Positions 1-64,000 of a stretch of DNA of 64,000 bases are shown piece by piece (position 1 is the stretch's first letter; each line of letters starts with the position of its first letter). A program made the position numbers and the translations under genes. Where the stretch lies: assembly GCF_026130175.1 (NCBI RefSeq), contig NZ_JAIGNI010000027.1, positions 1-64,000 of the forward strand. The letters run 5' to 3'. This stretch comes from Lyngbya sp. CCAP 1446/10 (GTDB taxonomy: Bacteria > Cyanobacteriota > Cyanobacteriia > Cyanobacteriales > Microcoleaceae). The notes under the pieces were generated by a model that saw only the letters and a program-made list of their open reading frames with translations, was not told the DNA's origin and did no database searches.

Positions 1-2921
1 TGTTTATGCAGTCAAACGGCGGCTTAGTAGATGCCGCCAAATTTCAAGGAAAAAATAGTATTTTATCCGGGCCTGCTGGGGGAATTGTCGGTGCAGTTCA
101 AACCAGTAAAAAGGCTGGTTTCGATAAAATTATTACCTTTGATATGGGCGGAACTTCGACAGATGTTGCCCATTTTAACGGGGAATACGAACGGGAATTT
201 GAGACGGAAATTGCTGGGGTGAGATTGCGATCGCCCGTGATGGCAATTCACACTGTAGCAGCCGGTGGCGGTTCCGTTGTGTTTTTTGACGGGGCGCGCT
301 ACCGCGTCGGGCCAGAGTCTGCGGGCGCTAATCCAGGCCCCGCTTGCTATCGGAAGGGCGGGCCTTTGACGGTGACTGATTGTAATGTGATGTTGGGCAA
401 AATTCAGCCTGATTTTTTCCCGAAAGTGTTTGGATTGCGGGGAGATTTGCCGATCGCCACTGAGGTAGTAAAGCAAAAATTCGTGCAGTTAGCGGGGGAA
501 ATTGGGGGCGAGAGGACGGCGGAACAGGTGGCGGAGGGTTTTTTGGCGATCGCGGTGGAAAAGATGGCTAATGCGGTGAAAAAAATCTCGCTTCAGCGCG
601 GTTATGACGTTTCGGAGTATACCTTGTGCTGTTTCGGCGGCGCGGGGGGGCAACACGCTTGTGCGATCGCCGATTGTTTGGGCATGAAACGGGTGTTTAT
701 TCACCCCTACGCGGGCGTGTTATCCGCCTACGGTATGGGTTTGGCTGATGTGCGGGTTATGCGCGAAAGGGCGATCGAGGAATTATTAACTGGTGAATTA
801 ATTGGTGATTTACAGGATATTTTAGCGCAATTAGAGGCGGAGGCAAAGAGGGAATTGAACCGCAGAGGCGCAGAGGGCACAGAGGAAGAGAAAGAGGTTT
901 TAGTTATTAGGAAGCTACATCTAAAATATCAGGGAAGTGATTCGGTTTTGCTGGTAAATTTTGCGGTAAATCTTGAGGAGATGCAGGCTGAGTTTGAAGC
1001 ATTGCACCAACAGCGATACAGTTTTATTATGCCGGAAAAATCGCTGATTGTCGAGGCGGTTTCGGTGGAAGTTGTAGAAACCATGAATGTGCCGGATGAA
1101 TCGACAGTTGCTAATTTTCGTGATGCGGAATCGATCGCCCAGCAGCCAATCTCTACCGTACAAATGTATGTTGCTGGCGAGTGGCGGGAAACGCCTGTTT
1201 ATCGGAGGGAAGATTTGCGATCGGGCGATCGCATTAACGGCCCGGCTACGATCGTAGAAGCCACTGGAACTAATATTATAGAGCCTGGATGGGAAGCGAC
1301 CATTACGGAAAATAACGATTTAATTTTGAACCGCAGATCCACGGAGATAGACGCAGATCGCATCCGCGTTAATTCTGGTTTATCTGCGGTTAAATCAGAT
1401 CCTGTTTTGCTGGAAATTTTTAATAACTTGTTTCGGGCGATCGCCGAACAAATGGGCGTTACATTGCAAAATACAAGTTCCTCAGTCAACATCAAAGAAC
1501 GCCTCGACTTTTCCTGTGCAATATTCGACCAAAACGGGCAATTAGTTGCCAACGCGCCGCACATTCCCGTGCATTTGGGTTCGATGAGCGAAAGCGTAGA
1601 AGCTTTAATTTTAGCACAAAGTCATACAATTAAACCTGGGGATGTTTATGTTTCTAACAATCCCTACAACGGCGGCACGCATTTACCAGATATCACCGCA
1701 ATTACTCCCGTATTTGATAATTATTCCTCCCTTCCTTTGTTTTATGTAGCTTCGCGGGGACACCACGCCGACATCGGCGGCATCACTCCCGGTTCTATGC
1801 CTCCGAATAGTAAGATAGTAACTGAAGAAGGCGTATTGTTTGACAATTTCCAGCTAGTAAGCGAGGGAAATTTTCGAGAATCAGAATTACTAGAAATTCT
1901 CACAGCAGGAGATTTCCCGGTTCGCAATCCCGCACAAAATCTCGCGGATTTGCAGGCGCAAGTTGCTGCAAACAATCGCGGTGTAGCAGAACTTCTAAAG
2001 ATGGTTGAACATTACGGCTTAGAAACGGTACAAGCTTATATGGGCTTCGTGCAAGATAATGCTGAAGAATCGGTGCGGCGCGTAATTGATGTTTTGAAAG
2101 ATGGCGAGTTTACTTATCCGATGGATAGTGGCGGACAGATTAAGGTAGCTATTACAATTAACAAGTCGGCGCGCCGTGCAAAAATAGATTTTACTGGCAC
2201 ATCTCCTCAGCAATTCAATAATTTTAATGCTCCTGCTGCGGTGTGTAAAGCGGCTGTATTGTATGTTTTCCGCACTTTGGTAGATGACGATATTCCTCTG
2301 AATGCGGGCTGTTTGAAACCTCTGGAAATCATCAATCCGGCAGGCTGTATGCTGAATCCGCGCTATCCGGCGGCGGTGGTGGCGGGAAATGTGGAAACGT
2401 CGCAGAATATCACGGATGCTTTGTATTGTGCGCTGGGGGCGATCGCATCTTCGCAGGGCACTATGAATAATTTCACCTTTGGAAATAACCGCTATCAATA
2501 TTATGAAACAATTTGCGGTGGTTCGGGTGCTGGTGCAGATTTTGACGGTACTGATGCGGTACAAACTCACATGACTAATTCGCGTTTAACCGATCCAGAA
2601 GTATTAGAATGGCGGTTTCCGGTGTTGTTAGAAAGTTTTGCAATCCGGGCTAATAGCGGGGGGAATGGATGTCATCGCGGGGGTAATGGAGTGGTGCGGC
2701 GAGTGCGATTTCTTGAGGATATGACGGCGGGAATTTTATCGGGGCGGCGGGTGATTTCTCCCTGCGGCTTGCATGGGGGTGAATCAGGGAAAGTTGGGCG
2801 GAATTATGTTGTGCGGGAAAATGGAACTGTGGAAGTTTTGGGAAGTACGGCGGTTGTTGATATGGATTGCGGTGATGTTTTTGTGATTGAAACCCCCGGA
2901 GGTGGGGGATTTGGAGTGTAA
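1..2921 (+). CDS. 5-oxoprolinase / hydantoinase A+B fusion, 5' end outside window
   Basis: The reading frame is open from the first bases, so the protein is truncated by the window edge; the first ATG at 6 is internal. About 970 residues are visible, and full-length fused 5-oxoprolinases have about 1200-1290, so roughly the first quarter is missing. Residues 1-435 are the rest of the HyuA half, with the actin-like phosphate motif FDMGGTSTDV near residue 45 and the glycine-rich FGGAGGQHA. Residues 465-965 are HyuB (EQMGVTLQNTSSSVNIKERLD, PYNGGTH, SRGHHADIGG, and a C-terminal ETPGGGGFG). The family performs ATP-dependent opening of 5-oxoproline to glutamate, or of related hydantoins, in the cytosol. 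Two repeat-like segments lie inside the frame (858-890 and 1329-1391). The family call is firm; the exact substrate is inferred. Confidence 0.9.
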   Translation, partial: FMQSNGGLVDAAKFQGKNSILSGPAGGIVGAVQTSKKAGFDKIITFDMGGTSTDVAHFNGEYEREFETEIAGVRLRSPVMAIHTVAAGGGSVVFFDGARYRVGPESAGANPGPACYRKGGPLTVTDCNVMLGKIQPDFFPKVFGLRGDLPIATEVVKQKFVQLAGEIGGERTAEQVAEGFLAIAVEKMANAVKKISLQRGYDVSEYTLCCFGGAGGQHACAIADCLGMKRVFIHPYAGVLSAYGMGLADVRVMRERAIEELLTGELIGDLQDILAQLEAEAKRELNRRGAEGTEEEKEVLVIRKLHLKYQGSDSVLLVNFAVNLEEMQAEFEALHQQRYSFIMPEKSLIVEAVSVEVVETMNVPDESTVANFRDAESIAQQPISTVQMYVAGEWRETPVYRREDLRSGDRINGPATIVEATGTNIIEPGWEATITENNDLILNRRSTEIDADRIRVNSGLSAVKSDPVLLEIFNNLFRAIAEQMGVTLQNTSSSVNIKERLDFSCAIFDQNGQLVANAPHIPVHLGSMSESVEALILAQSHTIKPGDVYVSNNPYNGGTHLPDITAITPVFDNYSSLPLFYVASRGHHADIGGITPGSMPPNSKIVTEEGVLFDNFQLVSEGNFRESELLEILTAGDFPVRNPAQNLADLQAQVAANNRGVAELLKMVEHYGLETVQAYMGFVQDNAEESVRRVIDVLKDGEFTYPMDSGGQIKVAITINKSARRAKIDFTGTSPQQFNNFNAPAAVCKAAVLYVFRTLVDDDIPLNAGCLKPLEIINPAGCMLNPRYPAAVVAGNVETSQNITDALYCALGAIASSQGTMNNFTFGNNRYQYYETICGGSGAGADFDGTDAVQTHMTNSRLTDPEVLEWRFPVLLESFAIRANSGGNGCHRGGNGVVRRVRFLEDMTAGILSGRRVISPCGLHGGESGKVGRNYVVRENGTVEVLGSTAVVDMDCGDVFVIETPGGGGFGV
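858..890 (+). repeat. Repeat-like segment inside the oxoprolinase frame
   Basis: This purine-rich stretch begins AACCGCAGAGGCGCAGAGG and codes for a hydrophilic NRRGAEGTEEEKE segment in the HyuA half. Its opening matches the start of the palindromic element at 1329-1391 (AACCGCAGA). It looks like an in-frame repeat insertion in a surface loop; this rests on sequence style and the shared start only. Confidence 0.45.
1329..1391 (+). repeat. 63-bp palindromic element inserted in frame between HyuA and HyuB
   Basis: The element begins AACCGCAGAT and ends with its exact inverse complement ATCTGCGGTT. Its 63 bp are exactly 21 codons (about residues 442-462 of the visible protein), so the frame is kept. 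It falls in the linker between ATITENNDLIL and DPVLLEIFNNLF. Similar ATCTGCG and ATCTGCGGTT words recur at 32791-32844 in noncoding DNA. Confidence 0.6.
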
Positions 2922-3014
2922 GAGTAAAACATAACTTTGCTCTAACTATTTTCATGTCGTAACTTTTATGTTACATTAATGCTCAATATAGCATTTTACC
3001 TAGGAATATAAAAA

Positions 3015-4304
3015 ATGGAAGGCAAGCAATTATCTCTATTTTCAGAAGAACCAGAAAATTCCGAAAACTTTTTTGAACGCAAACGAGACTGGTCAGCATC
3101 TAAACATAGGATACTGCTTAAATACCTACAAGCATTTTGCTATAATCTTGGAGGTGATGGAAACTATCAATCCGAGCATATCAACTATGTTGATGCTTTT
3201 GCCGGTGCCGGGAAATATAAAGAAGGAATTGGAATTGAAGATTTTGTAAATAATTCTAATTTTTGGACAAAGTATCAACATAACTTTGAAAATACAGATG
3301 GTTCACCCTTAATAGCTCTAAAATGTGCTAACCTTTTTGATCAAGAAAAACGAGTAAACTTAAGATGTTTTTTTGTAGAGGCTGAAGCGGAATCTAATCA
3401 ACAGCTTCAAGACAACTGTAGAAATATCGGCAAAGATTTGTTTTACAAAATTTATGAAAATCAAAAATTTGAGGTAGCTTTTCCAGAGGTTATGAAGGAT
3501 TTGAACAGCTATCCTACTTTATTTTTTCTTGACACTTTTGCGGTCAAAGGAGTTACTTTTGAGCATATATATGAGATAGGAAATTATGTCCGTCAGAACA
3601 AAGGAGAGCTATTTATACTATTTCACAACAGTGCAGTAGCTCGCCATGCGGGGCATTATAAAACCGTATATGATAGCATAAAAGAGCAAAAGACTGCTGA
3701 AACTTATATAGAGAACTTGACTAAACTCCTAGGTATCAATTCAGACCAAGATTGGAAACCAAAGTGGCTAGAACTTAAAGATCAACCTCAACAATTTGAA
3801 AAATGGGCACTTGAATATTTTAAGAAAAGAATGAAAAGAGAAGCAGGGTTTAGAGGAGCAACCAGTTTTGAAATTAAAGAAAGCTACAGCGATCCCAGAC
3901 CCAAATATAGTATTGTAGTAGGTAGCAATCACCCCAAAAAAGCTTTTGGAAGTTTCCTGAACGATTTCGTTTGGGAGGAGGAAAGATTGTTATTTTTCAA
4001 GGACAGCCACACAGGAATTAAAAAATTTTTAGAAAAAGAATGGAATTCAGAGCAGCAGAAAAGATTAGCTGAAATAAAAATTCAAGCTATCAAAACTTTG
4101 GGTAAGCTTAATGATTGGATATCTTTTGACGATGCAATTACTCATCTAATATTAGAAATGAATGACATAGGACGTTTAAAGCGAACTCATTACAATAATG
4201 ATGTTTTAGATTGGCTGTACACAGAACAATTGATAGAAATCAAACATCCTTCTAAGCAGAAAAAGCCTTACACATTAAAAAGCCACTTTAGGCTTAAAAA
4301 ATGA
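3015..4304 (+). CDS. tcmP: Three-Cys-motif partner protein TcmP-like
   Basis: The 429-residue product starts at an ATG preceded by AGGAATATAA. It has the family's conserved opening (WSASKHRILLKYL around residue 26), then YVDAFAGAG at 58-66, which resembles the SAM-binding motif I of Rossmann methyltransferases, DGSPLIALKCA, and LFFLDTFAVKGV in the middle. The C-terminal 80 residues (IKTLGKLNDWISFDDAITHL and after) look like a winged-helix or partner-binding part. TcmP proteins are named for being encoded next to three-Cys-motif proteins, and one lies convergently 73 bp downstream. Biochemical function is unknown; a nucleic-acid or modification role is inference. The gene is much richer in A/T than its neighbours, consistent with horizontal transfer. 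Confidence 0.8.
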   Translation: MEGKQLSLFSEEPENSENFFERKRDWSASKHRILLKYLQAFCYNLGGDGNYQSEHINYVDAFAGAGKYKEGIGIEDFVNNSNFWTKYQHNFENTDGSPLIALKCANLFDQEKRVNLRCFFVEAEAESNQQLQDNCRNIGKDLFYKIYENQKFEVAFPEVMKDLNSYPTLFFLDTFAVKGVTFEHIYEIGNYVRQNKGELFILFHNSAVARHAGHYKTVYDSIKEQKTAETYIENLTKLLGINSDQDWKPKWLELKDQPQQFEKWALEYFKKRMKREAGFRGATSFEIKESYSDPRPKYSIVVGSNHPKKAFGSFLNDFVWEEERLLFFKDSHTGIKKFLEKEWNSEQQKRLAEIKIQAIKTLGKLNDWISFDDAITHLILEMNDIGRLKRTHYNNDVLDWLYTEQLIEIKHPSKQKKPYTLKSHFRLKK

Positions 4305-4377
4305 TACGAATATCAAACCGTATATGTAAGAAAATTTAGATTTTTTACTCAACAGGGATTAAGGGTAGTTATTTTAG

Positions 4378-5097
4378 TCATCTTTTTTGATGTTTAGCCC
4401 ATGCTTCCGGCATCTCATCCCAAATTTTATCATCCAGAAGTCTGCCAGCAGCTTTAGGTGTTCTACCTCCCCATTGCTTGAAGAAAAATGCGACTCCAGC
4501 CTCCTGACACTGATCCCTAATACTTTGCGCCCATTCTACCTGCATTGGACGGTGTTTTTGCCCCGACTCTCCACCAACTATTACCCAGTGAATTCCGGTT
4601 AAATCAAGCTGTAATGGCCCTAAAAGTGGTTCGCAAGATAAAAAGCGTACTTTTGCATTAACTTTTCGCAAAGAATCCACACGATGAACATAATTTTGAT
4701 TTTCTACAGACACACCCATCCAAATATTATCAGACCATTCAAGTTGAGGGGCTAACTCTACTAAACGTTTATCTCGCTTGGTAAGGATTTGATAAATGTG
4801 GTGAGGAGTTTTACGCATTACCTCAAAAACTTCTTTGAGAAATTCAATGGGCACTTCTTCATGAAATAAATCGCTCATCGAGTTGACGAAAATACGGCTA
4901 GGCTTTTTCCAGCGCTTTGGTTCTTCCAAGCGATTCCTATGGAGTGTTAAATCAAAGCCGTTAGGGAAATTAGTATGAAACCTTTTTGTTAATGCTTCTG
5001 CATAACAATGCGTGCAGCCTGGACTGACTTTATCGCAGCCAGTTGTTGGATTCCATGTTCTGTCCGTCCATTCGATACCAGTATTAATGCTAGACAT
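4378..5097 (-). CDS. Three-Cys-motif DUF5131 / phage Gp37-Gp68 family protein
   Basis: The product has 239 residues from the ATG at 5097; a longer frame to 5121 would need a TTG start. The N-terminus carries IEWTDRTWNPTTGC and three cysteines at 21, 28 and 31 (CDKVSPGCTHCYAE), the signature of the family and probably an Fe-S or radical-SAM-like site. Further family blocks are FVNSMSDLFHEEVP, YQILTKRDKRL, GVSVENQ, FLSCEPLLGPL, VGGESG, RPM and FFFKQWGG. Proteins of this type occur in phages and mobile islands and are commonly encoded beside TcmP, as here (tail to tail). The reaction is not established. A partnership with TcmP is inferred from the conserved gene pair. Confidence 0.85.
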   Translation of the reverse strand: MSSINTGIEWTDRTWNPTTGCDKVSPGCTHCYAEALTKRFHTNFPNGFDLTLHRNRLEEPKRWKKPSRIFVNSMSDLFHEEVPIEFLKEVFEVMRKTPHHIYQILTKRDKRLVELAPQLEWSDNIWMGVSVENQNYVHRVDSLRKVNAKVRFLSCEPLLGPLQLDLTGIHWVIVGGESGQKHRPMQVEWAQSIRDQCQEAGVAFFFKQWGGRTPKAAGRLLDDKIWDEMPEAWAKHQKR

Positions 5098-5370
5098 AGA
5101 AACACTTAACCCTTGAAACAATAAATTATCTTTTGATGTGCGCTGGATACATATAAACTATATGTATCAATTTAGATTAATTCAGCATCACCTACAACTC
5201 CATTATATAATTAAATTGACGTAAATATCAACAATATTTAAGCAGTTGCATTAAATGTATATCGTAGTGTAAAATTTGGCTAAAATACAATTTATGTTTT
5301 AAAGCGTTACAGAACAGTTGTGCAAACATTTAAGTGTTAGCAAGGTCTGCACTCTGCACGCTGCGAATCA
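5098..5370. other. AT-rich gap with no gene
   Basis: No credible frame is seen. At 5304-5329 lies CGTTACAGAACAGTTGTGC followed by AAACA, which nearly matches 6044-6069 at the start of the sigma-like gene (CGTTCCAGAACAATTGTGC plus AAACA). It may be a stranded copy of that gene's 5' end, since VQT can still be read before a stop. The upstream signals for the minus-strand gene ending at 4378 should also lie here. Confidence 0.5.
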
Positions 5371-5598
5371 CTAAACATGGTAAGCAGTTATGGCAGTTTT
5401 TAAGTCAGAACTGTAGATAGACTCGACTCTAGGAAAAGTCGGATGACTCCACCAAAATTTAATTCTACTGCCTTTTGCTGGAGCTGAGCCAATACGAGTG
5501 TAACCTGCATTGAACATCAGTTCTTCAAAGTCAGCTACAGGCAAAGTTTTAGATAGAATTGGCGAAACACCTTGAATTGTGTGCTTGTCAAGGGTCAT
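5371..5598 (-). CDS. Small unknown protein, second gene of a pair
   Basis: The 75-residue product is not recognised. Its ATG at 5598 follows a good GGGGAG ribosome site, and the start overlaps the end of the upstream gene by 11 bp, so the two are probably translationally coupled. The sequence (FEELMFNAGYTRIGSAPAKGSR ending HPTFPRVESIY, written here in parts) vaguely resembles the beta-rich fold of HicA-type RNA-binding toxins (G-S/H-H-P pattern), but the catalytic histidine context is not convincing. A conserved cyanobacterial small protein is the safest reading. Confidence 0.55.
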   Translation of the reverse strand: MTLDKHTIQGVSPILSKTLPVADFEELMFNAGYTRIGSAPAKGSRIKFWWSHPTFPRVESIYSSDLKTAITAYHV

Positions 5599-5860
5599 AA
5601 CTCCCCTGATAAGTGGTATAGATTCGATAGTCTGACAATACTAGCCCTAACCCAGCAAAACTGTGAATTGTTCCCGGATATGTTTCTTCCGCTTCACTGC
5701 CACCAATACGGATTTTAAGCGGGCCAAACCAAGCATAAAAACCGGGAATCAGAGCATCCATACTGTAGGCGATCGCTCTTAATTGACCGTCATCAACCGC
5801 TACAGGTTTTTCTGGTACGGGTTCTTGTTGATTGGGAGTAATATAGCCTGAGTTTTTCAT
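5588..5860 (-). CDS. Small unknown protein, first gene of a pair
   Basis: The 90-residue product is not recognised. It has a proline/glutamate-rich N-terminus (QQEPVPEKPVAVDD), then a compact region with MDALIPGFYAWFGPLKIRI and HSFAGLGLVL. There is no signal peptide or clear membrane span. It overlaps the next gene by 11 bp, so the two are likely one operon. The ATG lies at 5860. The divergent sigma-like gene begins about 200 bp away. Confidence 0.55.
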   Translation of the reverse strand: MKNSGYITPNQQEPVPEKPVAVDDGQLRAIAYSMDALIPGFYAWFGPLKIRIGGSEAEETYPGTIHSFAGLGLVLSDYRIYTTYQGSYDP

Positions 5861-6059
5861 AACTTTTCTGCTCTGTGAAAAGCTCGATCGCGCGGATTCA
5901 CATTATATACTATCTTCAAACACCGGCAAAATGCCAGGAATACCGATCTGCGGGCATCGTACCGCTAAAAAATCGCCCTCAAATCTGGAATGTCGATCGA
6001 CAAATCGTGTAGAATCATGCTGCACCAGCATTTATTCCCACAACCGTTCCAGAACAATT

Positions 6060-6707
6060 GTGCAAACACCTGTTTTTTCCGAACTAAACCATCCTGTGGT
6101 CAAATCCCTGTTCCACCACAGCGATCGCGAATTATTGACTTTGTTTCAAAACCATCCCGATCAAGGGCGCTTCTTCACGGCAATTTTTTGCCGCTACGCT
6201 CAAATTGTCCACTCCCTGATCCGCCATTCCGTGCGATCGCCCGTACAAGGCGATTACCTGTTCGCCCACACTTGGCTGCACATCTATCACGAGCTCCGAG
6301 GCCTCGATTTGCGCCACGAAATGCCAGACTCTGATGGCGACAATCTCAGCCTCCAAAACTGGCTGATTAATGTCACCGCTATCTGCATCAATCAAGCCGA
6401 ATTGCCCCCTGTAGAGTCGATTCACTACTCTCTGCAATCCGCTTCACCTCCCCTCTGGTGTTACGTCAGACAAGCCTTAGAATTGTTAGCGCCACTGCCG
6501 CGTTTAGTCGTGTTGATGGCTCAGACTTTCCGCTGGAGCGAAACTCGAATCGCAGCTTATTTGCAAGCAGAAGGTGAAGCAATTTCGCCCGCTCAAGTCA
6601 AGGCTTTGCTCCAAAAAGGATATCAAACTTTAGAATCAAATTTGCCGGAGGATATTCGCGCTATTTATCTAGATGAACATCTCGAATATCAACAAGCACT
6701 GGTCTAA
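6060..6707 (+). CDS. Sigma-70-like HTH protein of cyanobacteria
   Basis: The frame is open from 5931, but the first 43 residues are unlike any domain. The GTG at 6060 (VQTPVFSELNHP) is the likelier start and gives 215 residues. An N-terminal helical part, with SLFHHSDRELLTLFQNHP and FFTAIFCRYAQIVHSLI, resembles sigma region 2. The C-terminal part, with LPRLVVLMAQTFRWSETRIAAYL then ALLQKGYQTLESNLP, resembles sigma region 4 HTH. It is probably an alternative sigma factor or sigma-like regulator; no anti-sigma gene is adjacent. The start is uncertain because no strong ribosome site precedes it. Confidence 0.6.
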   Translation: MQTPVFSELNHPVVKSLFHHSDRELLTLFQNHPDQGRFFTAIFCRYAQIVHSLIRHSVRSPVQGDYLFAHTWLHIYHELRGLDLRHEMPDSDGDNLSLQNWLINVTAICINQAELPPVESIHYSLQSASPPLWCYVRQALELLAPLPRLVVLMAQTFRWSETRIAAYLQAEGEAISPAQVKALLQKGYQTLESNLPEDIRAIYLDEHLEYQQALV

Positions 6708-6737
6708 ATGTTGTATCCGATAAATTCGCTAATACCA

Positions 6738-6802
6738 ATTATTCTTCAGTCCGCGGAGGCGGACTTCGTTTGTGTAGTAGCGGTTTCAACCGCCGACTCC
6801 TG
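6738..6802. repeat. Interspersed palindromic repeat, GGTTTCAACCGCC family, copy 1
   Basis: The copy carries CTTCAGTCCGCGGAGGCGGA, then CTTCGTTTGTGTAG and GCGGTTTCAACCGCC. The same words recur at 7177-7235, 32888-32983, 51541-51676 and 62907-63116. Internal hairpins (TCCGC/GCGGA) suggest a folded transcript. This copy sits just upstream of the ferredoxin gene. Confidence 0.8.
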
Positions 6803-6836
6803 AAACTCAAACTCAGACATAATATAAGAGGTGGAA

Positions 6837-7157
6837 ATGGCAGTTTATCAAGTTCGGCTAGTGAATGAAGCGATCGCCCTCGATCGCACGATCGCCGTAC
6901 CGGACGACCAGTATATCTTAGATATGGCAGAAGCAGCCGGCATCCGCTTGCCCAATGGATGCAAGCAAGGAGAGTGTTCTGCTTGCGTTGTCAAACTGCT
7001 CAGCGGTGAAATCGACCAAAGCGAACAAAAGTTTTTGAAGCCCTCAGAATTGCAAGCTGGCTACGCTGTTACTTGTGTTGCTTACCCGCTTTCTGATTGC
7101 ACTTTGTTAACTCATCAAGAACAAGTTTTATATCAAGCAGCTCTTTATTTTAAGTAA
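6837..7157 (+). CDS. 2Fe-2S plant-type ferredoxin
   Basis: The 106-residue electron carrier starts at the ATG at 6837, with AAGAGGTGG as ribosome site; a GTG six bases earlier would put that site inside the gene. The cluster ligands are Cys42, Cys47, Cys50 and Cys80 in the pattern C-x4-C-x2-C-x29-C. Surrounding sequence (LDMAEAAGIRLPNGCKQGEC and YAVTCVAYP) is typical of [2Fe-2S] plant/cyanobacterial ferredoxins. It ends with a C-terminal extension (LYQAALYFK) and looks like a divergent rather than the main photosynthetic PetF. It is single in context, flanked on both sides by the same intergenic repeat. Its partner enzyme is unknown. Confidence 0.88.
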   Translation: MAVYQVRLVNEAIALDRTIAVPDDQYILDMAEAAGIRLPNGCKQGECSACVVKLLSGEIDQSEQKFLKPSELQAGYAVTCVAYPLSDCTLLTHQEQVLYQAALYFK

Positions 7158-7176
7158 TGCAAAGTGGTTTATTTTT

Positions 7177-7235
7177 GAGTCCGCGAAGGCGGACTTCGTT
7201 TGTGTAGTCGCGAATTCTATTCGCCGATAAAATCA
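7177..7235. repeat. Interspersed palindromic repeat, copy 2
   Basis: This copy reads GAGTCCGCGAAGGCGGACTT, then CGTTTGTGTAGTCGCG and an altered tail AATTCTATTCGCC. The same tail variant appears in the copy at 32888-32983, so at least two subfamilies exist. Confidence 0.75.
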
Positions 7236-7301
7236 ATATCAAAGCAGATTTAGTTAATATAAGGTGCGCACTGCGCACCCTACTCACTACTTAAAAATCA
7301 G

Positions 7302-10300
7302 CTACGGCCTGTGATTGACATTCAGCAATTCTAGAATCCGTTTCAGCGGAATTTCCGCCCAATCCAATCGGTAATTGAGCTCGTAGGCCAGCTCAGAAAC
7401 CCCTTTTTCCAAAATGTAAGCATCCAGCAAAACTTGCAGTTCTGGTATAGATTTGGGTAAGAAATTTGCATCGGCTGCTGTTACCAAATAGCTGTTAAGA
7501 AAAGTGAGGCTGACCCAGCGGTGCCAAACGTTCGCCCACTGCTGCATCTCCGGAAGATTTTCAGGGCGAATCATGCCACTTTGTACTTCATTGCGGAGTG
7601 CAAAAACAGAAGCATAATTGAAAGATTGTAGCATTCCCGCAACATCTCGCAGGGGCGATCTCTTCATCCGCCGCTCACTTAATGGTCGATTGCGTTCTCC
7701 TCCAAAATCAATAATTACGAAGTCTTTGCCCGTATAAAGAACTTGCCCAAAATGAAAGTCCCCATGACAGCGAATTCGATCGGCCGTGATTCTCAAGTTC
7801 AAAATAGACTTGAAACGTTCCATGAGCAAATCTTCGCGGTTGAGGATACTTTGTCCCATTTTTTGTGCTTCTGGTGGCAGTTTGGACAAATGCTTTTTCA
7901 GCAGCAGCAAAGTTCTTCCTGCCATATTTCTCATCTGTTGATAGATAGAACGCTGGTAAAATGAGGTGAAGTTTTCAGGGGCAAAAGCGGGATTTTCTGG
8001 CTCAGAAGCTAAAGCGAGGTGGAGTTCGGCTGTCCGCTGACCTAAAAGTTCGGCTGATGCTAAGTAAGAGCCGATGAGTTCGCGAGCTAATGCCGGAATT
8101 TCTAGGGATAAATCGGCTACTAGCGAGTTTGACTGTCGCATTTGTGCGGTCAAAGCGCTGGGTAAATAATCTTCGGGAGAAGTAGATAAAAACTCGCCGG
8201 AATACTTTGCTTCTACTGTCATTACTTGCTCGAAATAGTCGCGTAGTGTGTCTAATGTATAAGACCAAGCGTCCCTACTGTCGGGGATGAGTTTTTGCAG
8301 TATTCCAACTGTAATTACTTGTTTTTCTGCTGTGCGGTATTCCAATGCTCCGGCAATTGGAGCGTAGTGTTGGATCGGGTTGTGCTCTGTTAAAAAGCGT
8401 CCGATTTCTAATTCGGGGTTGATGCCTTCCTCGACTTTTCGCAATATTTTCAAGACGAATTGATCGCCGTAACCTGCGGATGTATTGCTTTGTTCTTTTT
8501 TGAACAGGTGAGGCTCCAGGTCGGATAAATCTTGTTCTGAGCTGAATGCAATGTCAGGAATTCCTAGCAGTTGACCTGCTGCACCTGCGTAACTGCGAGA
8601 ATTGGCGATCGCCCCCAGCAGCGCGCTCAGCAAGCCTTTGTCCCCAGCAGCATCAAATAGCACCCCGACTTCGTTGCTTTCAGGGAAGTGCAGGCGCGCG
8701 ATCGCCCGATCGTCCAAATCACCTTTGATCTCTTCCCAACCTAAAGGCAAAACATAAGTTTCCGGCATTCCTTCAGTATAGTTCAACAACAAAAACAGAA
8801 TGTAAACTTTAGAATCATCTCCGGTACTATTGTGGCATTCAACAGGCACGATATCGCTAATTTCTAACGATTGAATCGTCCTATCTGCACCCACAAACCA
8901 GCGATGGTTGTGCAAGTAATTAGGCAAAAGAGAGAGCAGCATCTCGCTTAATTGACTTGTAGCAAAAGCATTTTTCCAATTGCCGATGACCGCCAAACTC
9001 GGCAACTCTGTTTTAAAGCCGTGTGAAAAATCTTCTTGTTTAACAGTAAGAGTAAACCAGTAAAACGTGTGAGGACTCAAGCTCAAAAAGTAAGGCGACT
9101 CGCCAACTTGCGGAAACTCAGTGCGACCGAAAATCTCCACCGGAACAGCACCTTTAAACGGTGAAAGGTCTAATTCTGCCGTCTGCACGAAGCGCGACAA
9201 ATTAGCGACTACCAGAATGTGTTCGTCTTGATAAGTGCGCACAAAAGCTAAAACTTTGCGGTTTTCTGGGTACAGAAACTCGCAAGTTCCGCGGCCGAAT
9301 GCTTGGAAGCGTTGGCGAACAGCAATCAAGCGTTTCATCCACCACCACAGAGAACTCGGATTCGCCCGCTGCGCTTCCACGTTAACCGATTCGTAGTGAT
9401 ATTCAGGGTCAACAATTGGCGGCGCGTACAGCCGCTGCGGGTTAGCGCGGCTGAAACCTGCATTGCGATCGCTACTCCACTGCATCGGAGTTCTCACCCC
9501 GTTGCGATCGCCCAAATAGATATTATCACCCATCCCAATCTCATCGCCGTAATAAAGCACCGGCGTACCAGGAAGAGACAGCAACAAAGCATTCATCAAC
9601 TCAATGCGGCGGCGGTTGTTTCCCATCAGCGGAGCCAAGCGGCGGCGGATACCCAAATTAATTCTCGCCTGAGTGTCTTGAGCGTAAACCCGATACATAT
9701 AATCTCGGTCTTCATCGCTCACCATTTCCAGCGTCAATTCATCGTGATTCCGCAAAAATAATGCCCACTGACAATTATTGGGAATCTGCGGAGTTTGCTG
9801 GAGAATATCGCTAATTGGGAAGCTATCTTCCATGTGCAAAGCCATAAATAAACGCGGCATCAGCGGAAAATGAAAGTTCATGTGACATTCATCGCCACCA
9901 GCATAATATTCAACCGCATCCTCCGGCCACTGATTCGCCTCAGCAAGCAGCATCCGGTTGGGAAATTTCTCATCTACGTGCTTGCGCAAATGCTTCAGGA
10001 ATACGTGAGTTTCTGGCAAGTTTTCGCAGTTAGTACCTTCGCGCTCGTACAGGTAAGGCACCGCATCCATCCGCAGTCCGTCTACTCCCAGTTCCAACCA
10101 GAAATCTACCACATCTAAGATAGCTTGGCGGACGGCTGGATTGTCGTAATTCAAATCTGGTTGATGGGAATAAAAACGGTGCCAGTAATAAGCTTTTGCT
10201 ACCGCATCCCAAGCCCAATTAGAAGTCTCAAAATCTTGAAAAATAATCCGAGCATCTTGATATTTTTCCGGCGTATCACTCCACACATAAAAATCTCTTT

Positions 10301-10688
10301 CGTTACTGCCTTTCGGGGCGCGGCGCGCTCGCTGAAACCATGCGTGCTGGTCGGAAGTATGGTTGACAATCAACTCAATAATGACTCTAATTCCCCGCTG
10401 GTGCGCTGCTTCTAAAAGCTCTTTAAAGTCCTCTAACGTGCCGTAAATTGGGTTGACGGTGGTATAGTGAGATGTATCGTAACCGTCGTCTCGAAGCGGC
10501 GAGGGGAAAAATGGCAGTACCCAAATTGCTGTTACTCCCAAGTTTTGCAGGTAATCCAGTTTTTCTGTCAGTCCCCGAAAGTCGCCGATGCCGTCTGCAT
10601 TGCTGTCTGCAAAAGCGCGAATTGGTACTTCGTAAATGATGGCGTCTTTGAACCACAATGGATCGTCATTTAACATTGAGTTGGGCAT
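7302..10688 (-). CDS. treS: Trehalose synthase / maltokinase fusion (TreS-Pep2)
   Basis: The product has about 1128 residues from the ATG at 10688 ([20 protein letters not shown]); the longer frame to 10793 adds an unlikely leader. The first half is a GH13 trehalose synthase: [13 protein letters not shown], the nucleophile block [11 protein letters not shown], the acid/base block [11 protein letters not shown] and the NHDELTLEM block. The second half is a maltokinase-type domain with an aminoglycoside-phosphotransferase core ([26 protein letters not shown]). The fusion interconverts maltose and trehalose and makes maltose 1-phosphate, feeding GlgE-type glucan synthesis. It stands alone here, with no glgE or glgB in the window. 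Family call firm; flux direction in this cell unknown. Confidence 0.93.
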
Positions 10689-11068
10689 AATTTTTATGGT
10701 GATTGGTAATTTTGATTTGGGAATGGCGATTTGGTAATTGAGATTTGTTAGTTCAAATCCAAACTGATAAATCATAACGCATAATTTTGCCACGATTCGT
10801 CATGCTAGCGGCAGAGTTTTAATCGTAATTTATTAACGCAAAACTTATAATTTCTTAATTAAAAAATTAAACAATCTATTTTGCTATTGCGGATACAGTT
10901 CACAATTGGGATACCGGTGCTTGCTAACTACACCCTATATTTCCCTCAAAGGTGCGGTATCCCGTACCTGCTGGACGGTTGGCACGACATTACACTACCT
11001 TGACGTTGATTGCTAAATTTTGTTACATTTATTTACATAAAGCAACAAAAGTTAAGGAAAAAACAAAA
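10689..11068. other. Intergenic region with a 9-bp inverted repeat
   Basis: No gene is seen. GGGATACCG at 10908-10916 pairs exactly with CGGTATCCC at 10955-10963, giving a stem with a 38-base loop. This is a possible operator or structured leader for the gene starting at 11069. The AAGG at 11054-11057 is that gene's ribosome site. Confidence 0.5.
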
Positions 11069-11299
11069 ATGATTATTGTAATCGCTCTTTTGGTCGTCGG
11101 TTGGGTAGCGGCCTCAGTGATTGGTACTCAAGCATATTTTCTGGGCGAACAGTCAAAGCCCATTCACGATCGCAATTGGAATGATCAATCTTTTGAACAA
11201 CTGGCAAAATCTGTGACTGGAACAGACATTGATTACCGCGTTCGCGTTCCCGCATACAGCATGGATGCTTATACCAGTCGCATGATGGGCAATTCGTAA
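11069..11299 (+). CDS. Psb35-like small membrane protein
   Basis: The 76-residue product starts at ATG 11069, with GTTAAGGAAA upstream; the longer frame from 10952 has no ribosome site. One N-terminal transmembrane helix (IIVIALLVVGWVAASVIG) is followed by TQAYFLGEQSKPIHDRNW and a soluble tail ending SMDAYTSRM. This layout matches the small cyanobacterial protein described as Psb35, a photosystem II assembly/CP47-associated factor. The match is from memory of the family pattern, so the name is given with moderate confidence. A strong hairpin 30 bp downstream may act as terminator. Confidence 0.65.
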   Translation: MIIVIALLVVGWVAASVIGTQAYFLGEQSKPIHDRNWNDQSFEQLAKSVTGTDIDYRVRVPAYSMDAYTSRMMGNS

Positions 11300-11330
11300 T
11301 ATTCAGTAGCACGCTTCACTATTTTCAATA

Positions 11331-11390
11331 ACAGGCTTTCTGGCCTGTTCCACAAGAAGATTTATTTTTTGTGGAACAGGCCAGAAAGCG
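11331..11390. repeat. 60-bp hairpin repeat, copy A
   Basis: GCTTTCTGGCCTGTTCCACA pairs with TGTGGAACAGGCCAGAAAGC around a 19-base AT-rich loop containing AGAAGATTTATTTTT. A near-identical copy lies at 12002-12060, and the two bracket the DUF433/DUF5615 pair. This copy abuts the stop codon of the DUF5615 gene. It could also serve as a two-way terminator. Confidence 0.85.
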
Positions 11391-11762
11391 TTATCGCAGT
11401 GTAATCGGCAAAATTCTCACCCTAGATCGCGTTTCATCCACAGAAATGAACGCCCCCGACTCAATTTGTGGCTCAAATTGACGCAATACTTCCACAATCA
11501 AACTCTCTATATTGGCAGGCAGTACATCTTGAATACGCACTTGAATTACAGTGGGAGAATCAGCTTGGGTAGCTGCCAGCAGTGTACCAAAATCTAAATC
11601 GTGAGTGAATACTGCATAGCCATTTACTCGCGCCCAGTCCATAATAACGCGATCAGTGGCACGAGGATCGCCGACTGTAGACCAATGAAGAGACTCTATT
11701 CCGTATTTAGTAAATACGAGAGTCCATTCAGGTGACAGGTTCATATCAATCAAAATTTTCAC
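11391..11762 (-). CDS. DUF5615 PIN-like protein, probable toxin
   Basis: The 123-residue product is of the DUF5615/Mut7-C-like PIN fold. It starts MKILIDMNLSPEW (Asp6) and carries VFTHDLDFGTLLA with Asp55 and Asp57, the acidic residues expected of a PIN RNase site. The start overlaps the stop of the DUF433 gene by four bases (ATGA), a tight coupling typical of toxin-antitoxin pairs. The predicted role is RNA cleavage held in check by the DUF433 partner; activity is inferred from family. The stop codon touches the hairpin repeat at 11331-11390. Confidence 0.85.
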   Translation of the reverse strand: MKILIDMNLSPEWTLVFTKYGIESLHWSTVGDPRATDRVIMDWARVNGYAVFTHDLDFGTLLAATQADSPTVIQVRIQDVLPANIESLIVEVLRQFEPQIESGAFISVDETRSRVRILPITLR

Positions 11763-11989
11763 GCTATTTTGATAAGAATTTCTACTTCTTCAACTCGCCA
11801 CGCTGCATAGGCAAGTGCTTCATATATATCTGCTTCTTCCAGGTAGGGATAAGCCTGCAAAATGTCGGACGGTGAGTGTCCCGATGCCATCAGTCCGACT
11901 ATCGTGCCAACAGTGACTCGCAAGCCACGAATGCAGGGTTTTCCACCCATTACCTCTGGATTCAGAGTGATTCTAGTTAGTTGTTTCAT
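11759..11989 (-). CDS. DUF433 protein, probable antitoxin
   Basis: The 76-residue product carries the DUF433 signature ITLNPEVMGGKPCIRGLRVTV, then a helix-turn-helix region (GHSPSDILQAYPYLEEADIYEALAYAAW). DUF433 proteins are usually encoded immediately before DUF5615 toxins, as here with a four-base overlap. It likely neutralises the toxin and represses the operon. Any operator would be in 11990-12001, squeezed against hairpin copy B. Confidence 0.87.
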   Translation of the reverse strand: MKQLTRITLNPEVMGGKPCIRGLRVTVGTIVGLMASGHSPSDILQAYPYLEEADIYEALAYAAWRVEEVEILIKIA

Positions 11990-12001
11990 GATTGTAAACT
12001 A

Positions 12002-12060
12002 CCAGGCTTTCTGGGACACAAGAAGATTTATTTTTGGTGGAACAGGCCAGAAAGCCTGTT
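12002..12060. repeat. 60-bp hairpin repeat, copy B
   Basis: It shares the loop (ACAAGAAGATTTATTTTT) and the right arm (GTGGAACAGGCCAGAAAGC) with copy A, but the left arm has lost about five bases (CTTTCTGGGACAC). It lies between the DUF433 start and the ClpB stop codon at 12072. Same orientation as copy A. Confidence 0.85.
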
Positions 12061-12071
12061 CCTAAATCCAG

Positions 12072-15038
12072 CTACAAACTGTTACCTACCAGGGCGGGGA
12101 GAGAGTCTTTTTTGCGAAACTGCAAAGTGTTATTTACACAGTCGATCGCAATTGTATCACCTTCGACAAACGCATTTTCCAGAATCTTGTTAGCCAGCGG
12201 GTTTTCCAACTCCCGCTGGATGGCGCGTTTCAAGGGACGAGCGCCGTAAACTGGATCGTAACCGACATCTGTAATATGGTTTTTCGCCGCATCTGAGAGT
12301 TCCAAAGTGATTTTTTGCTCGGCCAACAACCGCTCGATCCGCTTCACTTGAATGCTGACAATTTGCCGCAGTTCGATCTTGCTCAACGTGTGGAACAAAA
12401 TGATCTCATCCACCCGATTGAGAAATTCGGGCCGGAAGTGCGATCGCAAAGCAGTCATCACCCGTTTTAGCATTTGTTCGTACTCTTCGTCTGTCTCCCG
12501 TTCTTGAGTCAAGGATTTTTCATTGTTAGACTTGTTTTCAGACTTAATTTCAATCTTACTTTCCGTCTTACCTTCACTGTCAATATCAACTCGCTGGGCT
12601 GACACCTCGACAGTACCATCATCAGCAACTTTATAATCTGTCTTGGGAATTGATACCTCCTTCGGTTCGTGCTTGCGAGTTGCTGGTTTCTTGGCGGTTT
12701 TTTCCTTCTTCGCAAACACCTCTAAAATGTGATCGCTACCGATATTGCTAGTCATCACAATTACGGTATTTCTAAAGTCAACAACTCGACCTTGAGAATC
12801 GGTAATTCTGCCGTCATCCAACACTTGCAGCAAAATGTTAAATACATCGGGGTGCGCTTTTTCTACTTCGTCAAACAGCACTACCGAATAAGGATGTCTC
12901 CGCACAGCTTCGGAAAGTTGTCCGCCTTCGTCGTAGCCGACGTATCCGGGGGGTGCTCCGACTAACCGGGAGACGCTGTGCTTCTCCATGTATTCCGACA
13001 TATCGATGCGGACGATCGCATCATCGCTGTCAAACAAGAACTCCGCCAACGCCCGCGCTAACTCGGTTTTTCCCACGCCTGTGGGGCCCATAAACAAGAA
13101 AGAACCGATCGGTCTACCGGGATCTTTCATCCCCGCCCGCGCCCGCCGAATCGCCGCAGCAACCGCCGTTACAGCCTCCTCTTGACCGATGACTTTTTTG
13201 TGCAAATGGCTTTCCAATTGCAGCAATTTTTGGCGTTCCGACTCTAACAACCGATTGACCGGAATTCCCGTCCACTTCGCCACAATTTCCGCAATATCGC
13301 CCTCAGTAACTTTTTCCCGCAGCAGTGAAGAACCTTGAGCTTGCTGTTTCAAAAGATCGGCTTCCTTGGCTTCGCGATCGCGCACCGCAGTCTCCAATTT
13401 ACCGTATTTCAACTGCGCCGCTTTATTCAAATCATAAGCTCTTTCTGCCTGTTCGATTTGCACTCGCAATTGGTCTTCTTCTGCTTTCAATTTATTGATT
13501 GCATCCAACAACTGCTTTTCGCCCAGCCATTGAGATGACAATTTTTCCTGCTTGACTTTTAAGATGTCAATCTCTGTTTTGATGCGATCGATCCGGGGGC
13601 TGATGGTGGGGCTGGGAGAACCTTTTCCCTCGCCTTCAATCGACAATTTTTCCATTTCCAACTGCATCACCCGGCGGTCGATTCCTTCCAATTCCACGGG
13701 TTTGGAGGTAATCTCCATTTTCAAATGGGCGGCCGCTTCATCTACAAGGTCGATCGCCTTATCCGGCAAAAAGCGATCGGAAATATAGCGAAAAGACAGA
13801 GTTGCAGCAGCAACCAGCGCCGAATCGGTAATTTTTACCCCGTGATGGCGTTCGTAGCGGTCTTTCAATCCGCGCAAAATTGAAACAGTATCTTCCACAG
13901 TCGGTTCGCCAACAAATACTTGTTGAAAGCGGCGTTCTAGTGCCGGATCTTTTTCAATATTTTTGCGGAATTCATCGAGAGTTGTAGCGCCGATACAGCG
14001 CAATTCGCCTCTGGCTAACATCGGTTTCAACAAATTGCCAGCATCCATTCCCGAACCGGAACTGCCGCCGCCGCCAGTGCCAACAACGGTGTGCAATTCG
14101 TCAATAAATAGGACAATTTGCCCGTCGGAATCGATAACTTCTCGCAGGACAGAACGCAATCGTTCTTCAAATTCACCTCGGAATTTTGCCCCAGCAATTA
14201 AACTGCCCATATCGAGGCTGAATAGTTGGCGATTTTTCAAAGATTCGGGCACGTCGCCGTTGACAATTCGCTGGGCTAAACCTTCGGCGATCGCAGTTTT
14301 TCCAACTCCGGGATCGCCAATTAACACCGGATTGTTTTTTTGGCGGCGCGAAAGAACTTGGACGACGCGGCGAATTTCTTCATCGCGGCCGATTACTGGG
14401 TCGAGTTTGCCTGCTTTGGCGGCTTCTGTCAAATCGCGGCCGTACTTACTCAGCGCGTCGGAGTTGGCTTCGGGATTTTGGTTTTGACTTTGACTTTGGC
14501 TTTGGCTTTGGCTTTGGCTTTGGCTTTGCTTTTGATCTTTGACTTTGGTAGTAGCGCGAACCGATTTGATTGCTTCTTCGAGTTTGGCGCGATCGATCGT
14601 CCCTGGGGCTGGTTTGCGATCGTATCCGGGGCGGCCTGGTGGCCCATCGCCCCTAGTCAGCAATCGCCTACCAACTCGTTCATCTTCTAGGAAGCCTATT
14701 AATAAATGTTCAACGGCGATAAAATTATCTTGCCAAGTCTGTCTGGCAGACTCAGCAGCATCTAACATCACTTCTAAGCCGCGGCCAAGGTATAGTTGGT
14801 CAGCGTTGGCAACTCTCGGCTGTCGTTTAGCAAAGGCATCTAACTGCTGCGCCAAGCGGGGGACATCGACTCCAGCTTGGCTGAGAATGCTGTTTGCTAG
14901 GGCTTGCTGTTCTAGAATGGCGATCGCTAAATGTTCAACCTCTAGCTGCTGATTGGCAAAGCGGCGGGCTACATCCTGGGATTTGACTATGGCTTCCCAG
15001 GCTTGATCTGTAAATTTGCTAGGGTCTGTTGGCTGCAC
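12072..15038 (-). CDS. clpB: ClpB disaggregase with two low-complexity insertions
   Basis: The product is a 988-residue Hsp100 chaperone; the usual length is about 870. It starts at a GTG (15038) after GAGGA. The order is: N-domain (1-125), AAA1 with Walker A GDPGVGKT at 241-248 and [10 protein letters not shown], coiled-coil middle domain (about 440-570), AAA2 with Walker A GPTGVGKT at 651-658, pore loop GYVGYDEGG and RPEFLNR. It works with DnaK to extract aggregated proteins. Two oddities are seen: a Ser-Gln tract at 171-187 (14478-14528) made by GCTTTG repeats in the linker after the N-domain, and a charged insert of about 75 residues at 775-850 (12489-12716) between [12 protein letters not shown] and YEQMLKRV. 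All core motifs are intact, so it should be active. Confidence 0.95.
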
Positions 15039-15289
15039 GTTGGTTCCTCACAATCAAGGGGATTCCTGTTGTTATTCGTCAATATATCGTCTCACAACCA
15101 TCATAATCTTGAAACACGATGTGTGAATCTATGAGTGCGGTTAACAAGAGCGGAAGTTGCCACACAATTGACCGCTTGTACAAGCTTACCGTCCGCAATC
15201 CACCCCAAAATTTGGTGTAGTCTGACCGGATCGCGCGATCGAACTTAGGAAAATATTGCCAGCATTTTAAAAAAAATCGACTGAGATTT

Positions 15290-16705
15290 ATGTTATTTCC
15301 CACTTACCAATTTTTAGTATTTTTCCTGATTCTTTTTAGCACAATCCTCTCTTTGAAGCCTCAAATCGATTTATATAAAATTGTCTTGCTAGTTTCCAGT
15401 TTATTATTTTATTCCTTTTGGAGTTTTGATTTTCTCTGGCTCCTAGTTTTAGGCACTGTCTACAATTATATCATTCTCCGGGCTGTCTGCCACAGCAAAT
15501 ATAAAAAACTTGCTTTCGTCTCCGGCATAATTTTCAACATTGCCAACCTCGGCATCTTTAAATATTGCAACTTCTTTGTAACTTCCTTATTTGAGGTACT
15601 AAACCAGCTACAGATTCCCGCTACCTTTCAAGTGTTGCAAATAATCGCCCCCGTCGGCGTATCATTCTACACTTTTAGAATGATTTCCCATTTAATCGAC
15701 TGCTACCAACACAAAATCTCCTGTCCAAAATTTGTAGAATACGCCACCTACATTACCTACTTTCCCCAAATTGCCTCCGGGCCAATCTCGCGGGCTGGCG
15801 AATTTTACACGCAGCTAAATTCACCTAAAAAATACGATTATCAAATCGAAGAAGTTATAGTTTTAATTTTGTCGGGACTCTTCAAAAAATATACTTTATC
15901 GAGCTTTTTGTTTAACTTCACCCAACTCCCATTCAAAGTTCCCCAGCAATACAGCAGCATCGATTTAATCCTCGCCGCAATTTCCTATTCCTGTTTAATT
16001 TATGTAGATTTCAGCGGCTACTCGGATTTAGCTAATGGCATCTCTTGCTTGCTGGGTTTCAAACCCATTGCCAACTTTAATATGCCATACCGATCGCTCA
16101 GCTTGCAAGAATTTTGGAAAAGGTGGCACATCAGTCTTTCCGAGTGGCTGAGAGATTACCTTTACTTTCCCTTGGGCGGCAATAAATACGGCAAATTGCG
16201 GAAGTACGTAAATTTACTGATCACAATGGCGATCGGCGGATTTTGGCACGGCGCAGGTTTAAACTTTATTGTCTGGGGAGCAATTCACGGTTTAGGATTG
16301 GTTGTCAACCATCTATGTAAAGATATCCCCCAAGCTATCGGCTGGAAAATAGACTATCGCTTTCCCACATTTACAAAATTTTGCAGTTGGTTGTTAACCT
16401 TTACCTTTGTTACCTGTAGTTGGGTATTTTTCGGTACTCCCAACTGGGAAACTGCGATCGAGTTTTTTCAGGGAATCTTTCGTTTTTCGGCTGCAACTTT
16501 TCAATTCAACTTTTGGCAATTGTATCTAGTAATTGCCGTCATTGGCGCGATCAACATTTGGGGCGATCGCATTTCCAAGCTATTGCAAACCGTATTTTCC
16601 TTAAAAAACCTGTTCTTTCGGGTTGTCTTAGTTTCGCTGTTCGTGTATGCTATCTTGATGCTGGGGCCGAGCACCGTCCCACCTTTTATTTACTTTAATT
16701 TCTAA
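15290..16705 (+). CDS. MBOAT family O-acyltransferase (AlgI-like)
   Basis: The 471-residue integral membrane protein has many hydrophobic spans and MBOAT hallmarks: FPQIASGPISRAGEF, FSGYSDLANG, FWKRWHISLSEWLRDYLYFPLGG (His280) and GGFWHGAGLNFIVWGAIHG with the catalytic His320. The family moves acyl (often acetyl) groups from the cytosol across the membrane onto exopolysaccharide. The next gene encodes an SGNH-type partner, a usual pairing in which MBOAT translocates and SGNH transfers. The polysaccharide target cannot be told, as no glycosyltransferases are nearby. Confidence 0.92.
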   Translation: MLFPTYQFLVFFLILFSTILSLKPQIDLYKIVLLVSSLLFYSFWSFDFLWLLVLGTVYNYIILRAVCHSKYKKLAFVSGIIFNIANLGIFKYCNFFVTSLFEVLNQLQIPATFQVLQIIAPVGVSFYTFRMISHLIDCYQHKISCPKFVEYATYITYFPQIASGPISRAGEFYTQLNSPKKYDYQIEEVIVLILSGLFKKYTLSSFLFNFTQLPFKVPQQYSSIDLILAAISYSCLIYVDFSGYSDLANGISCLLGFKPIANFNMPYRSLSLQEFWKRWHISLSEWLRDYLYFPLGGNKYGKLRKYVNLLITMAIGGFWHGAGLNFIVWGAIHGLGLVVNHLCKDIPQAIGWKIDYRFPTFTKFCSWLLTFTFVTCSWVFFGTPNWETAIEFFQGIFRFSAATFQFNFWQLYLVIAVIGAINIWGDRISKLLQTVFSLKNLFFRVVLVSLFVYAILMLGPSTVPPFIYFNF

Positions 16706-16774
16706 AAAAGCAAGTAAATCCACCTAATTAAACGTAAAATACGGATCGCTAAAAAGATTCCTGTGTATGTCTTA

Positions 16775-16813
16775 TTCCCTTCTTCCCTTCTTCCTTCTTC
16801 CTTCTTCCTTCTT
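16775..16813. repeat. Heptamer tandem repeat (CTTCTTC type)
   Basis: Tandem units of CTTCTTC/CCTTCTT. The same heptamer, in the other orientation as GGAAGAA, is found at 37318-37385, 41970-42083 and 63809-63888. It sits directly against the SGNH start codon. Confidence 0.85.
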
Positions 16814-17782
16814 ATGAGAGACCGAGAATTTTTGCTGATCGTTACTTCTGTAATTCTCACTTTAATGTTTTCTAATTTATCCTTATTTCTGAAAAGCTTT
16901 TCTTCAACTCCTTTAGCCAGTTCCGAAATTAAACAAGCAGCGCGCCAGATTGAAATAGACGGTTTCAGGAAATCAGAACAAGATTTTTGGAGCAAAATTA
17001 AAGATATTAATTTCGATAGCCTTCCAAAAAAATCCGCAACTTCTCCTGTAACAACCGCAACAAAATCGGCAGTTGCAGCCCCAAAACCTGCTAAAAAACA
17101 AACTCCAGCTAAACCAAAACTAACCGTACCTTATCGCAAATTTTTATTTATTGGAGATTCCGTAATGTTCGACTTAGGAACTCAACTCCAGTACACTCTC
17201 AAGGAAAAATACAATATCGCAAATACAAAACTTGACTACAAAGTATCGAGCGGATTAAATCGGATAGATTATTATGACTGGTATGCCAGAACCAGCGAAA
17301 TTATCCAGGATTATCGACCAGATGTAGTGATAATTTTGTTCGGAGGCAACGATCCTCAAGATATCATTGATTCTCAAGGAAAATACCGGGCAATCCTGAC
17401 CCCAGAATGGCAAAAAGCTTATCAAGAAAGAGTAGATAAATATGCCAAGTTACTTGGCTCTTCCTCCGTAAGAAAAGTGTATTGGATAGGTCAATCTAAC
17501 TCTAATAGATCTGCGTATATCAAAGCTTTTCCAATCATGAACAATATTTATAAAAATGCTAAAAAAGCTTCTCCCAAAATTGAATTTATTTCTACTTGGG
17601 AAACTTTTGCAGAATCGGGAAAATTTGTTCCGATAGTTGCTGACAAATCGGGGAAGCGAGGCTATGTAAAAATTAATGACGGCGTGCATTTTACTTCCCA
17701 CGGAGCTCACATTATCAGCGACGTAATTGTTGACAAAATGGCGAAGGATAAAGTCTTAAAGGTTCCTAAGAATAAGCCATAA
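16814..17782 (+). CDS. SGNH-type (DUF459-like) acyl-transfer partner of the MBOAT
   Basis: The product has 322 residues from ATG 16814. An upstream start at 16763 would translate the heptamer repeat and is rejected. An N-terminal signal anchor (FLLIVTSVILTLMFSNLSLF) is followed by an Ala/Lys/Pro-rich linker and a periplasmic hydrolase domain with block I FIGDSVMFDLG, FGGNDPQD and the catalytic DGVHFTSHGAH. This is the Ser/Gly/Asn/His set of SGNH esterases. With the MBOAT it should O-acylate an extracellular polymer. Low G+C and Lys-rich like its neighbour; the pair is 108 bp apart. Confidence 0.88.
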   Translation: MRDREFLLIVTSVILTLMFSNLSLFLKSFSSTPLASSEIKQAARQIEIDGFRKSEQDFWSKIKDINFDSLPKKSATSPVTTATKSAVAAPKPAKKQTPAKPKLTVPYRKFLFIGDSVMFDLGTQLQYTLKEKYNIANTKLDYKVSSGLNRIDYYDWYARTSEIIQDYRPDVVIILFGGNDPQDIIDSQGKYRAILTPEWQKAYQERVDKYAKLLGSSSVRKVYWIGQSNSNRSAYIKAFPIMNNIYKNAKKASPKIEFISTWETFAESGKFVPIVADKSGKRGYVKINDGVHFTSHGAHIISDVIVDKMAKDKVLKVPKNKP

Positions 17783-17789
17783 ATTGGGA

Positions 17790-17867
17790 GTCAGAAACCG
17801 GGTTTCTTCACTAAATCTTCGTGAGTATGCCAAAATTATCGCAGAAACCCGGTTTCTTAGATTATGG
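17790..17867. repeat. AAACC(G/C)GGTTT repeat element, copy 1
   Basis: CAGAAACCGGGTTTCTT and CAGAAACCCGGTTTCTTAG are separated by about 32 bases containing GCCAAAATTATCG. Each arm is itself palindromic. Copies 2 and 3 are at 17882-17959 and 18678-18750, all in the same orientation. Confidence 0.88.
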
Positions 17868-17881
17868 GGCGATGTGTGCTA

Positions 17882-17959
17882 GTCAGAAACCGGGTTTCTT
17901 CATTCAACCTCGGTGAAGATGCCAAAATTATCGCAGAAACCCGGTTTCTTAGATTATGG
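17882..17959. repeat. AAACC(G/C)GGTTT repeat element, copy 2
   Basis: Nearly identical to copy 1 and separated from it by a short spacer of about 14 bases. Its end (AGATTATGGG) lies just before the stop codon of the Uma2 gene at 17972. Confidence 0.88.
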
Positions 17960-17971
17960 GAAAACTCGATA

Positions 17972-18622
17972 TTATTCTTCAATATTACTTGTTGGCTGGC
18001 TTACTTCTTCGTCTTTAACATCAAAGTTAATTCGTTCGTAAATCTCTCTCAGTGGCATTTGAAATTCTACGGATTCTAGGATTAATAGAGATTCCTCTGA
18101 ATCATATTCTGTTAATACCCATTTCCCGTTAGAGTTTTTGGCAAATTGCTCAATGTGATAGCTATATTGATCTACTAAAATGTATTCCTGAAATTCAGGA
18201 ATTGAGCGATAGGCGAGAAATTTACCACCGCGATCGTAGTCTTTGGTTGAATTCGATAAAACCTCGACGATTACCAGAGGATTTGTAACAATTGTTTTGT
18301 TACTTCCTTGATATTGTGGTTCTCCTTGAATCACCATGATATCGGGATAGACGTAGCGGCGAGTTAGGGGTATCCACAGCCGCAGATCATTGATAAAAGT
18401 CTCGTAATCTTGACCATTCACACTCAAGGGGAATTTTCGGCAAAAATTTAGTGCAATTTTATTGTGGTTCGCTGTTCCGCCTGTCATGGGTATGATTTCT
18501 CCATCATGGTATTCACTTTTGTCGATCGCACTTTCTTCTAATGCGAGATATTCCTCCGGGGTGTAGTGGCGTTTTTCGGTTGGCGGTTGCTTAGCGATTG
18601 CTGGTTTTTCTTGGGTTTGCAT
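17972..18622 (-). CDS. Uma2 family (DUF820) putative endonuclease
   Basis: The product has 216 residues from ATG 18622, preceded by AAGGGA; the longer frame to 18718 translates repeat copy 3 and is rejected. It is a PD-(D/E)xK nuclease fold: YTPEEYLALEE near the N-terminus, YPDIMVIQGEP, PLVIVEVLSNSTKDYDRGGKFLAYRSIPEFQEYILVD (quoted in parts: VIVEVLSNST, KFLAYR, EYILVD). These proteins are hugely expanded in cyanobacteria and their role is unknown; nuclease activity is a family prediction. It is bracketed by three copies of the same palindromic repeat. Confidence 0.88.
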   Translation of the reverse strand: MQTQEKPAIAKQPPTEKRHYTPEEYLALEESAIDKSEYHDGEIIPMTGGTANHNKIALNFCRKFPLSVNGQDYETFINDLRLWIPLTRRYVYPDIMVIQGEPQYQGSNKTIVTNPLVIVEVLSNSTKDYDRGGKFLAYRSIPEFQEYILVDQYSYHIEQFAKNSNGKWVLTEYDSEESLLILESVEFQMPLREIYERINFDVKDEEVSQPTSNIEE

Positions 18623-18677
18623 AGTCGTTCCCTTCTGATCTGAAGTGATTTGATGATAACAGCGATCGTGTGGAGCC

Positions 18678-18750
18678 TCAGAAACCGGGTTTCTTGCAAA
18701 ATCTCGTGAGGATACCAAAAATATCGCAGAAACCCGGTTTCTTGGATTAG
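18678..18750. repeat. AAACC(G/C)GGTTT repeat element, copy 3
   Basis: CAGAAACCGGGTTTCTTG and CAGAAACCCGGTTTCTTGG with the same spacer words (CGTGAGGATACCAAAAATATCG). Its right edge includes the stop codon of the glyoxalase gene (18747-18749). Confidence 0.88.
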
Positions 18751-19142
18751 TCGAGTGGATTTTCCAGTTGAATTAATTCAACTTTATATCCATCTGGGTC
18801 TTGCACAAAAGCGATGACAGTTGAACCGTGTTTCATCGGGCCTGGTTCCCGAATAACTTTACCGCTGCGGGCTTTAATTGCTTCGCAAGTACCGTAAATG
18901 TCGTCAACGCCGATCGCAATATGACCGTAAGCATCGCCTAAATTGTACTCTGCGACACCCCAGTTATATGTTAATTCCAAAACCGTAGTATCGGATTCGT
19001 CGCCGTAGCCCACAAAAGCCAGAGTAAATTTACCGTCTGGATAGTCCTTTTGCCGCAGCAATTTCATGCCCAGAACCTCGGTGTAAAATTTGAGGGACTC
19101 TTCCAGGTTGCCGACTCGGAGCATCGTGTGTAGTAGTTGCAT
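18747..19142 (-). CDS. gloA: Lactoylglutathione lyase (glyoxalase I)
   Basis: The 131-residue VOC-fold enzyme isomerises the hemithioacetal of methylglyoxal and glutathione to S-lactoylglutathione. Typical blocks are MLHTMLRV at the N-terminus (as [18 protein letters not shown]), [29 protein letters not shown] with the metal Glu, [12 protein letters not shown] with the metal His, and [14 protein letters not shown] with the last Glu. Length is normal. The gene stands alone, minus strand, and its stop codon falls within a repeat element. Confidence 0.95.
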
Positions 19143-19252
19143 TTAGCTCACTCCAAATTTCTTAAGCTTTCATCTATTTTAGCGATTTCTTGCTTAAAAA
19201 ACTCGCGCCTCAACCGTCGCAGTTGCCGCAGGTTGATAACTGTCTATTTGAT

Positions 19253-19765
19253 TTAGCTTTGTACTTCCACCACACCCCTAAACATATTCATGCCGCAAGT
19301 AAATAGGTATCGTCCAGGTTTTTGAGGGGTGAATTCAACAGCCGTTACCTGATTTAGAGGTAATTCTCGCACAATGTGAAAATCTGGTAACAACACTTTT
19401 TCAAGACAACTATTGGGGTCGCGCCTCAAGAAATTGAGCCTGACTAATTGACCTGCTTTCACAACTACAGTGGAAGGCTCATAACCCCCGTCTACAGTAA
19501 TAGTTAACTCTTGTATTCCCTGAATAGACTCAGCTTGCTGCCCTTGAGTTTTACTAAATAGAAACCACCACAATTCTAGACCAATTAATGCCAACCCTCC
19601 TAGAGTTACGCCAACTTTTAAACCGAATGGTTGTTGAATGGGGCGAAATTGAGTGGTTGAAGTAGAATTTTTGAATGGCATTTGGGAAGCTTGGACTCCG
19701 AAAGCCATTCCCACTATAATTCCTAAACTTCCGATGCTTCCTAAAATTTGACGCTGACTAAACAT
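19253..19765 (-). CDS. Membrane-anchored cupredoxin-like protein
   Basis: The 170-residue product has a hydrophobic N-terminus (ILGSIGSLGIIVGMAFGVQA), a second membrane span (VGVTLGGLALIGLELWWFLF) and a periplasmic cupredoxin domain. The domain has LTITVDGGYEPSTVVVKAGQLVRL and likely copper ligands His in LLPDFHIV, Cys in FTCGMNMF and the Met after it. It lies 19 bp after copA on the same strand, so it is probably co-transcribed and accepts or scavenges exported copper. The exact role is inferred from context. Confidence 0.85.
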   Translation of the reverse strand: MFSQRQILGSIGSLGIIVGMAFGVQASQMPFKNSTSTTQFRPIQQPFGLKVGVTLGGLALIGLELWWFLFSKTQGQQAESIQGIQELTITVDGGYEPSTVVVKAGQLVRLNFLRRDPNSCLEKVLLPDFHIVRELPLNQVTAVEFTPQKPGRYLFTCGMNMFRGVVEVQS

Positions 19766-19784
19766 TTTTCAAATTCCTCATAAT

Positions 19785-22037
19785 TTACGCAACAGATTTA
19801 ACTTTAAAATTCCGCAAGCGCAAAGCATTAGTCACTACCGAAAGCGAACTAAAAGCCATTGCACCACCGGCGATAATCGGATTTAGCAGCCAGCCAAAAA
19901 TTGGGTACAAAATGCCCGCGGCGATCGGTATTCCAGCGATGTTGTAAATAAAGGCAAAAAACAAGTTTTCGCGGATGTTCCGCATGGTGGCGCGTGACAG
20001 TTGAATTGCTGTAACTATGCCTTGCAAATCTCCTGAAATTAAGGTAATGTCGCTGGCTGCGATCGCCACATCGGTGCCGGTACCGATCGCAATTCCCACA
20101 TCTGCTAAGGCCAAAGCCGGTGCATCATTAATCCCGTCTCCCACCATCGCCACAATCTTGCCTTCCCCTTGCAGCGCTTGGATTTTAGCGACTTTTTGGT
20201 CTGGTCTAACTTCGGCAAAAACGCGAGTAATACCGACAGATTGGGCGATCGACTCCGCAGTCGATCGATTATCCCCAGTCAGCATCACCACCTCCAAACC
20301 GAGCTTTTGCAGCGCTTTCACAGCCTGCGCTGACGACGGTTTCAGGGCATCAGCAATGCCCATAATTGCCTCAATTTTGCCCTCTACAGCCATCCAAACC
20401 ACCGTTTTGCTCGAAACTTCCAAAGCTCTCGCGCGCAGTTCCAGATACTCAGTATCGCAGCCCATTTCCTGCATCCATCGGAGGGTTCCCAGGGCGATCG
20501 ACTTTCCGCCCACAACCCCTCGCACACCGCTACCCGCGACGGCCTCAAAATCCCGAACATCTGTCAAATTCACCTCTTGAGATTGAGCGTACCTCACAAC
20601 AGCTTCCCCCACAGGATGCTCCGAATTTCGCTCTACAGAAGCCGCTAATTGCAGCAACTTTAACTCATTGCTGTTTGCCGTGCCTTTGACAGTCACAAAA
20701 TCAGTTACCGTCGGCTTCCCTTCCGTGAGAGTACCCGTTTTATCTAACACAATAACTTGAATTTTTTGCGCTAATTCTAAACTATCGGCTCCTTTAATTA
20801 AAATCCCGTTTTCCGCACCTTTACCAGTGCCCACCATCACAGCAGTCGGAGTCGCCAAACCCAAAGCACAGGGACAGGCAATAATTAACACTTCCACCAT
20901 TGTCACCGTTGCCAAAGTGGTGTTTCCCGTCGCGTTAAACCAGATCACAAAAGTAGCTAAAGCCACAGCAATTACTGCGGGAACAAACCAACCAGTTACT
21001 TGGTCTGCCAACTTTTGAATCGGCGCTTTTGAACCCTGAGCCTCCTGCACCATCTTGACAATTTGAGCTAAAAATGTATCTTTGCCAACTCTAGTAGCGC
21101 GAAACTTAAAGCTGCCAGTTTTGTTAATTGTGGCTCCGATCACTTCATCACCAAGCTGCTTTTTGACAGCCAAACTTTCTCCCGTAACCATTGCTTCGTC
21201 TACCGTCGAAGAGCCTTCAATCACCTCTCCGTCAACGGGGATTTGCTCGCCCGGACGCACCTGTACGATGTCGCCAATTTCCACTTGGGCGATCGGCACT
21301 TCCAACTCTTCTCCGTTGCGAACGATCCGAGCAGTTTTTGCTTGCAAACCCATGAGTTTGCGAATAGCTTCCGAAGTCTCTCCCTTCGCCCGATTTTCTA
21401 AGGTTTTCCCCAATAAAATTAAAGCGACAACGCTCGCTGCAACTTCGTAGTAAACGCTAGGAGTCAAACCTTGGGCCGTAAAAAAACCGGGGAAAAATGT
21501 CACAAATACCGAATAAAAGTAGGCTGCACTCGTTCCCAAAGCAATCAGGGTATCCATTGTCGCGACGCGCCGTTTTAGGGATTTCCAAGCGCCCACATAG
21601 AATGATTTGCCGCACCAAAACTGTACCGGTGATGTCAGCACTAATTGCAGCCAAAAATTGTGCAGCCATGCGGGGATGAATGGCAGGTGCAAGCCAGTCA
21701 TGGCTGGAATACCACCCACAAACAGCAGGATGCTGATGATACCTGCTGTCCAGAGTTTTCGCTGCAAGTTTTGAGACTCAGATTTGCGATCGGCTTTGGC
21801 TGTATCATCCTCAGCCACCATTTCTTGAAGTGGCAAAGCTTCGTATCCCGCAGCATCAACCGCCGATTGAATTGCTGCTAAATTGGTTTGCTTAGAGTCG
21901 TATTGGATAGCTGCTTGTTCCATCCCAAAATTGACGCTGCACTCAATTACGCCGGGAACAGATTTAATCGCTTGTTCGATAGATGAAGCACAAGAAGCAC
22001 AACTCATGCCCCCCAATTTAAGTGTAAGATTGTCCAT
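19785..22037 (-). CDS. copA: Copper-translocating P1B-type ATPase
   Basis: The 750-residue pump starts with an HMA domain (GGMSCASC, Cys13 and Cys16), followed by eight expected membrane spans. It has the TGES loop (MVTGESLA), the metal-binding CPC motif at 388-390, the phosphorylated Asp432 in DKTGT, the SEHPVGEA nucleotide site and the [12 protein letters not shown] hinge. The CPC form fits Cu(I) transport. The ATG at 22037 follows TAGGAG. About 154 bp upstream is a direct repeat ATTTCA-N5-ATTTCA (on the coding strand), also present upstream of the DUF305 gene, suggesting shared copper control. It may export copper from the cytosol or deliver it to thylakoids. Confidence 0.95.
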
Positions 22038-22176
22038 AGGGTACTCCTAAACTAAATAAGAGCGCAGGTTGCCAAGGTATTTAGTAATTGGCATGACCGA
22101 GTTTCCAAATTACTGAGGAGAATTGCGCTCGAAATGATTGGTGCGATTGCTGGACGCTACGGTTATAGTTTTCAGC

Positions 22177-22207
22177 ATTTCACCCTAATGTGAAATTAAG
22201 ATGAAAT
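22177..22207 (-). promoter_or_regulatory. Candidate CopR-type operator of copA
   Basis: Read on the copA coding strand: ATTTCA-TCTTA-ATTTCA (22207 down to 22191), a direct repeat of 11-bp period as bound by OmpR/PhoB-family regulators. A third, inverted half site lies at 22177-22182. The core ATTTCATC-T-ATTTCA is shared with 22623-22639. No regulator gene is in the window. Confidence 0.6.
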
Positions 22208-22251
22208 GGCTGTATTCCTAAAGTTAGAAACCGCTGGCGTTGACCTAAAAA

Positions 22252-22446
22252 TTAATCTACAGGATAGCCAGCAGATGCGATCGCTTTTCTAACTTCACTT
22301 TCCTCCTTAGCCGTTTGAATCGTGACAAATTTTGTCTTGAGATCCGCCTCAACAGCGGCGGCTGAGTCAATGGCTTGGACTGCTTTGGTTATTGTATTCA
22401 CACAAGCAGAACAAGCCATCTTGGGTACTTTTAGCTGTAAAGTCAT
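22252..22446 (-). CDS. Copper chaperone, HMA domain (CopZ/Atx1-like)
   Basis: The 64-residue single HMA domain starts at ATG 22446 after GAGG. It has VPKMACSACVNTITKAV with the CxxC copper site and ends ASAGYPVD. It should pick up Cu(I) in the cytosol and hand it to the HMA domain of CopA, encoded 214 bp downstream on the same strand. Its own promoter has the features of a MerR/CueR-activated promoter, unlike copA. Confidence 0.9.
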   Translation of the reverse strand: MTLQLKVPKMACSACVNTITKAVQAIDSAAAVEADLKTKFVTIQTAKEESEVRKAIASAGYPVD

Positions 22447-22495
22447 AATTGGAACCTCAGCAGAAACTACTCTGCTCAATTAATGAATTAACTCC

Positions 22496-22527
22496 ATTGT
22501 AAAGTCTCCAGTCAGCAGGAGAGTCAA
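22496..22527 (-). promoter_or_regulatory. MerR/CueR-type promoter of the copper chaperone gene
   Basis: On the coding strand the -35 box TTGACT (22527-22522) and the -10 box TACAAT (22501-22496) are separated by 20 bp, longer than the usual 17. The spacer region carries a dyad TCTCC/GGAGA. Overlong spacer plus dyad is the hallmark of MerR-family metal-responsive promoters. Confidence 0.65.
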
Positions 22528-22622
22528 GGGAATTGCGAAATAAATCTGGAATTATGAAAAAAGTGGTTTAACACGCTACCTGAGACGGCACAGCAAGAAT
22601 TATTTACAGATGATCATCAATA

Positions 22623-22639
22623 ATTTCATCCTGATTTCA
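22623..22639 (+). promoter_or_regulatory. Candidate CopR-type operator of the DUF305 gene
   Basis: ATTTCA-TCCTG-ATTTCA, a direct repeat with 11-bp period that differs from the copA site in only two spacer bases and has the same orientation towards its gene. An AT-rich -10-like AAATATAAAT follows at about 22656-22665, and the start codon is at 22691. Confidence 0.62.
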
Positions 22640-22690
22640 TTTCTATCTGAGAAACTAAATATAAATGGCAGTTTTAAGGATATAAAATCA

Positions 22691-23407
22691 ATGAAATCAA
22701 CTTCATTAAAAACAGGCTTTGCAGCGCTGACATTGACCGCCACAGCCGTTTTAACCAGCGGAGTGCTTGCAGCTTGTTCAAAAGCTCCGACAAGCCAAAC
22801 TCAAGCTCCAAATGTTACGACAGCAACTCAAACGAACAACAAGCAAGACGTGGCACAAGGCGGCAGCGGTGGCATGAATCATGGCATGAATCACAATATG
22901 TCAATGGATTTAGGCCCTGCTGATGCCAACTACGATTTGCGATTTATTGATGGCATGACAGTACACCATCAAGGTGCTATAAACATGGCGAAAGATGTGC
23001 TAAATAAATCCAAACGCCCGGAAATAAAAAAACTAGCAAATAACATGATTGCCGCTCAAAACCGCGAAATCAATCAAATGAAACAGTGGCGAAAAAACTG
23101 GTACGCCAAAGCCGAAAATACACCGATGGCTTATCACGCTCAAATGGGTGACATGATGGCAATGACTCCCGAACAAATGCAAAGCATGATGATGAGTATG
23201 GATTTAGGGGCGGCTGATGCTGAATTTGACCTGCGATTTCTGAATGCGATGATTCCCCACCACGAAGGAGCTTTAGTGATGGCTGAAGATGCTTTGAAGA
23301 AGTCGAAACGGCCGGAAATGAAGAAATTATCTCAAGAGATTCTGACTTCGCAAAAGCAAGAAATTGAGCAAATGAAAGAGTGGCGCCAAGCTTGGTACAA
23401 AAAGTAG
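22691..23407 (+). CDS. DUF305 lipoprotein, CopM-like copper-binding protein
   Basis: The product has 238 residues from ATG 22691 (ribosome site AAGGA). It has a lipoprotein signal with lipobox LAAC, a Met/His-rich linker (GGMNHGMNHNMSMD), then two DUF305 repeats: FIDGMTVHHQGAINMAKD and FLNAMIPHHEGALVMAED. The paired HH-x-GA and Met residues are the likely copper ligands. CopM of Synechocystis is a DUF305 protein that binds Cu(I) in the periplasm and outside the cell. Divergent from the copper chaperone gene; part of the copper island. Confidence 0.85.
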   Translation: MKSTSLKTGFAALTLTATAVLTSGVLAACSKAPTSQTQAPNVTTATQTNNKQDVAQGGSGGMNHGMNHNMSMDLGPADANYDLRFIDGMTVHHQGAINMAKDVLNKSKRPEIKKLANNMIAAQNREINQMKQWRKNWYAKAENTPMAYHAQMGDMMAMTPEQMQSMMMSMDLGAADAEFDLRFLNAMIPHHEGALVMAEDALKKSKRPEMKKLSQEILTSQKQEIEQMKEWRQAWYKK

Positions 23408-23592
23408 TGACGGGGCGGATCAATTAATTGCAATATCTATGGATACTGGCTTGAATTTTTCATGGTAGCTAGAGTATAATTGAGGTCAAACGGTTTTTGG
23501 CATCTTAAAATCCCAAAAGCCTTTAAACTCCAATTATTTGAGCGCTACTCCTTGACAGTTCCAGACAGTATCTACAATCCGATCGCAATTCT

Positions 23593-24177
23593 ATGAAACG
23601 AGCAGTATTTCTCGACCGCGATGGCGTTCTCAATATCGAAGCTGGCTACATTCACAAACTAGAAGATTTGCATTTAATCCCAGGCATAGCTGAAGCTGTA
23701 CGCCGTTTAAATGATCGACAAATATTTTGCTGTTTGGTTTCCAATCAATCCGGGCCTGCGAGGGGTTATTATCCGGTCAGCCATGTTGAAGCTTTGCACA
23801 AACGCCTGTGTTTGTTATTAGAACAAGAAGCTGGAGCGAGGTTAGATGCTCTTTATTACTGTCCTTATTTGAGCGAAGCGGAAGGCGGAACAAACCCAGA
23901 ATTTACGCGATATACGACTTGGCGAAAACCGAATACGGGGATGTTAGTAGCGGCGGCTTGGGAACACGATTTGGATTTGCCCAATAGTTTTATGGTGGGG
24001 GATAAAGCGACTGATGTTGATATGGCTCACAATGCCGGTTGTACTGGTATTTTAGTGCAGACTGGTTACGGCGAAAGCGTGTTGAGCGGGGAGTATCAGC
24101 ACCATACTAAACCGGATTTTATTGCTGCAAATTTAGCTGCGGGGGTTGAGTGGATTTTGCAAGATTTTGATGATTAA
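23593..24177 (+). CDS. gmhB: GmhB-like HAD phosphatase (heptose bisphosphate phosphatase family)
   Basis: The 194-residue HAD hydrolase has the nucleophile block FLDRDGVLN (Asp8, Asp10), SNQSGPARGYYP, the KP block TWRKPNTGML and MVGDKATDVDMAHNAG. This matches D-glycero-D-manno-heptose 1,7-bisphosphate 7-phosphatase, a step towards ADP-heptose for LPS core. Oddity: the zinc loop of classical GmhB (C-x-H ... C-x-C) is largely lost; only the Cys of YYCPY remains, so the protein may be a zinc-less variant or have another sugar-phosphate substrate. A terminator-like hairpin follows at 24207. Confidence 0.82.
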   Translation: MKRAVFLDRDGVLNIEAGYIHKLEDLHLIPGIAEAVRRLNDRQIFCCLVSNQSGPARGYYPVSHVEALHKRLCLLLEQEAGARLDALYYCPYLSEAEGGTNPEFTRYTTWRKPNTGMLVAAAWEHDLDLPNSFMVGDKATDVDMAHNAGCTGILVQTGYGESVLSGEYQHHTKPDFIAANLAAGVEWILQDFDD

Positions 24178-24206
24178 GCTAGTCAGCAAATAAACATTGT
24201 ATATTC

Positions 24207-24239
24207 GGGATGGGCTTTGAGCCCGTCCCAATTATTTTT
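24207..24239 (+). terminator. Rho-independent terminator after gmhB
   Basis: GGGATGGGCT pairs with AGCCCGTCCC over a three-base loop and is followed by ATTATTTTT. The position 30 bp after the stop codon fits termination of the phosphatase transcript. Confidence 0.75.
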
Positions 24240-24253
24240 GCAATATTGTCTAA

Positions 24254-24376
24254 GGTGGAAGACTTTTTAGCTAAACAGACGGGAATCCCCACATTATATC
24301 GCTTCGATTAGTGTGGGATGAAAGACGCGGTGAGACGAGGATTCCACCTGTCAACCAATTCAAAACTATGTTTTGA
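24254..24376 (+). ncRNA. Structured intergenic segment, possible remnant transposon end or ncRNA
   Basis: GGTGGAA (24254-24260) can close with TTCCACC (24342-24348) around an inner hairpin CCCACA/TGTGGG (24288-24293, 24312-24317). A second perfect hairpin TCAAAAC-TAT-GTTTTGA follows at 24360-24376. The nested layout resembles ends of TnpB-type elements. No frame is seen from 24178 to 24614. Whether it is transcribed is unknown. Confidence 0.4.
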
Positions 24377-24536
24377 CCGATGACGGGTGGATGACGAGGC
24401 GAACAAATTATTTTATTCGACTTTTTTCAATACACCTTTTTAACCATTTCTGTAGCCAGTTGAAATTGGGCAATAAAAGTTAATACTTAATAATAGAAGT
24501 TTCTTTGAATGTATAAATAAAATATTTATTCGCTTA

Positions 24537-24563
24537 CTTGACATAAAGTAACGCATTCAAGTA
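24537..24563. mobile_element. Possible left-end hairpin of the TnpB element
   Basis: ACTTGA (24537-24542) and TCAAGT (24558-24563) flank CATAAAGTAACGCAT in a subterminal stem-loop 52 bp before tnpB, as IS200/IS605-type left ends have. The exact end was not fixed. Confidence 0.4.
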
Positions 24564-24614
24564 TATTAACAGTAATTGATAAATCGCGATTAAAATTACA
24601 CATTCACCGCTTAA

Positions 24615-25844
24615 ATGAGAACTTCTTACCAGTATCGATTACGTCCAACAAAATTACAAGCCATTGAGATTGACAGATGGCTGTCAATGTTATGTGCACA
24701 GTACAACTATTGGTTGGCAGATCGATTCAACTGGTACGAGCAAAATCGTTCATCCATTAATGCGTGTCCCCTAGTTTGCTACTTACCTGAACTGCGGGAC
24801 AATCCCGATTACTACACCCAGAAAAAAACGTTACCTCAACTCAAAAAGACCCATCCTTGGTATGCCGAGATTTACTCTCAAGTCCTCCAAGATGCAGTTA
24901 AACGAGTTAAGGTAACGTTTGATCGTTTCCTCAAAGGTGATGGTAACGGAAAACGCAGCGGTAGACCAAGATTTAAACAACGCAGTCGTTACCGCACGTT
25001 CACCTATCCTCAAATTAAAGACGGCTGCTTGCAAAACAACTTAATTAACTTGCCCATGTTCGGAAAAGTTAAAGTTGTTTTGCACCGTTCGATACCTGAT
25101 GGATTCAAAATCAAAACCGTCTCTATTACCAAGAAAGCTGACCGGTACTATGTCACTCTCAGTTTAGAAGATTCTACAGTCCCTGAAATTAAACCAGATT
25201 TTAATCCTCAAAAGATTGTTGGAATTGATGTTGGGCTGAAGGATTTCTTGACAACATCAGAAAACGAGACTGTGGCAATTCCTCAACATTACCGCAAAGC
25301 TCAAAAGCGCCTGCGAACTATTCAGAAGCGAGTCTCGCGTCGTAAAAAAGGCAGTAACCGCAGGCAAAAAGCAGTCAAACAACTGGGGAAATGTCACAAA
25401 AAAGTAGCAGACAAACGCAAAGATTTTCATTTTAAAACTGCCAATAATTTATTGCAAAAATATGATGTTGTTGCAGTTGAAGATTTGAATGTTAAAGGAC
25501 TTGCTCGTACAAAACTAGCTAAATCTGTGTTGGACGCTGGGTGGTCAAGCTTTCTGTCGATTCTAACAAACAAAGCCGTAAATGCTGGTCTGTTGGTAAT
25601 CCCAGTAAGTGCCTATAATACTTCACAAGATTGTTCTGGTTGTGGCGAAAAAGTACAAAAAAAGCTGCATGAAAGATGGCACGACTGCCCACATTGTAGA
25701 TGTAGTCTTGACCGCGATCATAATGCTGCGATAAATATAAAAAATAGGGCGGTGGGTCATCCCGTCTTTAACGCTCAGTCAATGTCCGAAGCAATAGCTG
25801 GAGTCACTGAGAAGCCTACGCCATACTGTACTCAGTTGGCGTAG
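24615..25844 (+). CDS. tnpB: TnpB, RNA-guided nuclease of an IS200/IS605-type element
   Basis: The 409-residue product is an intact OrfB/TnpB. The N-terminal part ([24 protein letters not shown]) is followed by [11 protein letters not shown] and a RuvC nuclease with Asp205 in GIDVGLKDF, Glu289 in VEDLNVKG and the last Asp in [10 protein letters not shown]. The zinc ribbon is CSGC (340-343) plus CPHC (358-361). TnpB cuts target DNA guided by a right-end RNA that overlaps the 3' end of the gene. No tnpA is present, so the element is non-autonomous (IS1341-like). Stop codon TAG lies in a hairpin. All catalytic residues are present, so it may be active. Confidence 0.93.
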
Positions 25845-25845
25845 G
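25815..25845 (+). ncRNA. 3' hairpin of tnpB, part of the probable right-end (omega) RNA
   Basis: CCTACGCCA (25815-25823) and TGGCGTAGG (25837-25845) form a perfect 9-bp stem across a 13-base loop, overlapping the tnpB stop codon. Right-end guide RNAs of TnpB use the last part of the gene as scaffold and the flank as guide. The flank up to 25864 would then be the guide; this is inferred. Confidence 0.5.
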
Positions 25846-25864
25846 AGTATGTCACGGAATCTCG

Positions 25865-28348
25865 TTATGCTGCCTCACGGACTGGCTGACGGATCGGAAT
25901 TTGAATCAAAAACTTAGTTCCTTGGCCCAGCGTGGAAAAACACTCTAGCTTACCGCCATGTTTTTCGGTGATGATTTGATAGCTGATTGCCATCCCCATG
26001 CCCGTTCCTTTGCCTACGGGCTTAGTGGTGAAAAATGGATCGAAGATTTTCTGTTTCACCGATTCAGGCATTCCCGATCCATTGTCGGTGATGCCAATTT
26101 CTACCCATTCTGAACCTAACATGGTAGTGCGGATGATAATTTGATTGGGGCTGGCTTTGATTTCTTCGTAAGTGCGATCGCCCTTCACTTCATCGAACGC
26201 ATCGATCGCATTTGCCAAAATATTCATCACCACCTGATTTAATTGTCCGGGGTAACATTCGACATGAGGCAACTGACTGTAGTCCAGAATCACTTCGATC
26301 TCAGGGTTCTCCGTCTTGACTTTGAGGCGATGTCCCAGAATCAGCAATGTACTGTCAATGCCTTCATGAATGTCAACCGCTTTGAATTGGGCCTCATCAA
26401 GGCGAGAAAAGTTTCGCAGCGATATGACAATTTCCCGAATCCGATTTGTGCCAAGTTTGATAGAAGACAACATTTTTTGCACATCTTCTACCAGAAATTC
26501 CAGATCGATTTCCTCAGCTAAGGCGCGAATTTCGGGATCGTCGCCCGGATGGCGCTGTTCGTAGAGGCGGATCATCCGCAGCAAATCTTCAGTGCAATCA
26601 TTCAGAGGCGTGATGTTGCCGTGGATAAAGTTGACTGGATTGTTGATTTCATGGGCAACCCCTGCCACCAGTTGACCCAGGCTGGACATTTTTTCGTTCT
26701 GCACCATTTGCACTTGAGCGGTTTGCAGCGCGCTCAGGGTTTGCTCTAGCTGCCGAGCTTGATCGGTGGCGATGACTGCCAGTTCGTGAATGGCAGCAAC
26801 TTGAGGTAGGGAAGTCCAGCAGGCGATCGCCACCGCTACAAACGCCAGCGTCATCAATAAAATAATCAGAATTTCGGGATTGAGAGCATTGCTTGTAGGG
26901 CGAATCCAGGTACACACGAACCAGCTTACCGTGGATGCAGCGCAGACCAGCAAAATTAGAATGCTGACCTGAGCCATTAGAAAATCTCGGTCTTTGACTG
27001 GGTTTTGGGGTTTCGCGTGCAGTCGATCCCACCAGGCGGGCCCGAATGGCGCGAAGGAACTGCGTCGCACGATCGCATCCAGGGCAATCAGAACGATCGG
27101 CAACAGAATACCAATCAGAAAATCTTGCCAACCCCAGGCAACCCCTCCCACTACTAAGGCAATAAATTCAAAGATCGCAATCCCAAGGGACAAATGTCCC
27201 CATCGGACATCAGGATCGTGGCGGCGCAGCCACAGCGCCAGATGAACGAACATAATTGAAACGACCAAGCACACACAAGAGATCACCACAATGCGGTTGA
27301 CATCACCCCATACCAAAAACAGGAGGCTACTGAGTAAGGTTAAAATCAGCGCAGGTTCCAGTGTTCCTCGACGCGACAACACTCCAAACACTGGAGCCAT
27401 GTTTCCATCTAACGCTCCCTGATACAAAAAGCGCGGTGTATTGGACACTGTTGTGGCGGTTCCCAGAAGGCAGCTAGAGGTAATCAACAGGGTCATCAAC
27501 AAAGAGGTATAAGATCCCCAAAACGGTTTAGCTGCTGCCACCAAATTGGCATAGAGATCGCTACCGAGTGATGTGTCGCTTGCCAGTCGCATGAACACCC
27601 AGGAGCCCCCAATGTAAACGAAGGGCATTAACCAGGCAAACCAGGACAGAAATTTGAGGGTCATCTCTGGTTTTTTGCTATCTGCAATAAAGGCGGCCAC
27701 AGTGTCAGAGGAGTAGAAAGCATAGGCTGCCCAGAAATACCACTTCAGCCCGTTGGGAGAACTAATGGAGCTGAATTTAGATGGCAACAAGCCCGGACTG
27801 TCGGGTGCAAAGGCTAACCAGCCTAAGCCTTGAGCAATAAATAGGAAGAGAAAGCCGATCGACGGTAGCACAAAGAAGAGGTGCAAAATTGCCAGCGCTC
27901 GCGACCCACTAAACGCCACAAAATATGCAACCAGCGTGAAGCCAATTTCCAGGGCTTTCTCTGGCACTGTCAGATTCATCGGTTCGAGATGATGTTGCAC
28001 CAGAGCCGTGAGGACGATCGCGTTAATCGGAGGAACCGACACCCAACTCAAATAGTAGGCAAAACCCACATATCGCGCCACTGCCGGATAGTTCGGCAGC
28101 AAGCGAGCCACATAGCTGGGAGTCCCACCGGAAACATCTTGCCACTTGCTGCCAAGTTGCCGCATTTGTAGGCTCAATAGCATCCCCACCAGCACACCGG
28201 GAATCCAAACCCACAGGGCGGCTGTGCCCAGTTCTTGATTGATCGTGGGAGCCAGCGTCAGCCAGATGAGAAATCCCACGACACTAAAGCCCCAGGCTTC
28301 CGCAACAGTGAGGGTGCGCTGTAACCGAATCGGTGTGGAATACTCCAT
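25865..28348 (-). CDS. Amino-acid-permease-like transporter fused to histidine kinase
   Basis: The 827-residue product is unusual. Residues 1-430 form an APC-superfamily permease with about twelve spans ([13 protein letters not shown], the broken-helix-like stretch in [41 protein letters not shown]). Two further spans (455-480, 492-515) lead into a short coiled coil and a kinase: H-box [12 protein letters not shown] with His566, and ATPase boxes [21 protein letters not shown] and [10 protein letters not shown]. It probably senses a transported substrate, or the transport process, and signals by phosphorylation, in the manner of CbrA-type kinases, which use an unrelated SLC5 transporter. Substrate is unknown. 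A REC-kinase and a PAS-kinase gene follow upstream on the same strand. Confidence 0.88.
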
Positions 28349-28444
28349 CGTTGCCTTTTTCCTTAGCTATTACCTTGATAGTCTCATTTACCATTTGAAA
28401 TACAAAGCAACCAGCCGCAGTTCGGTGCAAGTTTTCTTTTCTTC

Positions 28445-29671
28445 TCATCGATCTGACTGAGTTTTGCAGGAAAGAGCCACGTAAGGAAGCGCGACTGTAA
28501 AGGTAGTACCAACGCCGATTTTGCTTTCGCAGCCGATCGCACCTCCTTGCAATTCAACCGCTTTTTTAACAATTGTTAATCCCAAACCGTTACCTTTAAT
28601 CTTTCCAGTATTCTTGCAGCGGTAGAACATTTCAAATATTTTCCCTACTTCGGTTTCTGGGATGCCGATACCTTCGTCTCGGATGCGCATAATTAGTAAC
28701 GGAGAGTTAATATTTGTCAATTGGGAATTGGCAAACAAACACTGAGGAGATAAGCAGAAAATAGCTTTTTTGTCTCCCTCGCCTGCTTGACGGCATTCCA
28801 ATTCCAAAATGACTTGCCCGCCGTTTGGCGAATATTTGATAGCGTTGACGATTAAGTTAGAAATAATGCCGTGGAGCAATTGTTGATCTAATATGGCGCT
28901 GGTAACATCTGACGTAATTAATGTTAGTTTGTGTTTTGCTTCATTTCCTAACTGCAATTGATCCAGCAAGTCTTGACAAAATTCGACTAAATTTATCGGT
29001 AATGGATGACATTTGAGTTTGCCTGCTTCTGCTCGCCCCATGAACAGCATATCGTCGATTAGCTGGTTCATCTTCTGGGTAGCTGAGTGGACTAGCCGCA
29101 GGGTTCTGACTTGGGATTCGTCACTGCTGCGAGTGCGATCGAGCTCTAGGAGTTCCGCAGAGATTAAAATCGCGTTGAGCGGATTCCGCAATTCGTGAGC
29201 AGCCATTGAAATATATTGGTTTTGGCGGTGCGATTTTTCTTCCACCGAATTTCTCGCTGCTTCCGAAGCTTTGAGAGCTTGTCGCATCTTGGTTTCGATT
29301 TCGTGCCTGTGCAGGGCAATCTCGATCGCCACCCGCAAATCATGTTGTTGAAATGGTTTGATAATATAACCAAATGGGTTTGTAAGTTTCGCTCTTTGCA
29401 GCGTTTTCTCGTCGGCATAAGCTGTTAAAAATACTGTTGGTACATCTACCTTGGTTCTGATTTTTTCGGCTGTTGTTATACCATCCATGTCACCTTTAAG
29501 CACGATATCCATCAGCACTAAATCTGGCCGTTCTTCTGCGACTTTTTCCAGGGCTTCTTCCCCTGAAGCAACCGTAGCTGTTACTGTATAACCCAGTTTT
29601 TTCAACCTGCCTGCTATGTCTTCGGCGACAATCACTTCGTCTTCGACCACCAAAATCTTGATCGGGTTCAT
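28445..29671 (-). CDS. Receiver domain plus histidine kinase (REC-HisKA-HATPase)
   Basis: The 408-residue soluble protein has a receiver at 1-125 with Asp55 (VLMDIVLKG) and Lys105 (IIKPF). A coiled linker joins it to a HisKA domain with His159 ([12 protein letters not shown]) and an ATPase ([30 protein letters not shown]). The receiver-first order suggests that phosphotransfer into it controls the kinase output. It is eight bases downstream of the four-PAS kinase gene, so they form one operon and very likely one relay. Confidence 0.93.
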
Positions 29672-29679
29672 ATTATTTT

Positions 29680-32271
29680 TTAAATGCGCCGTCGATAAGT
29701 CAACTCAGCGAAACTAATATCGTAACAAATTCCGCACTCACTGTCAATGACAAGAGTTCCATCTAATTGGCAAGTCAACATCCGCACTAATCGCAATCCT
29801 AATGTTTCGGTATTTTCTACGTCGAAACCCGCCGGAAATCCCCTGCCGTTATCTTGAATACTTAAGTGAAATTGCTGAGAAGTTATTTCATGAAAATTAA
29901 TATTAATTTCACCTGCCAAACTTTTGGTAAAGGCATATTTTAAGGAATTAGAAACCAATTCATTAATGATTAAACCGCAAGGAATTGCGGTTTCTATATT
30001 TAAAGAAATTGGGTCAACGTTGATATTGAATTGGATGGAAGTATTGCCGGAACTAAAAGATTGATACAAATTAGCAACCAAATTTTCAACGTAGGGCGGG
30101 AGATCGATCCGATCGAGATTTTCGGATTGATAAAGTTGCTCGTGAATCAGAGCCATTGAATGGATGCGGGTTTGGCTTTCTTCAAATAAAGCTAGCGTAG
30201 GTTCGTCTTCAATGTATTGAGCTTGAAGTTGCAGCAGGCTGGAAATTACCTGCATATTATTTTTGACTCGGTGGTGAATTTCTTTGAGCAATACTTCTTT
30301 TTCGCGGAGTGCTGCTTGGATGCGAGCAGAAGTCAATTTGCGATCGCTAATATCTTCGCAAATACCAGCGATGCGGTAAATATTGCCCGATTCATCGTAA
30401 ATAGGAAAAGCTCGATCGCACACCCAGCGCATTGTGCCGTCTGGCCGAAAAATCCGATATTCGATATTGGTGGACTCACCCTGCAACACTCGCCCCATTG
30501 AGTCTTCCAACAAATGTTTATCTTCTGGATGCACCCACTCCATCATTTTTAAGGGCTCGGCATATAATTCTTCGTTGCTGCGCCCCCAGATTTGTTCGTA
30601 AGCTGGACTCAGATACAATAAATCGGTGAATTCAGCAGACATTAGCCAGAAGGAATTTTGGATATTTTCTGCTAGCTGGCGAAAGCATTCTTCACTTTCA
30701 CGGAGCGCTTTTTCGGCCTGTTTGCTTTCGCTAATATCTTCTGCAATGCCAACAACGCGGTAAACTTCACCAGCTTGATTTATAATTGGAAAAGCCCGAT
30801 CGCGAATCCAGCGAATTTCGCCGTCCGGCCTGACAATTCGATATTCTGTCTCGTCTTCAGTTACAATTTTTTTAGAAAATTTAGCAATAACGCGAGCTCG
30901 ATCTTCTGGATGGAGGGAATCTACTAAAAAATGTCCGCCAGCATACAATTCAGCACAGCTTCTGCCCCAAATTTCTTCGTAACCTGGACTGATATAAATA
31001 ATTTCCTGCGGTTGAATGCCTACCATCCAAAACACGCTTTCAATGTTTTCGGCTAGCTGTCGGAATCTTTCTTCACTTTCTTTCAGTGCTGCTTCAGCTT
31101 TTTTCCCTTGCGTAGCTGCAACCACCGCATCGCTAATATCGCGCTGCACGCCAAAATACCCCACGATTCTTTCGAGAGAATCGTAAATGCAAATATAGTC
31201 GCCTTCCACCCAAATTGTAGTCCCGTCAAACTTGCGATTGTCATTTTCGATGTGAATTCTGCCAGCATCAAAAAATTGCCTGAATATCTCTCTGCAGCCA
31301 GCCAAGTTGTGGGACAATAAAAAGTTAAGAGTTTGGCCAATGAACTCTTCCCGATTAGCTCCGTATTGAGTGATCAAAGCATCGTTTGCCTTCGTTATCC
31401 GCCCGTTAGCAAATACGTAATCCAAAACTTTTTCCTTTTCAGCGGCATTTTTCCAGTGCACGGGTTCGTCCAGCATCATAAAGAAAAAGCCATCTAAAGA
31501 TTGAGAGAAAAACAATTCTAGCTGTTCCTGGCTTTCCCGCAAAGCTTCTTCGGCGCGCCAGCGAGAGAGAATTTCTTCCTGCAATTGATTGTTGGCTGTT
31601 TTCAAGTCTTCAGTGCGCTTTTGATATTTAATTTCTAGCTGATTTTTGATTTCTTCCAGCGCTATTTCTGCCTGTTTTTTTTCGGTAATATCTTGAGTAA
31701 CGACCATTCCTGCAAAAATTTCTTCCCGGTCGTTTTTAACGGGAGCAATTGTTGTTGAATAAATGCGATCGCGGTATTTATATTCAAAATTATTCTCTTT
31801 TCCTGCCAAAGCCGCGCGATATGTAGTCTCAAAAAGTGGCAAATCTTCAGGTGGGGATACTTCCCACAATGTTTTGCCTTCCAACAGTTCTTTGGACAAA
31901 CCAACTGGTGCCAAACCTTGACCGTCAACGAGAGTATACCGCAAATCGCGATCGAACAAAAATACCGAGCCATTCGGATAATGTTTGATCAGAGTTCGGT
32001 ACATTTCCTGGCTTTTTTCGAGAGATGCGATTAACTGACTTCGCTCGTCGTCGGCGATATCCAATTCAGTTGCGAAACCCGAAGAACCTGCATTTTTGAC
32101 TGCTTTGAGTTGTGCTGCTAATTTCTGACACAATTCTCTCTGCTGCTGCAAATGCTCTTCGAGTTCGCGAATTTTTTCGCTTTGCTCTGCTACCAATGCT
32201 TCGCAGGTATCGAGAAGTTGATTTCCTGCGGGATAGCTACGTCGCGCGTACTCGGTGGGATCAATACACAT
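29680..32271 (-). CDS. Four-PAS sensor histidine kinase of the HisKA_2 type
   Basis: The 863-residue soluble sensor has an N-terminal coiled coil (20-60), four PAS/PAC units (about 90-198, 252-380, 402-514, 530-642) and a HisKA_2 dimerisation domain with [19 protein letters not shown], in parts IHHRVKNN (His667) and SSLLQLQ. A HATPase_c follows ([28 protein letters not shown]). There are no membrane spans, so the signal is cytosolic (redox, light or small ligand; cofactor not visible). PAS3 and PAS4 are close copies of each other ([24 protein letters not shown]). It is co-transcribed with the receiver-kinase gene that follows by eight bases. Confidence 0.93.
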
Positions 32272-32307
32272 ATAGCAATTCTCAAGTGAGTGAGGTACAG
32301 ATTCGGA

Positions 32308-32336
32308 ATTGGGAATTGGGAATTGGGAATCTTGCC
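32308..32336. repeat. GGGAATT heptamer tandem repeat
   Basis: Short run of GGAATTGGGAATTGGGAATT upstream of the PAS-kinase start. The same unit is expanded at 38347-38452. Confidence 0.8.
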
Positions 32337-32393
32337 CGTTCTAGCTATTTTTGCAAGAGGTCTAATTAGGAAGTCTCCATCGACATTTTATGC

Positions 32394-32792
32394 TTATTCG
32401 ATCGCCAATTTACAGGTATAGTCAACCAGCCTTGACAAAAATGAGTCGCGATCGACTAAAGTCCATCTGGGATCGAAATTCGACCAGTTTTCACCATCTT
32501 CGCTAATTCTGACAGTTCTAAACTCTCGCTGCTTGCAGTTAACTTCCATCTGCGCCCGCATTTTCTGGTCACTAAACTTCTGAGTTCCTAAAAAAATTCT
32601 GACTGGATAAGAGGGAGCGCCGGGAAAATTTGATTTACTTAATTTTACGCTGCTGGGATCGATGCAAATATCTACAAAACATCTTAATTTTTCGGCGCTG
32701 GCGCTCAAAGTATTGACGGAAACAAAAATCAAAGTAGCTAGAAAAAGGCTTGACAAATTCTTAGTTGTATGTTTTAAAAATCTAGTTTGCAT
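32394..32792 (-). CDS. Secreted protein of unknown function
   Basis: The 132-residue product has a clear signal peptide (NLSSLFLATLIFVSVNTLSASA) with cleavage expected near residue 33. The mature part has four cysteines (LRCFVDICID, EVNCKQREF, VDYTCKL), likely two disulfides, and ends with a block resembling a family of small periplasmic or surface proteins (DPRWTLVDRDSFLSRLVDYTC). Function unknown. The start region is abutted by repeat DNA on the upstream side. Confidence 0.7.
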   Translation of the reverse strand: MQTRFLKHTTKNLSSLFLATLIFVSVNTLSASAEKLRCFVDICIDPSSVKLSKSNFPGAPSYPVRIFLGTQKFSDQKMRAQMEVNCKQREFRTVRISEDGENWSNFDPRWTLVDRDSFLSRLVDYTCKLAIE

Positions 32793-32845
32793 CTGCGTTA
32801 ATTTGCGTACCCTTCCCGAAGGCGAAGCGCCTACATCTGCGGTTA
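32791..32845. repeat. ATCTGCGGTT element, intergenic copy
   Basis: ATCTGCGTTAATTTGCG and ATCTGCGGTT flank a GC-rich hairpin core (CTTCCCGAAGGCGAAGCGCC). The end word equals the terminal repeat of the in-gene element at 1329-1391, although these two are direct rather than inverted here. Confidence 0.5.
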
Positions 32846-32887
32846 TTATATCGAAAAATCAACTCAGCGGTTAAAATCGCTCCTAGA

Positions 32888-32983
32888 CAGACAAAACCCG
32901 CTGTAAGGCGGGTTGAATTTCTTCAGTCCGCGTCGGCGGACTTTGTTTGTGTAGTCGCGAATTCTATTCGCCCTGAATATTTG
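32888..32983. repeat. Interspersed palindromic repeat, copy 3
   Basis: AGACAAAACCCGCTGTAAGG, CGGGTTGAA, then CTTCAGTCCGCGTCGGCGGA, TTTGTTTGTGTAGTCGCG and AATTCTATTCGCC. Fuller than copies 1 and 2, it shows the extra left module ACAAAACCCGC/GCGGGTTGAA. It lies just before the ftsH stop codon and may act as its terminator. Confidence 0.8.
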
Positions 32984-33000
32984 CCGTCAAGATTAGCTTT

Positions 33001-34890
33001 TTAAAGCTGAGGAACATATTGTTCTTTTTCAGGAACAAAAGTGTATTCAGAGACGATTAGCCGCAACTCTTCGCCGTCGATGGTTTCTTTTTCGATTAAC
33101 AAATCTACTAGGCGATCGATCACAGTGCGATTTTCGCGAATAATTCGGCGGGCGTCGTCGTAGCAACGATCGACAATTTCCCGAACTTGCGAGTCAATCC
33201 GAGAAGCAATTTCTTCGGAATATTCCGATCGCGCTGTGTAGTCGCGGCCGAGGAAAATTTCGCTTTGTTGAGCTTCTAGGGCGATCGGCCCCAAGGTAGA
33301 CATCCCATAGCGAGTCACCATTTGGCGGGCCATGCCGCTGACTTGCTGTAAGTCGTTGCCGGCACCGGTGGTGACTTCAGCATCGCCGAAAACTACTTCT
33401 TCGGCGGCGCGTCCACCCAAAGCACCACTAATGCGGGCTAGGATTTGCGATCGAGAAATTAAACCTTGGTCTTCGCTAGGCATAAACCAAGTCAAGCCGC
33501 GGGCTTGTCCGCGAGGAACTAAGGTAACTTTTTGTACGGGATCGTGGGCTTGAATTACAGTACCGACGATCGCGTGGCCGATTTCGTGGTAAGCAATTAA
33601 GCGTTTGCTCTTGCTGTCTACCAGCGGTGTGCCTTCCATACCTGCGACGACGCGATCGACTGCATCGTCAATTTCGAGCATCGTAATCGCTTCTTTGCGT
33701 CGTCTCGCCGTTAAAATAGCAGCTTCGTTGAGTAAGTTAGCCAAATCAGCGCCAGTAAAACCGGGTGTCCGGCGGGCGATGGCATCCAAAGAAATCTCCG
33801 CAGACAGCTTCTTGTTGCGCGCGTGAACTTCCAGAATTTCCAAGCGACCTTTGATATCCGGTACATCGACGCTAACTTGGCGGTCAAAACGTCCCGGACG
33901 CAGCAGCGCTGAGTCGAGCACGTCGGGGCGGTTGGTGGCAGCAATGATGATAATGCCAGTATTGCCCTCAAAACCGTCCATTTCGGTCAGCAACTGGTTC
34001 AGGGTTTGTTCCCGTTCGTCGTTACCACCGCCGATACCAGCGCCGCGCTGACGACCAACTGCATCTATTTCATCGATGAAGATGATGCAAGGAGCATTTT
34101 CTTTAGCTTTCTTGAACAAGTCGCGGACGCGGGATGCGCCGACACCGACGAACATTTCGACAAATTCGGAACCGGAGATGCTGAAGAAAGGGACGCCGGC
34201 TTCGCCTGCGATCGCTTTTGCCAGCATGGTTTTACCTGTTCCGGGAGGGCCAACTAGCAGTACGCCTTTGGGAATCTTCGCGCCGACTGCGGTGAAGCGT
34301 TCGGGTTTTTTGAGGAATGTCACGACTTCGGCGAGTTCTTCTTTGGCTTCTTCTACGCCTGCTACGTCGTCGAACAGTACGCCTGTTTTAGCTTCCATTT
34401 GAAAGCGTGCTTTGGATTTGCCAAAATTCATGGCTTGACCTGGGCCTCCTGGCACGTTGCCGCCACCTCGGCGGAACAGGAAAAACAGCCCTCCTACTAA
34501 CAATAGGGGAAATACTAGATTGCCTAAAACTCCCCAGATGGCGCCGTCGTTGCGCAGCGGGTGAGTGTCGAAGCTGATTTTGGAGTCTCTGAGTCTAGCA
34601 ACGAGTTCTGGGGCATTTGAGGGCAAGTCCACCCGCCACCGCTGCTCGTGATTGTCCAGTTCGGGATCGACGGCTAGGACGATCGCTGTGCGGCCTCCGT
34701 CGTACAAATCAACGCTGGTGACTCGATCGGCGTTTAAGTAATCTAAAAATCTACCGTAGCTCAGGCGGGTGCTGGCGGTGTTCTTGCTCATCTCTGCGGG
34801 GGATGCGGCGAAGGCTCCCTGCCACAGGAAAAAGCCGATGACTAGGGCGGGTAAAGTCCAAAGTAGTATAGTTTGCCAAGAAATTTTCAT
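33001..34890 (-). CDS. ftsH: ATP-dependent zinc metalloprotease FtsH
   Basis: The 629-residue membrane protease has TM1 at about 7-27, a periplasmic or lumenal domain of 90 residues, and TM2 at about 116-139. The AAA module has Walker A GPPGTGKT (214-221), [13 protein letters not shown] and RPGRFDRQ. The M41 protease carries zinc site HEIGH at 435-439 and the third ligand in ATTGAGNDL-type sequence ([14 protein letters not shown]). In cyanobacteria FtsH hexamers remove damaged photosystem proteins such as D1. Length and motifs are normal. Which of the usual four paralogues this is cannot be fixed by eye. Confidence 0.96.
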
Positions 34891-35112
34891 AAATGCGGGT
34901 GCCTTGAATTGGGGACAGATCGGGTAAGCTGGCGGTGTGGGATGAGTGTGACAAAAGTTTACACTCAGAATCTTAACTAAATTTAACTTAACAATGCACG
35001 ATCGGGCAAGATGATGACGATCGTCGCGATCAAGAAAAAGTTAGGTTAGTTACCATAAGGGCGATCGTCCCGAATATAATGTTTGATGCTGATTTCGATA
35101 CCAATCTAGGTA
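34891..35112. other. Intergenic region between ftsH and the structured RNA
   Basis: No gene is seen. It should hold the promoter of ftsH (minus strand) and possibly that of the downstream RNA/actin unit. Several GATCG words but no clear operator. Confidence 0.5.
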
Positions 35113-35581
35113 AAGTTAGAAGAATCGCCGCAAAACCCACTGTCTTTAAGCGCGGCAGTGTCAAGGGATAAGGCGTCAGGAACCTCAGCCCTGACGGCAT
35201 GAGGCTTGAAAGAGAAATCTAGCAAGCCGTTCTGACCAGCCTAAGTCTTAACTGACTACGTTTTTTGAGTCACGACACCGGGCGGATGCTTAGCTAGTCC
35301 CCTGCCATGTCATTTGCAGTTAAACAGTTTCAAGGTCACTGAAACAGTGCTGCAAGTCTAAAAAGCTCAGAAAACATTGGCCGACAAGCTAACTTTACCC
35401 CGCAAGGGAGGCTCGAAAGAGCAAAATGCTATGCGTACAGGATTGGGAGACTTGAAACGGTAACTGTCCCGTTGAGAGTGCAACACAAAAGCACACCGAA
35501 CCAACCAATCCCAAGGCGGTAGTATATCCAAAACAATAATAAAGCCGTCCTAGAAGGACGGGGTTTCTACCCATTTTTCTG
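35113..35581 (+). ncRNA. Large structured RNA candidate 5' of the actin-like gene
   Basis: About 470 noncoding bases are packed with complementary segments. CGTCAGG/CCTGACG (35174-35180, 35190-35196) has a loop CCTCA that can pair with TGAGG at 35200-35204 as a pseudoknot. Others are GGCTTG/CAAGCC (35203, 35223), CTAAG/CTTAG enclosing TGACT/AGTCA (35253, 35268), and TTGCAG/CTGCAA enclosing GTTTC/GAAAC (35314-35355). CCC-GCAA-GGG and GCTC-GAAA-GAGC are GNRA hairpins (35399-35422). GGATTGG/CCAATCC (35440, 35505) encloses two hairpins. CCGTCCT/AGGACGG (35545-35561) closes the 3' end, and the next ATG is at 35582. The 3' hairpin hard against a start codon is the layout of HEARO/omega RNAs of IscB elements, but no IscB gene is present. 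The 5' boundary is uncertain. Confidence 0.7.
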
Positions 35582-36664
35582 ATGACAACTAGACAGCTTG
35601 TTCCTAATTCGGCTATGCTGACGCAGCAGACTAAGATCGCTTCTCACAAATCGATTATTAGTGCTGATTTGGGTCGTACAGCAACTAAAGCTTGCGTGAG
35701 TCGCAACCCAAATGGTGTTGTATTCATCCCTGCCAACGTGGCTGCGATGCCCGTCGAAAAGGTGCGGGGCGGCAGCTTTGAGTCAAAAGCAACAGACCCT
35801 CTGTTGGATATGTGGCTGGAGCACCAAGGCAAGGGGTACGCCATCGGCCAACTGGCCGCGGACTTTGGCGCTAATCTCGGCGGCGCTGACCAGTCGAAAG
35901 TAGTAGATGCTTTGGTTAAGGTTTTTTCCTGTGCTGGATATTTCCAAATGAAGGGCGAAATGGCAGTAGTGCTGGGTTTGCCTTTTTATTCGCAGGATCA
36001 GTTTGAGAAAGAAAAGGAAGAGATTATCAGCCAACTGCGCTCTCCCCACGTTGTGATCTATCGCGGCGAACGTTTGGAAATTGACATCCGCCACGTTTGG
36101 GTGATGCCGGAAGGATTCGGCAGCCTAATTTGGTGCGAGGCTCAAGACAACAAGGAGTTTTCGCCGGAGTTGCCGGAACTGTCGGTGGCTGTTGTCGATA
36201 TCGGACACCAAACTACCGATTTGTTAATGGTCGATCGTTTCCGGTTCGCCCGCGCGGCTTCTAAGAGCGATTCCTTCGCCATGAACAAGTTCTACGAACA
36301 AGTTGCCTCAAAGATTCCGGGCGCAGACCCTCAATCTCTGTCTTTACTAGAAGCGGTGAATAAGCCGGAAGGCCAACGTTTCTACCGTCCTAGAGGAGCG
36401 ACTAAGCCGACTAATTTAGATCCGATTATTAAGGATTTGCGGGAGGCTTTCGCTAACGAACTGTCCGAACGTTTGGTGCAGTGGCTGCCGGAACGGGTGA
36501 CGGATGTAGTTCTGACTGGCGGTGGCGGCGAGTTTTTCTGGGAGGTTCTCCAACCTTTGCTGAAAGACGCCAATCTTAAGGCTCACTTGGCTCAGCCTTC
36601 TCGGAAAGCTAATGCTTTGGGACAGTTTATTTATGCTGAGGCTCAGCTAGCCACGATAAAGTAA
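35582..36664 (+). CDS. ParM/StbA-like actin ATPase
   Basis: The 360-residue actin-superfamily protein has phosphate-1 loop ISADLGRTATK (Asp29), phosphate-2 loop VAVVDIGHQTTD (Asp206) and adenosine motif LTGGGGEFF (312-319). Other conserved stretches are VVFIPANVAAM, GYAIGQLAADFG and VVLGLPF. The closest known class is plasmid ParM/StbA and Alp segregation actins; cyanobacterial chromosomes carry such genes too. A ParR-like gene follows 20 bp downstream. The likely role is filament-driven DNA segregation or positioning. Start is uncertain: ATG 35582 has no ribosome site and follows the structured RNA directly; ATG 35615 is an alternative. Confidence 0.85.
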   Translation: MTTRQLVPNSAMLTQQTKIASHKSIISADLGRTATKACVSRNPNGVVFIPANVAAMPVEKVRGGSFESKATDPLLDMWLEHQGKGYAIGQLAADFGANLGGADQSKVVDALVKVFSCAGYFQMKGEMAVVLGLPFYSQDQFEKEKEEIISQLRSPHVVIYRGERLEIDIRHVWVMPEGFGSLIWCEAQDNKEFSPELPELSVAVVDIGHQTTDLLMVDRFRFARAASKSDSFAMNKFYEQVASKIPGADPQSLSLLEAVNKPEGQRFYRPRGATKPTNLDPIIKDLREAFANELSERLVQWLPERVTDVVLTGGGGEFFWEVLQPLLKDANLKAHLAQPSRKANALGQFIYAEAQLATIK

Positions 36665-36684
36665 CGCATTAAGGCTTGAACCCT

Positions 36685-37200
36685 ATGGCACTGTGGGCAA
36701 AAAATAAGGCGAATTTCTCGGTGGCGTTTACGGAAGATGCTGCGGATCAAACTTTGCTGGCGGCTATTGAAAAAGAGTTGGCTTTTACGAAGTATCAGAC
36801 TTTCAGCAATCTCTGCAAGCAAGCTTTGTGGCAGTTTTTGTCTGTATCTGAGTCTCCTATCTCTACAGATAGCTCTCAGCGGTTGGAAGAGCGTATTGCT
36901 GAACTTGCGGTCAGATTTGCTGAGTTTGAGCGCAATGTTTCTGCTGAGGAATTAAGCCGTTTGGAGGGACTGGAACATCACCTGAGTCAATTGGGCGCAC
37001 AGTTGGATCAGTTGCAGGGGAGTGTTAACAGTAAGTTTGCTCAAGTTTCTTTTGCCCAAGTTTCAAAAGTAGTAGAGCCTGATCCGATTGAGTCTGAATC
37101 TGTAGCGAATGATCTAGTTTCTGACGCTGAGGTTGCTCCTCGTCGGGAGTCCGATCCTTTATTGGAGCGTTTAAGTTCTTTGTTACCGCAAGATTTCTAG
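36685..37200 (+). CDS. ParR-like ribbon-helix-helix adaptor
   Basis: The product has 171 residues from ATG 36685 (AAGG at 36671); a TTG at 36676 is less likely. The N-terminus (KANFSVAFTEDA, then LLAAIEKELAFTKYQTFSNL, CKQALWQFL) fits a ribbon-helix-helix DNA-binding fold with the TFSNLCKQAL helix pair. Residues 65-115 are a coiled coil (RLEERIAELAVRF, LEGLEHHLSQLGAQLDQL), and the tail is acidic and unordered, ending LLERLSSLLPQDF, a possible actin-binding peptide as in ParR. It is encoded directly after the actin gene, as parR follows parM. Function inferred from fold and order. Confidence 0.72.
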   Translation: MALWAKNKANFSVAFTEDAADQTLLAAIEKELAFTKYQTFSNLCKQALWQFLSVSESPISTDSSQRLEERIAELAVRFAEFERNVSAEELSRLEGLEHHLSQLGAQLDQLQGSVNSKFAQVSFAQVSKVVEPDPIESESVANDLVSDAEVAPRRESDPLLERLSSLLPQDF

Positions 37201-37202
37201 GC

Positions 37203-37220
37203 CAAGGCTTTTTAGCCTTG
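37203..37220 (+). terminator. Hairpin after the ParR-like gene
   Basis: CAAGGCT-TTTT-AGCCTTG starts three bases after the stop codon. It lacks a long T-run but is well placed to end the actin operon. Confidence 0.55.
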
Positions 37221-37270
37221 AGATGTGATGTTAGTGGCTCGCTGTTGGCAGCGGGTACTGAATAAATAAA

Positions 37271-37313
37271 CAAAGTCGATCGCTCTTTTGAATAAAAAGG
37301 GCGATCGACTTTG
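37271..37313. terminator. 13-bp inverted repeat with HIP1-like core, likely bidirectional terminator
   Basis: CAAAGTCGATCGC pairs exactly with GCGATCGACTTTG, and the inner CTTTT/AAAAG extends the stem. It lies between convergent genes ending at 37200 and 37421. Confidence 0.6.
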
Positions 37314-37317
37314 TTAT

Positions 37318-37385
37318 GGAAGAAGGAAGAAGGAAGAAGGAAGAGGGAAGAAGGAAGAGGGAAGAAGGGAGAGGGGAGAGGGAAA
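37318..37385. repeat. GGAAGAA heptamer tandem repeat
   Basis: About nine units of GGAAGAA with GGGAGAA and AGAGGGA variants. Variable-number arrays of this kind are typical of filamentous cyanobacteria. Confidence 0.88.
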
Positions 37386-37420
37386 AATTGCCAAATTACC
37401 AATTATCAATTACCTCGATA

Positions 37421-38344
37421 TTATTCCATCAATCCTAATTTTTGCAATCGCAAACGAATAGCAGCAGGCTGTCGCTGAAATCTCTGAGCTAATTCGCCAA
37501 TTTGTTGATCGCTTGCATATTCTTTCTGCAAATTCTCGTCTTCCTCCCGACTCCACTTGATATAAGCTCTGGGATATTTCTGGCGAATTTTCTCATTTTG
37601 GGTTTTAGATCGATCGGCATTTTTTGGCTCGACATTCAAACCAGAACCCAACGGTTGATTAATTTCCCCGCCGCGACTAGCTACAGCCTCCTGCAAACGG
37701 TGGGGAATCACAGCCATTTCTTGAGCCAGCTCAGCCAAAGCATTGTCTACTTTTTGCTGAAGTTCTGTTAGCTGCCGCTGCTGCAAATTTCCCCACTGCG
37801 GCAGTTCGTTGATAAACTCCTGCAAGTCCAGAATTATTGTTGTCAAAGTTTCGACTTGTTGCAACTCCGGCCGTTGTTTGAATTGGCGGCTGGTGATTTC
37901 GATCTCGCTTTGAATCATTTTTATAGTTTTTTCTAAAATTATGATCCGCTGGCGCAGGTTCTCAATTGCTGAAATTATAGAGTGTGTGTTTTCTCCCTGT
38001 CCAACATTCTGATTTTCGCGAGATGTTTGAGCAAGAGCTTCGTCTACAGCATTGACAGCGAGTTGTAATTGTTCGATCGCGCGATCGCTAGTAGCTGCTT
38101 GTTGGTTTACGCGATCGAACACAGCCACCGTACTTGTTTTAACTTGCCCGCGCAACTTCTGGCGGTTCACAAAATTCAACACGAGGGAAATCACTACAGG
38201 AATTTGAGCATAAACGCTCTGCTGCCAAACCAAACTCGCAGCCAATCCCACAGCCGAGGCAGCAAGAAAGATTAATTCAGCAGTTTCTAACAAATTGCTC
38301 GATTTTGGATTTTGGATTTTGGTTGATGAATTAGATGATGACAT
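37421..38344 (-). CDS. Coiled-coil membrane protein with C-terminal SANT/Myb-like module
   Basis: The 307-residue product has a Ser/Asn-rich start, then two hydrophobic stretches ([23 protein letters not shown] and [15 protein letters not shown], each shortened here in reading), which may be a hairpin in the membrane. A long coiled coil covers about 60-210, followed by a basic linker. The C-terminal 50 residues ([43 protein letters not shown]) look like a SANT/Myb-type or nuclease-associated helical module, as also found at the end of some cyanobacterial helicases. It could tether DNA or protein to the membrane. Function unknown. Confidence 0.65.
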
Positions 38345-38346
38345 AG

Positions 38347-38452
38347 GTTATTAATTGGGAATTGGGAATTGGGAATTGGGCATTGGGCATTGGGCATTGG
38401 GAATTGGGCATTGGGAATTGGGCATTGGGAATTGGGCATTGGGCATTGGGAG
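38347..38452. repeat. TTGGGAA/TTGGGCA heptamer array
   Basis: About 14 tandem seven-base units alternating TTGGGAA and TTGGGCA, between the coiled-coil gene start and mgtE. It lies in the 5' leader of the coiled-coil gene. Confidence 0.9.
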
Positions 38453-38515
38453 GCTGTAGATCGCCGAATTGAAAATTACTATAGTTTTTTTTATATAACA
38501 ATCTACTTAAATATA

Positions 38516-39913
38516 TTAAATTTGCAAAATTAGTCGAGCTAAAGTGAAATAAATCAAAACTCCGAGGACATCAACTGCGGTGGTAATAAAAGGAGCTGAC
38601 ATTAAAGCGGGGTCTAAACCCAAAGAACGAAACAGAAACGGCAGAGATGAACCGGCAATAGAAGCTAAAATTGCGATCGCAAACAAACTCACCCCCACCG
38701 CGATGGCCACCGCTAAACTCCCTTGCAGAATATAAGCCCAGCCAGTCGCTACCGTCCCCAATATAGCTCCTAGTAGCGCTCCCGCCATCCCCTCCCGCAC
38801 AATTATTTTCATCGGCCCCATTGCTGTAATTTCGTCAGTGTTCAAACCGCGAATTACAACTGTTGAGGACTGAGCTCCGACATTACCTCCAGTGCCAGTC
38901 AGCAGCGGAATAAAGGCTGCTAGGGCGACTACTTGTTGCAAAATATCTTCTTGAGCTCTAATGATTGCGCCAGTGACAGTATTGGTTAAAAGCAGAATAA
39001 ACAGCCATACGACCCTTTTGCGAGCAACGGTGATTAAATCGGTCTGAAAATAATTGTCACCACCAGACTGGACGCCACCCAAGGCATAAATATCTTTGTC
39101 GGCTTCTTGTTCTAAAATGTCGATCGCATCGTCAACTGTAATGATCCCCACCAGACGCTGTTCGCGGTCTACAACGGGCACAGCTAAAAAATCATAACGC
39201 TGGATCAGCCTCGCTACTTCTTCTTGATCCGTTCCCGTTTGAACAGAAACTACCTCGCGGGTCATAATTTCGCCGACAGTTTTGTCGAGGGGAGAAGTGA
39301 CTAAATCCCGCAAGGATAAAATGCCACTCAAGCATCGCGCCGCATCGGTGACGTAAAGAGAATAAATTGTTTCAGTAGTTCTAGCCAAAGAGCGAATTCG
39401 GTCTAAAGCTTGGGCGACGGTAAAGCTTTCTTTGAGAGAAATGTATTCTGGGGTCATGATCCGGCCGGCGGTACTGGCTTCGTAACCCAAAAGTTGGGCC
39501 GTAGCTTCGCGTTCCGTTGGGCTCAATTCACCTAAGAGGCGGCGGACTAAGATTGCCGGCAGTTCGTCAAAAAGTTTAGCTCGATCGTCCGGGGACATTT
39601 TGTCTACAATATCGATGACTTCTTGGCGTTTGAATTTTTCGCAGAGGGACTGCTGAACGCTGGAGTCGAGATATTCGTAAACTGCGATCGCTTCGTCTTT
39701 GGAAAGCAAGCGGAAAGCTATTACTTGCATGGTTTCTGGCAGGCCTTCGATAGCTTCAGCGATGTCTGCTTCCTGCACCGGGTGCAAAATCGCTTTTGCT
39801 CCTTTAAAGTCTCCTTGTTCCAACAGGGCCTTTAACTGCGATCGAACTAATTCCCGCAGTTCTTTTCGCGCGTAGATGGGTAGCGAAGACGATTGATAAT
39901 TTTTTTCTGTCAC
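38516..39913 (-). CDS. mgtE: Magnesium transporter MgtE
   Basis: The 465-residue product has an N-domain with repeated helical units ([31 protein letters not shown]), two CBS domains (about 150-265; [40 protein letters not shown]) and five C-terminal membrane spans with the pore signature [19 protein letters not shown]. It starts at GTG 39913 after a strong AGGAGG. CBS and N-domains sense intracellular Mg2+ and gate the channel. Normal length, monocistronic. Confidence 0.95.
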
Positions 39914-40224
39914 TGATGACCCTCCTAAACCTGTGCTGCGCGCCTTCCTGAATCCAGTTTATAGCCTATTGACACCACTGGTTGCAGTTATACGATTTAC
40001 ACGGGCGGGGTGAGCAACCCAATTTTTTCGCGGATGCTTCACCATCAAAACCAAGATGTATTGTCGAAACCGGGTTGCTTGGTATTGTGTTTTTGATCTA
40101 GCGCCAAAGAGCGTGAGTTCGGGAAAGTGCGATCGATTACCAATTACCCATTACCAATTACCTGACATACCTGATCGCCGTTGAGAATGGCTATACTGTC
40201 AACTGTCAACTGTCAACTGTCAAT
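39914..40224. other. Intergenic region with repeats
   Basis: No gene is seen. It contains GAAACCGGGTTGCTTGGTATTGTGTTTTT at about 40065-40093 (in parts: GAAACCGGGTTGCTTGG, TATTGTGTTTTT), similar to 45641-45673; ATTACCAATTACCCATTACC at 40138; and CTGTCAA heptamers at 40196-40223. Confidence 0.6.
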
Positions 40225-41961
40225 TTAAACCAACAACTGATATTTTTCTTGAGCCAAACGGTAAAGCGGTCGCCACACCAAACGGTTAGTCAATACAACC
40301 AGTAGCGACATCACAGAAGTAGCCGCTAACAGTAAAGGAAAATTGCCCGATGCCGTAGCTTCAGAAATCGTCTCGCCCAAACCGCTTGTTCTAATAATTT
40401 CACCCTTAAACTGCACGTATTCGCTGACAATACTCGCATTCCAAGCTCCGCCCACCGCCGTAATGATTCCTGTAATTAAATAAGGGAATATTCCAGGCAA
40501 AATTAAAGTTTTCCAGCGTTGCATGAGGGAAAGCTTGTAAACTTGCGCGGCTTCAAACAACTCCGAAGGTATGGCTTGAGCGCCCGCAATCACATTAAAC
40601 AGCAAATACCACATTGTACCCAACATCATCAGCGCCACAGAACCAATTTGCAAGCCGCCTCCAGCGTGAATTAAACCTAGCAGCAATACGGGAAATAAAG
40701 CCGTTGCTGGTACAGAAGCGGCTATTTGTACTAATGGTTGCAAAATCTGGGCTAAACGCGGATTTCGACCGATCGCAACTCCGACAGGTACCGTCCACAA
40801 CAGCGATAGAAATAAGGCGCAAATGACTCGCAAAGCCGTGAAAAATGCACCTCCCACGACTTTTTGCCAGTCAGACAAACTTAGGAACCTGAGCAGCAGC
40901 ACCGCTTCCCAGGTTCCCCAAAGTACGATCGCAGCAAACCCGCTGACAAATATCCAATTTATCCAATTGCCGAGGCGGCTTTGTTGCCGAGGGCTTTTTG
41001 GTAAATGAGCAGGTGCAAAACCTCTTGCTAGCGCGCGATCGAAACTGTCACCTACGGGCGATATTCGCGACTTCAACACCCGCAACGTCGCCGATCGCCT
41101 TAAAAAATCCAACACCTTTGACTGCGGTACATTCGTCGCTTCTACGGCTTGATATTTAAACTTTTCTACCCAAGCAATCAAAGGCTGCCAGATCAAAAAG
41201 TCGATCGCGATAATCACACCAATTAATACAGCTAAACCCCAGCCGATCGCCCCAAAATTGCCTTGATTTGCTGCCTTGCCCAAATAGGAACCGAGTCCTG
41301 GCAAATTAAAGTTTTTGTCGCCCAAGGTAAAAGATTCGATCGCAATTAAAAAAAACCAGCCGCCCGCCACTGACATGACGCTGTTCCACACCAGTCCGAT
41401 CGCACCAGCGGGCAATTCTAACGTCCAGAACTGCTGCCAAGCATTCAGCCGATAAACTTGAGCAGCTTCCTTAAGTTCTTGCGGAATGCCGGAAAGCGAC
41501 TGATAGAAACTAAAGGTCATATTCCAAGTCATCCCAGTAAATATTAAGATAATCGATGCGAGTTCTACGCCGATTCTTTGACCTGGGAATAAAGTAACTA
41601 ATGCTAAAACAACTCCGGGTAAAAAGGATAAAACCGGAATCGACTGCAAAATGTCTAATAAGGGAATTAAAATTTTCGCTGCAAGGGGAAATCGGTAAGC
41701 TGAATAAGCATAAACTAGGGTAAATAGCAAGGCTAAAAAATAGGCTGCTGTCATGCGTAAAAGAGTCTGGGCTGTATACGCTGGCAAGACATTTAGCGTG
41801 GTCTCAATTTTAAAGTTTGGGTTGTAGTCACTGTTGAATTGAGATGCTGTTTGGACAATTACTAATATTAGAGAGAAAATTGCTAAAATTAGTAAGCCGT
41901 CTTGCCAAGTCCAAGCTGATCTTTCTAATGTTTTATTGGCGGGTGTTAGAGGTCTTGTCAT
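40225..41961 (-). CDS. ABC transporter permease, two fused NrtB/SsuC-type halves
   Basis: The 578-residue product is two homologous permease halves in one chain. Each has about six spans and the EAA loop (first IPQELKEAAQVYRLNAWQQFW, second IPSELFEAAQVYKLSLMQRWK, each contacting the ATPase). This type belongs to the nitrate/sulfonate/taurine superfamily. The ATPase gene lies upstream on the same strand, 343 bp away across repeat DNA. No substrate-binding protein is nearby, so the substrate is unknown; the fused dimer should need just one copy per transporter. Confidence 0.88.
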   Translation of the reverse strand: MTRPLTPANKTLERSAWTWQDGLLILAIFSLILVIVQTASQFNSDYNPNFKIETTLNVLPAYTAQTLLRMTAAYFLALLFTLVYAYSAYRFPLAAKILIPLLDILQSIPVLSFLPGVVLALVTLFPGQRIGVELASIILIFTGMTWNMTFSFYQSLSGIPQELKEAAQVYRLNAWQQFWTLELPAGAIGLVWNSVMSVAGGWFFLIAIESFTLGDKNFNLPGLGSYLGKAANQGNFGAIGWGLAVLIGVIIAIDFLIWQPLIAWVEKFKYQAVEATNVPQSKVLDFLRRSATLRVLKSRISPVGDSFDRALARGFAPAHLPKSPRQQSRLGNWINWIFVSGFAAIVLWGTWEAVLLLRFLSLSDWQKVVGGAFFTALRVICALFLSLLWTVPVGVAIGRNPRLAQILQPLVQIAASVPATALFPVLLLGLIHAGGGLQIGSVALMMLGTMWYLLFNVIAGAQAIPSELFEAAQVYKLSLMQRWKTLILPGIFPYLITGIITAVGGAWNASIVSEYVQFKGEIIRTSGLGETISEATASGNFPLLLAATSVMSLLVVLTNRLVWRPLYRLAQEKYQLLV

Positions 41962-41969
41962 AATTCCTA

Positions 41970-42083
41970 AGGAAGAGGAAAGAAGGCAGAAGGCAGAAGG
42001 AAGAAGGCAGAAGGAAGAGGGAAGAAGGCAGAAGGCAGAAGGAAGAAGAAAGAAGGAAGGAAGAAGGAAGAAGGCAGAAGGAA
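41970..42083. repeat. GGAAGAA/GGCAGAA heptamer array
   Basis: About 15 units of GGAAGAA, GGCAGAA and GGGAAGA, immediately upstream of the permease start codon, so array length alters the 5' leader. Confidence 0.88.
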
Positions 42084-42142
42084 GTTCGGCAGCGGATTTC
42101 TTAACGGATTTAGCGGATGAATGGAAGGTTCGGCAACGGATT
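42084..42142. repeat. CGGATTTAACGGATG repeat, copy 1
   Basis: Two imperfect tandem units with TTCGGCA(A/G)CGGATTT and AACGGAT(T/G), followed by GAATGGAAGG. The inverse complement occurs at 59664-59750, also touching a gene start. Confidence 0.75.
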
Positions 42143-42179
42143 TAACGGATGAATGGAAGGTTGAAGTCAGAAGTTGTTA

Positions 42180-42304
42180 TTAATGATTCGGTAAAAATAC
42201 CAATGACTACTGACTACTGACTACTATCAACTTTCAACTGACTACTGACTACTATCAACTGTCAACTATCAACTGACTACTATCAACTTTCAACTTTCAA
42301 CTGA
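42180..42304. repeat. CAACTGACTACTGA / CAACTTT heptamer array
   Basis: Mixed seven-base units TGACTAC, TATCAAC, TTTCAAC and TGTCAAC run up to the stop codon of the ABC ATPase gene. They share the CAACTGT unit with other arrays in the window. Confidence 0.85.
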
Positions 42305-43648
42305 CTACTCATCTTTAGTTTCTGATTCTAGGAAGATTTCGCCCCCTGGTTCGTCGTAACTGTATAATTCGGCATAGCGACCCCAATCAATAGCTGTTTG
42401 CAATTGTCGCATGGCTTCTTTCGGGCTAAAGTGTGCTTCCAGAATATCCAGAATTAACTCTTCAGAAATGCGGTGATTGCGCTTAGCCTGAAGCATTCGA
42501 GAAATTTGCTGTACGAGGCGAATGTTGCTGAGAATTTGGGTGCGAACAATTTGTTTGCGCTGGTCAATTCCGCCGGCAATGAATTGAATGCCAACTGGTG
42601 TTAACAGCAGGTCGCCTTCTTGGATTATTAGAAAATCCATTAATTTTGCTGCTTCTACGATCGGCAAAATGTCGTCAACCTCTAACATTAATTCTTGACC
42701 AAGGCGGTAGAGGTCTTTTTCCTTGCGATCTTCCAGGAGTTCCAATAAGCCGGCGATCGCACCTGTTCGCACCTGCGGCAGAGATTGGTATTTAGCACTG
42801 GGCGCGGGTTCAGGTTGAGACACGGTAGTGGCACTTGCAGCGGGTGCAACCACGGTTTCGCAGCTTAACTCTGGATTCGTCAGAATTTTGTACACTTGGT
42901 CTACGAGGGCTTGGAATTGGGGAGTTTTGCGATCGCGATAATGTGGCAAAGTGACGGTCAATTCGGCGCGAATTCGCCCCGGATTGCGGCCGAGGACTAC
43001 AATGCGATCGGCTAAAATAACCGCTTCCTCAATCCCGTGAGTTACGATTAACACAGCTTTAGTCGGAATCTTTTTTTCCAGCCACAAATCTAATAACTCA
43101 AACCGCAAGTTTTCAGCAGTCAGAACATCTAAAGCTGAAAACGGTTCATCCATGCAAAGCAGTTCGGGTTCCACCGCCAAAGCTCTAGCAAATCCCACCC
43201 GCTGCCGCATTCCGCCGGAAAGTTCTTTCGGATAAGCATTTTCAAATCCGTCCAAACCGATAATATCAATCATTTTCAAGGCTTTTTGGAGGCGCGGTTC
43301 TGGCATTTCTCCTTTAGCTTTCAAGCCTAATTCTACATTTTCTAGTACCGTCAGCCATGGATAAAGAGCAAAGTTTTGAAATACAATTGCTACCCCAGGA
43401 TTTAAGCCGACTAAAGGACGATTGTGGTAGAGAATTTGACCTTCGCTGGGCGGGATTAGTCCGGCTATGATCCGCATTAATGTTGATTTACCTGACCCGG
43501 AAGGCCCGAGCAAAGCTACTATTTCGCCCGATCGCAGTTCTAAATTAATTGGCTCTAAAATAGAAATTTTTTGACCGTTTGGCTGCTGGTAAGCTTTGCT
43601 AACGTCTTTTAAGGTAATGAGGCACTCTGTTGCTGTTTTAGCTATCAC
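42305..43648 (-). CDS. ABC transporter ATPase with C-terminal AAA-associated domain
   Basis: The 447-residue product starts at GTG 43648. It has an NrtD/SsuB-type ATPase (1-255): Walker A LLGPSGSGKSTLMR, Q-loop VFQNFALYPW, signature LSGGMRQRVGFARAL, Walker B LLCMDEPFSALD and switch His in VTHGIEEAV. After a Pro/Ala linker, residues 290-440 form the AAA-associated C-terminal domain (GLLELLEDRKEKDLYRLGQEL, LLTPVGIQF, HRISEELILDILEAHFSPKEA, quoted by blocks), which looks like a winged-helix sensor. It partners the double permease downstream. Substrate unknown. The C-terminal domain suggests regulation by an intracellular ligand. Confidence 0.9.
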   Translation of the reverse strand: MIAKTATECLITLKDVSKAYQQPNGQKISILEPINLELRSGEIVALLGPSGSGKSTLMRIIAGLIPPSEGQILYHNRPLVGLNPGVAIVFQNFALYPWLTVLENVELGLKAKGEMPEPRLQKALKMIDIIGLDGFENAYPKELSGGMRQRVGFARALAVEPELLCMDEPFSALDVLTAENLRFELLDLWLEKKIPTKAVLIVTHGIEEAVILADRIVVLGRNPGRIRAELTVTLPHYRDRKTPQFQALVDQVYKILTNPELSCETVVAPAASATTVSQPEPAPSAKYQSLPQVRTGAIAGLLELLEDRKEKDLYRLGQELMLEVDDILPIVEAAKLMDFLIIQEGDLLLTPVGIQFIAGGIDQRKQIVRTQILSNIRLVQQISRMLQAKRNHRISEELILDILEAHFSPKEAMRQLQTAIDWGRYAELYSYDEPGGEIFLESETKDE

Positions 43649-43678
43649 AGCTAAACCCCCTCGCTTGTTGTTTAAATT

Positions 43679-43790
43679 TAGTTATTAGTCAGTAGTCAGT
43701 AGTCATTAGTCAGTAGTCAGTAGTCATTAGTCATTAGTCAGTAGTCATTAGTCATTAGTCATTAGTCATTAGTCATTAGCAAAAGACTCT
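43679..43790. repeat. AGTCAGT/AGTCATT heptamer array
   Basis: About 15 tandem units of AGTCAGT and AGTCATT, followed by CTGATCACTGATTACTGATC at 43812 onwards. It lies between the ABC ATPase start and the MFS remnant. Confidence 0.9.
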
Positions 43791-43856
43791 GCGAAAATCA
43801 CAACTGTTGACTGATCACTGATTACTGATCACTGACTGCCGAGTATTCGGTCAATT

Positions 43857-44430
43857 TCATGTGATAGACGATCGCCTTTTCACCAGGAATAAGACTGGAA
43901 TAGCAGCGAGTTGGAGCGCAACTGAAAATACAACCAGCCCAGTAATTGAGCGATCGCACAAAATTCCCATCGCCAAACTGCCCAGAAACCATGATAAGCC
44001 ATAGCCTGTGTTAAATATCTCATAGGCGGAACCTCTTTTGTCCGCAGGTACGAGTCCAGCTACGGCGGCTTTCACCATCAATTCCTGGACTCCCATACCT
44101 ATAACGCATCAAGCCATTCCTAGCAATGCCCCCTGCCCGTTCCCGAAGAACATTGATCGGGCAAACCGTGAAGAGCAAACGACTGTTAAGATGAGGGCCG
44201 AGATGCCGATGCGATCGAACAAACGCCCAAAGACGAAAGCGGCTGCTGGGTCAACGGCAGTAGCCCAAGCCTAGAATAGCGGAATTTGGTTGAGCGGGGC
44301 GATCGCGCTTTTGTGAAAGTGAAACGCAATCAGCGGAAAATCTGCATAGCCCGACTCAATCAGCCCTACAGCACCTAAATAAACCCAAAATAGGCTTCAG
44401 CAGACCTTCCCTTTGATTTCAAACGCTCCT
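43857..44430 (-). pseudogene. MFS transporter remnant
   Basis: One frame on the minus strand reads as a major-facilitator protein throughout: GAVGLIESGYADFPLIAFHF, ATAVDPAAAFVFGRLFDRIG, MGVQELMVKAAVAGLVP, then KRGSAYEIFNTGYGLSWFLG and a last span ending VKRRSSIT. It is broken by in-frame TAG at 44271-44273 and TGA at 44109-44111, and the N-terminal half is missing. The upstream limit is approximate. It is a decayed drug/metabolite transporter. Confidence 0.82.
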
Positions 44431-44486
44431 GGTTCAAAATCACGGGGATTTGTATGTTGTCGATTATTAATTTTTATCAGTTGTCT

Positions 44487-44888
44487 CTATTTTCCTAAAC
44501 GAGCTAATGTTGCACCTAACTGAACGGCGATTACTCCGAGTATGGCACTGCCAGCCCAGTAAAAAGTGGCCAAGCTGTAAAAGCGATCGCGCCACAAGAC
44601 ATTTGACTCTAAACCGTAAGTCGAAAAAGTAGTATAAGCGCCCAAAAATCCCGTCGCAACGATTAACCTCACTTCCGTCGGAATCGCCGGCACCCGTTCA
44701 AAAGCCAGGGTGATAAAAAATCCCATAGCCAAGCAACCCGTAATGTTAATAAAAAAAGTTCCGTAGGGAAAAGCTGTGCCGAAACGGTTGGCAAACCATA
44801 AGGTGATATAATACCGGCTCAATGCGCCGGCAATGGCACCGAAACTAATGGCGATCGGATGGCGGAGATTCGGGTCTTGCAGTATCAA
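44487..44888 (-). CDS. crcB: Fluoride channel CrcB (Fluc)
   Basis: The 133-residue product has four membrane spans and the family blocks [27 protein letters not shown] with the channel Asn, and [16 protein letters not shown] with the Phe-box and sodium-site residues. It forms a dual-topology dimer that leaks toxic fluoride out of the cell. The start is a TTG (44888) with no clear ribosome site; a later start would remove part of the first span. A fluoride riboswitch was looked for upstream and not recognised. Confidence 0.9.
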
Positions 44889-44978
44889 AGGATTTTAGAT
44901 TTGAGATTGAGCGGACTCATCTAAATTATTGTATGATTAAAATGCCGATCGCCATTTTAAAAATTATAGAGAGTATCT

Positions 44979-45608
44979 ATGCAAATTGTGCTGGCTGCCG
45001 TAGACAATGACTTAGTTAGAGCCTGGGAAAGCACTTGTGGCAATATTGAAAACGTCAAAATACATCGAGGCTCAATCTTTGATGTGAAATGCGATGCGAT
45101 TGTGAGTCCGGCGAATAGTTTTGGCTTTATGGACGGCGGCTTAGATTTAGCAATTTCGGAATATTTTGGCAGTCACGTTCAAGAACGTCTGCAAAAACTA
45201 ATTCAGACTCGATATCACGGCGAACTATTAGTAGGATTAGCCGAAGTTGTAGATACTGATCATGCAGAAATTCCCTATTTAATCGCTGCCCCAACCATGC
45301 GCGTTCCGACAATCTTAACAGAGACAGTCAATGTTTATCTAGCAACTCGCGCTATTTTAACTCTCGTAAAATTTGGTACTGTTCCAGATGGAACGCCTGT
45401 TAAACATATCATTGAAACGATCGCAATTCCCGGCATGGGTACGGGTACAGGTAAAGTGCCGCCGGATATCTGCGCGCATCAGATGCAAGTTGCTCTTCAA
45501 GATATCTTCCTATCTCAATATGAATTTCCTGCATCTTGGCTGGATGCCCAAAAGTCTCATCATTTATTATATGCTAACGATGTCGGAGATTTGCAGTTTA
45601 AAAATTGA
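44979..45608 (+). CDS. Macro-domain protein
   Basis: The 209-residue product is a single macro domain: KIHRGSIFDVKCDAIVSPAN (strand then the ADP-ribose-binding SPAN loop), SFGFMDGGLDLAISEYFG and the phosphate loop IAIPGMGTGTGKVPP. The family binds or hydrolyses ADP-ribose derivatives. It is monocistronic, divergent from crcB by 90 bp. Neither a DarT-like toxin nor an ART gene is adjacent. Substrate unknown; a role in ADP-ribose signalling or damage clean-up is inferred. Confidence 0.87.
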   Translation: MQIVLAAVDNDLVRAWESTCGNIENVKIHRGSIFDVKCDAIVSPANSFGFMDGGLDLAISEYFGSHVQERLQKLIQTRYHGELLVGLAEVVDTDHAEIPYLIAAPTMRVPTILTETVNVYLATRAILTLVKFGTVPDGTPVKHIIETIAIPGMGTGTGKVPPDICAHQMQVALQDIFLSQYEFPASWLDAQKSHHLLYANDVGDLQFKN

Positions 45609-45933
45609 AAGGATTAAATCTTAATTTTTTAAATTGTTGAGAAACCTGGTTTCTTGGTGTTGTGTTTTTTTAGGTAAAGTGGCTGATTAAAAATTAAAGT
45701 GCGCTAAACCGTACCTCCAAGTTGGCGGTATTCTACACACGAGTGCAACGTTGGTAGATAAAATGTAAAGGAACTGAGGCAAAAACAACCAATAGTTAAG
45801 CAAAATTTATCTGTGATGCCACCAAATACTGAGATCGCAATCGGGTTGTGTAGGCGGCAAGATCCCATGAAACAACTATAGAATGTCGATCGACATAATT
45901 GCTTAATTTAGTGCTTTCAGGGAGAGTCCCGAA
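45609..45933. other. Intergenic region upstream of htpX
   Basis: No gene is seen. At 45641-45673 it holds GAGAAACCTGGTTTCTTGG followed by TGTTGTGTTTTTTT, a relative of the 40065 element and possibly the terminator of the macro-domain gene. The AGGGAGAG at about 45919 is the htpX ribosome site. Confidence 0.55.
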
Positions 45934-46791
45934 ATGAATCAAATTAAAACTGCTGCTTTGTTAGGCTTGTTAAGTGCGCTGTTAATTACCGTTAGCTATT
46001 GGGTAATCGGCGGTTCGGGCGGTGCAATTATCGGCATTGGTTTGGCCGCCGCTATGAACTTAGGTTCGTGGTTTTACTCGGATAAAATCGCTTTGGCGGC
46101 TTACGGGGCTGTGCCGGTAACTGCTAGCCAAGCGCCGGGACTTTATACAATGGTGGAAAGACTGGCCCAGCGCGCTAATTTACCTATGCCGGGAGTTTAC
46201 ATGATTCCTACTCAGTCTGCTAACGCTTTTGCTACCGGGCGCGATCCCGAACACGCGGCGGTTGCAGTGACTGAAGGGATTATGAATATGCTGTCAGAGG
46301 ATGAACTCGAAGGAGTTATCGCCCACGAACTTACTCACATTAACAACCGCGACACGCTGACGCAAGCGGTGGCGGCGACTGTGGCGGGGGCGATTTCGTT
46401 GTTGGCGCAAATGGCGAGTTACAGTAGGTGGTTTGGTGGCCGGGACGATCGCAACAGCCCGAATCCTTTAGGGTTACTGCTGACGATTATCCTCGCACCG
46501 GTGGCTGCTTCGGTGATTCAGCTAGCCATTTCGCGCACGCGGGAGTTTTCGGCGGATGCGGGGGCTGCACGGTTAACGGGCAATCCAAGGGCTTTGGCGA
46601 GGGCTTTGCAGCGGTTGGAAAGTGGGGCGCGCCAAATGCCTCTAGATGGTAATCCGGCTTTTGCACCGCTGTTGATTGTGAATTCGTTTAGTGGTGATTG
46701 GTTTAGAAGTTTGTTTTCGACTCATCCAACTACGGAATCGCGGATTGAAAATTTGATGAAGCTGGAACAAGAATTGCCTGGTTCTTATTAA
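45934..46791 (+). CDS. htpX: Membrane zinc protease HtpX
   Basis: The 285-residue M48 protease has two N-terminal spans (5-25, 30-47), the zinc motif HELTH at 131-135, two more hydrophobic segments (TVAGAISLLAQMAS and LTIILAPVAASVIQLAI) and the distal ligand Glu in REFSADAGAARL. HtpX clears misfolded membrane proteins in parallel with FtsH. ATG with strong ribosome site. Normal length. Confidence 0.95.
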   Translation: MNQIKTAALLGLLSALLITVSYWVIGGSGGAIIGIGLAAAMNLGSWFYSDKIALAAYGAVPVTASQAPGLYTMVERLAQRANLPMPGVYMIPTQSANAFATGRDPEHAAVAVTEGIMNMLSEDELEGVIAHELTHINNRDTLTQAVAATVAGAISLLAQMASYSRWFGGRDDRNSPNPLGLLLTIILAPVAASVIQLAISRTREFSADAGAARLTGNPRALARALQRLESGARQMPLDGNPAFAPLLIVNSFSGDWFRSLFSTHPTTESRIENLMKLEQELPGSY

Positions 46792-46943
46792 GTGTTAGAA
46801 TAAGTTTTGGCGCTACACATCGCAATTTTTAAAAGCCAGTATGGGTTCTGGTGTTACGGGTACAAAGTCTTAAATGCCAGAATGAATTCTGGCGCTACAT
46901 ATACAAAGTCTGCGTTTGCGGACTAAGAAAGGAGATAATTGAT

Positions 46944-47549
46944 ATGACAGATCCAAATGTGACCGAAGTAACAATCGTAGAGGCTACTCCCGAAACGACG
47001 GCGATCGTCAAAAAGGAGATGCCCGATGCGACACCGGAGACGATCGCCGAAACTGCTGCGTTATTTGATGCAATTAAAAAACGCGCCGCGGCTGAAGTCC
47101 AAGCAGCAGGGGAACTTACCCGCGAAGCTTATTTGAAAGCCCTCCAACAGGCTTCGGGTGCGATCGAAGAAAATAAGACGATCGCCAAAGAGAGAATGAC
47201 TGAGGCTGTCAGCCTACTCAAAAAGGAATCTGAGAAAAATTGGCTGGTGGTTGATGCGATTAAAACGCGGGCTCAAGCGCAGGTGCAAGATGCCGGCGAA
47301 GTCAGTCGCGAGGCTTATTTGAAAGCGGTGCGACAAGCGCGAGAAGCGGTGGAACAAAATAAATTGATCGAACGCGATCGCATTGATCAAGCTGTCGATC
47401 ACATTCAGAAGGAGACGGAAAAGAATTGGCACGTTGTGGTTGGGGAAATTGAGTCGATTGGTGTTCGATTGAAGGAGACGGCTAAGTCGGCTTGGAGTTC
47501 GCTAACGGCGTTTTTTGACAAGTCCGATCGCGATGATTCCGAGAAGTAA
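46944..47549 (+). CDS. Helical-repeat protein of unknown function
   Basis: The product has 201 residues from ATG 46944 with AAGGAG upstream; the longer frame from 46851 is rejected. After an acidic N-terminus, two tandem units of about 75 residues are seen: AEVQAAGELTREAYLKALQQ with EKNWLVVDAIK, then AQVQDAGEVSREAYLKAVRQ with EKNWHVVVGEIE. They are charged, fully helical and without membrane spans. Such proteins may be stress or envelope scaffolds; this is a guess. It follows htpX by 152 bp but probably has its own promoter. Confidence 0.75.
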   Translation: MTDPNVTEVTIVEATPETTAIVKKEMPDATPETIAETAALFDAIKKRAAAEVQAAGELTREAYLKALQQASGAIEENKTIAKERMTEAVSLLKKESEKNWLVVDAIKTRAQAQVQDAGEVSREAYLKAVRQAREAVEQNKLIERDRIDQAVDHIQKETEKNWHVVVGEIESIGVRLKETAKSAWSSLTAFFDKSDRDDSEK

Positions 47550-47657
47550 GATCAAGCAGGGAAAGTTAATGTAACCATATTGTCTGTTGCTGGTGCGTCG
47601 ATCGATATTTCGTCTGTTTTGGATAAGATCGATCGCGACACACCATACTAATCTTGC

Positions 47658-47699
47658 TGTCAACTGTCAACTGTCAACTGTCAACTGTCAACTGTCAAC
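47658..47699. repeat. CTGTCAA heptamer array
   Basis: Five to six tandem TGTCAAC units that run into the last codon of the following minus-strand gene. Confidence 0.88.
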
Positions 47700-49272
47700 G
47701 GAAAGGTAGCCGCTGCTTGATTTTTGGTAGGATTTTCTTGATCGCCCATACCGACATCCACACACCAAATCCTGCACCGAGGCTAATCAGCAGCACGATC
47801 ATAAATGACGGGATTTCGATGTTGCTTAATGGTAGGTAAAATTTGCGATCGGGCGGGTCTTGTTTGATCAGATAAGGAGCTACGCTGGCTACTATGCCGA
47901 CAAATCCTAAAGCTGAGCCTACTACTTGAATGGTTGCTTGTAATTCTGCATCGCGACGGGCTTCTGCGATCGCCACTACGCCCCTAATTGCTTCCATCGC
48001 CTTGTCTAGCAAGCCGGTGCCGTGTTTGAAATAACCTAAGTCAAATTTGATTTGTTCTTGGAACTGCGGGCAAGTTTCTTTGCTGAATAATTCTAGGAAA
48101 CTCAAATCAGAATATTTTTTGGTATCCCTACGATTATAACTTTTTCTGGATTTGATGTCAAGACTTATTTGATCTAAATTTTTTTGGTAATTTTGGGCGT
48201 TAATGGCGATCGTATTTTGCCTAATTTCCAAATTCATCAGCAACCGGGCATACTTAACAGCCCGCGGCGGCATATCGATTGTCTTGCGTTGTAGATGTTC
48301 TAATTCCTCTTGCTTTAAACCGGCACCTTTCAATTGGCGCTGGTGGGCTTCGTCATGTTGCAAATACTGGAAAGTATTGTCGATATCCAGTTCGATTTTT
48401 TCGTATTCCTTGCGGATTTCGGAGTAGTAGGCGCGACTTTCTTTGTAAGCAAGGATGATTTTGTGGCGGTACAAGAATAAATCTAAAAAGTCGGGGTAGT
48501 AAATATCCCAGATATCACTCGTTGTCTGACTATCGAAAAACCAAATCAGAATGTGCCCGAATTTATCTGGGTAATTGGGATTGCCGTATTCTAGAATCGG
48601 GCTACCGAATAATTCGCCTTGACGGTAAAATTCTGGTAAGTCTTCACCGGAAATAAAAGATTTTAGACAGAGTTGACCTAAGTTTTTGATAGAATTGGGA
48701 TCTTCTTGGGCTGCTGCTTTTTGTGATTCGGTTAGCCAAGCGGTAAGCAGCAGAGTTTGACCGAAATAACTGTTAACTGACTTGTGCAGCAAGCAGTTAT
48801 CGGGATTAAATTCATGGAAGATGCTAAGATCGACATCTGGTGTTTTAGTGCCATTAGTTTTTTCGGGGACGCGGAGGTTGAAGCCTAAGGCGTAACTGTC
48901 GTCAATCCGCAGCGGTTGGGCAAATCCTTCGAGGAAAATCTGCTGGTTGTCATAGTTGATATTTTTGCTTAAATATAAAGATCCCCGATTGTTGACTGCT
49001 TGTTTGATAATCAGCTTGACGCGGCGGCCTGGTGGTTGGGCGGTTTTGTATAAGTTGGTATCATTAAATTCGGCATCAATGTGGAGTTTTTCTTGCAGGA
49101 TTTCGTTGCATTTTTCCCAGAGGTGTTGGGGATTTATCGGGGGATTTGAGGTTGGTGGTAGGGCTAGTTGTGGGGAGTTGGTAGGGGAATTTGAGCCTGA
49201 TGATAGGGTATCTCAGACGTGGAAGGCGAATAAATGAACGTTTGGGGCGTATACTTGGTTATTTGGATTCAT
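47695..49272 (-). pseudogene. Two-TM membrane protein gene interrupted by one TGA at codon 20
   Basis: A single frame of 526 codons runs from ATG 49272 to 47695, broken only by TGA at 49213-49215 (after MNPNNQVYAPNVHLFAFHV). The ATG overlaps the upstream gene by 14 bp, as a coupled start would. After the stop the frame stays coding-like: LWEKCNEILQEKLHI, GRRVKLIIKQAVNNRGSLYL, GFAQPLRIDDSYALGFNLRV, SYFGQTLLLTAWL. There is then a coiled middle and two C-terminal spans (GSALGFVGIVASVAPYL, MIVLLISLGAGFGVWMSVW). No ATG, GTG or TTG exists in frame between the TGA and 48792. It is a recent pseudogene, a recoded TGA, or a sequencing error (TGG to TGA). The family is not recognised. Confidence 0.75.
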
Positions 49273-49633
49273 TCTGGGTATCGGCAATCTTTTTTTGGTC
49301 TAGTTTTTGCATTTCTTCGTAAGCTTTCATAATGATCTCTGGTGCTCTTTTGGTGAGATTTGCGATCGGTTCTACTGTACTTGGAAGGGCGTCACCGGGA
49401 TCGTAGATTTCTCGCAACTCATTTATCTCGTCTCTTAATGCTTCTCCTAAATCGCCATGCTGCGTGCACCAATGTTTGATGGTATCACCAATGGCAGATT
49501 CATTGTCTGCTAAGTTGGTTATTGCTTTTGCCAAATTAGGTAAGTCTTTCCAGGCTTCTAACTCTGATTGAAAGATTTCTGGATATTCAGTCAGCAAAGT
49601 CATCAAAGCAATGAGGTTTATCTCGGGGTTCAT
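49259..49633 (-). CDS. Small helical protein, coupled to the interrupted membrane protein gene
   Basis: The 124-residue all-helical product starts at ATG 49633 after GGAG. N-terminal 80 residues (INLIALMTLLTEYPEIFQSE, LEAWKDLPNLAKAITNLAD) form a compact helical bundle reminiscent of death-like or effector-associated domains that accompany CHAT proteases in cyanobacteria; this resemblance is weak. The C-terminus is a charged helix. It overlaps the next gene by 14 bp and lies 282 bp from a CHAT fragment on the same strand, so it may be the adaptor of that system. Confidence 0.62.
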   Translation of the reverse strand: MNPEINLIALMTLLTEYPEIFQSELEAWKDLPNLAKAITNLADNESAIGDTIKHWCTQHGDLGEALRDEINELREIYDPGDALPSTVEPIANLTKRAPEIIMKAYEEMQKLDQKKIADTQNESK

Positions 49634-49671
49634 AAATAATTCTCCGTTAATACAATGTGGGATTGTTCGTT

Positions 49672-49701
49672 CAGTTGACAGTTGACAGTTGACGGTTGAC
49701 A
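49672..49701. repeat. AGTTGAC heptamer array
   Basis: Four tandem units AGTTGAC, inverse of the CTGTCAA arrays, in the leader of the 124-residue gene. Confidence 0.85.
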
Positions 49702-49914
49702 GCGACCTCTACCCGGAAGGAAGAGGATTGGAGTAATCAATAGTCTGATTTTAATTTCTCCCTACAAGGGTTCCGGCTTTAAACCAATTCTTTCTGGTAA
49801 TCGGGGGTTGGTGGGGACGGGAATCAAAGATGGTTGGTGAAGCCGTCTCTACGATATATGATAAGACAATTATACATCAAGAATACCGATTCGTGGCGAC
49901 ACACCCTAGGATTT

Positions 49915-50654
49915 TTAATATCCTGTGGCGCAGAATGCTGCCCAATATTTGGGTTTGCGGAAAGGCGGTTCATTGCTGGTGTCAAAACTTAACCAATCTT
50001 TGACCTTTTCTATTGAATTTTCATTTAATTTTAACAATTCAATCCAAACCATGAAATCCTCGCGGATGACGGCGCGCATCCAGTTTTGCGTGGCGTTTAA
50101 GGCAACGGCTACTGAAAATTTTGGTTGCAATTCTTGGTAAAATTTGATCATGAAAATTGCTGTGGCAAAATCATCGACTTTCCATAATGTGCTGACTACA
50201 TTCATGCTTCCTGCATACAAGAAGCCGCTGGGTAAACCGATGTACTCATCTGTCATTGCTGTTGAGTCGGTTAACCCGGTTTCGCAGGCGGAAAGTGTGA
50301 CGAGATTGCACTGGGTAATTGTAAATTGGCAAAAATTTCTTGCAAAGTGAGGCATTTTTCAGGTATGACTGTTTTGCCGCTTCGCATTATGACACTGCGC
50401 TTTGTTTTGTCTTTGTCGTTACTTGTTTCTAGGGAACCGGCTAGGGCTAATAAGGATAGCAGCGGATTGTTAAAGTTGAATACTCCGTGGCCGGAAAAGT
50501 GGATGTAGCTGGCATTTGAGAGGTTTTTGGCGTTTTCGGTGAGGGCGATTTTGGTGGCTTGGTTTTTGATTAAGATGTCGTGGGAATTGAATCTTTGTTT
50601 GATGGTTTCTACGCAATGACAGGAATCGGGCTGGCTATCCAAAAGAGCTCGCAA
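49915..50654 (-). pseudogene. CHAT-domain (caspase-like) protease fragment with frameshift
   Basis: Two overlapping frames together make the C-terminal part of a CHAT protease. The upstream frame (50654-50271) has ASYIHFSGHGVFNFNNPLLS with the catalytic His. The downstream frame (to 49915) has LVTLSACETGL with the catalytic Cys, GLPSGFLYAGSMNVVSTLWKV and a C-terminal KYWAAFCATGY. They join near 50325-50340, where EIFANLQ of the first frame meets the second frame's FTITQCNLV, so a one-base indel is likely. The usual N-terminal TPR region is absent. In life it would be a TPR-CHAT protease acting in conflict or cell-death pathways; here it is dead. Confidence 0.83.
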
Positions 50655-50788
50655 TCACCGGAATTGGGCGCTTTCCCGCAGTCCGGCGGGGGTTTAAACC
50701 CCTGGCGGTTTTTTGGGTTAAGCGATTGCTTCGTTCTTCGCAATGACAGAAATGGGATTCGCAATGACGGAAGTACGTTATAATTTGC

Positions 50789-51427
50789 CTAATTGAAGAG
50801 TGAATGGGCTAATAGGGCGGCTTGAGTGCGATCGCGCAAATTCAATCTACTCAAAATATTGGTAACATAGTTCTTGACTGTATTTTCCGACAAAAATAAG
50901 GTTTGAGCAATTTCTCGGTTGTTCGCGCCGGAAGCTATTAAACGCAAAACTTCTAATTCTCTGGGCGTGAGTTGTTCTAATTCTGGGGGAGAAACAGCGG
51001 CGGGATTTGTTACTGCTGGTGTCATCAAAGCTTTTTCAAACAATCCGGGGCCGAGTTGGGTGTGCCCTTTGTAAACGGCGCGAATTGCTAGGGCTAATTC
51101 GTCGGGTTCGGTGTCTTTTAGCAGGTAGCCTTTGGCCCCCAGTCGCATGGCTTGGCTGACGTATTCGTCGTCGTCAAAGGTGGTTAATACTAGGACTTTT
51201 GTATCGGGATAGGATTTGGTGATGGCTGCGGTGGCTGCTACGCCGTCCATCACGGGCATCCGAATGTCCATCAGTACGATGTCGGGCGCTAATGTGGGGA
51301 TTTGGTCGATCGCTTGTTGTCCGTTTTCTGCTTCGCCGATTACTTGCATATCTGAGTAGCATTCTAGCATACTTTTGATGCCGCGACGGATGATATGGCG
51401 ATCGTCTACTAGCAATATTTTAATCAT
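50789..51427 (-). CDS. NarL/FixJ-family response regulator
   Basis: The 212-residue product has a receiver (1-120) with the phospho-acceptor Asp in IVLMDIRMPVMDG and Lys in GYLLKDTEPDE, then a LuxR-type HTH (LTPRELEVLRLIASGANNRE, IAQTLFLSENTVKNYV). It binds DNA as a dimer when phosphorylated. The cognate HisKA_3 kinase is the next gene upstream on the same strand, separated by about 270 bp of repeat DNA. Targets unknown. Confidence 0.95.
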   Translation of the reverse strand: MIKILLVDDRHIIRRGIKSMLECYSDMQVIGEAENGQQAIDQIPTLAPDIVLMDIRMPVMDGVAATAAITKSYPDTKVLVLTTFDDDEYVSQAMRLGAKGYLLKDTEPDELALAIRAVYKGHTQLGPGLFEKALMTPAVTNPAAVSPPELEQLTPRELEVLRLIASGANNREIAQTLFLSENTVKNYVTNILSRLNLRDRTQAALLAHSLFN

Positions 51428-51541
51428 ATATAGACAGTTGACAGTTGACAGTTGACAGTTGACAGTTGACAGTTAACAGTTAACTGTTAACAGTTGACAG
51501 TTAACAGTTGACAGTTAACAGTTGACAGTTAACAGTTGACG
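51427..51541. repeat. CAGTTGA/CAGTTAA heptamer array
   Basis: About 16 tandem units of CAGTTGA and CAGTTAA, with a reversed patch (GTTAACTGTTAAC). It starts at the RR start codon. Confidence 0.9.
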
Positions 51542-51676
51542 GCGGTTGAAACCGCGTCTACACAGGCAAAACCCGGATGGTGCGCGGGTTGAAGAGTGGG
51601 CGGTTAAAATTAGGTTTTTTCTTCAGTCCGCGGAGGCGGACATCGTTTGTATAGGCGCGGTTTCAACCGCCGTCTT
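51541..51676. repeat. Interspersed palindromic repeat, copy 4 (full length)
   Basis: GCGGTTGAAACCGCGTCTAC at the left and GGCGCGGTTTCAACCGCC at the right are inverted; inside lie ACAGGCAAAACCCGGATGG, GCGCGGGTTGAAG and CTTCAGTCCGCGGAGGCGGA. The whole 136 bp can fold into one branched stem and looks MITE-like. It separates the RR and HK genes. Confidence 0.85.
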
Positions 51677-51695
51677 ATCTTATACATGAAATCTC

Positions 51696-52907
51696 CTAAA
51701 TGTTTTGAGATGGCAAAGAAACCGAAATTCGGCAACCGTTTCCTGACTCGCTATAAATTGCAAATTGACCTCTCGCTGCCGCCACTCGTTCTCGCATTCC
51801 TTGCAGTCCAAATCCTGTGGTATTCTGGGCTGGATCGAAGCCTTTGCCGTTGTCAGAAATTGATAGATGAATCTGTCCGGCGTGTTGCTGTAACCCAACT
51901 GTTACCATTGTGGCATCGGCGTGTTTATGAATATTTGTGAGCGATTCTTGCACAATTCTGTACAGTGTGGTATTCATTTCTTGTGATAGCGGAATTGGTA
52001 AACGAATTGAGTTAGATACTTCGATCGCAGTCATCCGCTGAAAATCTTGGAGCAGTTTGTCGATCGCACTTTCGAGCGATAATCCTTGCAAAGGGTTCGA
52101 TCGCAAAACCGACACTGATTTGCGAATTTCTAAGAAGGCTTCCGATCCGAGTTGTTTGGCTTGTTTCATAAACTCTAGGGCTTTTTCATCCTCCGATTTC
52201 CAGAACAATAGGGCATTATTTAGCTGGATTGTTTGAGCCGCCAAGGTGTGTCCAAGTCCGTCGTGAATTTCGCGGGCAATGCGGTTGCGTTCTTGCAATG
52301 TTGCTTGGTCTTCTATTCGCAGTGCGTAGTAGCGGAGTTGCTCGTTAGTCACGGCTAATTTATCATGGGCAATTTCTAATTCCTCTCGGCTTTGGCGTTC
52401 GGCAATTAAGGCATTTATTAATAGTAAGGCAAATACTAATGTCAATCCAAATAATAACACGTTGCTCAGTCGCCATTCCCAAACAGTGGCAATGACTCTT
52501 TCCGGTAAAATTGGTTTTAATAACAGCAAAGAACTATAGGAAAGCAGCGCTAAACTCAAGACTGCTATCTGTCCGGGCTGCCGGAAAATCATGCAACTCC
52601 GCATTAGCAGAACGAGAAATAGCAAAAAGCTCGATCGGCTAGATAGCCCTTCCGAAACTATCGGTAGCAAAATTAAGCCAAATTCCAGGGCGGTAAATAA
52701 AAGTTTTCTACTCAGCCGCACTGTTGGCAAACGTAACCCGATAGCGCCGAAAAGTGCGATCGCGCCCACGCGCAACACCAGCGACAAAAGCGATCGAAAT
52801 GGGTGCAATACTTCCATGAATGCTGCCGTTGCTAGCAGCAGCCATTCTAGATAAAGCAGCAAGCGAAAGGACGGATAGGTCAAGCGAATCATAGAATTTT
52901 TCCCCAT
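51696..52907 (-). CDS. Sensor histidine kinase, HisKA_3 (NarX/DesK-like)
   Basis: The product has about 403 residues from ATG 52907 (52892 possible). Five to six N-terminal spans (LLLYLEWLLLATAAFMEV, SLLSLVLRVGAIALFGAIG, LLFTALEFGLILLPIV, VLLFGLTLVFALLLINALI) form a sensor resembling DesK/LiaS. A coiled coil leads to the HisKA_3 box ERNRIAREIHDGLGHTLA with the phospho-His, and the ATPase has LYRIVQESLTNIHKHA, DNGKGFDP and GFGLQGMRERV. It is expected to phosphorylate the NarL-type regulator encoded downstream. The signal is probably membrane-related; unknown. Confidence 0.93.
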   Translation of the reverse strand: MGKNSMIRLTYPSFRLLLYLEWLLLATAAFMEVLHPFRSLLSLVLRVGAIALFGAIGLRLPTVRLSRKLLFTALEFGLILLPIVSEGLSSRSSFLLFLVLLMRSCMIFRQPGQIAVLSLALLSYSSLLLLKPILPERVIATVWEWRLSNVLLFGLTLVFALLLINALIAERQSREELEIAHDKLAVTNEQLRYYALRIEDQATLQERNRIAREIHDGLGHTLAAQTIQLNNALLFWKSEDEKALEFMKQAKQLGSEAFLEIRKSVSVLRSNPLQGLSLESAIDKLLQDFQRMTAIEVSNSIRLPIPLSQEMNTTLYRIVQESLTNIHKHADATMVTVGLQQHAGQIHLSISDNGKGFDPAQNTTGFGLQGMRERVAAARGQFAIYSESGNGCRISVSLPSQNI

Positions 52908-53257
52908 CAAAACCTGGAGTGATTCAAGTAAGGTCGCTGACCTAATTGTAAATGGTATCTTGGAGTTAAAAAACATATTACCCCCTTGTGGTGAGGAAAG
53001 TTCGGCTTAGGATAAACGGTTTGATGCTTGTACACTGTCAACTGTCAACTGTCAACTGTCAACTGTTATATGTAGCTTAGCGAATGTGCGATCGCACTTA
53101 CTAGAGCCTTTGCGGCTGATTTTGGGGTTTGGGACTAGGAAAAAAGTCACAAGGGCTATGTGCTTTTTGACTGGTATGGTTAGGAGTTTGGGGTCATGCG
53201 GCGATCGATTTTACGTTGTAACATTGGTGCAAGAAGGTTAATTATAGGCAGTGAATC
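52908..53257. other. Intergenic region with heptamer array
   Basis: No gene is seen. CTGTCAA heptamers lie at 53034-53065. The rest is unique sequence that should hold divergent promoters for the kinase and the lipoprotein gene. Confidence 0.55.
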
Positions 53258-53719
53258 ATGAAAATAAGTACGATCGCACCAGCATTTATTCTCGCCGGTG
53301 CCATGTTGATAGGCGGTTTGTCTGCTTGTGCGTCACCCAACACCCCGTCGGCTGCGGAACCTAATTCTCCGGCCGCGATTCCAATCAGTTCATCGGAAAT
53401 GAAGGCGGATGCTGCTTCCTCTAAAGATGCTACACCTGATGTGGTGGCGGCAAATCCGACAAATTCCCAGAAACCGAAGATGTCTGATGCTGAACGCGCA
53501 CAGAAGCGCCAGGAAATTAGTCAACAACTCGCAAAGGTACTCACACCTGAGCAATATAAAAGCTTGGACGCTAAACTTAAGTCTGGTGAAAAAATGCGTA
53601 AAGCTTTGACTGAAATCAATCTGACTGCTGAACAAAAGCCAAAAGTTAAGGCGATTCTCAAGGCGGCTTATCCTCGCACGCAAAATGGGCAAAAGTCGTC
53701 TGAAGCTAAACCTCAGTAA
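53258..53719 (+). CDS. Small lipoprotein of unknown function
   Basis: The 153-residue product has a lipoprotein signal (APAFILAGAMLIGGLSAC) with lipobox LSAC, then an Ala/Pro/Ser-rich unstructured stretch. A helical C-terminal region follows (DAERAQKRQEISQQLAKVLTPEQYK, and INLTAEQKPKVKAILKAAY, read in blocks). The LTPEQ and LTAEQ pairs recall Spy/CpxP-like periplasmic helical chaperones, a tentative likeness. It precedes the RND efflux genes by 286 bp on the same strand, so an envelope-stress role is plausible. Confidence 0.7.
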   Translation: MKISTIAPAFILAGAMLIGGLSACASPNTPSAAEPNSPAAIPISSSEMKADAASSKDATPDVVAANPTNSQKPKMSDAERAQKRQEISQQLAKVLTPEQYKSLDAKLKSGEKMRKALTEINLTAEQKPKVKAILKAAYPRTQNGQKSSEAKPQ

Positions 53720-53783
53720 TACTGTGATTGCAAATTTTGTGCGATCGCAATTATAAGTTTTTTCAGGTGTGAATTGCGTATTT

Positions 53784-53890
53784 GGGGCGGGCTAGAAGCC
53801 CACCCCACAAGAATTTTGAGGGTTAGTAGGGTGCAATTAAATTGCATCTGTGCGGCGGCGTCGGAGCAACGCCCCACAAGAATTTGAAGT
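53784..53890. repeat. Two hairpin units ending CCCCACAAGAATTT
   Basis: GGGGCGGGCTAGAAGCCCACCC followed by CACAAGAATTTTGA, and GGCGTCGGAGCAACGCCCC followed by ACAAGAATTTGAAG (each shown in shortened parts). Both are stem-loops with a common tail, between the lipoprotein and adaptor genes. The first may serve as terminator. Confidence 0.65.
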
Positions 53891-54005
53891 TGGTATGATA
53901 CGGATTTGGGGTGAAGTTTTTTTTGTGATTTTTGATTGTTTTGCGTGATACATCCTGCAATAACGGCAATTCAGAGTAAGAGATATTTTTATACAGAGGT
54001 TTCTG

Positions 54006-55979
54006 ATGATTGAGGAAATTATTAGTGAAAGTCGGAATGGCACTCGCCCTAAAGTTTCTGAGGAAAATCTGAAGCTGAATGAGCAACTGCCGCACAACGT
54101 TGAAATTGTTGATGAAATTCCGAAAAAAGCTCTCCCTGAAGTGGATCGGGAAGCTCCAATTTTGCCGGAAAGCGAACCTACAAATAATGTTGTAACTAAA
54201 CAACCAAAGACTGAAAAAGTGCTGGCGAAAGGGCGGATTGCACTGTTTTTGCTGGCGTTGTTGGTAATAGGAGGTTTGGGATTTTTGGTTTGGCAACGGG
54301 CTGCTACTCCGAAAGTGGAAAAAGCGAGCCGCCGCGGTGGTAAAATGCAAGTGACTCCGGTGATGGTGGCGACGGTGACTAAAAAAACAGTGCCGATTCA
54401 ACTACAAGCGATCGGCAATGTGCAATCTGGTGCTACTGTTTCTGTTACTGCTCAGGCTAGCGGCCGGGTTACAGGGGTTTATTTTAAGAAAGGACAGGAA
54501 GTTAAGAAAGGACAGTTGCTATTCTCGATCGACGATCGCTCTCAAACTGCATCGATCCAACAAGCTCAAGGTATTGTAGCAAAAGACCGCGCGCAAGTAC
54601 AACAAGCGATGTCAAATCTTGCTAAAGATCAAGGAGTTGTTGAACAGGCTAGGGCGACTCTGGATAAAGATAGAGGAATTGTCGAGCAAGCTAAGGCGAC
54701 TCTGGAAAAAGATCAGGGTGTTGTCGAACAAGCCAGAATGACTATGGCGAAGGATAAGGGAGTTGTTGAACAAGCTAAAATTACTTTGGAAAAAGACCAA
54801 GGTGCTGTCAAACAGGCGATCGCAACTTTAACAAAAGATCAAGCCCAAGCGCAATATGCCGCCGCCCAAAGTCAACGTTACGCCGAACTCTACAAACAAG
54901 GAGTAATCAGTCAAGATCAAGCGCAACAATATGCTACCAGCAGTCGAGCTACTGCGGCAACAGTGGAGCTTGACAAACAGGCGATCGCAAATGCGGAAAC
55001 TGCGCTCAAGAGCGATCGCATTGGTATCACGAATGCGGAGTCTGCGGTGAAAGGTGACGAGGTGGCGATCGCAAATGCTGAAACTGCGGTGAGGAGCGAT
55101 TTGGTCGGAATTGAGAACGCTCAGACGGCGGTGAAGAGCGATTTGGTGGGGATTGACAATGCTCGTGCTGTCGTTGAGGGCGATCGGGCTGCGATCGAGG
55201 GTGCTCAGGCTAGTGTTAGCGCTGACGGCGGCACTTTGCAAAATGCTCAGGTGCAATCATCCTATACTAAGGTGTTTTCGCCGATCGACGGACGCGCCGG
55301 AAACGTGCTGGTAACAACAGGCAATGTGGTGCAACCAAGCACTGACAAACCCTTAGTAACCATCTCTACAATTGATCCAATTCAAGTTGCCTTTGCGGTT
55401 CCTGAATCGAACTTACCAGATATCCAAAAATACGCGGACAACGGCAAGCTGAAAGTTGATGTTACCTTTGCGGGCAACAATAAACCAATATCAGGAACTT
55501 TGTCCTTTGTTAACAATACGGTTGATAATTCTACAGGCTCAATTCAACTGATTGGTGATTTCAATAACGCAGACGGGAAACTATTTCCTGGTCAATTTGT
55601 CAATACTACATTAACCTTATCTCAACAACCAAATGCGATTGTTGTTCCCTCCCAAGCAGTACAAACCGGGCCGAAGGGACAATTCGTATTTGTCGCGCAG
55701 TTCGATGATACGGTGGATAATGTGCCTGTGGTTGTGGGGAATACAATCAACGGCTTGACTGTGATCAAAAAAGGTCTGAATGCGGGTGATGATGTTGTCA
55801 TTGACGGACAAGCTAATCTGGTGGATGGCGGCAAGATTACCGTTAAAACCGCAGGGGATGCTCAAGATAATTCAGAGTCTACTAAAGGGGATAGTTCAGA
55901 TACATCGGTAGATAAAAAATCTGGCGGTGATTCCACTTCATCGGGGAATAAGTCAGGTAAATCGCGCAAAAATCCCTAG
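54006..55979 (+). CDS. RND efflux periplasmic adaptor (HlyD/AcrA family) with expanded coiled coil
   Basis: The 657-residue product is longer than typical adaptors (350-450). A cytosolic leader of about 75 residues precedes a membrane anchor (IALFLLALLVIGGLGFLVW). The lipoyl half (GNVQSGATVSVTAQASGRVT, GVYFKKGQEVKKGQLLFSID) is followed by a very long helical hairpin with 14-residue repeats (KDQGVVEQA-, KDRGIVEQA-, and on the return arm AIANAETAVRSD-, GIENAQTAVKSD-). Then come the second lipoyl half (YTKVFSPIDGRAGNVLV), beta-barrel and a Ser/Asp/Lys-rich tail. It joins the inner-membrane pumps encoded downstream to an outer-membrane channel, not seen here. ATG after AGAGG. Confidence 0.9.
   Translation: MIEEIISESRNGTRPKVSEENLKLNEQLPHNVEIVDEIPKKALPEVDREAPILPESEPTNNVVTKQPKTEKVLAKGRIALFLLALLVIGGLGFLVWQRAATPKVEKASRRGGKMQVTPVMVATVTKKTVPIQLQAIGNVQSGATVSVTAQASGRVTGVYFKKGQEVKKGQLLFSIDDRSQTASIQQAQGIVAKDRAQVQQAMSNLAKDQGVVEQARATLDKDRGIVEQAKATLEKDQGVVEQARMTMAKDKGVVEQAKITLEKDQGAVKQAIATLTKDQAQAQYAAAQSQRYAELYKQGVISQDQAQQYATSSRATAATVELDKQAIANAETALKSDRIGITNAESAVKGDEVAIANAETAVRSDLVGIENAQTAVKSDLVGIDNARAVVEGDRAAIEGAQASVSADGGTLQNAQVQSSYTKVFSPIDGRAGNVLVTTGNVVQPSTDKPLVTISTIDPIQVAFAVPESNLPDIQKYADNGKLKVDVTFAGNNKPISGTLSFVNNTVDNSTGSIQLIGDFNNADGKLFPGQFVNTTLTLSQQPNAIVVPSQAVQTGPKGQFVFVAQFDDTVDNVPVVVGNTINGLTVIKKGLNAGDDVVIDGQANLVDGGKITVKTAGDAQDNSESTKGDSSDTSVDKKSGGDSTSSGNKSGKSRKNP
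54620..55215 (+). repeat. Intragenic 42-bp tandem repeats in the adaptor coiled coil
   Basis: Five degenerate units of 42 bp code for (K)D-x-G-V-V-E-Q-A-(R/K)-x-T-(L/M) around 54620-54830, and a second set around 54985-55215 codes for the return helix. Fourteen residues are two heptads, so repeat gain or loss lengthens both arms in register. Confidence 0.75.
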
Positions 55980-56020
55980 AATGATCGAGCGATTTTAGAT
56001 TTTGGATGTGATGATTAGGG

Positions 56021-56182
56021 CTCGATCCCCCCTAGCCCCCCTTAAGAAGGGGGGAACCGGAAGTGTTCAAAGTCTCTCTTTCTTCAGGTGAGAATCGGAA
56101 GTGTTCAAAGTCTCCCTTCTTGAGGTGAGAATTAGAAGCATTCAAAGTCCCCCTTGCTTTCGGGGGATTTAGGGGGATCGAG
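56021..56182. mobile_element. 162-bp MITE-like element with 11-bp terminal inverted repeats
   Basis: It begins CTCGATCCCCCCTAGCCCCC and ends with GGGGGATCGAG, so the 11-bp ends are exact inverse complements. Inside are tandem copies of GAAGTGTTCAAAGTCTC separated by GGTGAGAAT. A second copy starts at 63966 and runs off the window. It sits between adaptor and pump genes. Confidence 0.78.
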
Positions 56183-56249
56183 ATTTGGGAACAAACGAAA
56201 TATATCAAATAACGGCAATTCTATTCTCATCCTAAACAGGTATAACTAA

Positions 56250-59200
56250 ATGAATTTATCAGAACCATTTATCCGCCGTCCAATTATGACCACCTTGGTG
56301 ATGGCGGCGATTCTAATCTTTGGTTGGATGAGTTATCGACTGCTACCAATTAGCGATTTACCCAACGTCGATTATCCCACAATTCAAGTTAGCGCTTCCC
56401 GCCCCGGCGCTAGTCCAGAAACGATGGCTGCTTCGGTGGCGCGCCCGCTAGAAAAGCAGTTTTCCAGCATTGCGGGACTCGATACGCTAACCTCAACCAG
56501 TACCAGCGGCAAAACTCAAATTACCCTGCAATTCAATCTCAGTCATAATATTGATGATGCGGCGCAGGATGTGGAATCGGCAATTTCTTCAGCATCGGGA
56601 CAAATCCCCAACGATTTACCAAATCCGCCGACTTATAGCAAAGTCAATCCCGCCGATGGGCCAATTCTTTACCTTTATCTCACGTCCCCAACTTTACCGC
56701 TTTCTGAGGTTGATAGCTACGCGCAAAGTTATCTCGCGCAAAAGCTTTCGACAATCAACGGTGTGGCGCAAGTTCAGATTTACGGTTCCCAAAAATACGC
56801 CGCCCGAATTCAACTCGATCCGCAACAGTTAGCAGCGCGGCAAATTGGCATAGATAAAGTACAAACTGCTATCCAACAAGGCAATGTCAATTTACCTACA
56901 GGAAGCCTTTCGGGAAGTCATAAAAACTTTGCTGTGCAAACTAATGGACAGCTTAAAGATGCTGCTGCATTCCGCCGTTTGATTGTCACATATAAGAACG
57001 GTCAACCTATTTATCTCGAACAATTAGGGCGAGTGGTTGACAGTGTAGAAAATACTCAACTTGCTAGTTGGTATAATAACGATCGCGCAATTATCCTCAC
57101 AATCCAGAGACAGCCCGGTACGAATACCGTCGAAGTGGTAGATACGATTCAAAAATTGCTACCAAGTTTGCAAGCCCAGATGCCAAGTTCGATCGCACTT
57201 GGCGTCATGTACGATGCGTCTCAATCGATTCGCGAGTCGGTGGATGATGTCCGGTTTACGCTGGTTTTGACGATCGCCCTTGTCATCTTAGTCATCTTCG
57301 TCTTTTTACGCAACCTGTCAGCCACAGTCATTCCCAGCTTAGCGCTACCGGTGTCACTGATTGGAACCTTCGGCGTGATGCACCTGTTCAACTACTCGTT
57401 GGATAACTTGTCAATGATGGCCCTGACGTTATCCGTGGGCTTTGTGGTCGATGATGCGATCGTGATGCTCGAAAACATCGTCCGCCACATCGAAGCCGGA
57501 GAAAGCCCACGAGAGGCAGCGCTAAACGGTTCCAGGGAAATCGGTTTTACCATTTTATCGATGACGCTTTCCTTGGTAGCGGTGTTTATCCCGATGTTAT
57601 TTATGAGTGAGTTGCTAGGGCGCTTGTTTCATGAATTTGCTGTCACAATTGCAGTGTCAATTTTGGTTTCCGGCTTTGTGTCTTTAAGCTTGACACCGAT
57701 GTTGTGCAGTCGTTTTCTCCGCCCGGTAAATCATGCCACTCAAAGCAAACTTTATCAAGCTTCCGAGTACGTATTCGATAAATTTTTGAGCTTATATGAT
57801 TGGAGTCTCAAAATAGTCTTAAAGTTTCACCGCACCACAATGATTTTATCATTAGTTATGGTGTTCGCCACAGTCGGATTATTTATCGTAGTTCCCAAAG
57901 GCTTTATTCCCAGCCAAGATACCGGACAAATTACCGGAATTACCCAAGCCGCCCAGGATGCCTCCTTTGATGAATTAGCGCGCCACCAAGAAGCCGTTGT
58001 CAACGCGATTCGCGAAGATCCAAACGTGGAAGCAGTCAACTCAAATATCGGGGCGGGAGCGAGCGCAAATGGCGGCGGGGCGGCGGTTGCGGGAAATTCT
58101 GGCAGTTTGTTTATTCGGCTGAAACCGCGATCGCAGCGGCAGATGGGCGCGGATGAAATTGTGCAGAGTTTGCGATCGCAACTAGCAGAAATTCCCGGCA
58201 TTCAAGTCTTCTTACAAAACCCTCCAGCAATTCCACTGGGCACGCAACAAAGCACCGGATTGTACCAACTAGCGCTGCAAAGTTCCGACGTTTTACCGCT
58301 GCGAAAATACGTGCCGCAACTGGTTGACAAAATGAAAGAAATGCCGGAAATTCAGGATATAAACAGCGATTTGCAGATGACTTCTCAAATCAAAGTTGAC
58401 ATCAATCGCGACAAAGCCTCAGCTTTAGGAATCACCGCCAGTCAAATCGAAAATACGCTGAGAAGTGCCTACGGCGCTTATCAAGTATCCACGATTTACG
58501 GTGCGAGTAACCAGTATCAAGTCATTTTGGAACTCGAACCGAAATATCAAAAAGATCCGAATGCTTTGAAGCAGCTTTATATGGCGACAACAGGTAATGC
58601 GAGTGATGCTTCTGGGAGTCAAACGCAGGTACCGCTAGCAACGTTTGCGACAATTTCTCAGGATGTCGCGCCGTTAATTATCAACCACGTCGGGCGGATG
58701 AATGCTGCGACGATTTCCTACAATCTCGCCCCTGGGATGGCGCTGGGAAGTGCCAATAGCGCGATCGACCAAATCGTCAAATCCGTGATTCCCGACAGCA
58801 TCACGACCAATTACAAGGGCGCTAGTCAAGTGTTTCAGAGTTCGCTGCCGAGTTTGGGTATCTTATTGGCGATCGCAATTTTGGTCATCTATTTAATCCT
58901 CGGCATTCTGTACGAAGATTTCATCCATCCGATCACAATTCTTTCGGGATTACCTTCAGCGGGGTTTGGCGCGTTATTAACACTGATGTTGTTTGGCGTT
59001 GAGCTCAACGTTTATTCATTCATCGGTATCATCTTACTGGTAGGGATTGTTAAGAAAAACGGGATTATGATGGTCGATTTTGCGATCGAATCCCAGCGCA
59101 TCGACGGCAAAAAACCAGCAGAAGCAATCTATCAAGCTTGTTTAGTAAGATTCCGGCCGATTATGATGACTACAATGGCGGCATTAATGGGCACTTTGCC

Positions 59201-59393
59201 GATCGCATTGGGAGTCGGTGCAGGTTCAGAATCTCGCCGCCCGTTAGGTATTGCAGTTGTCGGCGGACTTTTGTTTTCGCAAGTATTGACATTGTATCTC
59301 ACGCCCGTATTTTACATCTACATGGAATCGTGGCGAAAGAAGCTTAGGGAGGTGAAGTTTGGGCAAGTATTTTATGTTAAAGGAGGACGTTGA
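56250..59393 (+). CDS. RND efflux pump, first of two paralogues
   Basis: The 1047-residue inner-membrane pump of the AcrB/MdtB (HAE1) type has NLSEPFIRRPIMTTLVMAA at the start, twelve spans and two large periplasmic loops. The proton-relay Asp pair is in GFVVDDAIVMLENI, and the second-half signature is ILYEDFIHPITILSGLPSAG with VGIVKKNGIMMVDFAI. It exports small hydrophobic molecules by proton exchange with the adaptor encoded upstream. A second pump of identical length follows, the layout of MdtB/MdtC-type heteromers. Substrate unknown. Confidence 0.93.
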   Translation: MNLSEPFIRRPIMTTLVMAAILIFGWMSYRLLPISDLPNVDYPTIQVSASRPGASPETMAASVARPLEKQFSSIAGLDTLTSTSTSGKTQITLQFNLSHNIDDAAQDVESAISSASGQIPNDLPNPPTYSKVNPADGPILYLYLTSPTLPLSEVDSYAQSYLAQKLSTINGVAQVQIYGSQKYAARIQLDPQQLAARQIGIDKVQTAIQQGNVNLPTGSLSGSHKNFAVQTNGQLKDAAAFRRLIVTYKNGQPIYLEQLGRVVDSVENTQLASWYNNDRAIILTIQRQPGTNTVEVVDTIQKLLPSLQAQMPSSIALGVMYDASQSIRESVDDVRFTLVLTIALVILVIFVFLRNLSATVIPSLALPVSLIGTFGVMHLFNYSLDNLSMMALTLSVGFVVDDAIVMLENIVRHIEAGESPREAALNGSREIGFTILSMTLSLVAVFIPMLFMSELLGRLFHEFAVTIAVSILVSGFVSLSLTPMLCSRFLRPVNHATQSKLYQASEYVFDKFLSLYDWSLKIVLKFHRTTMILSLVMVFATVGLFIVVPKGFIPSQDTGQITGITQAAQDASFDELARHQEAVVNAIREDPNVEAVNSNIGAGASANGGGAAVAGNSGSLFIRLKPRSQRQMGADEIVQSLRSQLAEIPGIQVFLQNPPAIPLGTQQSTGLYQLALQSSDVLPLRKYVPQLVDKMKEMPEIQDINSDLQMTSQIKVDINRDKASALGITASQIENTLRSAYGAYQVSTIYGASNQYQVILELEPKYQKDPNALKQLYMATTGNASDASGSQTQVPLATFATISQDVAPLIINHVGRMNAATISYNLAPGMALGSANSAIDQIVKSVIPDSITTNYKGASQVFQSSLPSLGILLAIAILVIYLILGILYEDFIHPITILSGLPSAGFGALLTLMLFGVELNVYSFIGIILLVGIVKKNGIMMVDFAIESQRIDGKKPAEAIYQACLVRFRPIMMTTMAALMGTLPIALGVGAGSESRRPLGIAVVGGLLFSQVLTLYLTPVFYIYMESWRKKLREVKFGQVFYVKGGR

Positions 59394-59428
59394 CAGTTGA
59401 CAGTTGACAGTTGACAGTTGACAGTTAA
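59391..59428. repeat. TTGACAG heptamer array
   Basis: Five TTGACAG units that begin inside the stop codon (TGA) of the first pump gene. Confidence 0.88.
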
Positions 59429-59663
59429 AGTCGTAGGGTACGTCGCTATTAAAAATCCCTGATAAATACCGACAATGCAATAGCGACGCACCGGGTATTT
59501 CCAAGAGATTATGTACACAAACATAACACTTATTAAGTCAGAAATATTTGTCAAAATCGGATCGGGTGCGTCGCCCTGAGATTGTTGATATTTAGTTAAG
59601 TATTGTCGAGGGCGATACACCCTACAACTGAACTTTCTAAAGCCCCAACTACCAACAAACTTT
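59429..59663. other. Intergenic spacer between the two pump genes
   Basis: No gene is seen. It contains related words GTACGTCGCTAT, GCGACGCACC, GGTGCGTCGCCC and GGGCGATACACCCTAC, which look like degraded repeat modules common around cyanobacterial genes. Confidence 0.5.
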
Positions 59664-59750
59664 TGAATCCGTTAAATCCGTTAAAAAATCCGTTGCCGAA
59701 CTTTCCCCATCCGTTAAATCCGTTACAGAATCTGTTGCCGAACTTCCTTC
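59664..59750. repeat. AATCCGTTAAATCCGTTA repeat, copy 2
   Basis: Two long units, each AATCCGTTAAATCCGTTA-type sequence followed by a CCGTTGCCGAACTT-type tail; inverse complement of 42084-42142. It ends six bases before the start codon of the second pump, so it supplies the 5' leader and possibly its ribosome site. Confidence 0.8.
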
Positions 59751-59756
59751 ATAATT

Positions 59757-62700
59757 ATGAACCTATCAGAAATCTTTATCCGCCGCCCCGTAATGACTAC
59801 CCTAGTCACAATCGGCATTCTATTCTTCGGTTTAATGAGTTATTTCCTGCTACCAATTAGCGCCTTACCGCACGTAGAATATCCCTTTGTTAGCGTCTCC
59901 GCTAGCTTACCCGGTGCCACGCCAGAAACCATGTCATCCTCAGTCGCTGCGCCGCTAGAAAGACAGTTTACAGAAATAGCAGGCCTCAATTCCTTTAACT
60001 CCACAAGTTCCACCGGTAGCGCCAACATTTCCCTGCAATTCGACTTCAGCCGCAGCGTCAATTCTGCTGCAAAAGACGTACAAGCTGCGATCGCCGCCGC
60101 CGCAGGTTCATTACCCGCTGGAATGCCCAAACCGCCCAGCTACCGCAAAGTTAACCCTTCTGTTTCACCAATTCTCTACCTCTATTTGTACTCAAAAACG
60201 CTGCAAATTTCAGCAGTGAATGAAGCCGCAGAAATAACCATCGCTCAACCCATTTCTGCGATCGAAGGTGTGGCGCAAGTGCAGGTTTACGGGCAGAAAC
60301 AATATGCAGTGAGAATTCAACTAGATCCGCGAGAATTAACCGCCAGAGGCATCGGATTAGATCAAGTAAGAACTGCAATCACGCAAGGTAATGTTAACTT
60401 ACCAACCGGCAGCCTTTCCGGTGACAACAAAAGCTATTTAATTCAAGTAAACGGTCAATTAAATAAGGCAGCCGAATATCGATCGCTAATCGTGGCATAC
60501 AAAAACGGCGCAGCAGTGCGGCTGCAAGATTTAGGTAACGTAATTGACGACGTGCAAAATAACAAAGTGTTGAATTTGTACAGCGATCAACAAGTCACAA
60601 ATCAACCTGCAATCTTGCTCGCAGTGCAGCCTCAACCGGATGCAAATACTGTCGAAATTGTCGATGCGATCGTCCAAATGTTACCCGCACTCAAACAACA
60701 AATTCCGCAATCGATCGAAATAGGAATTATGTACGATCGATCGCAATCAATCCGCGCCTCTGTTGATGATGTGAAATTCTCCTTAGTGTTGTCAGTGTGT
60801 CTGGTTGTCTTAGTAATTTTTATCTTTTTACGCAACATCACAGCGACGCTAATTCCGAGTTTAGCTTTACCTGTGGCGATTATTGGCACTTTTGCTGTGA
60901 TGTATCAGTTGGGATACTCGTTAGATAATTTGTCTCTGATGGCGCTGACGCTTTCAGTCGGGTTTGTGGTGGATGATGCGATCGTAGTTTTGGAAAACAT
61001 TGTGCGCCACCAAGAAATGGGAGAAGCGCCACTAGAAGCAGCATTAAAAGGCTCGAAAGAAATTGGTTTTACCATTCTTTCGATGACGCTTTCATTGGTG
61101 GCGGTGTTTATTCCTCTGATGTTTATGAGTGGATTAATCGGTAGATTGTTTCACGAATTTGCGGTGACTATTGCTGTAGCAATTTTGGTTTCGGGATTTG
61201 TTTCTCTGAGCCTGACGCCGATGTTGTGCAGTCGTTTTCTCAAATCGTCCCACTCACACCCAAAAAACCGCTTCTACCGCATTTCAGAGCGGGGATTCGA
61301 GCTACTTTTGTACGGATACGAATGGACTCTCAGACCTGTTTTGAAATACCGTTTTGTGACGCTGATTGTTTCAGTAATTCTGCTGGTGCTGACGGCTTAT
61401 CTATTCGTGTTAGTTCCGAAAGGTTTTATTCCGACTGAAGACACTGGACAACTGATGGCTAACACGAAAGGAGCGCAAGATATTTCCTTTGATGATATGA
61501 TGATTCACCAACAACAAATTGTTGATATCTTGCGGAAAGATCCAAATATTGCAGCGTTGAATTCAACTGTAGGTGCTAGCGGGCCAAACGCATCGGCGAA
61601 TAACGGACGGATTACAATTAGGCTGAAACCCCGATCGCAGCGCCGCCTCAGTGCGGATGAAATTATCCAAAAATTAACTCCGAAATTGCGCGGAATTCCA
61701 GGGATTCAAGCTTTTTTGCGCTCTCCTTCGGCGATTCCGATCGGCGGTCAACAAACGAATTCACAATATCAGTTTACGGTGCAAAGTTTAGATTTGCAAG
61801 CGCTGCGTCAAGCGGTGCCGGAATTGTTAGCTAAAGTTAAAACTATACCGGGATTGCGCGGTGTCGATAGCGATTTGCAATTGAGCACGCCTCAGCTTGA
61901 GGTTAAAGTCGATCGCGACAAAGCAGCAATCGTCGGTGTGAGCCCGCAACAAGTGCAGAAAACTCTCAGCGCTGCTTACGCTTCTGGGCAGGTTTCGACG
62001 ATTTATACCCCAAACAATCAATTTACGGTTGTGATGGAGCTAAAGCCCGAATATCAGCGCGATCCGAGTGCTTTGTCGATGCTGTATGTGCGATCGACTA
62101 CCGGACAAATGATCTCGTTAGATGCGATCGCCAGTATCACCCAAACCGTCGGCCCGCTCACAGTCAATCACCTCAGCGGACTGCCTTCTGCTACAATCTC
62201 CTTTGATACTCTCCCCGGTACATCGCTGAGTCAAGCCACCGAAGCTATTGAGAAAGTTGCTAAGGAAGTTTTACCGCCGTCAGTTACTACAAGTTTTCAA
62301 GGTTCAGCCCAGGTATTCAACCAATCATTTAACGATTTAGGCTGGTTATTAGTCGTTTCAATTGTGGTAATTTATCTGATTCTCGGTATTTTGTACGAGG
62401 ATTTCATTCACCCGCTGACAATTTTGTCCGGTTTACCATCAGCCGGATTTGGTGCACTGTTAACCCTGGTAATTTTTGGGGTTGAATTGAATCTGTATTC
62501 GTTTATCGGGATTATTCTGCTGGTGGGAATTGTCAAGAAAAATGGGATTATGCTGGTGGATTTTGCGATCGAGAAACAGCGCGAAGACAGCAGCCGCAGC
62601 GCCTATGATGCCATCTACGAAGCTTGTATCGTGCGCTTCCGCCCGATTATGATGACGACGATGGCGGCTTTAATTGGCACTTTGCCGATCGCCCTGGGCG

Positions 62701-62900
62701 TGGGTAGCGGTTCAGAATCGCGCCGCCCGTTGGGAATTGCGATCGTCGGTGGATTGCTGTTTTCGCAAATTTTAACGCTGTATCTGACTCCGGTATTTTA
62801 TACTTATATGGAAGGCTGGAGAAAACAGTTAGGTAATCCCAAAATGAAGCTGTCAGAATTTTTCTGGCGTCCTAAAACTCGACCTTCAAGCCGTAATTAA
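59757..62900 (+). CDS. RND efflux pump, second paralogue
   Basis: The 1047-residue product is clearly paralogous to the preceding pump along its whole length: NLSEIFIRRPVMTTLVT, LERQFTEIAGL, proton relay GFVVDDAIVVLENIVRH, LYEDFIHPLTILSGLPSAG, GIVKKNGIMLVDFAIE. Tandem pumps may form a mixed trimer or work as alternates with one adaptor. The intergenic gap of 363 bp is all repeat-derived, so separate expression is possible. No ribosome site is evident before ATG 59757. Confidence 0.93.
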   Translation: MNLSEIFIRRPVMTTLVTIGILFFGLMSYFLLPISALPHVEYPFVSVSASLPGATPETMSSSVAAPLERQFTEIAGLNSFNSTSSTGSANISLQFDFSRSVNSAAKDVQAAIAAAAGSLPAGMPKPPSYRKVNPSVSPILYLYLYSKTLQISAVNEAAEITIAQPISAIEGVAQVQVYGQKQYAVRIQLDPRELTARGIGLDQVRTAITQGNVNLPTGSLSGDNKSYLIQVNGQLNKAAEYRSLIVAYKNGAAVRLQDLGNVIDDVQNNKVLNLYSDQQVTNQPAILLAVQPQPDANTVEIVDAIVQMLPALKQQIPQSIEIGIMYDRSQSIRASVDDVKFSLVLSVCLVVLVIFIFLRNITATLIPSLALPVAIIGTFAVMYQLGYSLDNLSLMALTLSVGFVVDDAIVVLENIVRHQEMGEAPLEAALKGSKEIGFTILSMTLSLVAVFIPLMFMSGLIGRLFHEFAVTIAVAILVSGFVSLSLTPMLCSRFLKSSHSHPKNRFYRISERGFELLLYGYEWTLRPVLKYRFVTLIVSVILLVLTAYLFVLVPKGFIPTEDTGQLMANTKGAQDISFDDMMIHQQQIVDILRKDPNIAALNSTVGASGPNASANNGRITIRLKPRSQRRLSADEIIQKLTPKLRGIPGIQAFLRSPSAIPIGGQQTNSQYQFTVQSLDLQALRQAVPELLAKVKTIPGLRGVDSDLQLSTPQLEVKVDRDKAAIVGVSPQQVQKTLSAAYASGQVSTIYTPNNQFTVVMELKPEYQRDPSALSMLYVRSTTGQMISLDAIASITQTVGPLTVNHLSGLPSATISFDTLPGTSLSQATEAIEKVAKEVLPPSVTTSFQGSAQVFNQSFNDLGWLLVVSIVVIYLILGILYEDFIHPLTILSGLPSAGFGALLTLVIFGVELNLYSFIGIILLVGIVKKNGIMLVDFAIEKQREDSSRSAYDAIYEACIVRFRPIMMTTMAALIGTLPIALGVGSGSESRRPLGIAIVGGLLFSQILTLYLTPVFYTYMEGWRKQLGNPKMKLSEFFWRPKTRPSSRN

Positions 62901-62906
62901 TCGCAA

Positions 62907-63116
62907 GAATCGGCGGTTGAAACCGCGTCTATACAAACAAAACCCGGATGGTGCGCGGGTTGAAGAAGAATGGGCGGTTGAAACCGCGTCTACACAGACA
63001 AAACCTGCCTCCGCAGGTTGAAGAGCGATCGGTTGAAACCGTACGTCTTATCTTCATTCTTCATTCCGCGGAGGCGGAATTCGTTTGTGTAGGCGCGGTT
63101 TCAACCGTACGTCCTA
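62907..63116. repeat. Interspersed palindromic repeat, copy 5 (compound)
   Basis: Two left modules in tandem (GGCGGTTGAAACCGCGTCTA, ACAAAACCCGGATGG) are followed by the AAAACCTGCCTCCGCAGGTT hairpin and the right module (CATTCCGCGGAGGCGGAATT, GGCGCGGTTTCAACCG). It lies between convergent genes and reaches the stop codon of the next gene. Confidence 0.85.
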
Positions 63117-63803
63117 TCTTGTCGCTCTTTGATTATCAGTATCCCGCCCTTTTTTCTGTCTACCTTTTTTAATCTGCTGACTCATTTCCACAAACAAATC
63201 CTTGCGTAAATAAGGATAATCGCTCACCCACACATCGCGACTGGGAATGTAAATATCCGAAACTTTGCCAATTCTACCCAAATCTTCTTGATTTGACATG
63301 ATTAACATTAAAGCAGCTTGGCCGGGGACAATTCCCTGGTGATTTTTCTGCAAGGGAGCTTTAATTGTAGTAGTAAATCCCGTTTTGTCGCCAACTTCTA
63401 AGTTAATTCGCGGTTCTAAGTTATCAACAATTACCAGTTGTCCTTTTTGATTGACTGTTTCTTCTTGACTTGTGACTTCATCGGTGATATAAATATCTAA
63501 AACTCGCCCTTGCCAAAAACCGCAGTATTGATATTTTCGGCATTGTGCATTTCGCAAACTAGCCCAGAAAATCGGCCCCCACAGCCAGTACAAACCGGCC
63601 ATCAATCCGGTAATTAAAACTAGAGGCCCCACATCGGAACCTGCGAAGTTGTAGATAACAAGCAGCAAAACTACGACTACCGCAGAGATTAACATTCGCC
63701 TTAAGAAATCTGGCGGTTTTCCCCAGATGTATTTGTATTGTGCTCCCGTGGCGACGGCGGGAATTAGTTCTTTGAATGTTTCTTGGGTTAGGGGAATTAG
63801 CAT
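63114..63803 (-). CDS. Conserved cyanobacterial membrane protein
   Basis: The 229-residue product has a short N-terminus, then two adjacent spans (MLISAVVVVLLLVIYNFAG and GPLVLITGLMAGLYWLWGPIFW). A soluble beta-rich domain follows (GRVLDIYITDEVTSQEE, LVIVDNLEPRINLEVGDKTG, PGQAALMLIMSN), then YIPSRDVWVSDYPYLRKDLF and a basic tail. Similar proteins are found across cyanobacteria, sometimes labelled phosphate ABC transporter permease without good reason. Function unknown. The tail (RQKKGRDTDNQRATR) runs into repeat DNA. Confidence 0.75.
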   Translation of the reverse strand: MLIPLTQETFKELIPAVATGAQYKYIWGKPPDFLRRMLISAVVVVLLLVIYNFAGSDVGPLVLITGLMAGLYWLWGPIFWASLRNAQCRKYQYCGFWQGRVLDIYITDEVTSQEETVNQKGQLVIVDNLEPRINLEVGDKTGFTTTIKAPLQKNHQGIVPGQAALMLIMSNQEDLGRIGKVSDIYIPSRDVWVSDYPYLRKDLFVEMSQQIKKGRQKKGRDTDNQRATR

Positions 63804-63808
63804 AAGAC

Positions 63809-63888
63809 GAAGGAAGAAGGAAGAAGGAAGAAGGAAGAAGGAAGAAGGAAGAAGGAAGAGGGAAGAAGGAAGAGGGAAGAGGGAAGAA
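63809..63888. repeat. GGAAGAA heptamer array
   Basis: About eleven units of GAAGAAG/GAAGAGG directly upstream of the membrane protein start codon. Confidence 0.88.
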
Positions 63889-63965
63889 GCTAATTAACAT
63901 TAGGTGCGTCAGGGAAAGTTATTAGTCTGTTGTTAAAACATTTAGCCCGCTCCGCACCCTACAAT

Positions 63966-64000
63966 AACTCGATCCCCCCTAGCCCCCCTTCAGAAGGGGG
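63966..64000. mobile_element. Second copy of the CTCGATCCCCC element, cut by window end
   Basis: ACTCGATCCCCCCTAGCCCC followed by CCTTCAGAAGGGGG, matching the left end of the element at 56021-56182. The rest is outside the window. Confidence 0.75.

Follow-up and report, generated by a model that had tools for sequence, protein, structure and literature searches.

Why does a large structured RNA stand directly before an actin gene in Lyngbya sp. CCAP 1446/10, and why does it stop exactly where the gene begins? The window, by which we mean the whole 64-kb stretch of DNA that was analysed, holds about 470 noncoding bases ahead of a gene pair that a sequence-only reading had taken for a ParM-like/ParR-like segregation pair, with the RNA either belonging to the actin system or stemming from an ORF-less HEARO element that had landed before the gene and now supplied its leader.

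Identity of the genes and of the RNA before them

We identified the two genes by NCBIfam profile search, FcmB scoring 648 bits against NF052678 (cut-off 300) and FcmC 164 bits against NF052682 (cut-off 90), and the two equivalogs lie adjacent to one another, as in an FcmBC cell-shape locus. A PDB search with FcmB returned CorM (9rmi, E 2.3e-152) as the sole relative and Pfam ALP_N matched within the actin ORF; FcmC matched no structure in PDB. On the strength of these matches and of the abstract of PMC12645912, the supposed segregation pair becomes a cell-shape pair. Rod shape in Nostoc punctiforme requires both FcmB and FcmC, and fcmB derived from a plasmid partition system, according to the accessible text of that report (PMC12645912). 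This ancestry is what a plasmid-type parC centromere or ParMRC module has in its favour; with the actin at 46.9 bits against a ParM equivalog cut-off of 417, FcmB and FcmC both passing theirs, and no direct or inverted repeats of at least 12 bases in 34891-35174, in keeping with the earlier remark that iterons are missing, we rejected it as next to inconceivable.

Table 1 Features around the start of fcmB, with coordinates in the window
Feature	Position	Strand	Basis or remark
TATAAT, possible -10 box of the native fcmB promoter	35075..35080	+	upstream of the insertion
Native fcmB leader with hairpin-like CACTGTC..GGCAGTG	35113..35174	+	kept in element-free relatives
16 nt at the omega-RNA guide position, TGTCAAGGGATAAGGC	35159..35174	+	use as guide putative
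Whole ORF-less HEARO element, 407 bp	35175..35581	+	filled versus empty orthologs, other copies
HEARO (IscB omega-RNA scaffold), RF02033	35175..35398	+	Rfam match, covariation
Module A, structured RNA of 98 nt at the IscB position	35426..35523	+	covariation, no Rfam match
Right-end hairpin CCGTCCT-AGA-AGGACGG	35545..35561	+	similar ends in other copies
ATGA, TAM-like target motif (fcmB start codon + A)	35582..35585	+	
fcmB, actin-like cell-shape protein (CorM)	35582..36664	+	NF052678, PDB 9rmi, Pfam ALP_N
fcmC	36685..37200	+	NF052682; ORF opens at TTG 36676, first ATG 36685

The large structured RNA directly before the actin gene was borne out as HEARO, which matched RF02033 with 144.2 bits (E 4.1e-30, cut-off 83, model positions 1-211) and was the sole gathering-level Rfam match within the window. 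Over 71 copies, 24 of the 37 predicted pairs change on both sides and 82 of 2625 cells are broken. Compared with 100 shuffled versions of itself, the 407-nt element folds better by 5.0 sd, and no shuffle came as low. The two GNRA hairpins described before were also found, their loops read in the sequence as GCAA (35402-35405) and GAAA (35415-35418). IscB, the nuclease served by HEARO elements, is the ancestor of Cas9. HEARO itself guides HEARO/IscB nucleases as their omega-RNA, as stated in the accessible part of PMC9755519.

Comparison with 27 same-genus orthologs, seven of which were aligned, set the borders of the element. Its end, CCCATTTTTCTG, touches ATGACA, the start of fcmB, placing the border at the ATG itself (35581|35582) and not 20 bases before it, and the 470 or so bases, although structured as claimed, are not a single RNA but a native leader followed by inserted sequence (Table 1). 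TATAAT upstream of the insertion is kept in all seven aligned orthologs; as a -10 box it is weak, since a consensus promoter scan did not list it. A terminator scan picked out the right-end hairpin, as a terminator-like structure of the minus strand. Further along the window, at about 37318-37390 and 38350-38450, short tandem-like repeats of GAAGGAAGA and ATTGGGAATTGGGC were read in the sequence between genes.

The element contains no IscB in cis. It derives, as a non-autonomous form, from an IscB (IS200/IS605-type) element and is made up of HEARO, a structured module and a right-end hairpin. The same genome has 13 HEARO matches against one IscB (RRXRR) match, which lies elsewhere (C124), together with seven Y1_Tnp matches of which one is a short fragment and one carries a stop. 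Among the sources of the related IsrB is one named 'watsonii', which we take to be Crocosphaera watsonii. The TAMs published for IsrB are NTGA or NTG, watsonii and Dolichospermum included (PMC9581776, accessible text), and by analogy with these the ATGA that opens fcmB would be the TAM.

Filled and empty alleles of fcmB and rplR

Among the 27 same-genus fcmB orthologs the HEARO element is present in four, where the 16-nt TGTCAAGGGATAAGGC continues into HEARO. In a further 19 the element is absent and the same 16 nt (11 exact, seven with one mismatch, one with two) run on into ATGATA; the other four, more divergent orthologs (L060-L063) gave no match to TGTCAAGGGATAAGGC. Together with the strong HEARO match, the relatives without the element identify it as an insertion. 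The same counts bear on the possibility that the HEARO RNA works within the actin system or regulates it. Its presence before fcmB in four orthologs and the remnants or similar ends in the four divergent ones would favour such a role, but the 19 orthologs without it, and the presence of the same element before unrelated genes elsewhere, led us to reject this part of the sequence-only reading as very improbable.

The four divergent orthologs retain different pieces before fcmB. These include a partial HEARO with the whole of module A (L060), part of module A (L062), a right end alone (L061) and an IS605-like end (L063). All four end flush at the same fcmB ATG with two types of end, so that more than one insertion has probably taken place at this start codon. 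An Rfam search of nine other loci including these four gave just two sub-cut-off microRNA matches, both in L063 and taken as chance.

A stretch of 37 bases (ATGATAATGG...TTTCA), found between two ATGA motifs in the empty alleles, is missing from the filled fcmB alleles, so the fcmB copy is not itself a clean start-codon insertion. It presumably landed at the first ATGA (ATGATA) with subsequent loss of the 37 bases, or else was rearranged in some other way. In L038 and other empty alleles a 15-codon upstream frame, read by eye and beginning with ATGATAATGG, opens in this 37-nt leader and runs across the start of fcmB in another frame.

A clean junction (TAACA|ATGAAG) was found at rplR. Here 26 of 29 genomes are empty, with AAGAAGTAACA or a near variant followed by ATGAA, and in the three filled genomes (L247, L248, L269) the HEARO element lies between these two sequences, in the ribosomal-protein operon between rplF and rplR. 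The rplR copy is thus inserted without target duplication beside a short fixed motif, and at both fcmB and rplR the 5′ flank of the element equals the sequence next to the TAM in the empty alleles, as expected of an omega-RNA and its target.

In a tree of fcmB and part of fcmC, the allele in the window groups with five empty ones (98/96), apart from the remaining three filled alleles, which form a clade of their own (100/100); this is read from the drawn tree, as the printed group count (one HEARO change) compares only with L060-L063 and was not used. At diagnostic sites, numbered as alignment columns, our allele is of the empty-clade type in 11 of 12 cases from -555 to -243, of the filled-clade type at -121, -62 and -12, and from +98 onwards of the empty type in 25 of 27 cases, with one filled and one neither. 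The element therefore seems to have arrived with little flanking DNA, the left edge falling between -243 and -121 and the right edge before +98. Against homing, the target in the recipient clade has a single mismatch to the guide, at -12. Such a patch fits RNA-guided cutting and copying, and plain homologous recombination leaves the same patch.

Contact with start codons across the family

HEARO matches (411) and RRXRR matches (127), fragments included, were found in 29 genomes of the genus, with both present in every genome. The loci studied are mostly the best-scoring of the 411 rather than a random draw, and gave 125 rows in which the start of HEARO is complete, with some places represented twice; 26 of the rows have IscB downstream. 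After deduplication, 72 ORF-less sites with a recognisable right end remained. Seven ORF-less loci were left out by hand, namely two at contig ends (L080, L158), three without an intact right end (L094, L118, L185), one with intron-like sequence (L149) and one with ATGG after the right end (L083). The script missed the right end in six (L084, L111, L117, L128, L129, L183), of which L111, L128 and L129 look flush by eye and stand outside the 72.

At 48 of the 72 sites an ORF of 75 codons or more starts at the abutting RTGA, ORF length serving as a proxy for gene annotation; at least one orthologous pair escaped deduplication (L112/L132, mnmA), without which the count is 47 of 71. By comparison, in 464 kb of the same genome such an ORF starts at 21.6% of RTGA sites overall (p 3e-16) and at 15.4% of those outside gene bodies (p 2e-22); in 664 kb from four genomes of the genus it does so at 386 of 2323 sites outside gene bodies (odds ratio 10, p 3e-20). 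IscB-bearing copies were flush in 14 of 24 cases, a set drawn from 40 fetched of the 127 matches, with right ends picked by eye, 16 loci dropped and duplicates kept. A first, partly truncated sample (3/12) had hinted that IscB-bearing copies differ from ORF-less ones, which was rejected once longer flanks gave the 14 of 24 (Fisher p 0.47). Beyond the genus but within the same order, 34 ORF-less copies had a patterned right end and 13 of these were flush, against a background of 14% in one such genome (p 4e-4), a fraction below that in the genus (p 0.007); ten more lacked the patterned end, and two of these (L305, L333) are flush under a looser rule. The sequence-only reading had held that a strong HEARO match together with relatives lacking the RNA would make this a chance insertion. 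Insertion it is, but chance is not the whole story, given that start-codon contact recurs across the family far above background.

The 72 sites cannot speak for the motif, as the right-end finder required RTGA. A separate count of 34 right ends, which did not presuppose the motif, can; 30 of them are followed by RTGA, the other four by CTGT, CTAT or CCTA. The ATGG after the right end of L083 argues against a strict RTGA rule. HEARO is reportedly integrated before ATGA or GTGA (Weinberg 2009).

Most of the abutting ORFs carry a Pfam domain (E up to 1e-5), often beginning at the first residues: 38 of the 50 that reach 50 codons or more, with FcmB uncounted, and 39 of the 48 that reach 75 or more, with FcmB included. 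The three tested ORFs of 50-74 codons had no such domain. Named by interpretation of these domains, the hosts include SecG, YbaB, alanine dehydrogenase, argininosuccinate synthase (ArgG), CP12, trigger factor, GrpE, MnmA, PsbQ, a phycobilisome protein, ribosomal L13 and L18, class II tRNA synthetases, heme oxygenase, Psb27 and Crr6, among others.

The RTGA motif overlaps starts of the form ATG-A and GTG-A but explains only part of the excess, since the background sites are RTGA already. Weighting by local base composition raises the expected flush fraction to about 38%, a partly circular figure that is rather too high, and 48 of 72 still exceeds it (p 6e-7); for the IscB-bearing set the excess over this expectation is weak (p 0.03). 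Split into thirds by divergence, from youngest to oldest, the flush counts are 14/24, 15/24 and 19/24. The rise is what would be expected under selective retention, in which elements insert at any RTGA and those flush with the starts of needed genes are kept, either as imprecise loss is impossible at a start or as the element end makes a good leader, the remaining copies decaying or being purged; hosts that often look like housekeeping genes also agree with it. The trend is not significant (p 0.24), however, the excess over background is present even in the youngest third (p 5e-6), which favours an insertion bias over slow selection, and the IscB-bearing copies show a similar excess (14/24). 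We therefore regard retention as unlikely to be the main cause, if still a serious contender, and the non-significant rise with age leaves room for insertion bias and selection to act together.

Retention might also act through transcription. As the guide position lies outside the element so must the promoter, and if the omega-RNA needs that of a host gene, copies would survive in sense 5′ leaders, RTGA making some of them flush. The flush copies are indeed sense-oriented, though by construction of the test. Nine of the 24 non-flush copies lie within 200 nt of a sense ORF start and 15 do not, no excess over backgrounds of 704 and 1233 (p 1.0), which disfavours a mere need for transcription; sense-leader retention is unsupported as the cause of the excess and we consider it improbable. 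Most likely the start-codon preference is an insertion bias, due partly to RTGA and local context and partly to a further factor.

A stronger form of this bias would make HEARO/IscB elements start-codon specialists, the NTGA motif approximating the code of initiation codons and a further feature of translation starts steering integration, an idea that we find rather doubtful. Were it true, each copy would carry a guide directed at the start of the host gene's counterpart in relatives that lack the element, the genome would amount to a library of guide RNAs against the start regions of housekeeping genes, and empty alleles would be driven to conversion with host genes given a new structured leader. 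IF-3 is the factor that checks start codons. The PLMP domain of IsrB and IscB is described as a possible remote IF-3 relative in the accessible text of PMC9581776, which may be coincidence.

Extra modules, a possible homing cycle and related systems

We identified two further structured RNAs in the ORF-less elements. Module A, unmatched in Rfam up to E 5 when the region after HEARO was searched, shows changes on both sides in 13 of 29 pairs across an 18-sequence alignment in which 97.3% of cells pair, a covariation score reached by none of 500 shuffles. It has matches in 28 of 29 genomes of the genus (further copies include L025:1752-1850 and L145:554-651), and 26 of 30 fetched loci have a full or partial HEARO just upstream. 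Module B, also to the right of HEARO (e.g. L024, L031, L072), consists of two hairpins with the common loop CAACCATA, and seven of its 12 predicted pairs change on both sides. By pattern search, module A is present in 26 and module B in 37 of the 72 ORF-less elements, the remainder having neither. At 40 IscB loci the profiles of both modules match the right-end part alone and leave the module part unmatched, indicating that ORF-less elements carry other structured RNA where IscB would be.

Two observations concern related sequences. In L149 a HEARO copy is followed at once by what we read as the apparent start of a group II intron. Nine places without a HEARO match (L013, L015-L020, L022, L023) share the right-end hairpin, and in five of them the end abuts ATGA, with L015 and L020 lying before ORFs of 170 and 374 codons.

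The best explanation overall, which we hold to be probable, is a non-autonomous IscB element that may home by means of an omega-RNA used by IscB in trans and most likely has an insertion bias towards start codons. From the fcmB promoter a transcript would run through the native leader and guide position, then HEARO and module A, and on into fcmB, the 16 native bases before the element serving as the guide. IscB supplied from elsewhere in the genome (C124) may bind this omega-RNA and act in trans, with the empty allele as the predicted target. As the guide joined to ATGATA is the sequence of the empty allele, the RNA would direct cutting of, and copying into, such alleles, and the filled allele would be immune since HEARO separates guide from TAM. 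The U-rich end of the element may provide a landing site for the ribosome. An ORF-less HEARO before the gene was thus rightly proposed as to identity and position, the transcription of a leader from it being presumed.

Should the preference for start codons be real, HEARO elements remodel the leaders of important genes, and RNA-guided homing could be tested in the many filled and empty pairs that they provide in nature. The authors of a Limnospira study asked for the exact locations of introns and HEARO RNAs to be examined for functional effects (PMC8400943, accessible text). The FcmBC/CorM cytoskeleton (PMC12645912; PDB 9rmi) supplies the fcmB and fcmC that host the insertion here; in Nostoc punctiforme a pair of start sites lies upstream of fcmB and the accessible text mentions no inserted RNA. 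PATEs, non-autonomous IS605 derivatives, are likewise free of transposase, with near-terminal palindromes beside a short target, but the accessible text on them (PMC3119063) does not mention omega-RNA and has no occurrence of 'start codon'.

We found start-codon contact and the extra modules nowhere in the literature searched, which lay outside the founding HEARO paper and most subscription papers. HEARO, standalone omega-RNAs and IS605 derivatives are all known kinds. Standalone trans-acting omega-RNAs are reported from Ktedonobacter racemifer (Altae-Tran 2021), reportedly with numerous omega-RNA loci and few IscB genes in one genome, as in the genome studied here; start-codon contact is not known to have been reported there, whereas it is common here. 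Compared with the HEARO/IscB omega-RNA (RF02033), the element before fcmB matches all 211 model positions, and its 16-nt flank joined to RTGA restores the empty target as expected, but it lacks IscB and carries in its stead a 98-nt module and right end.
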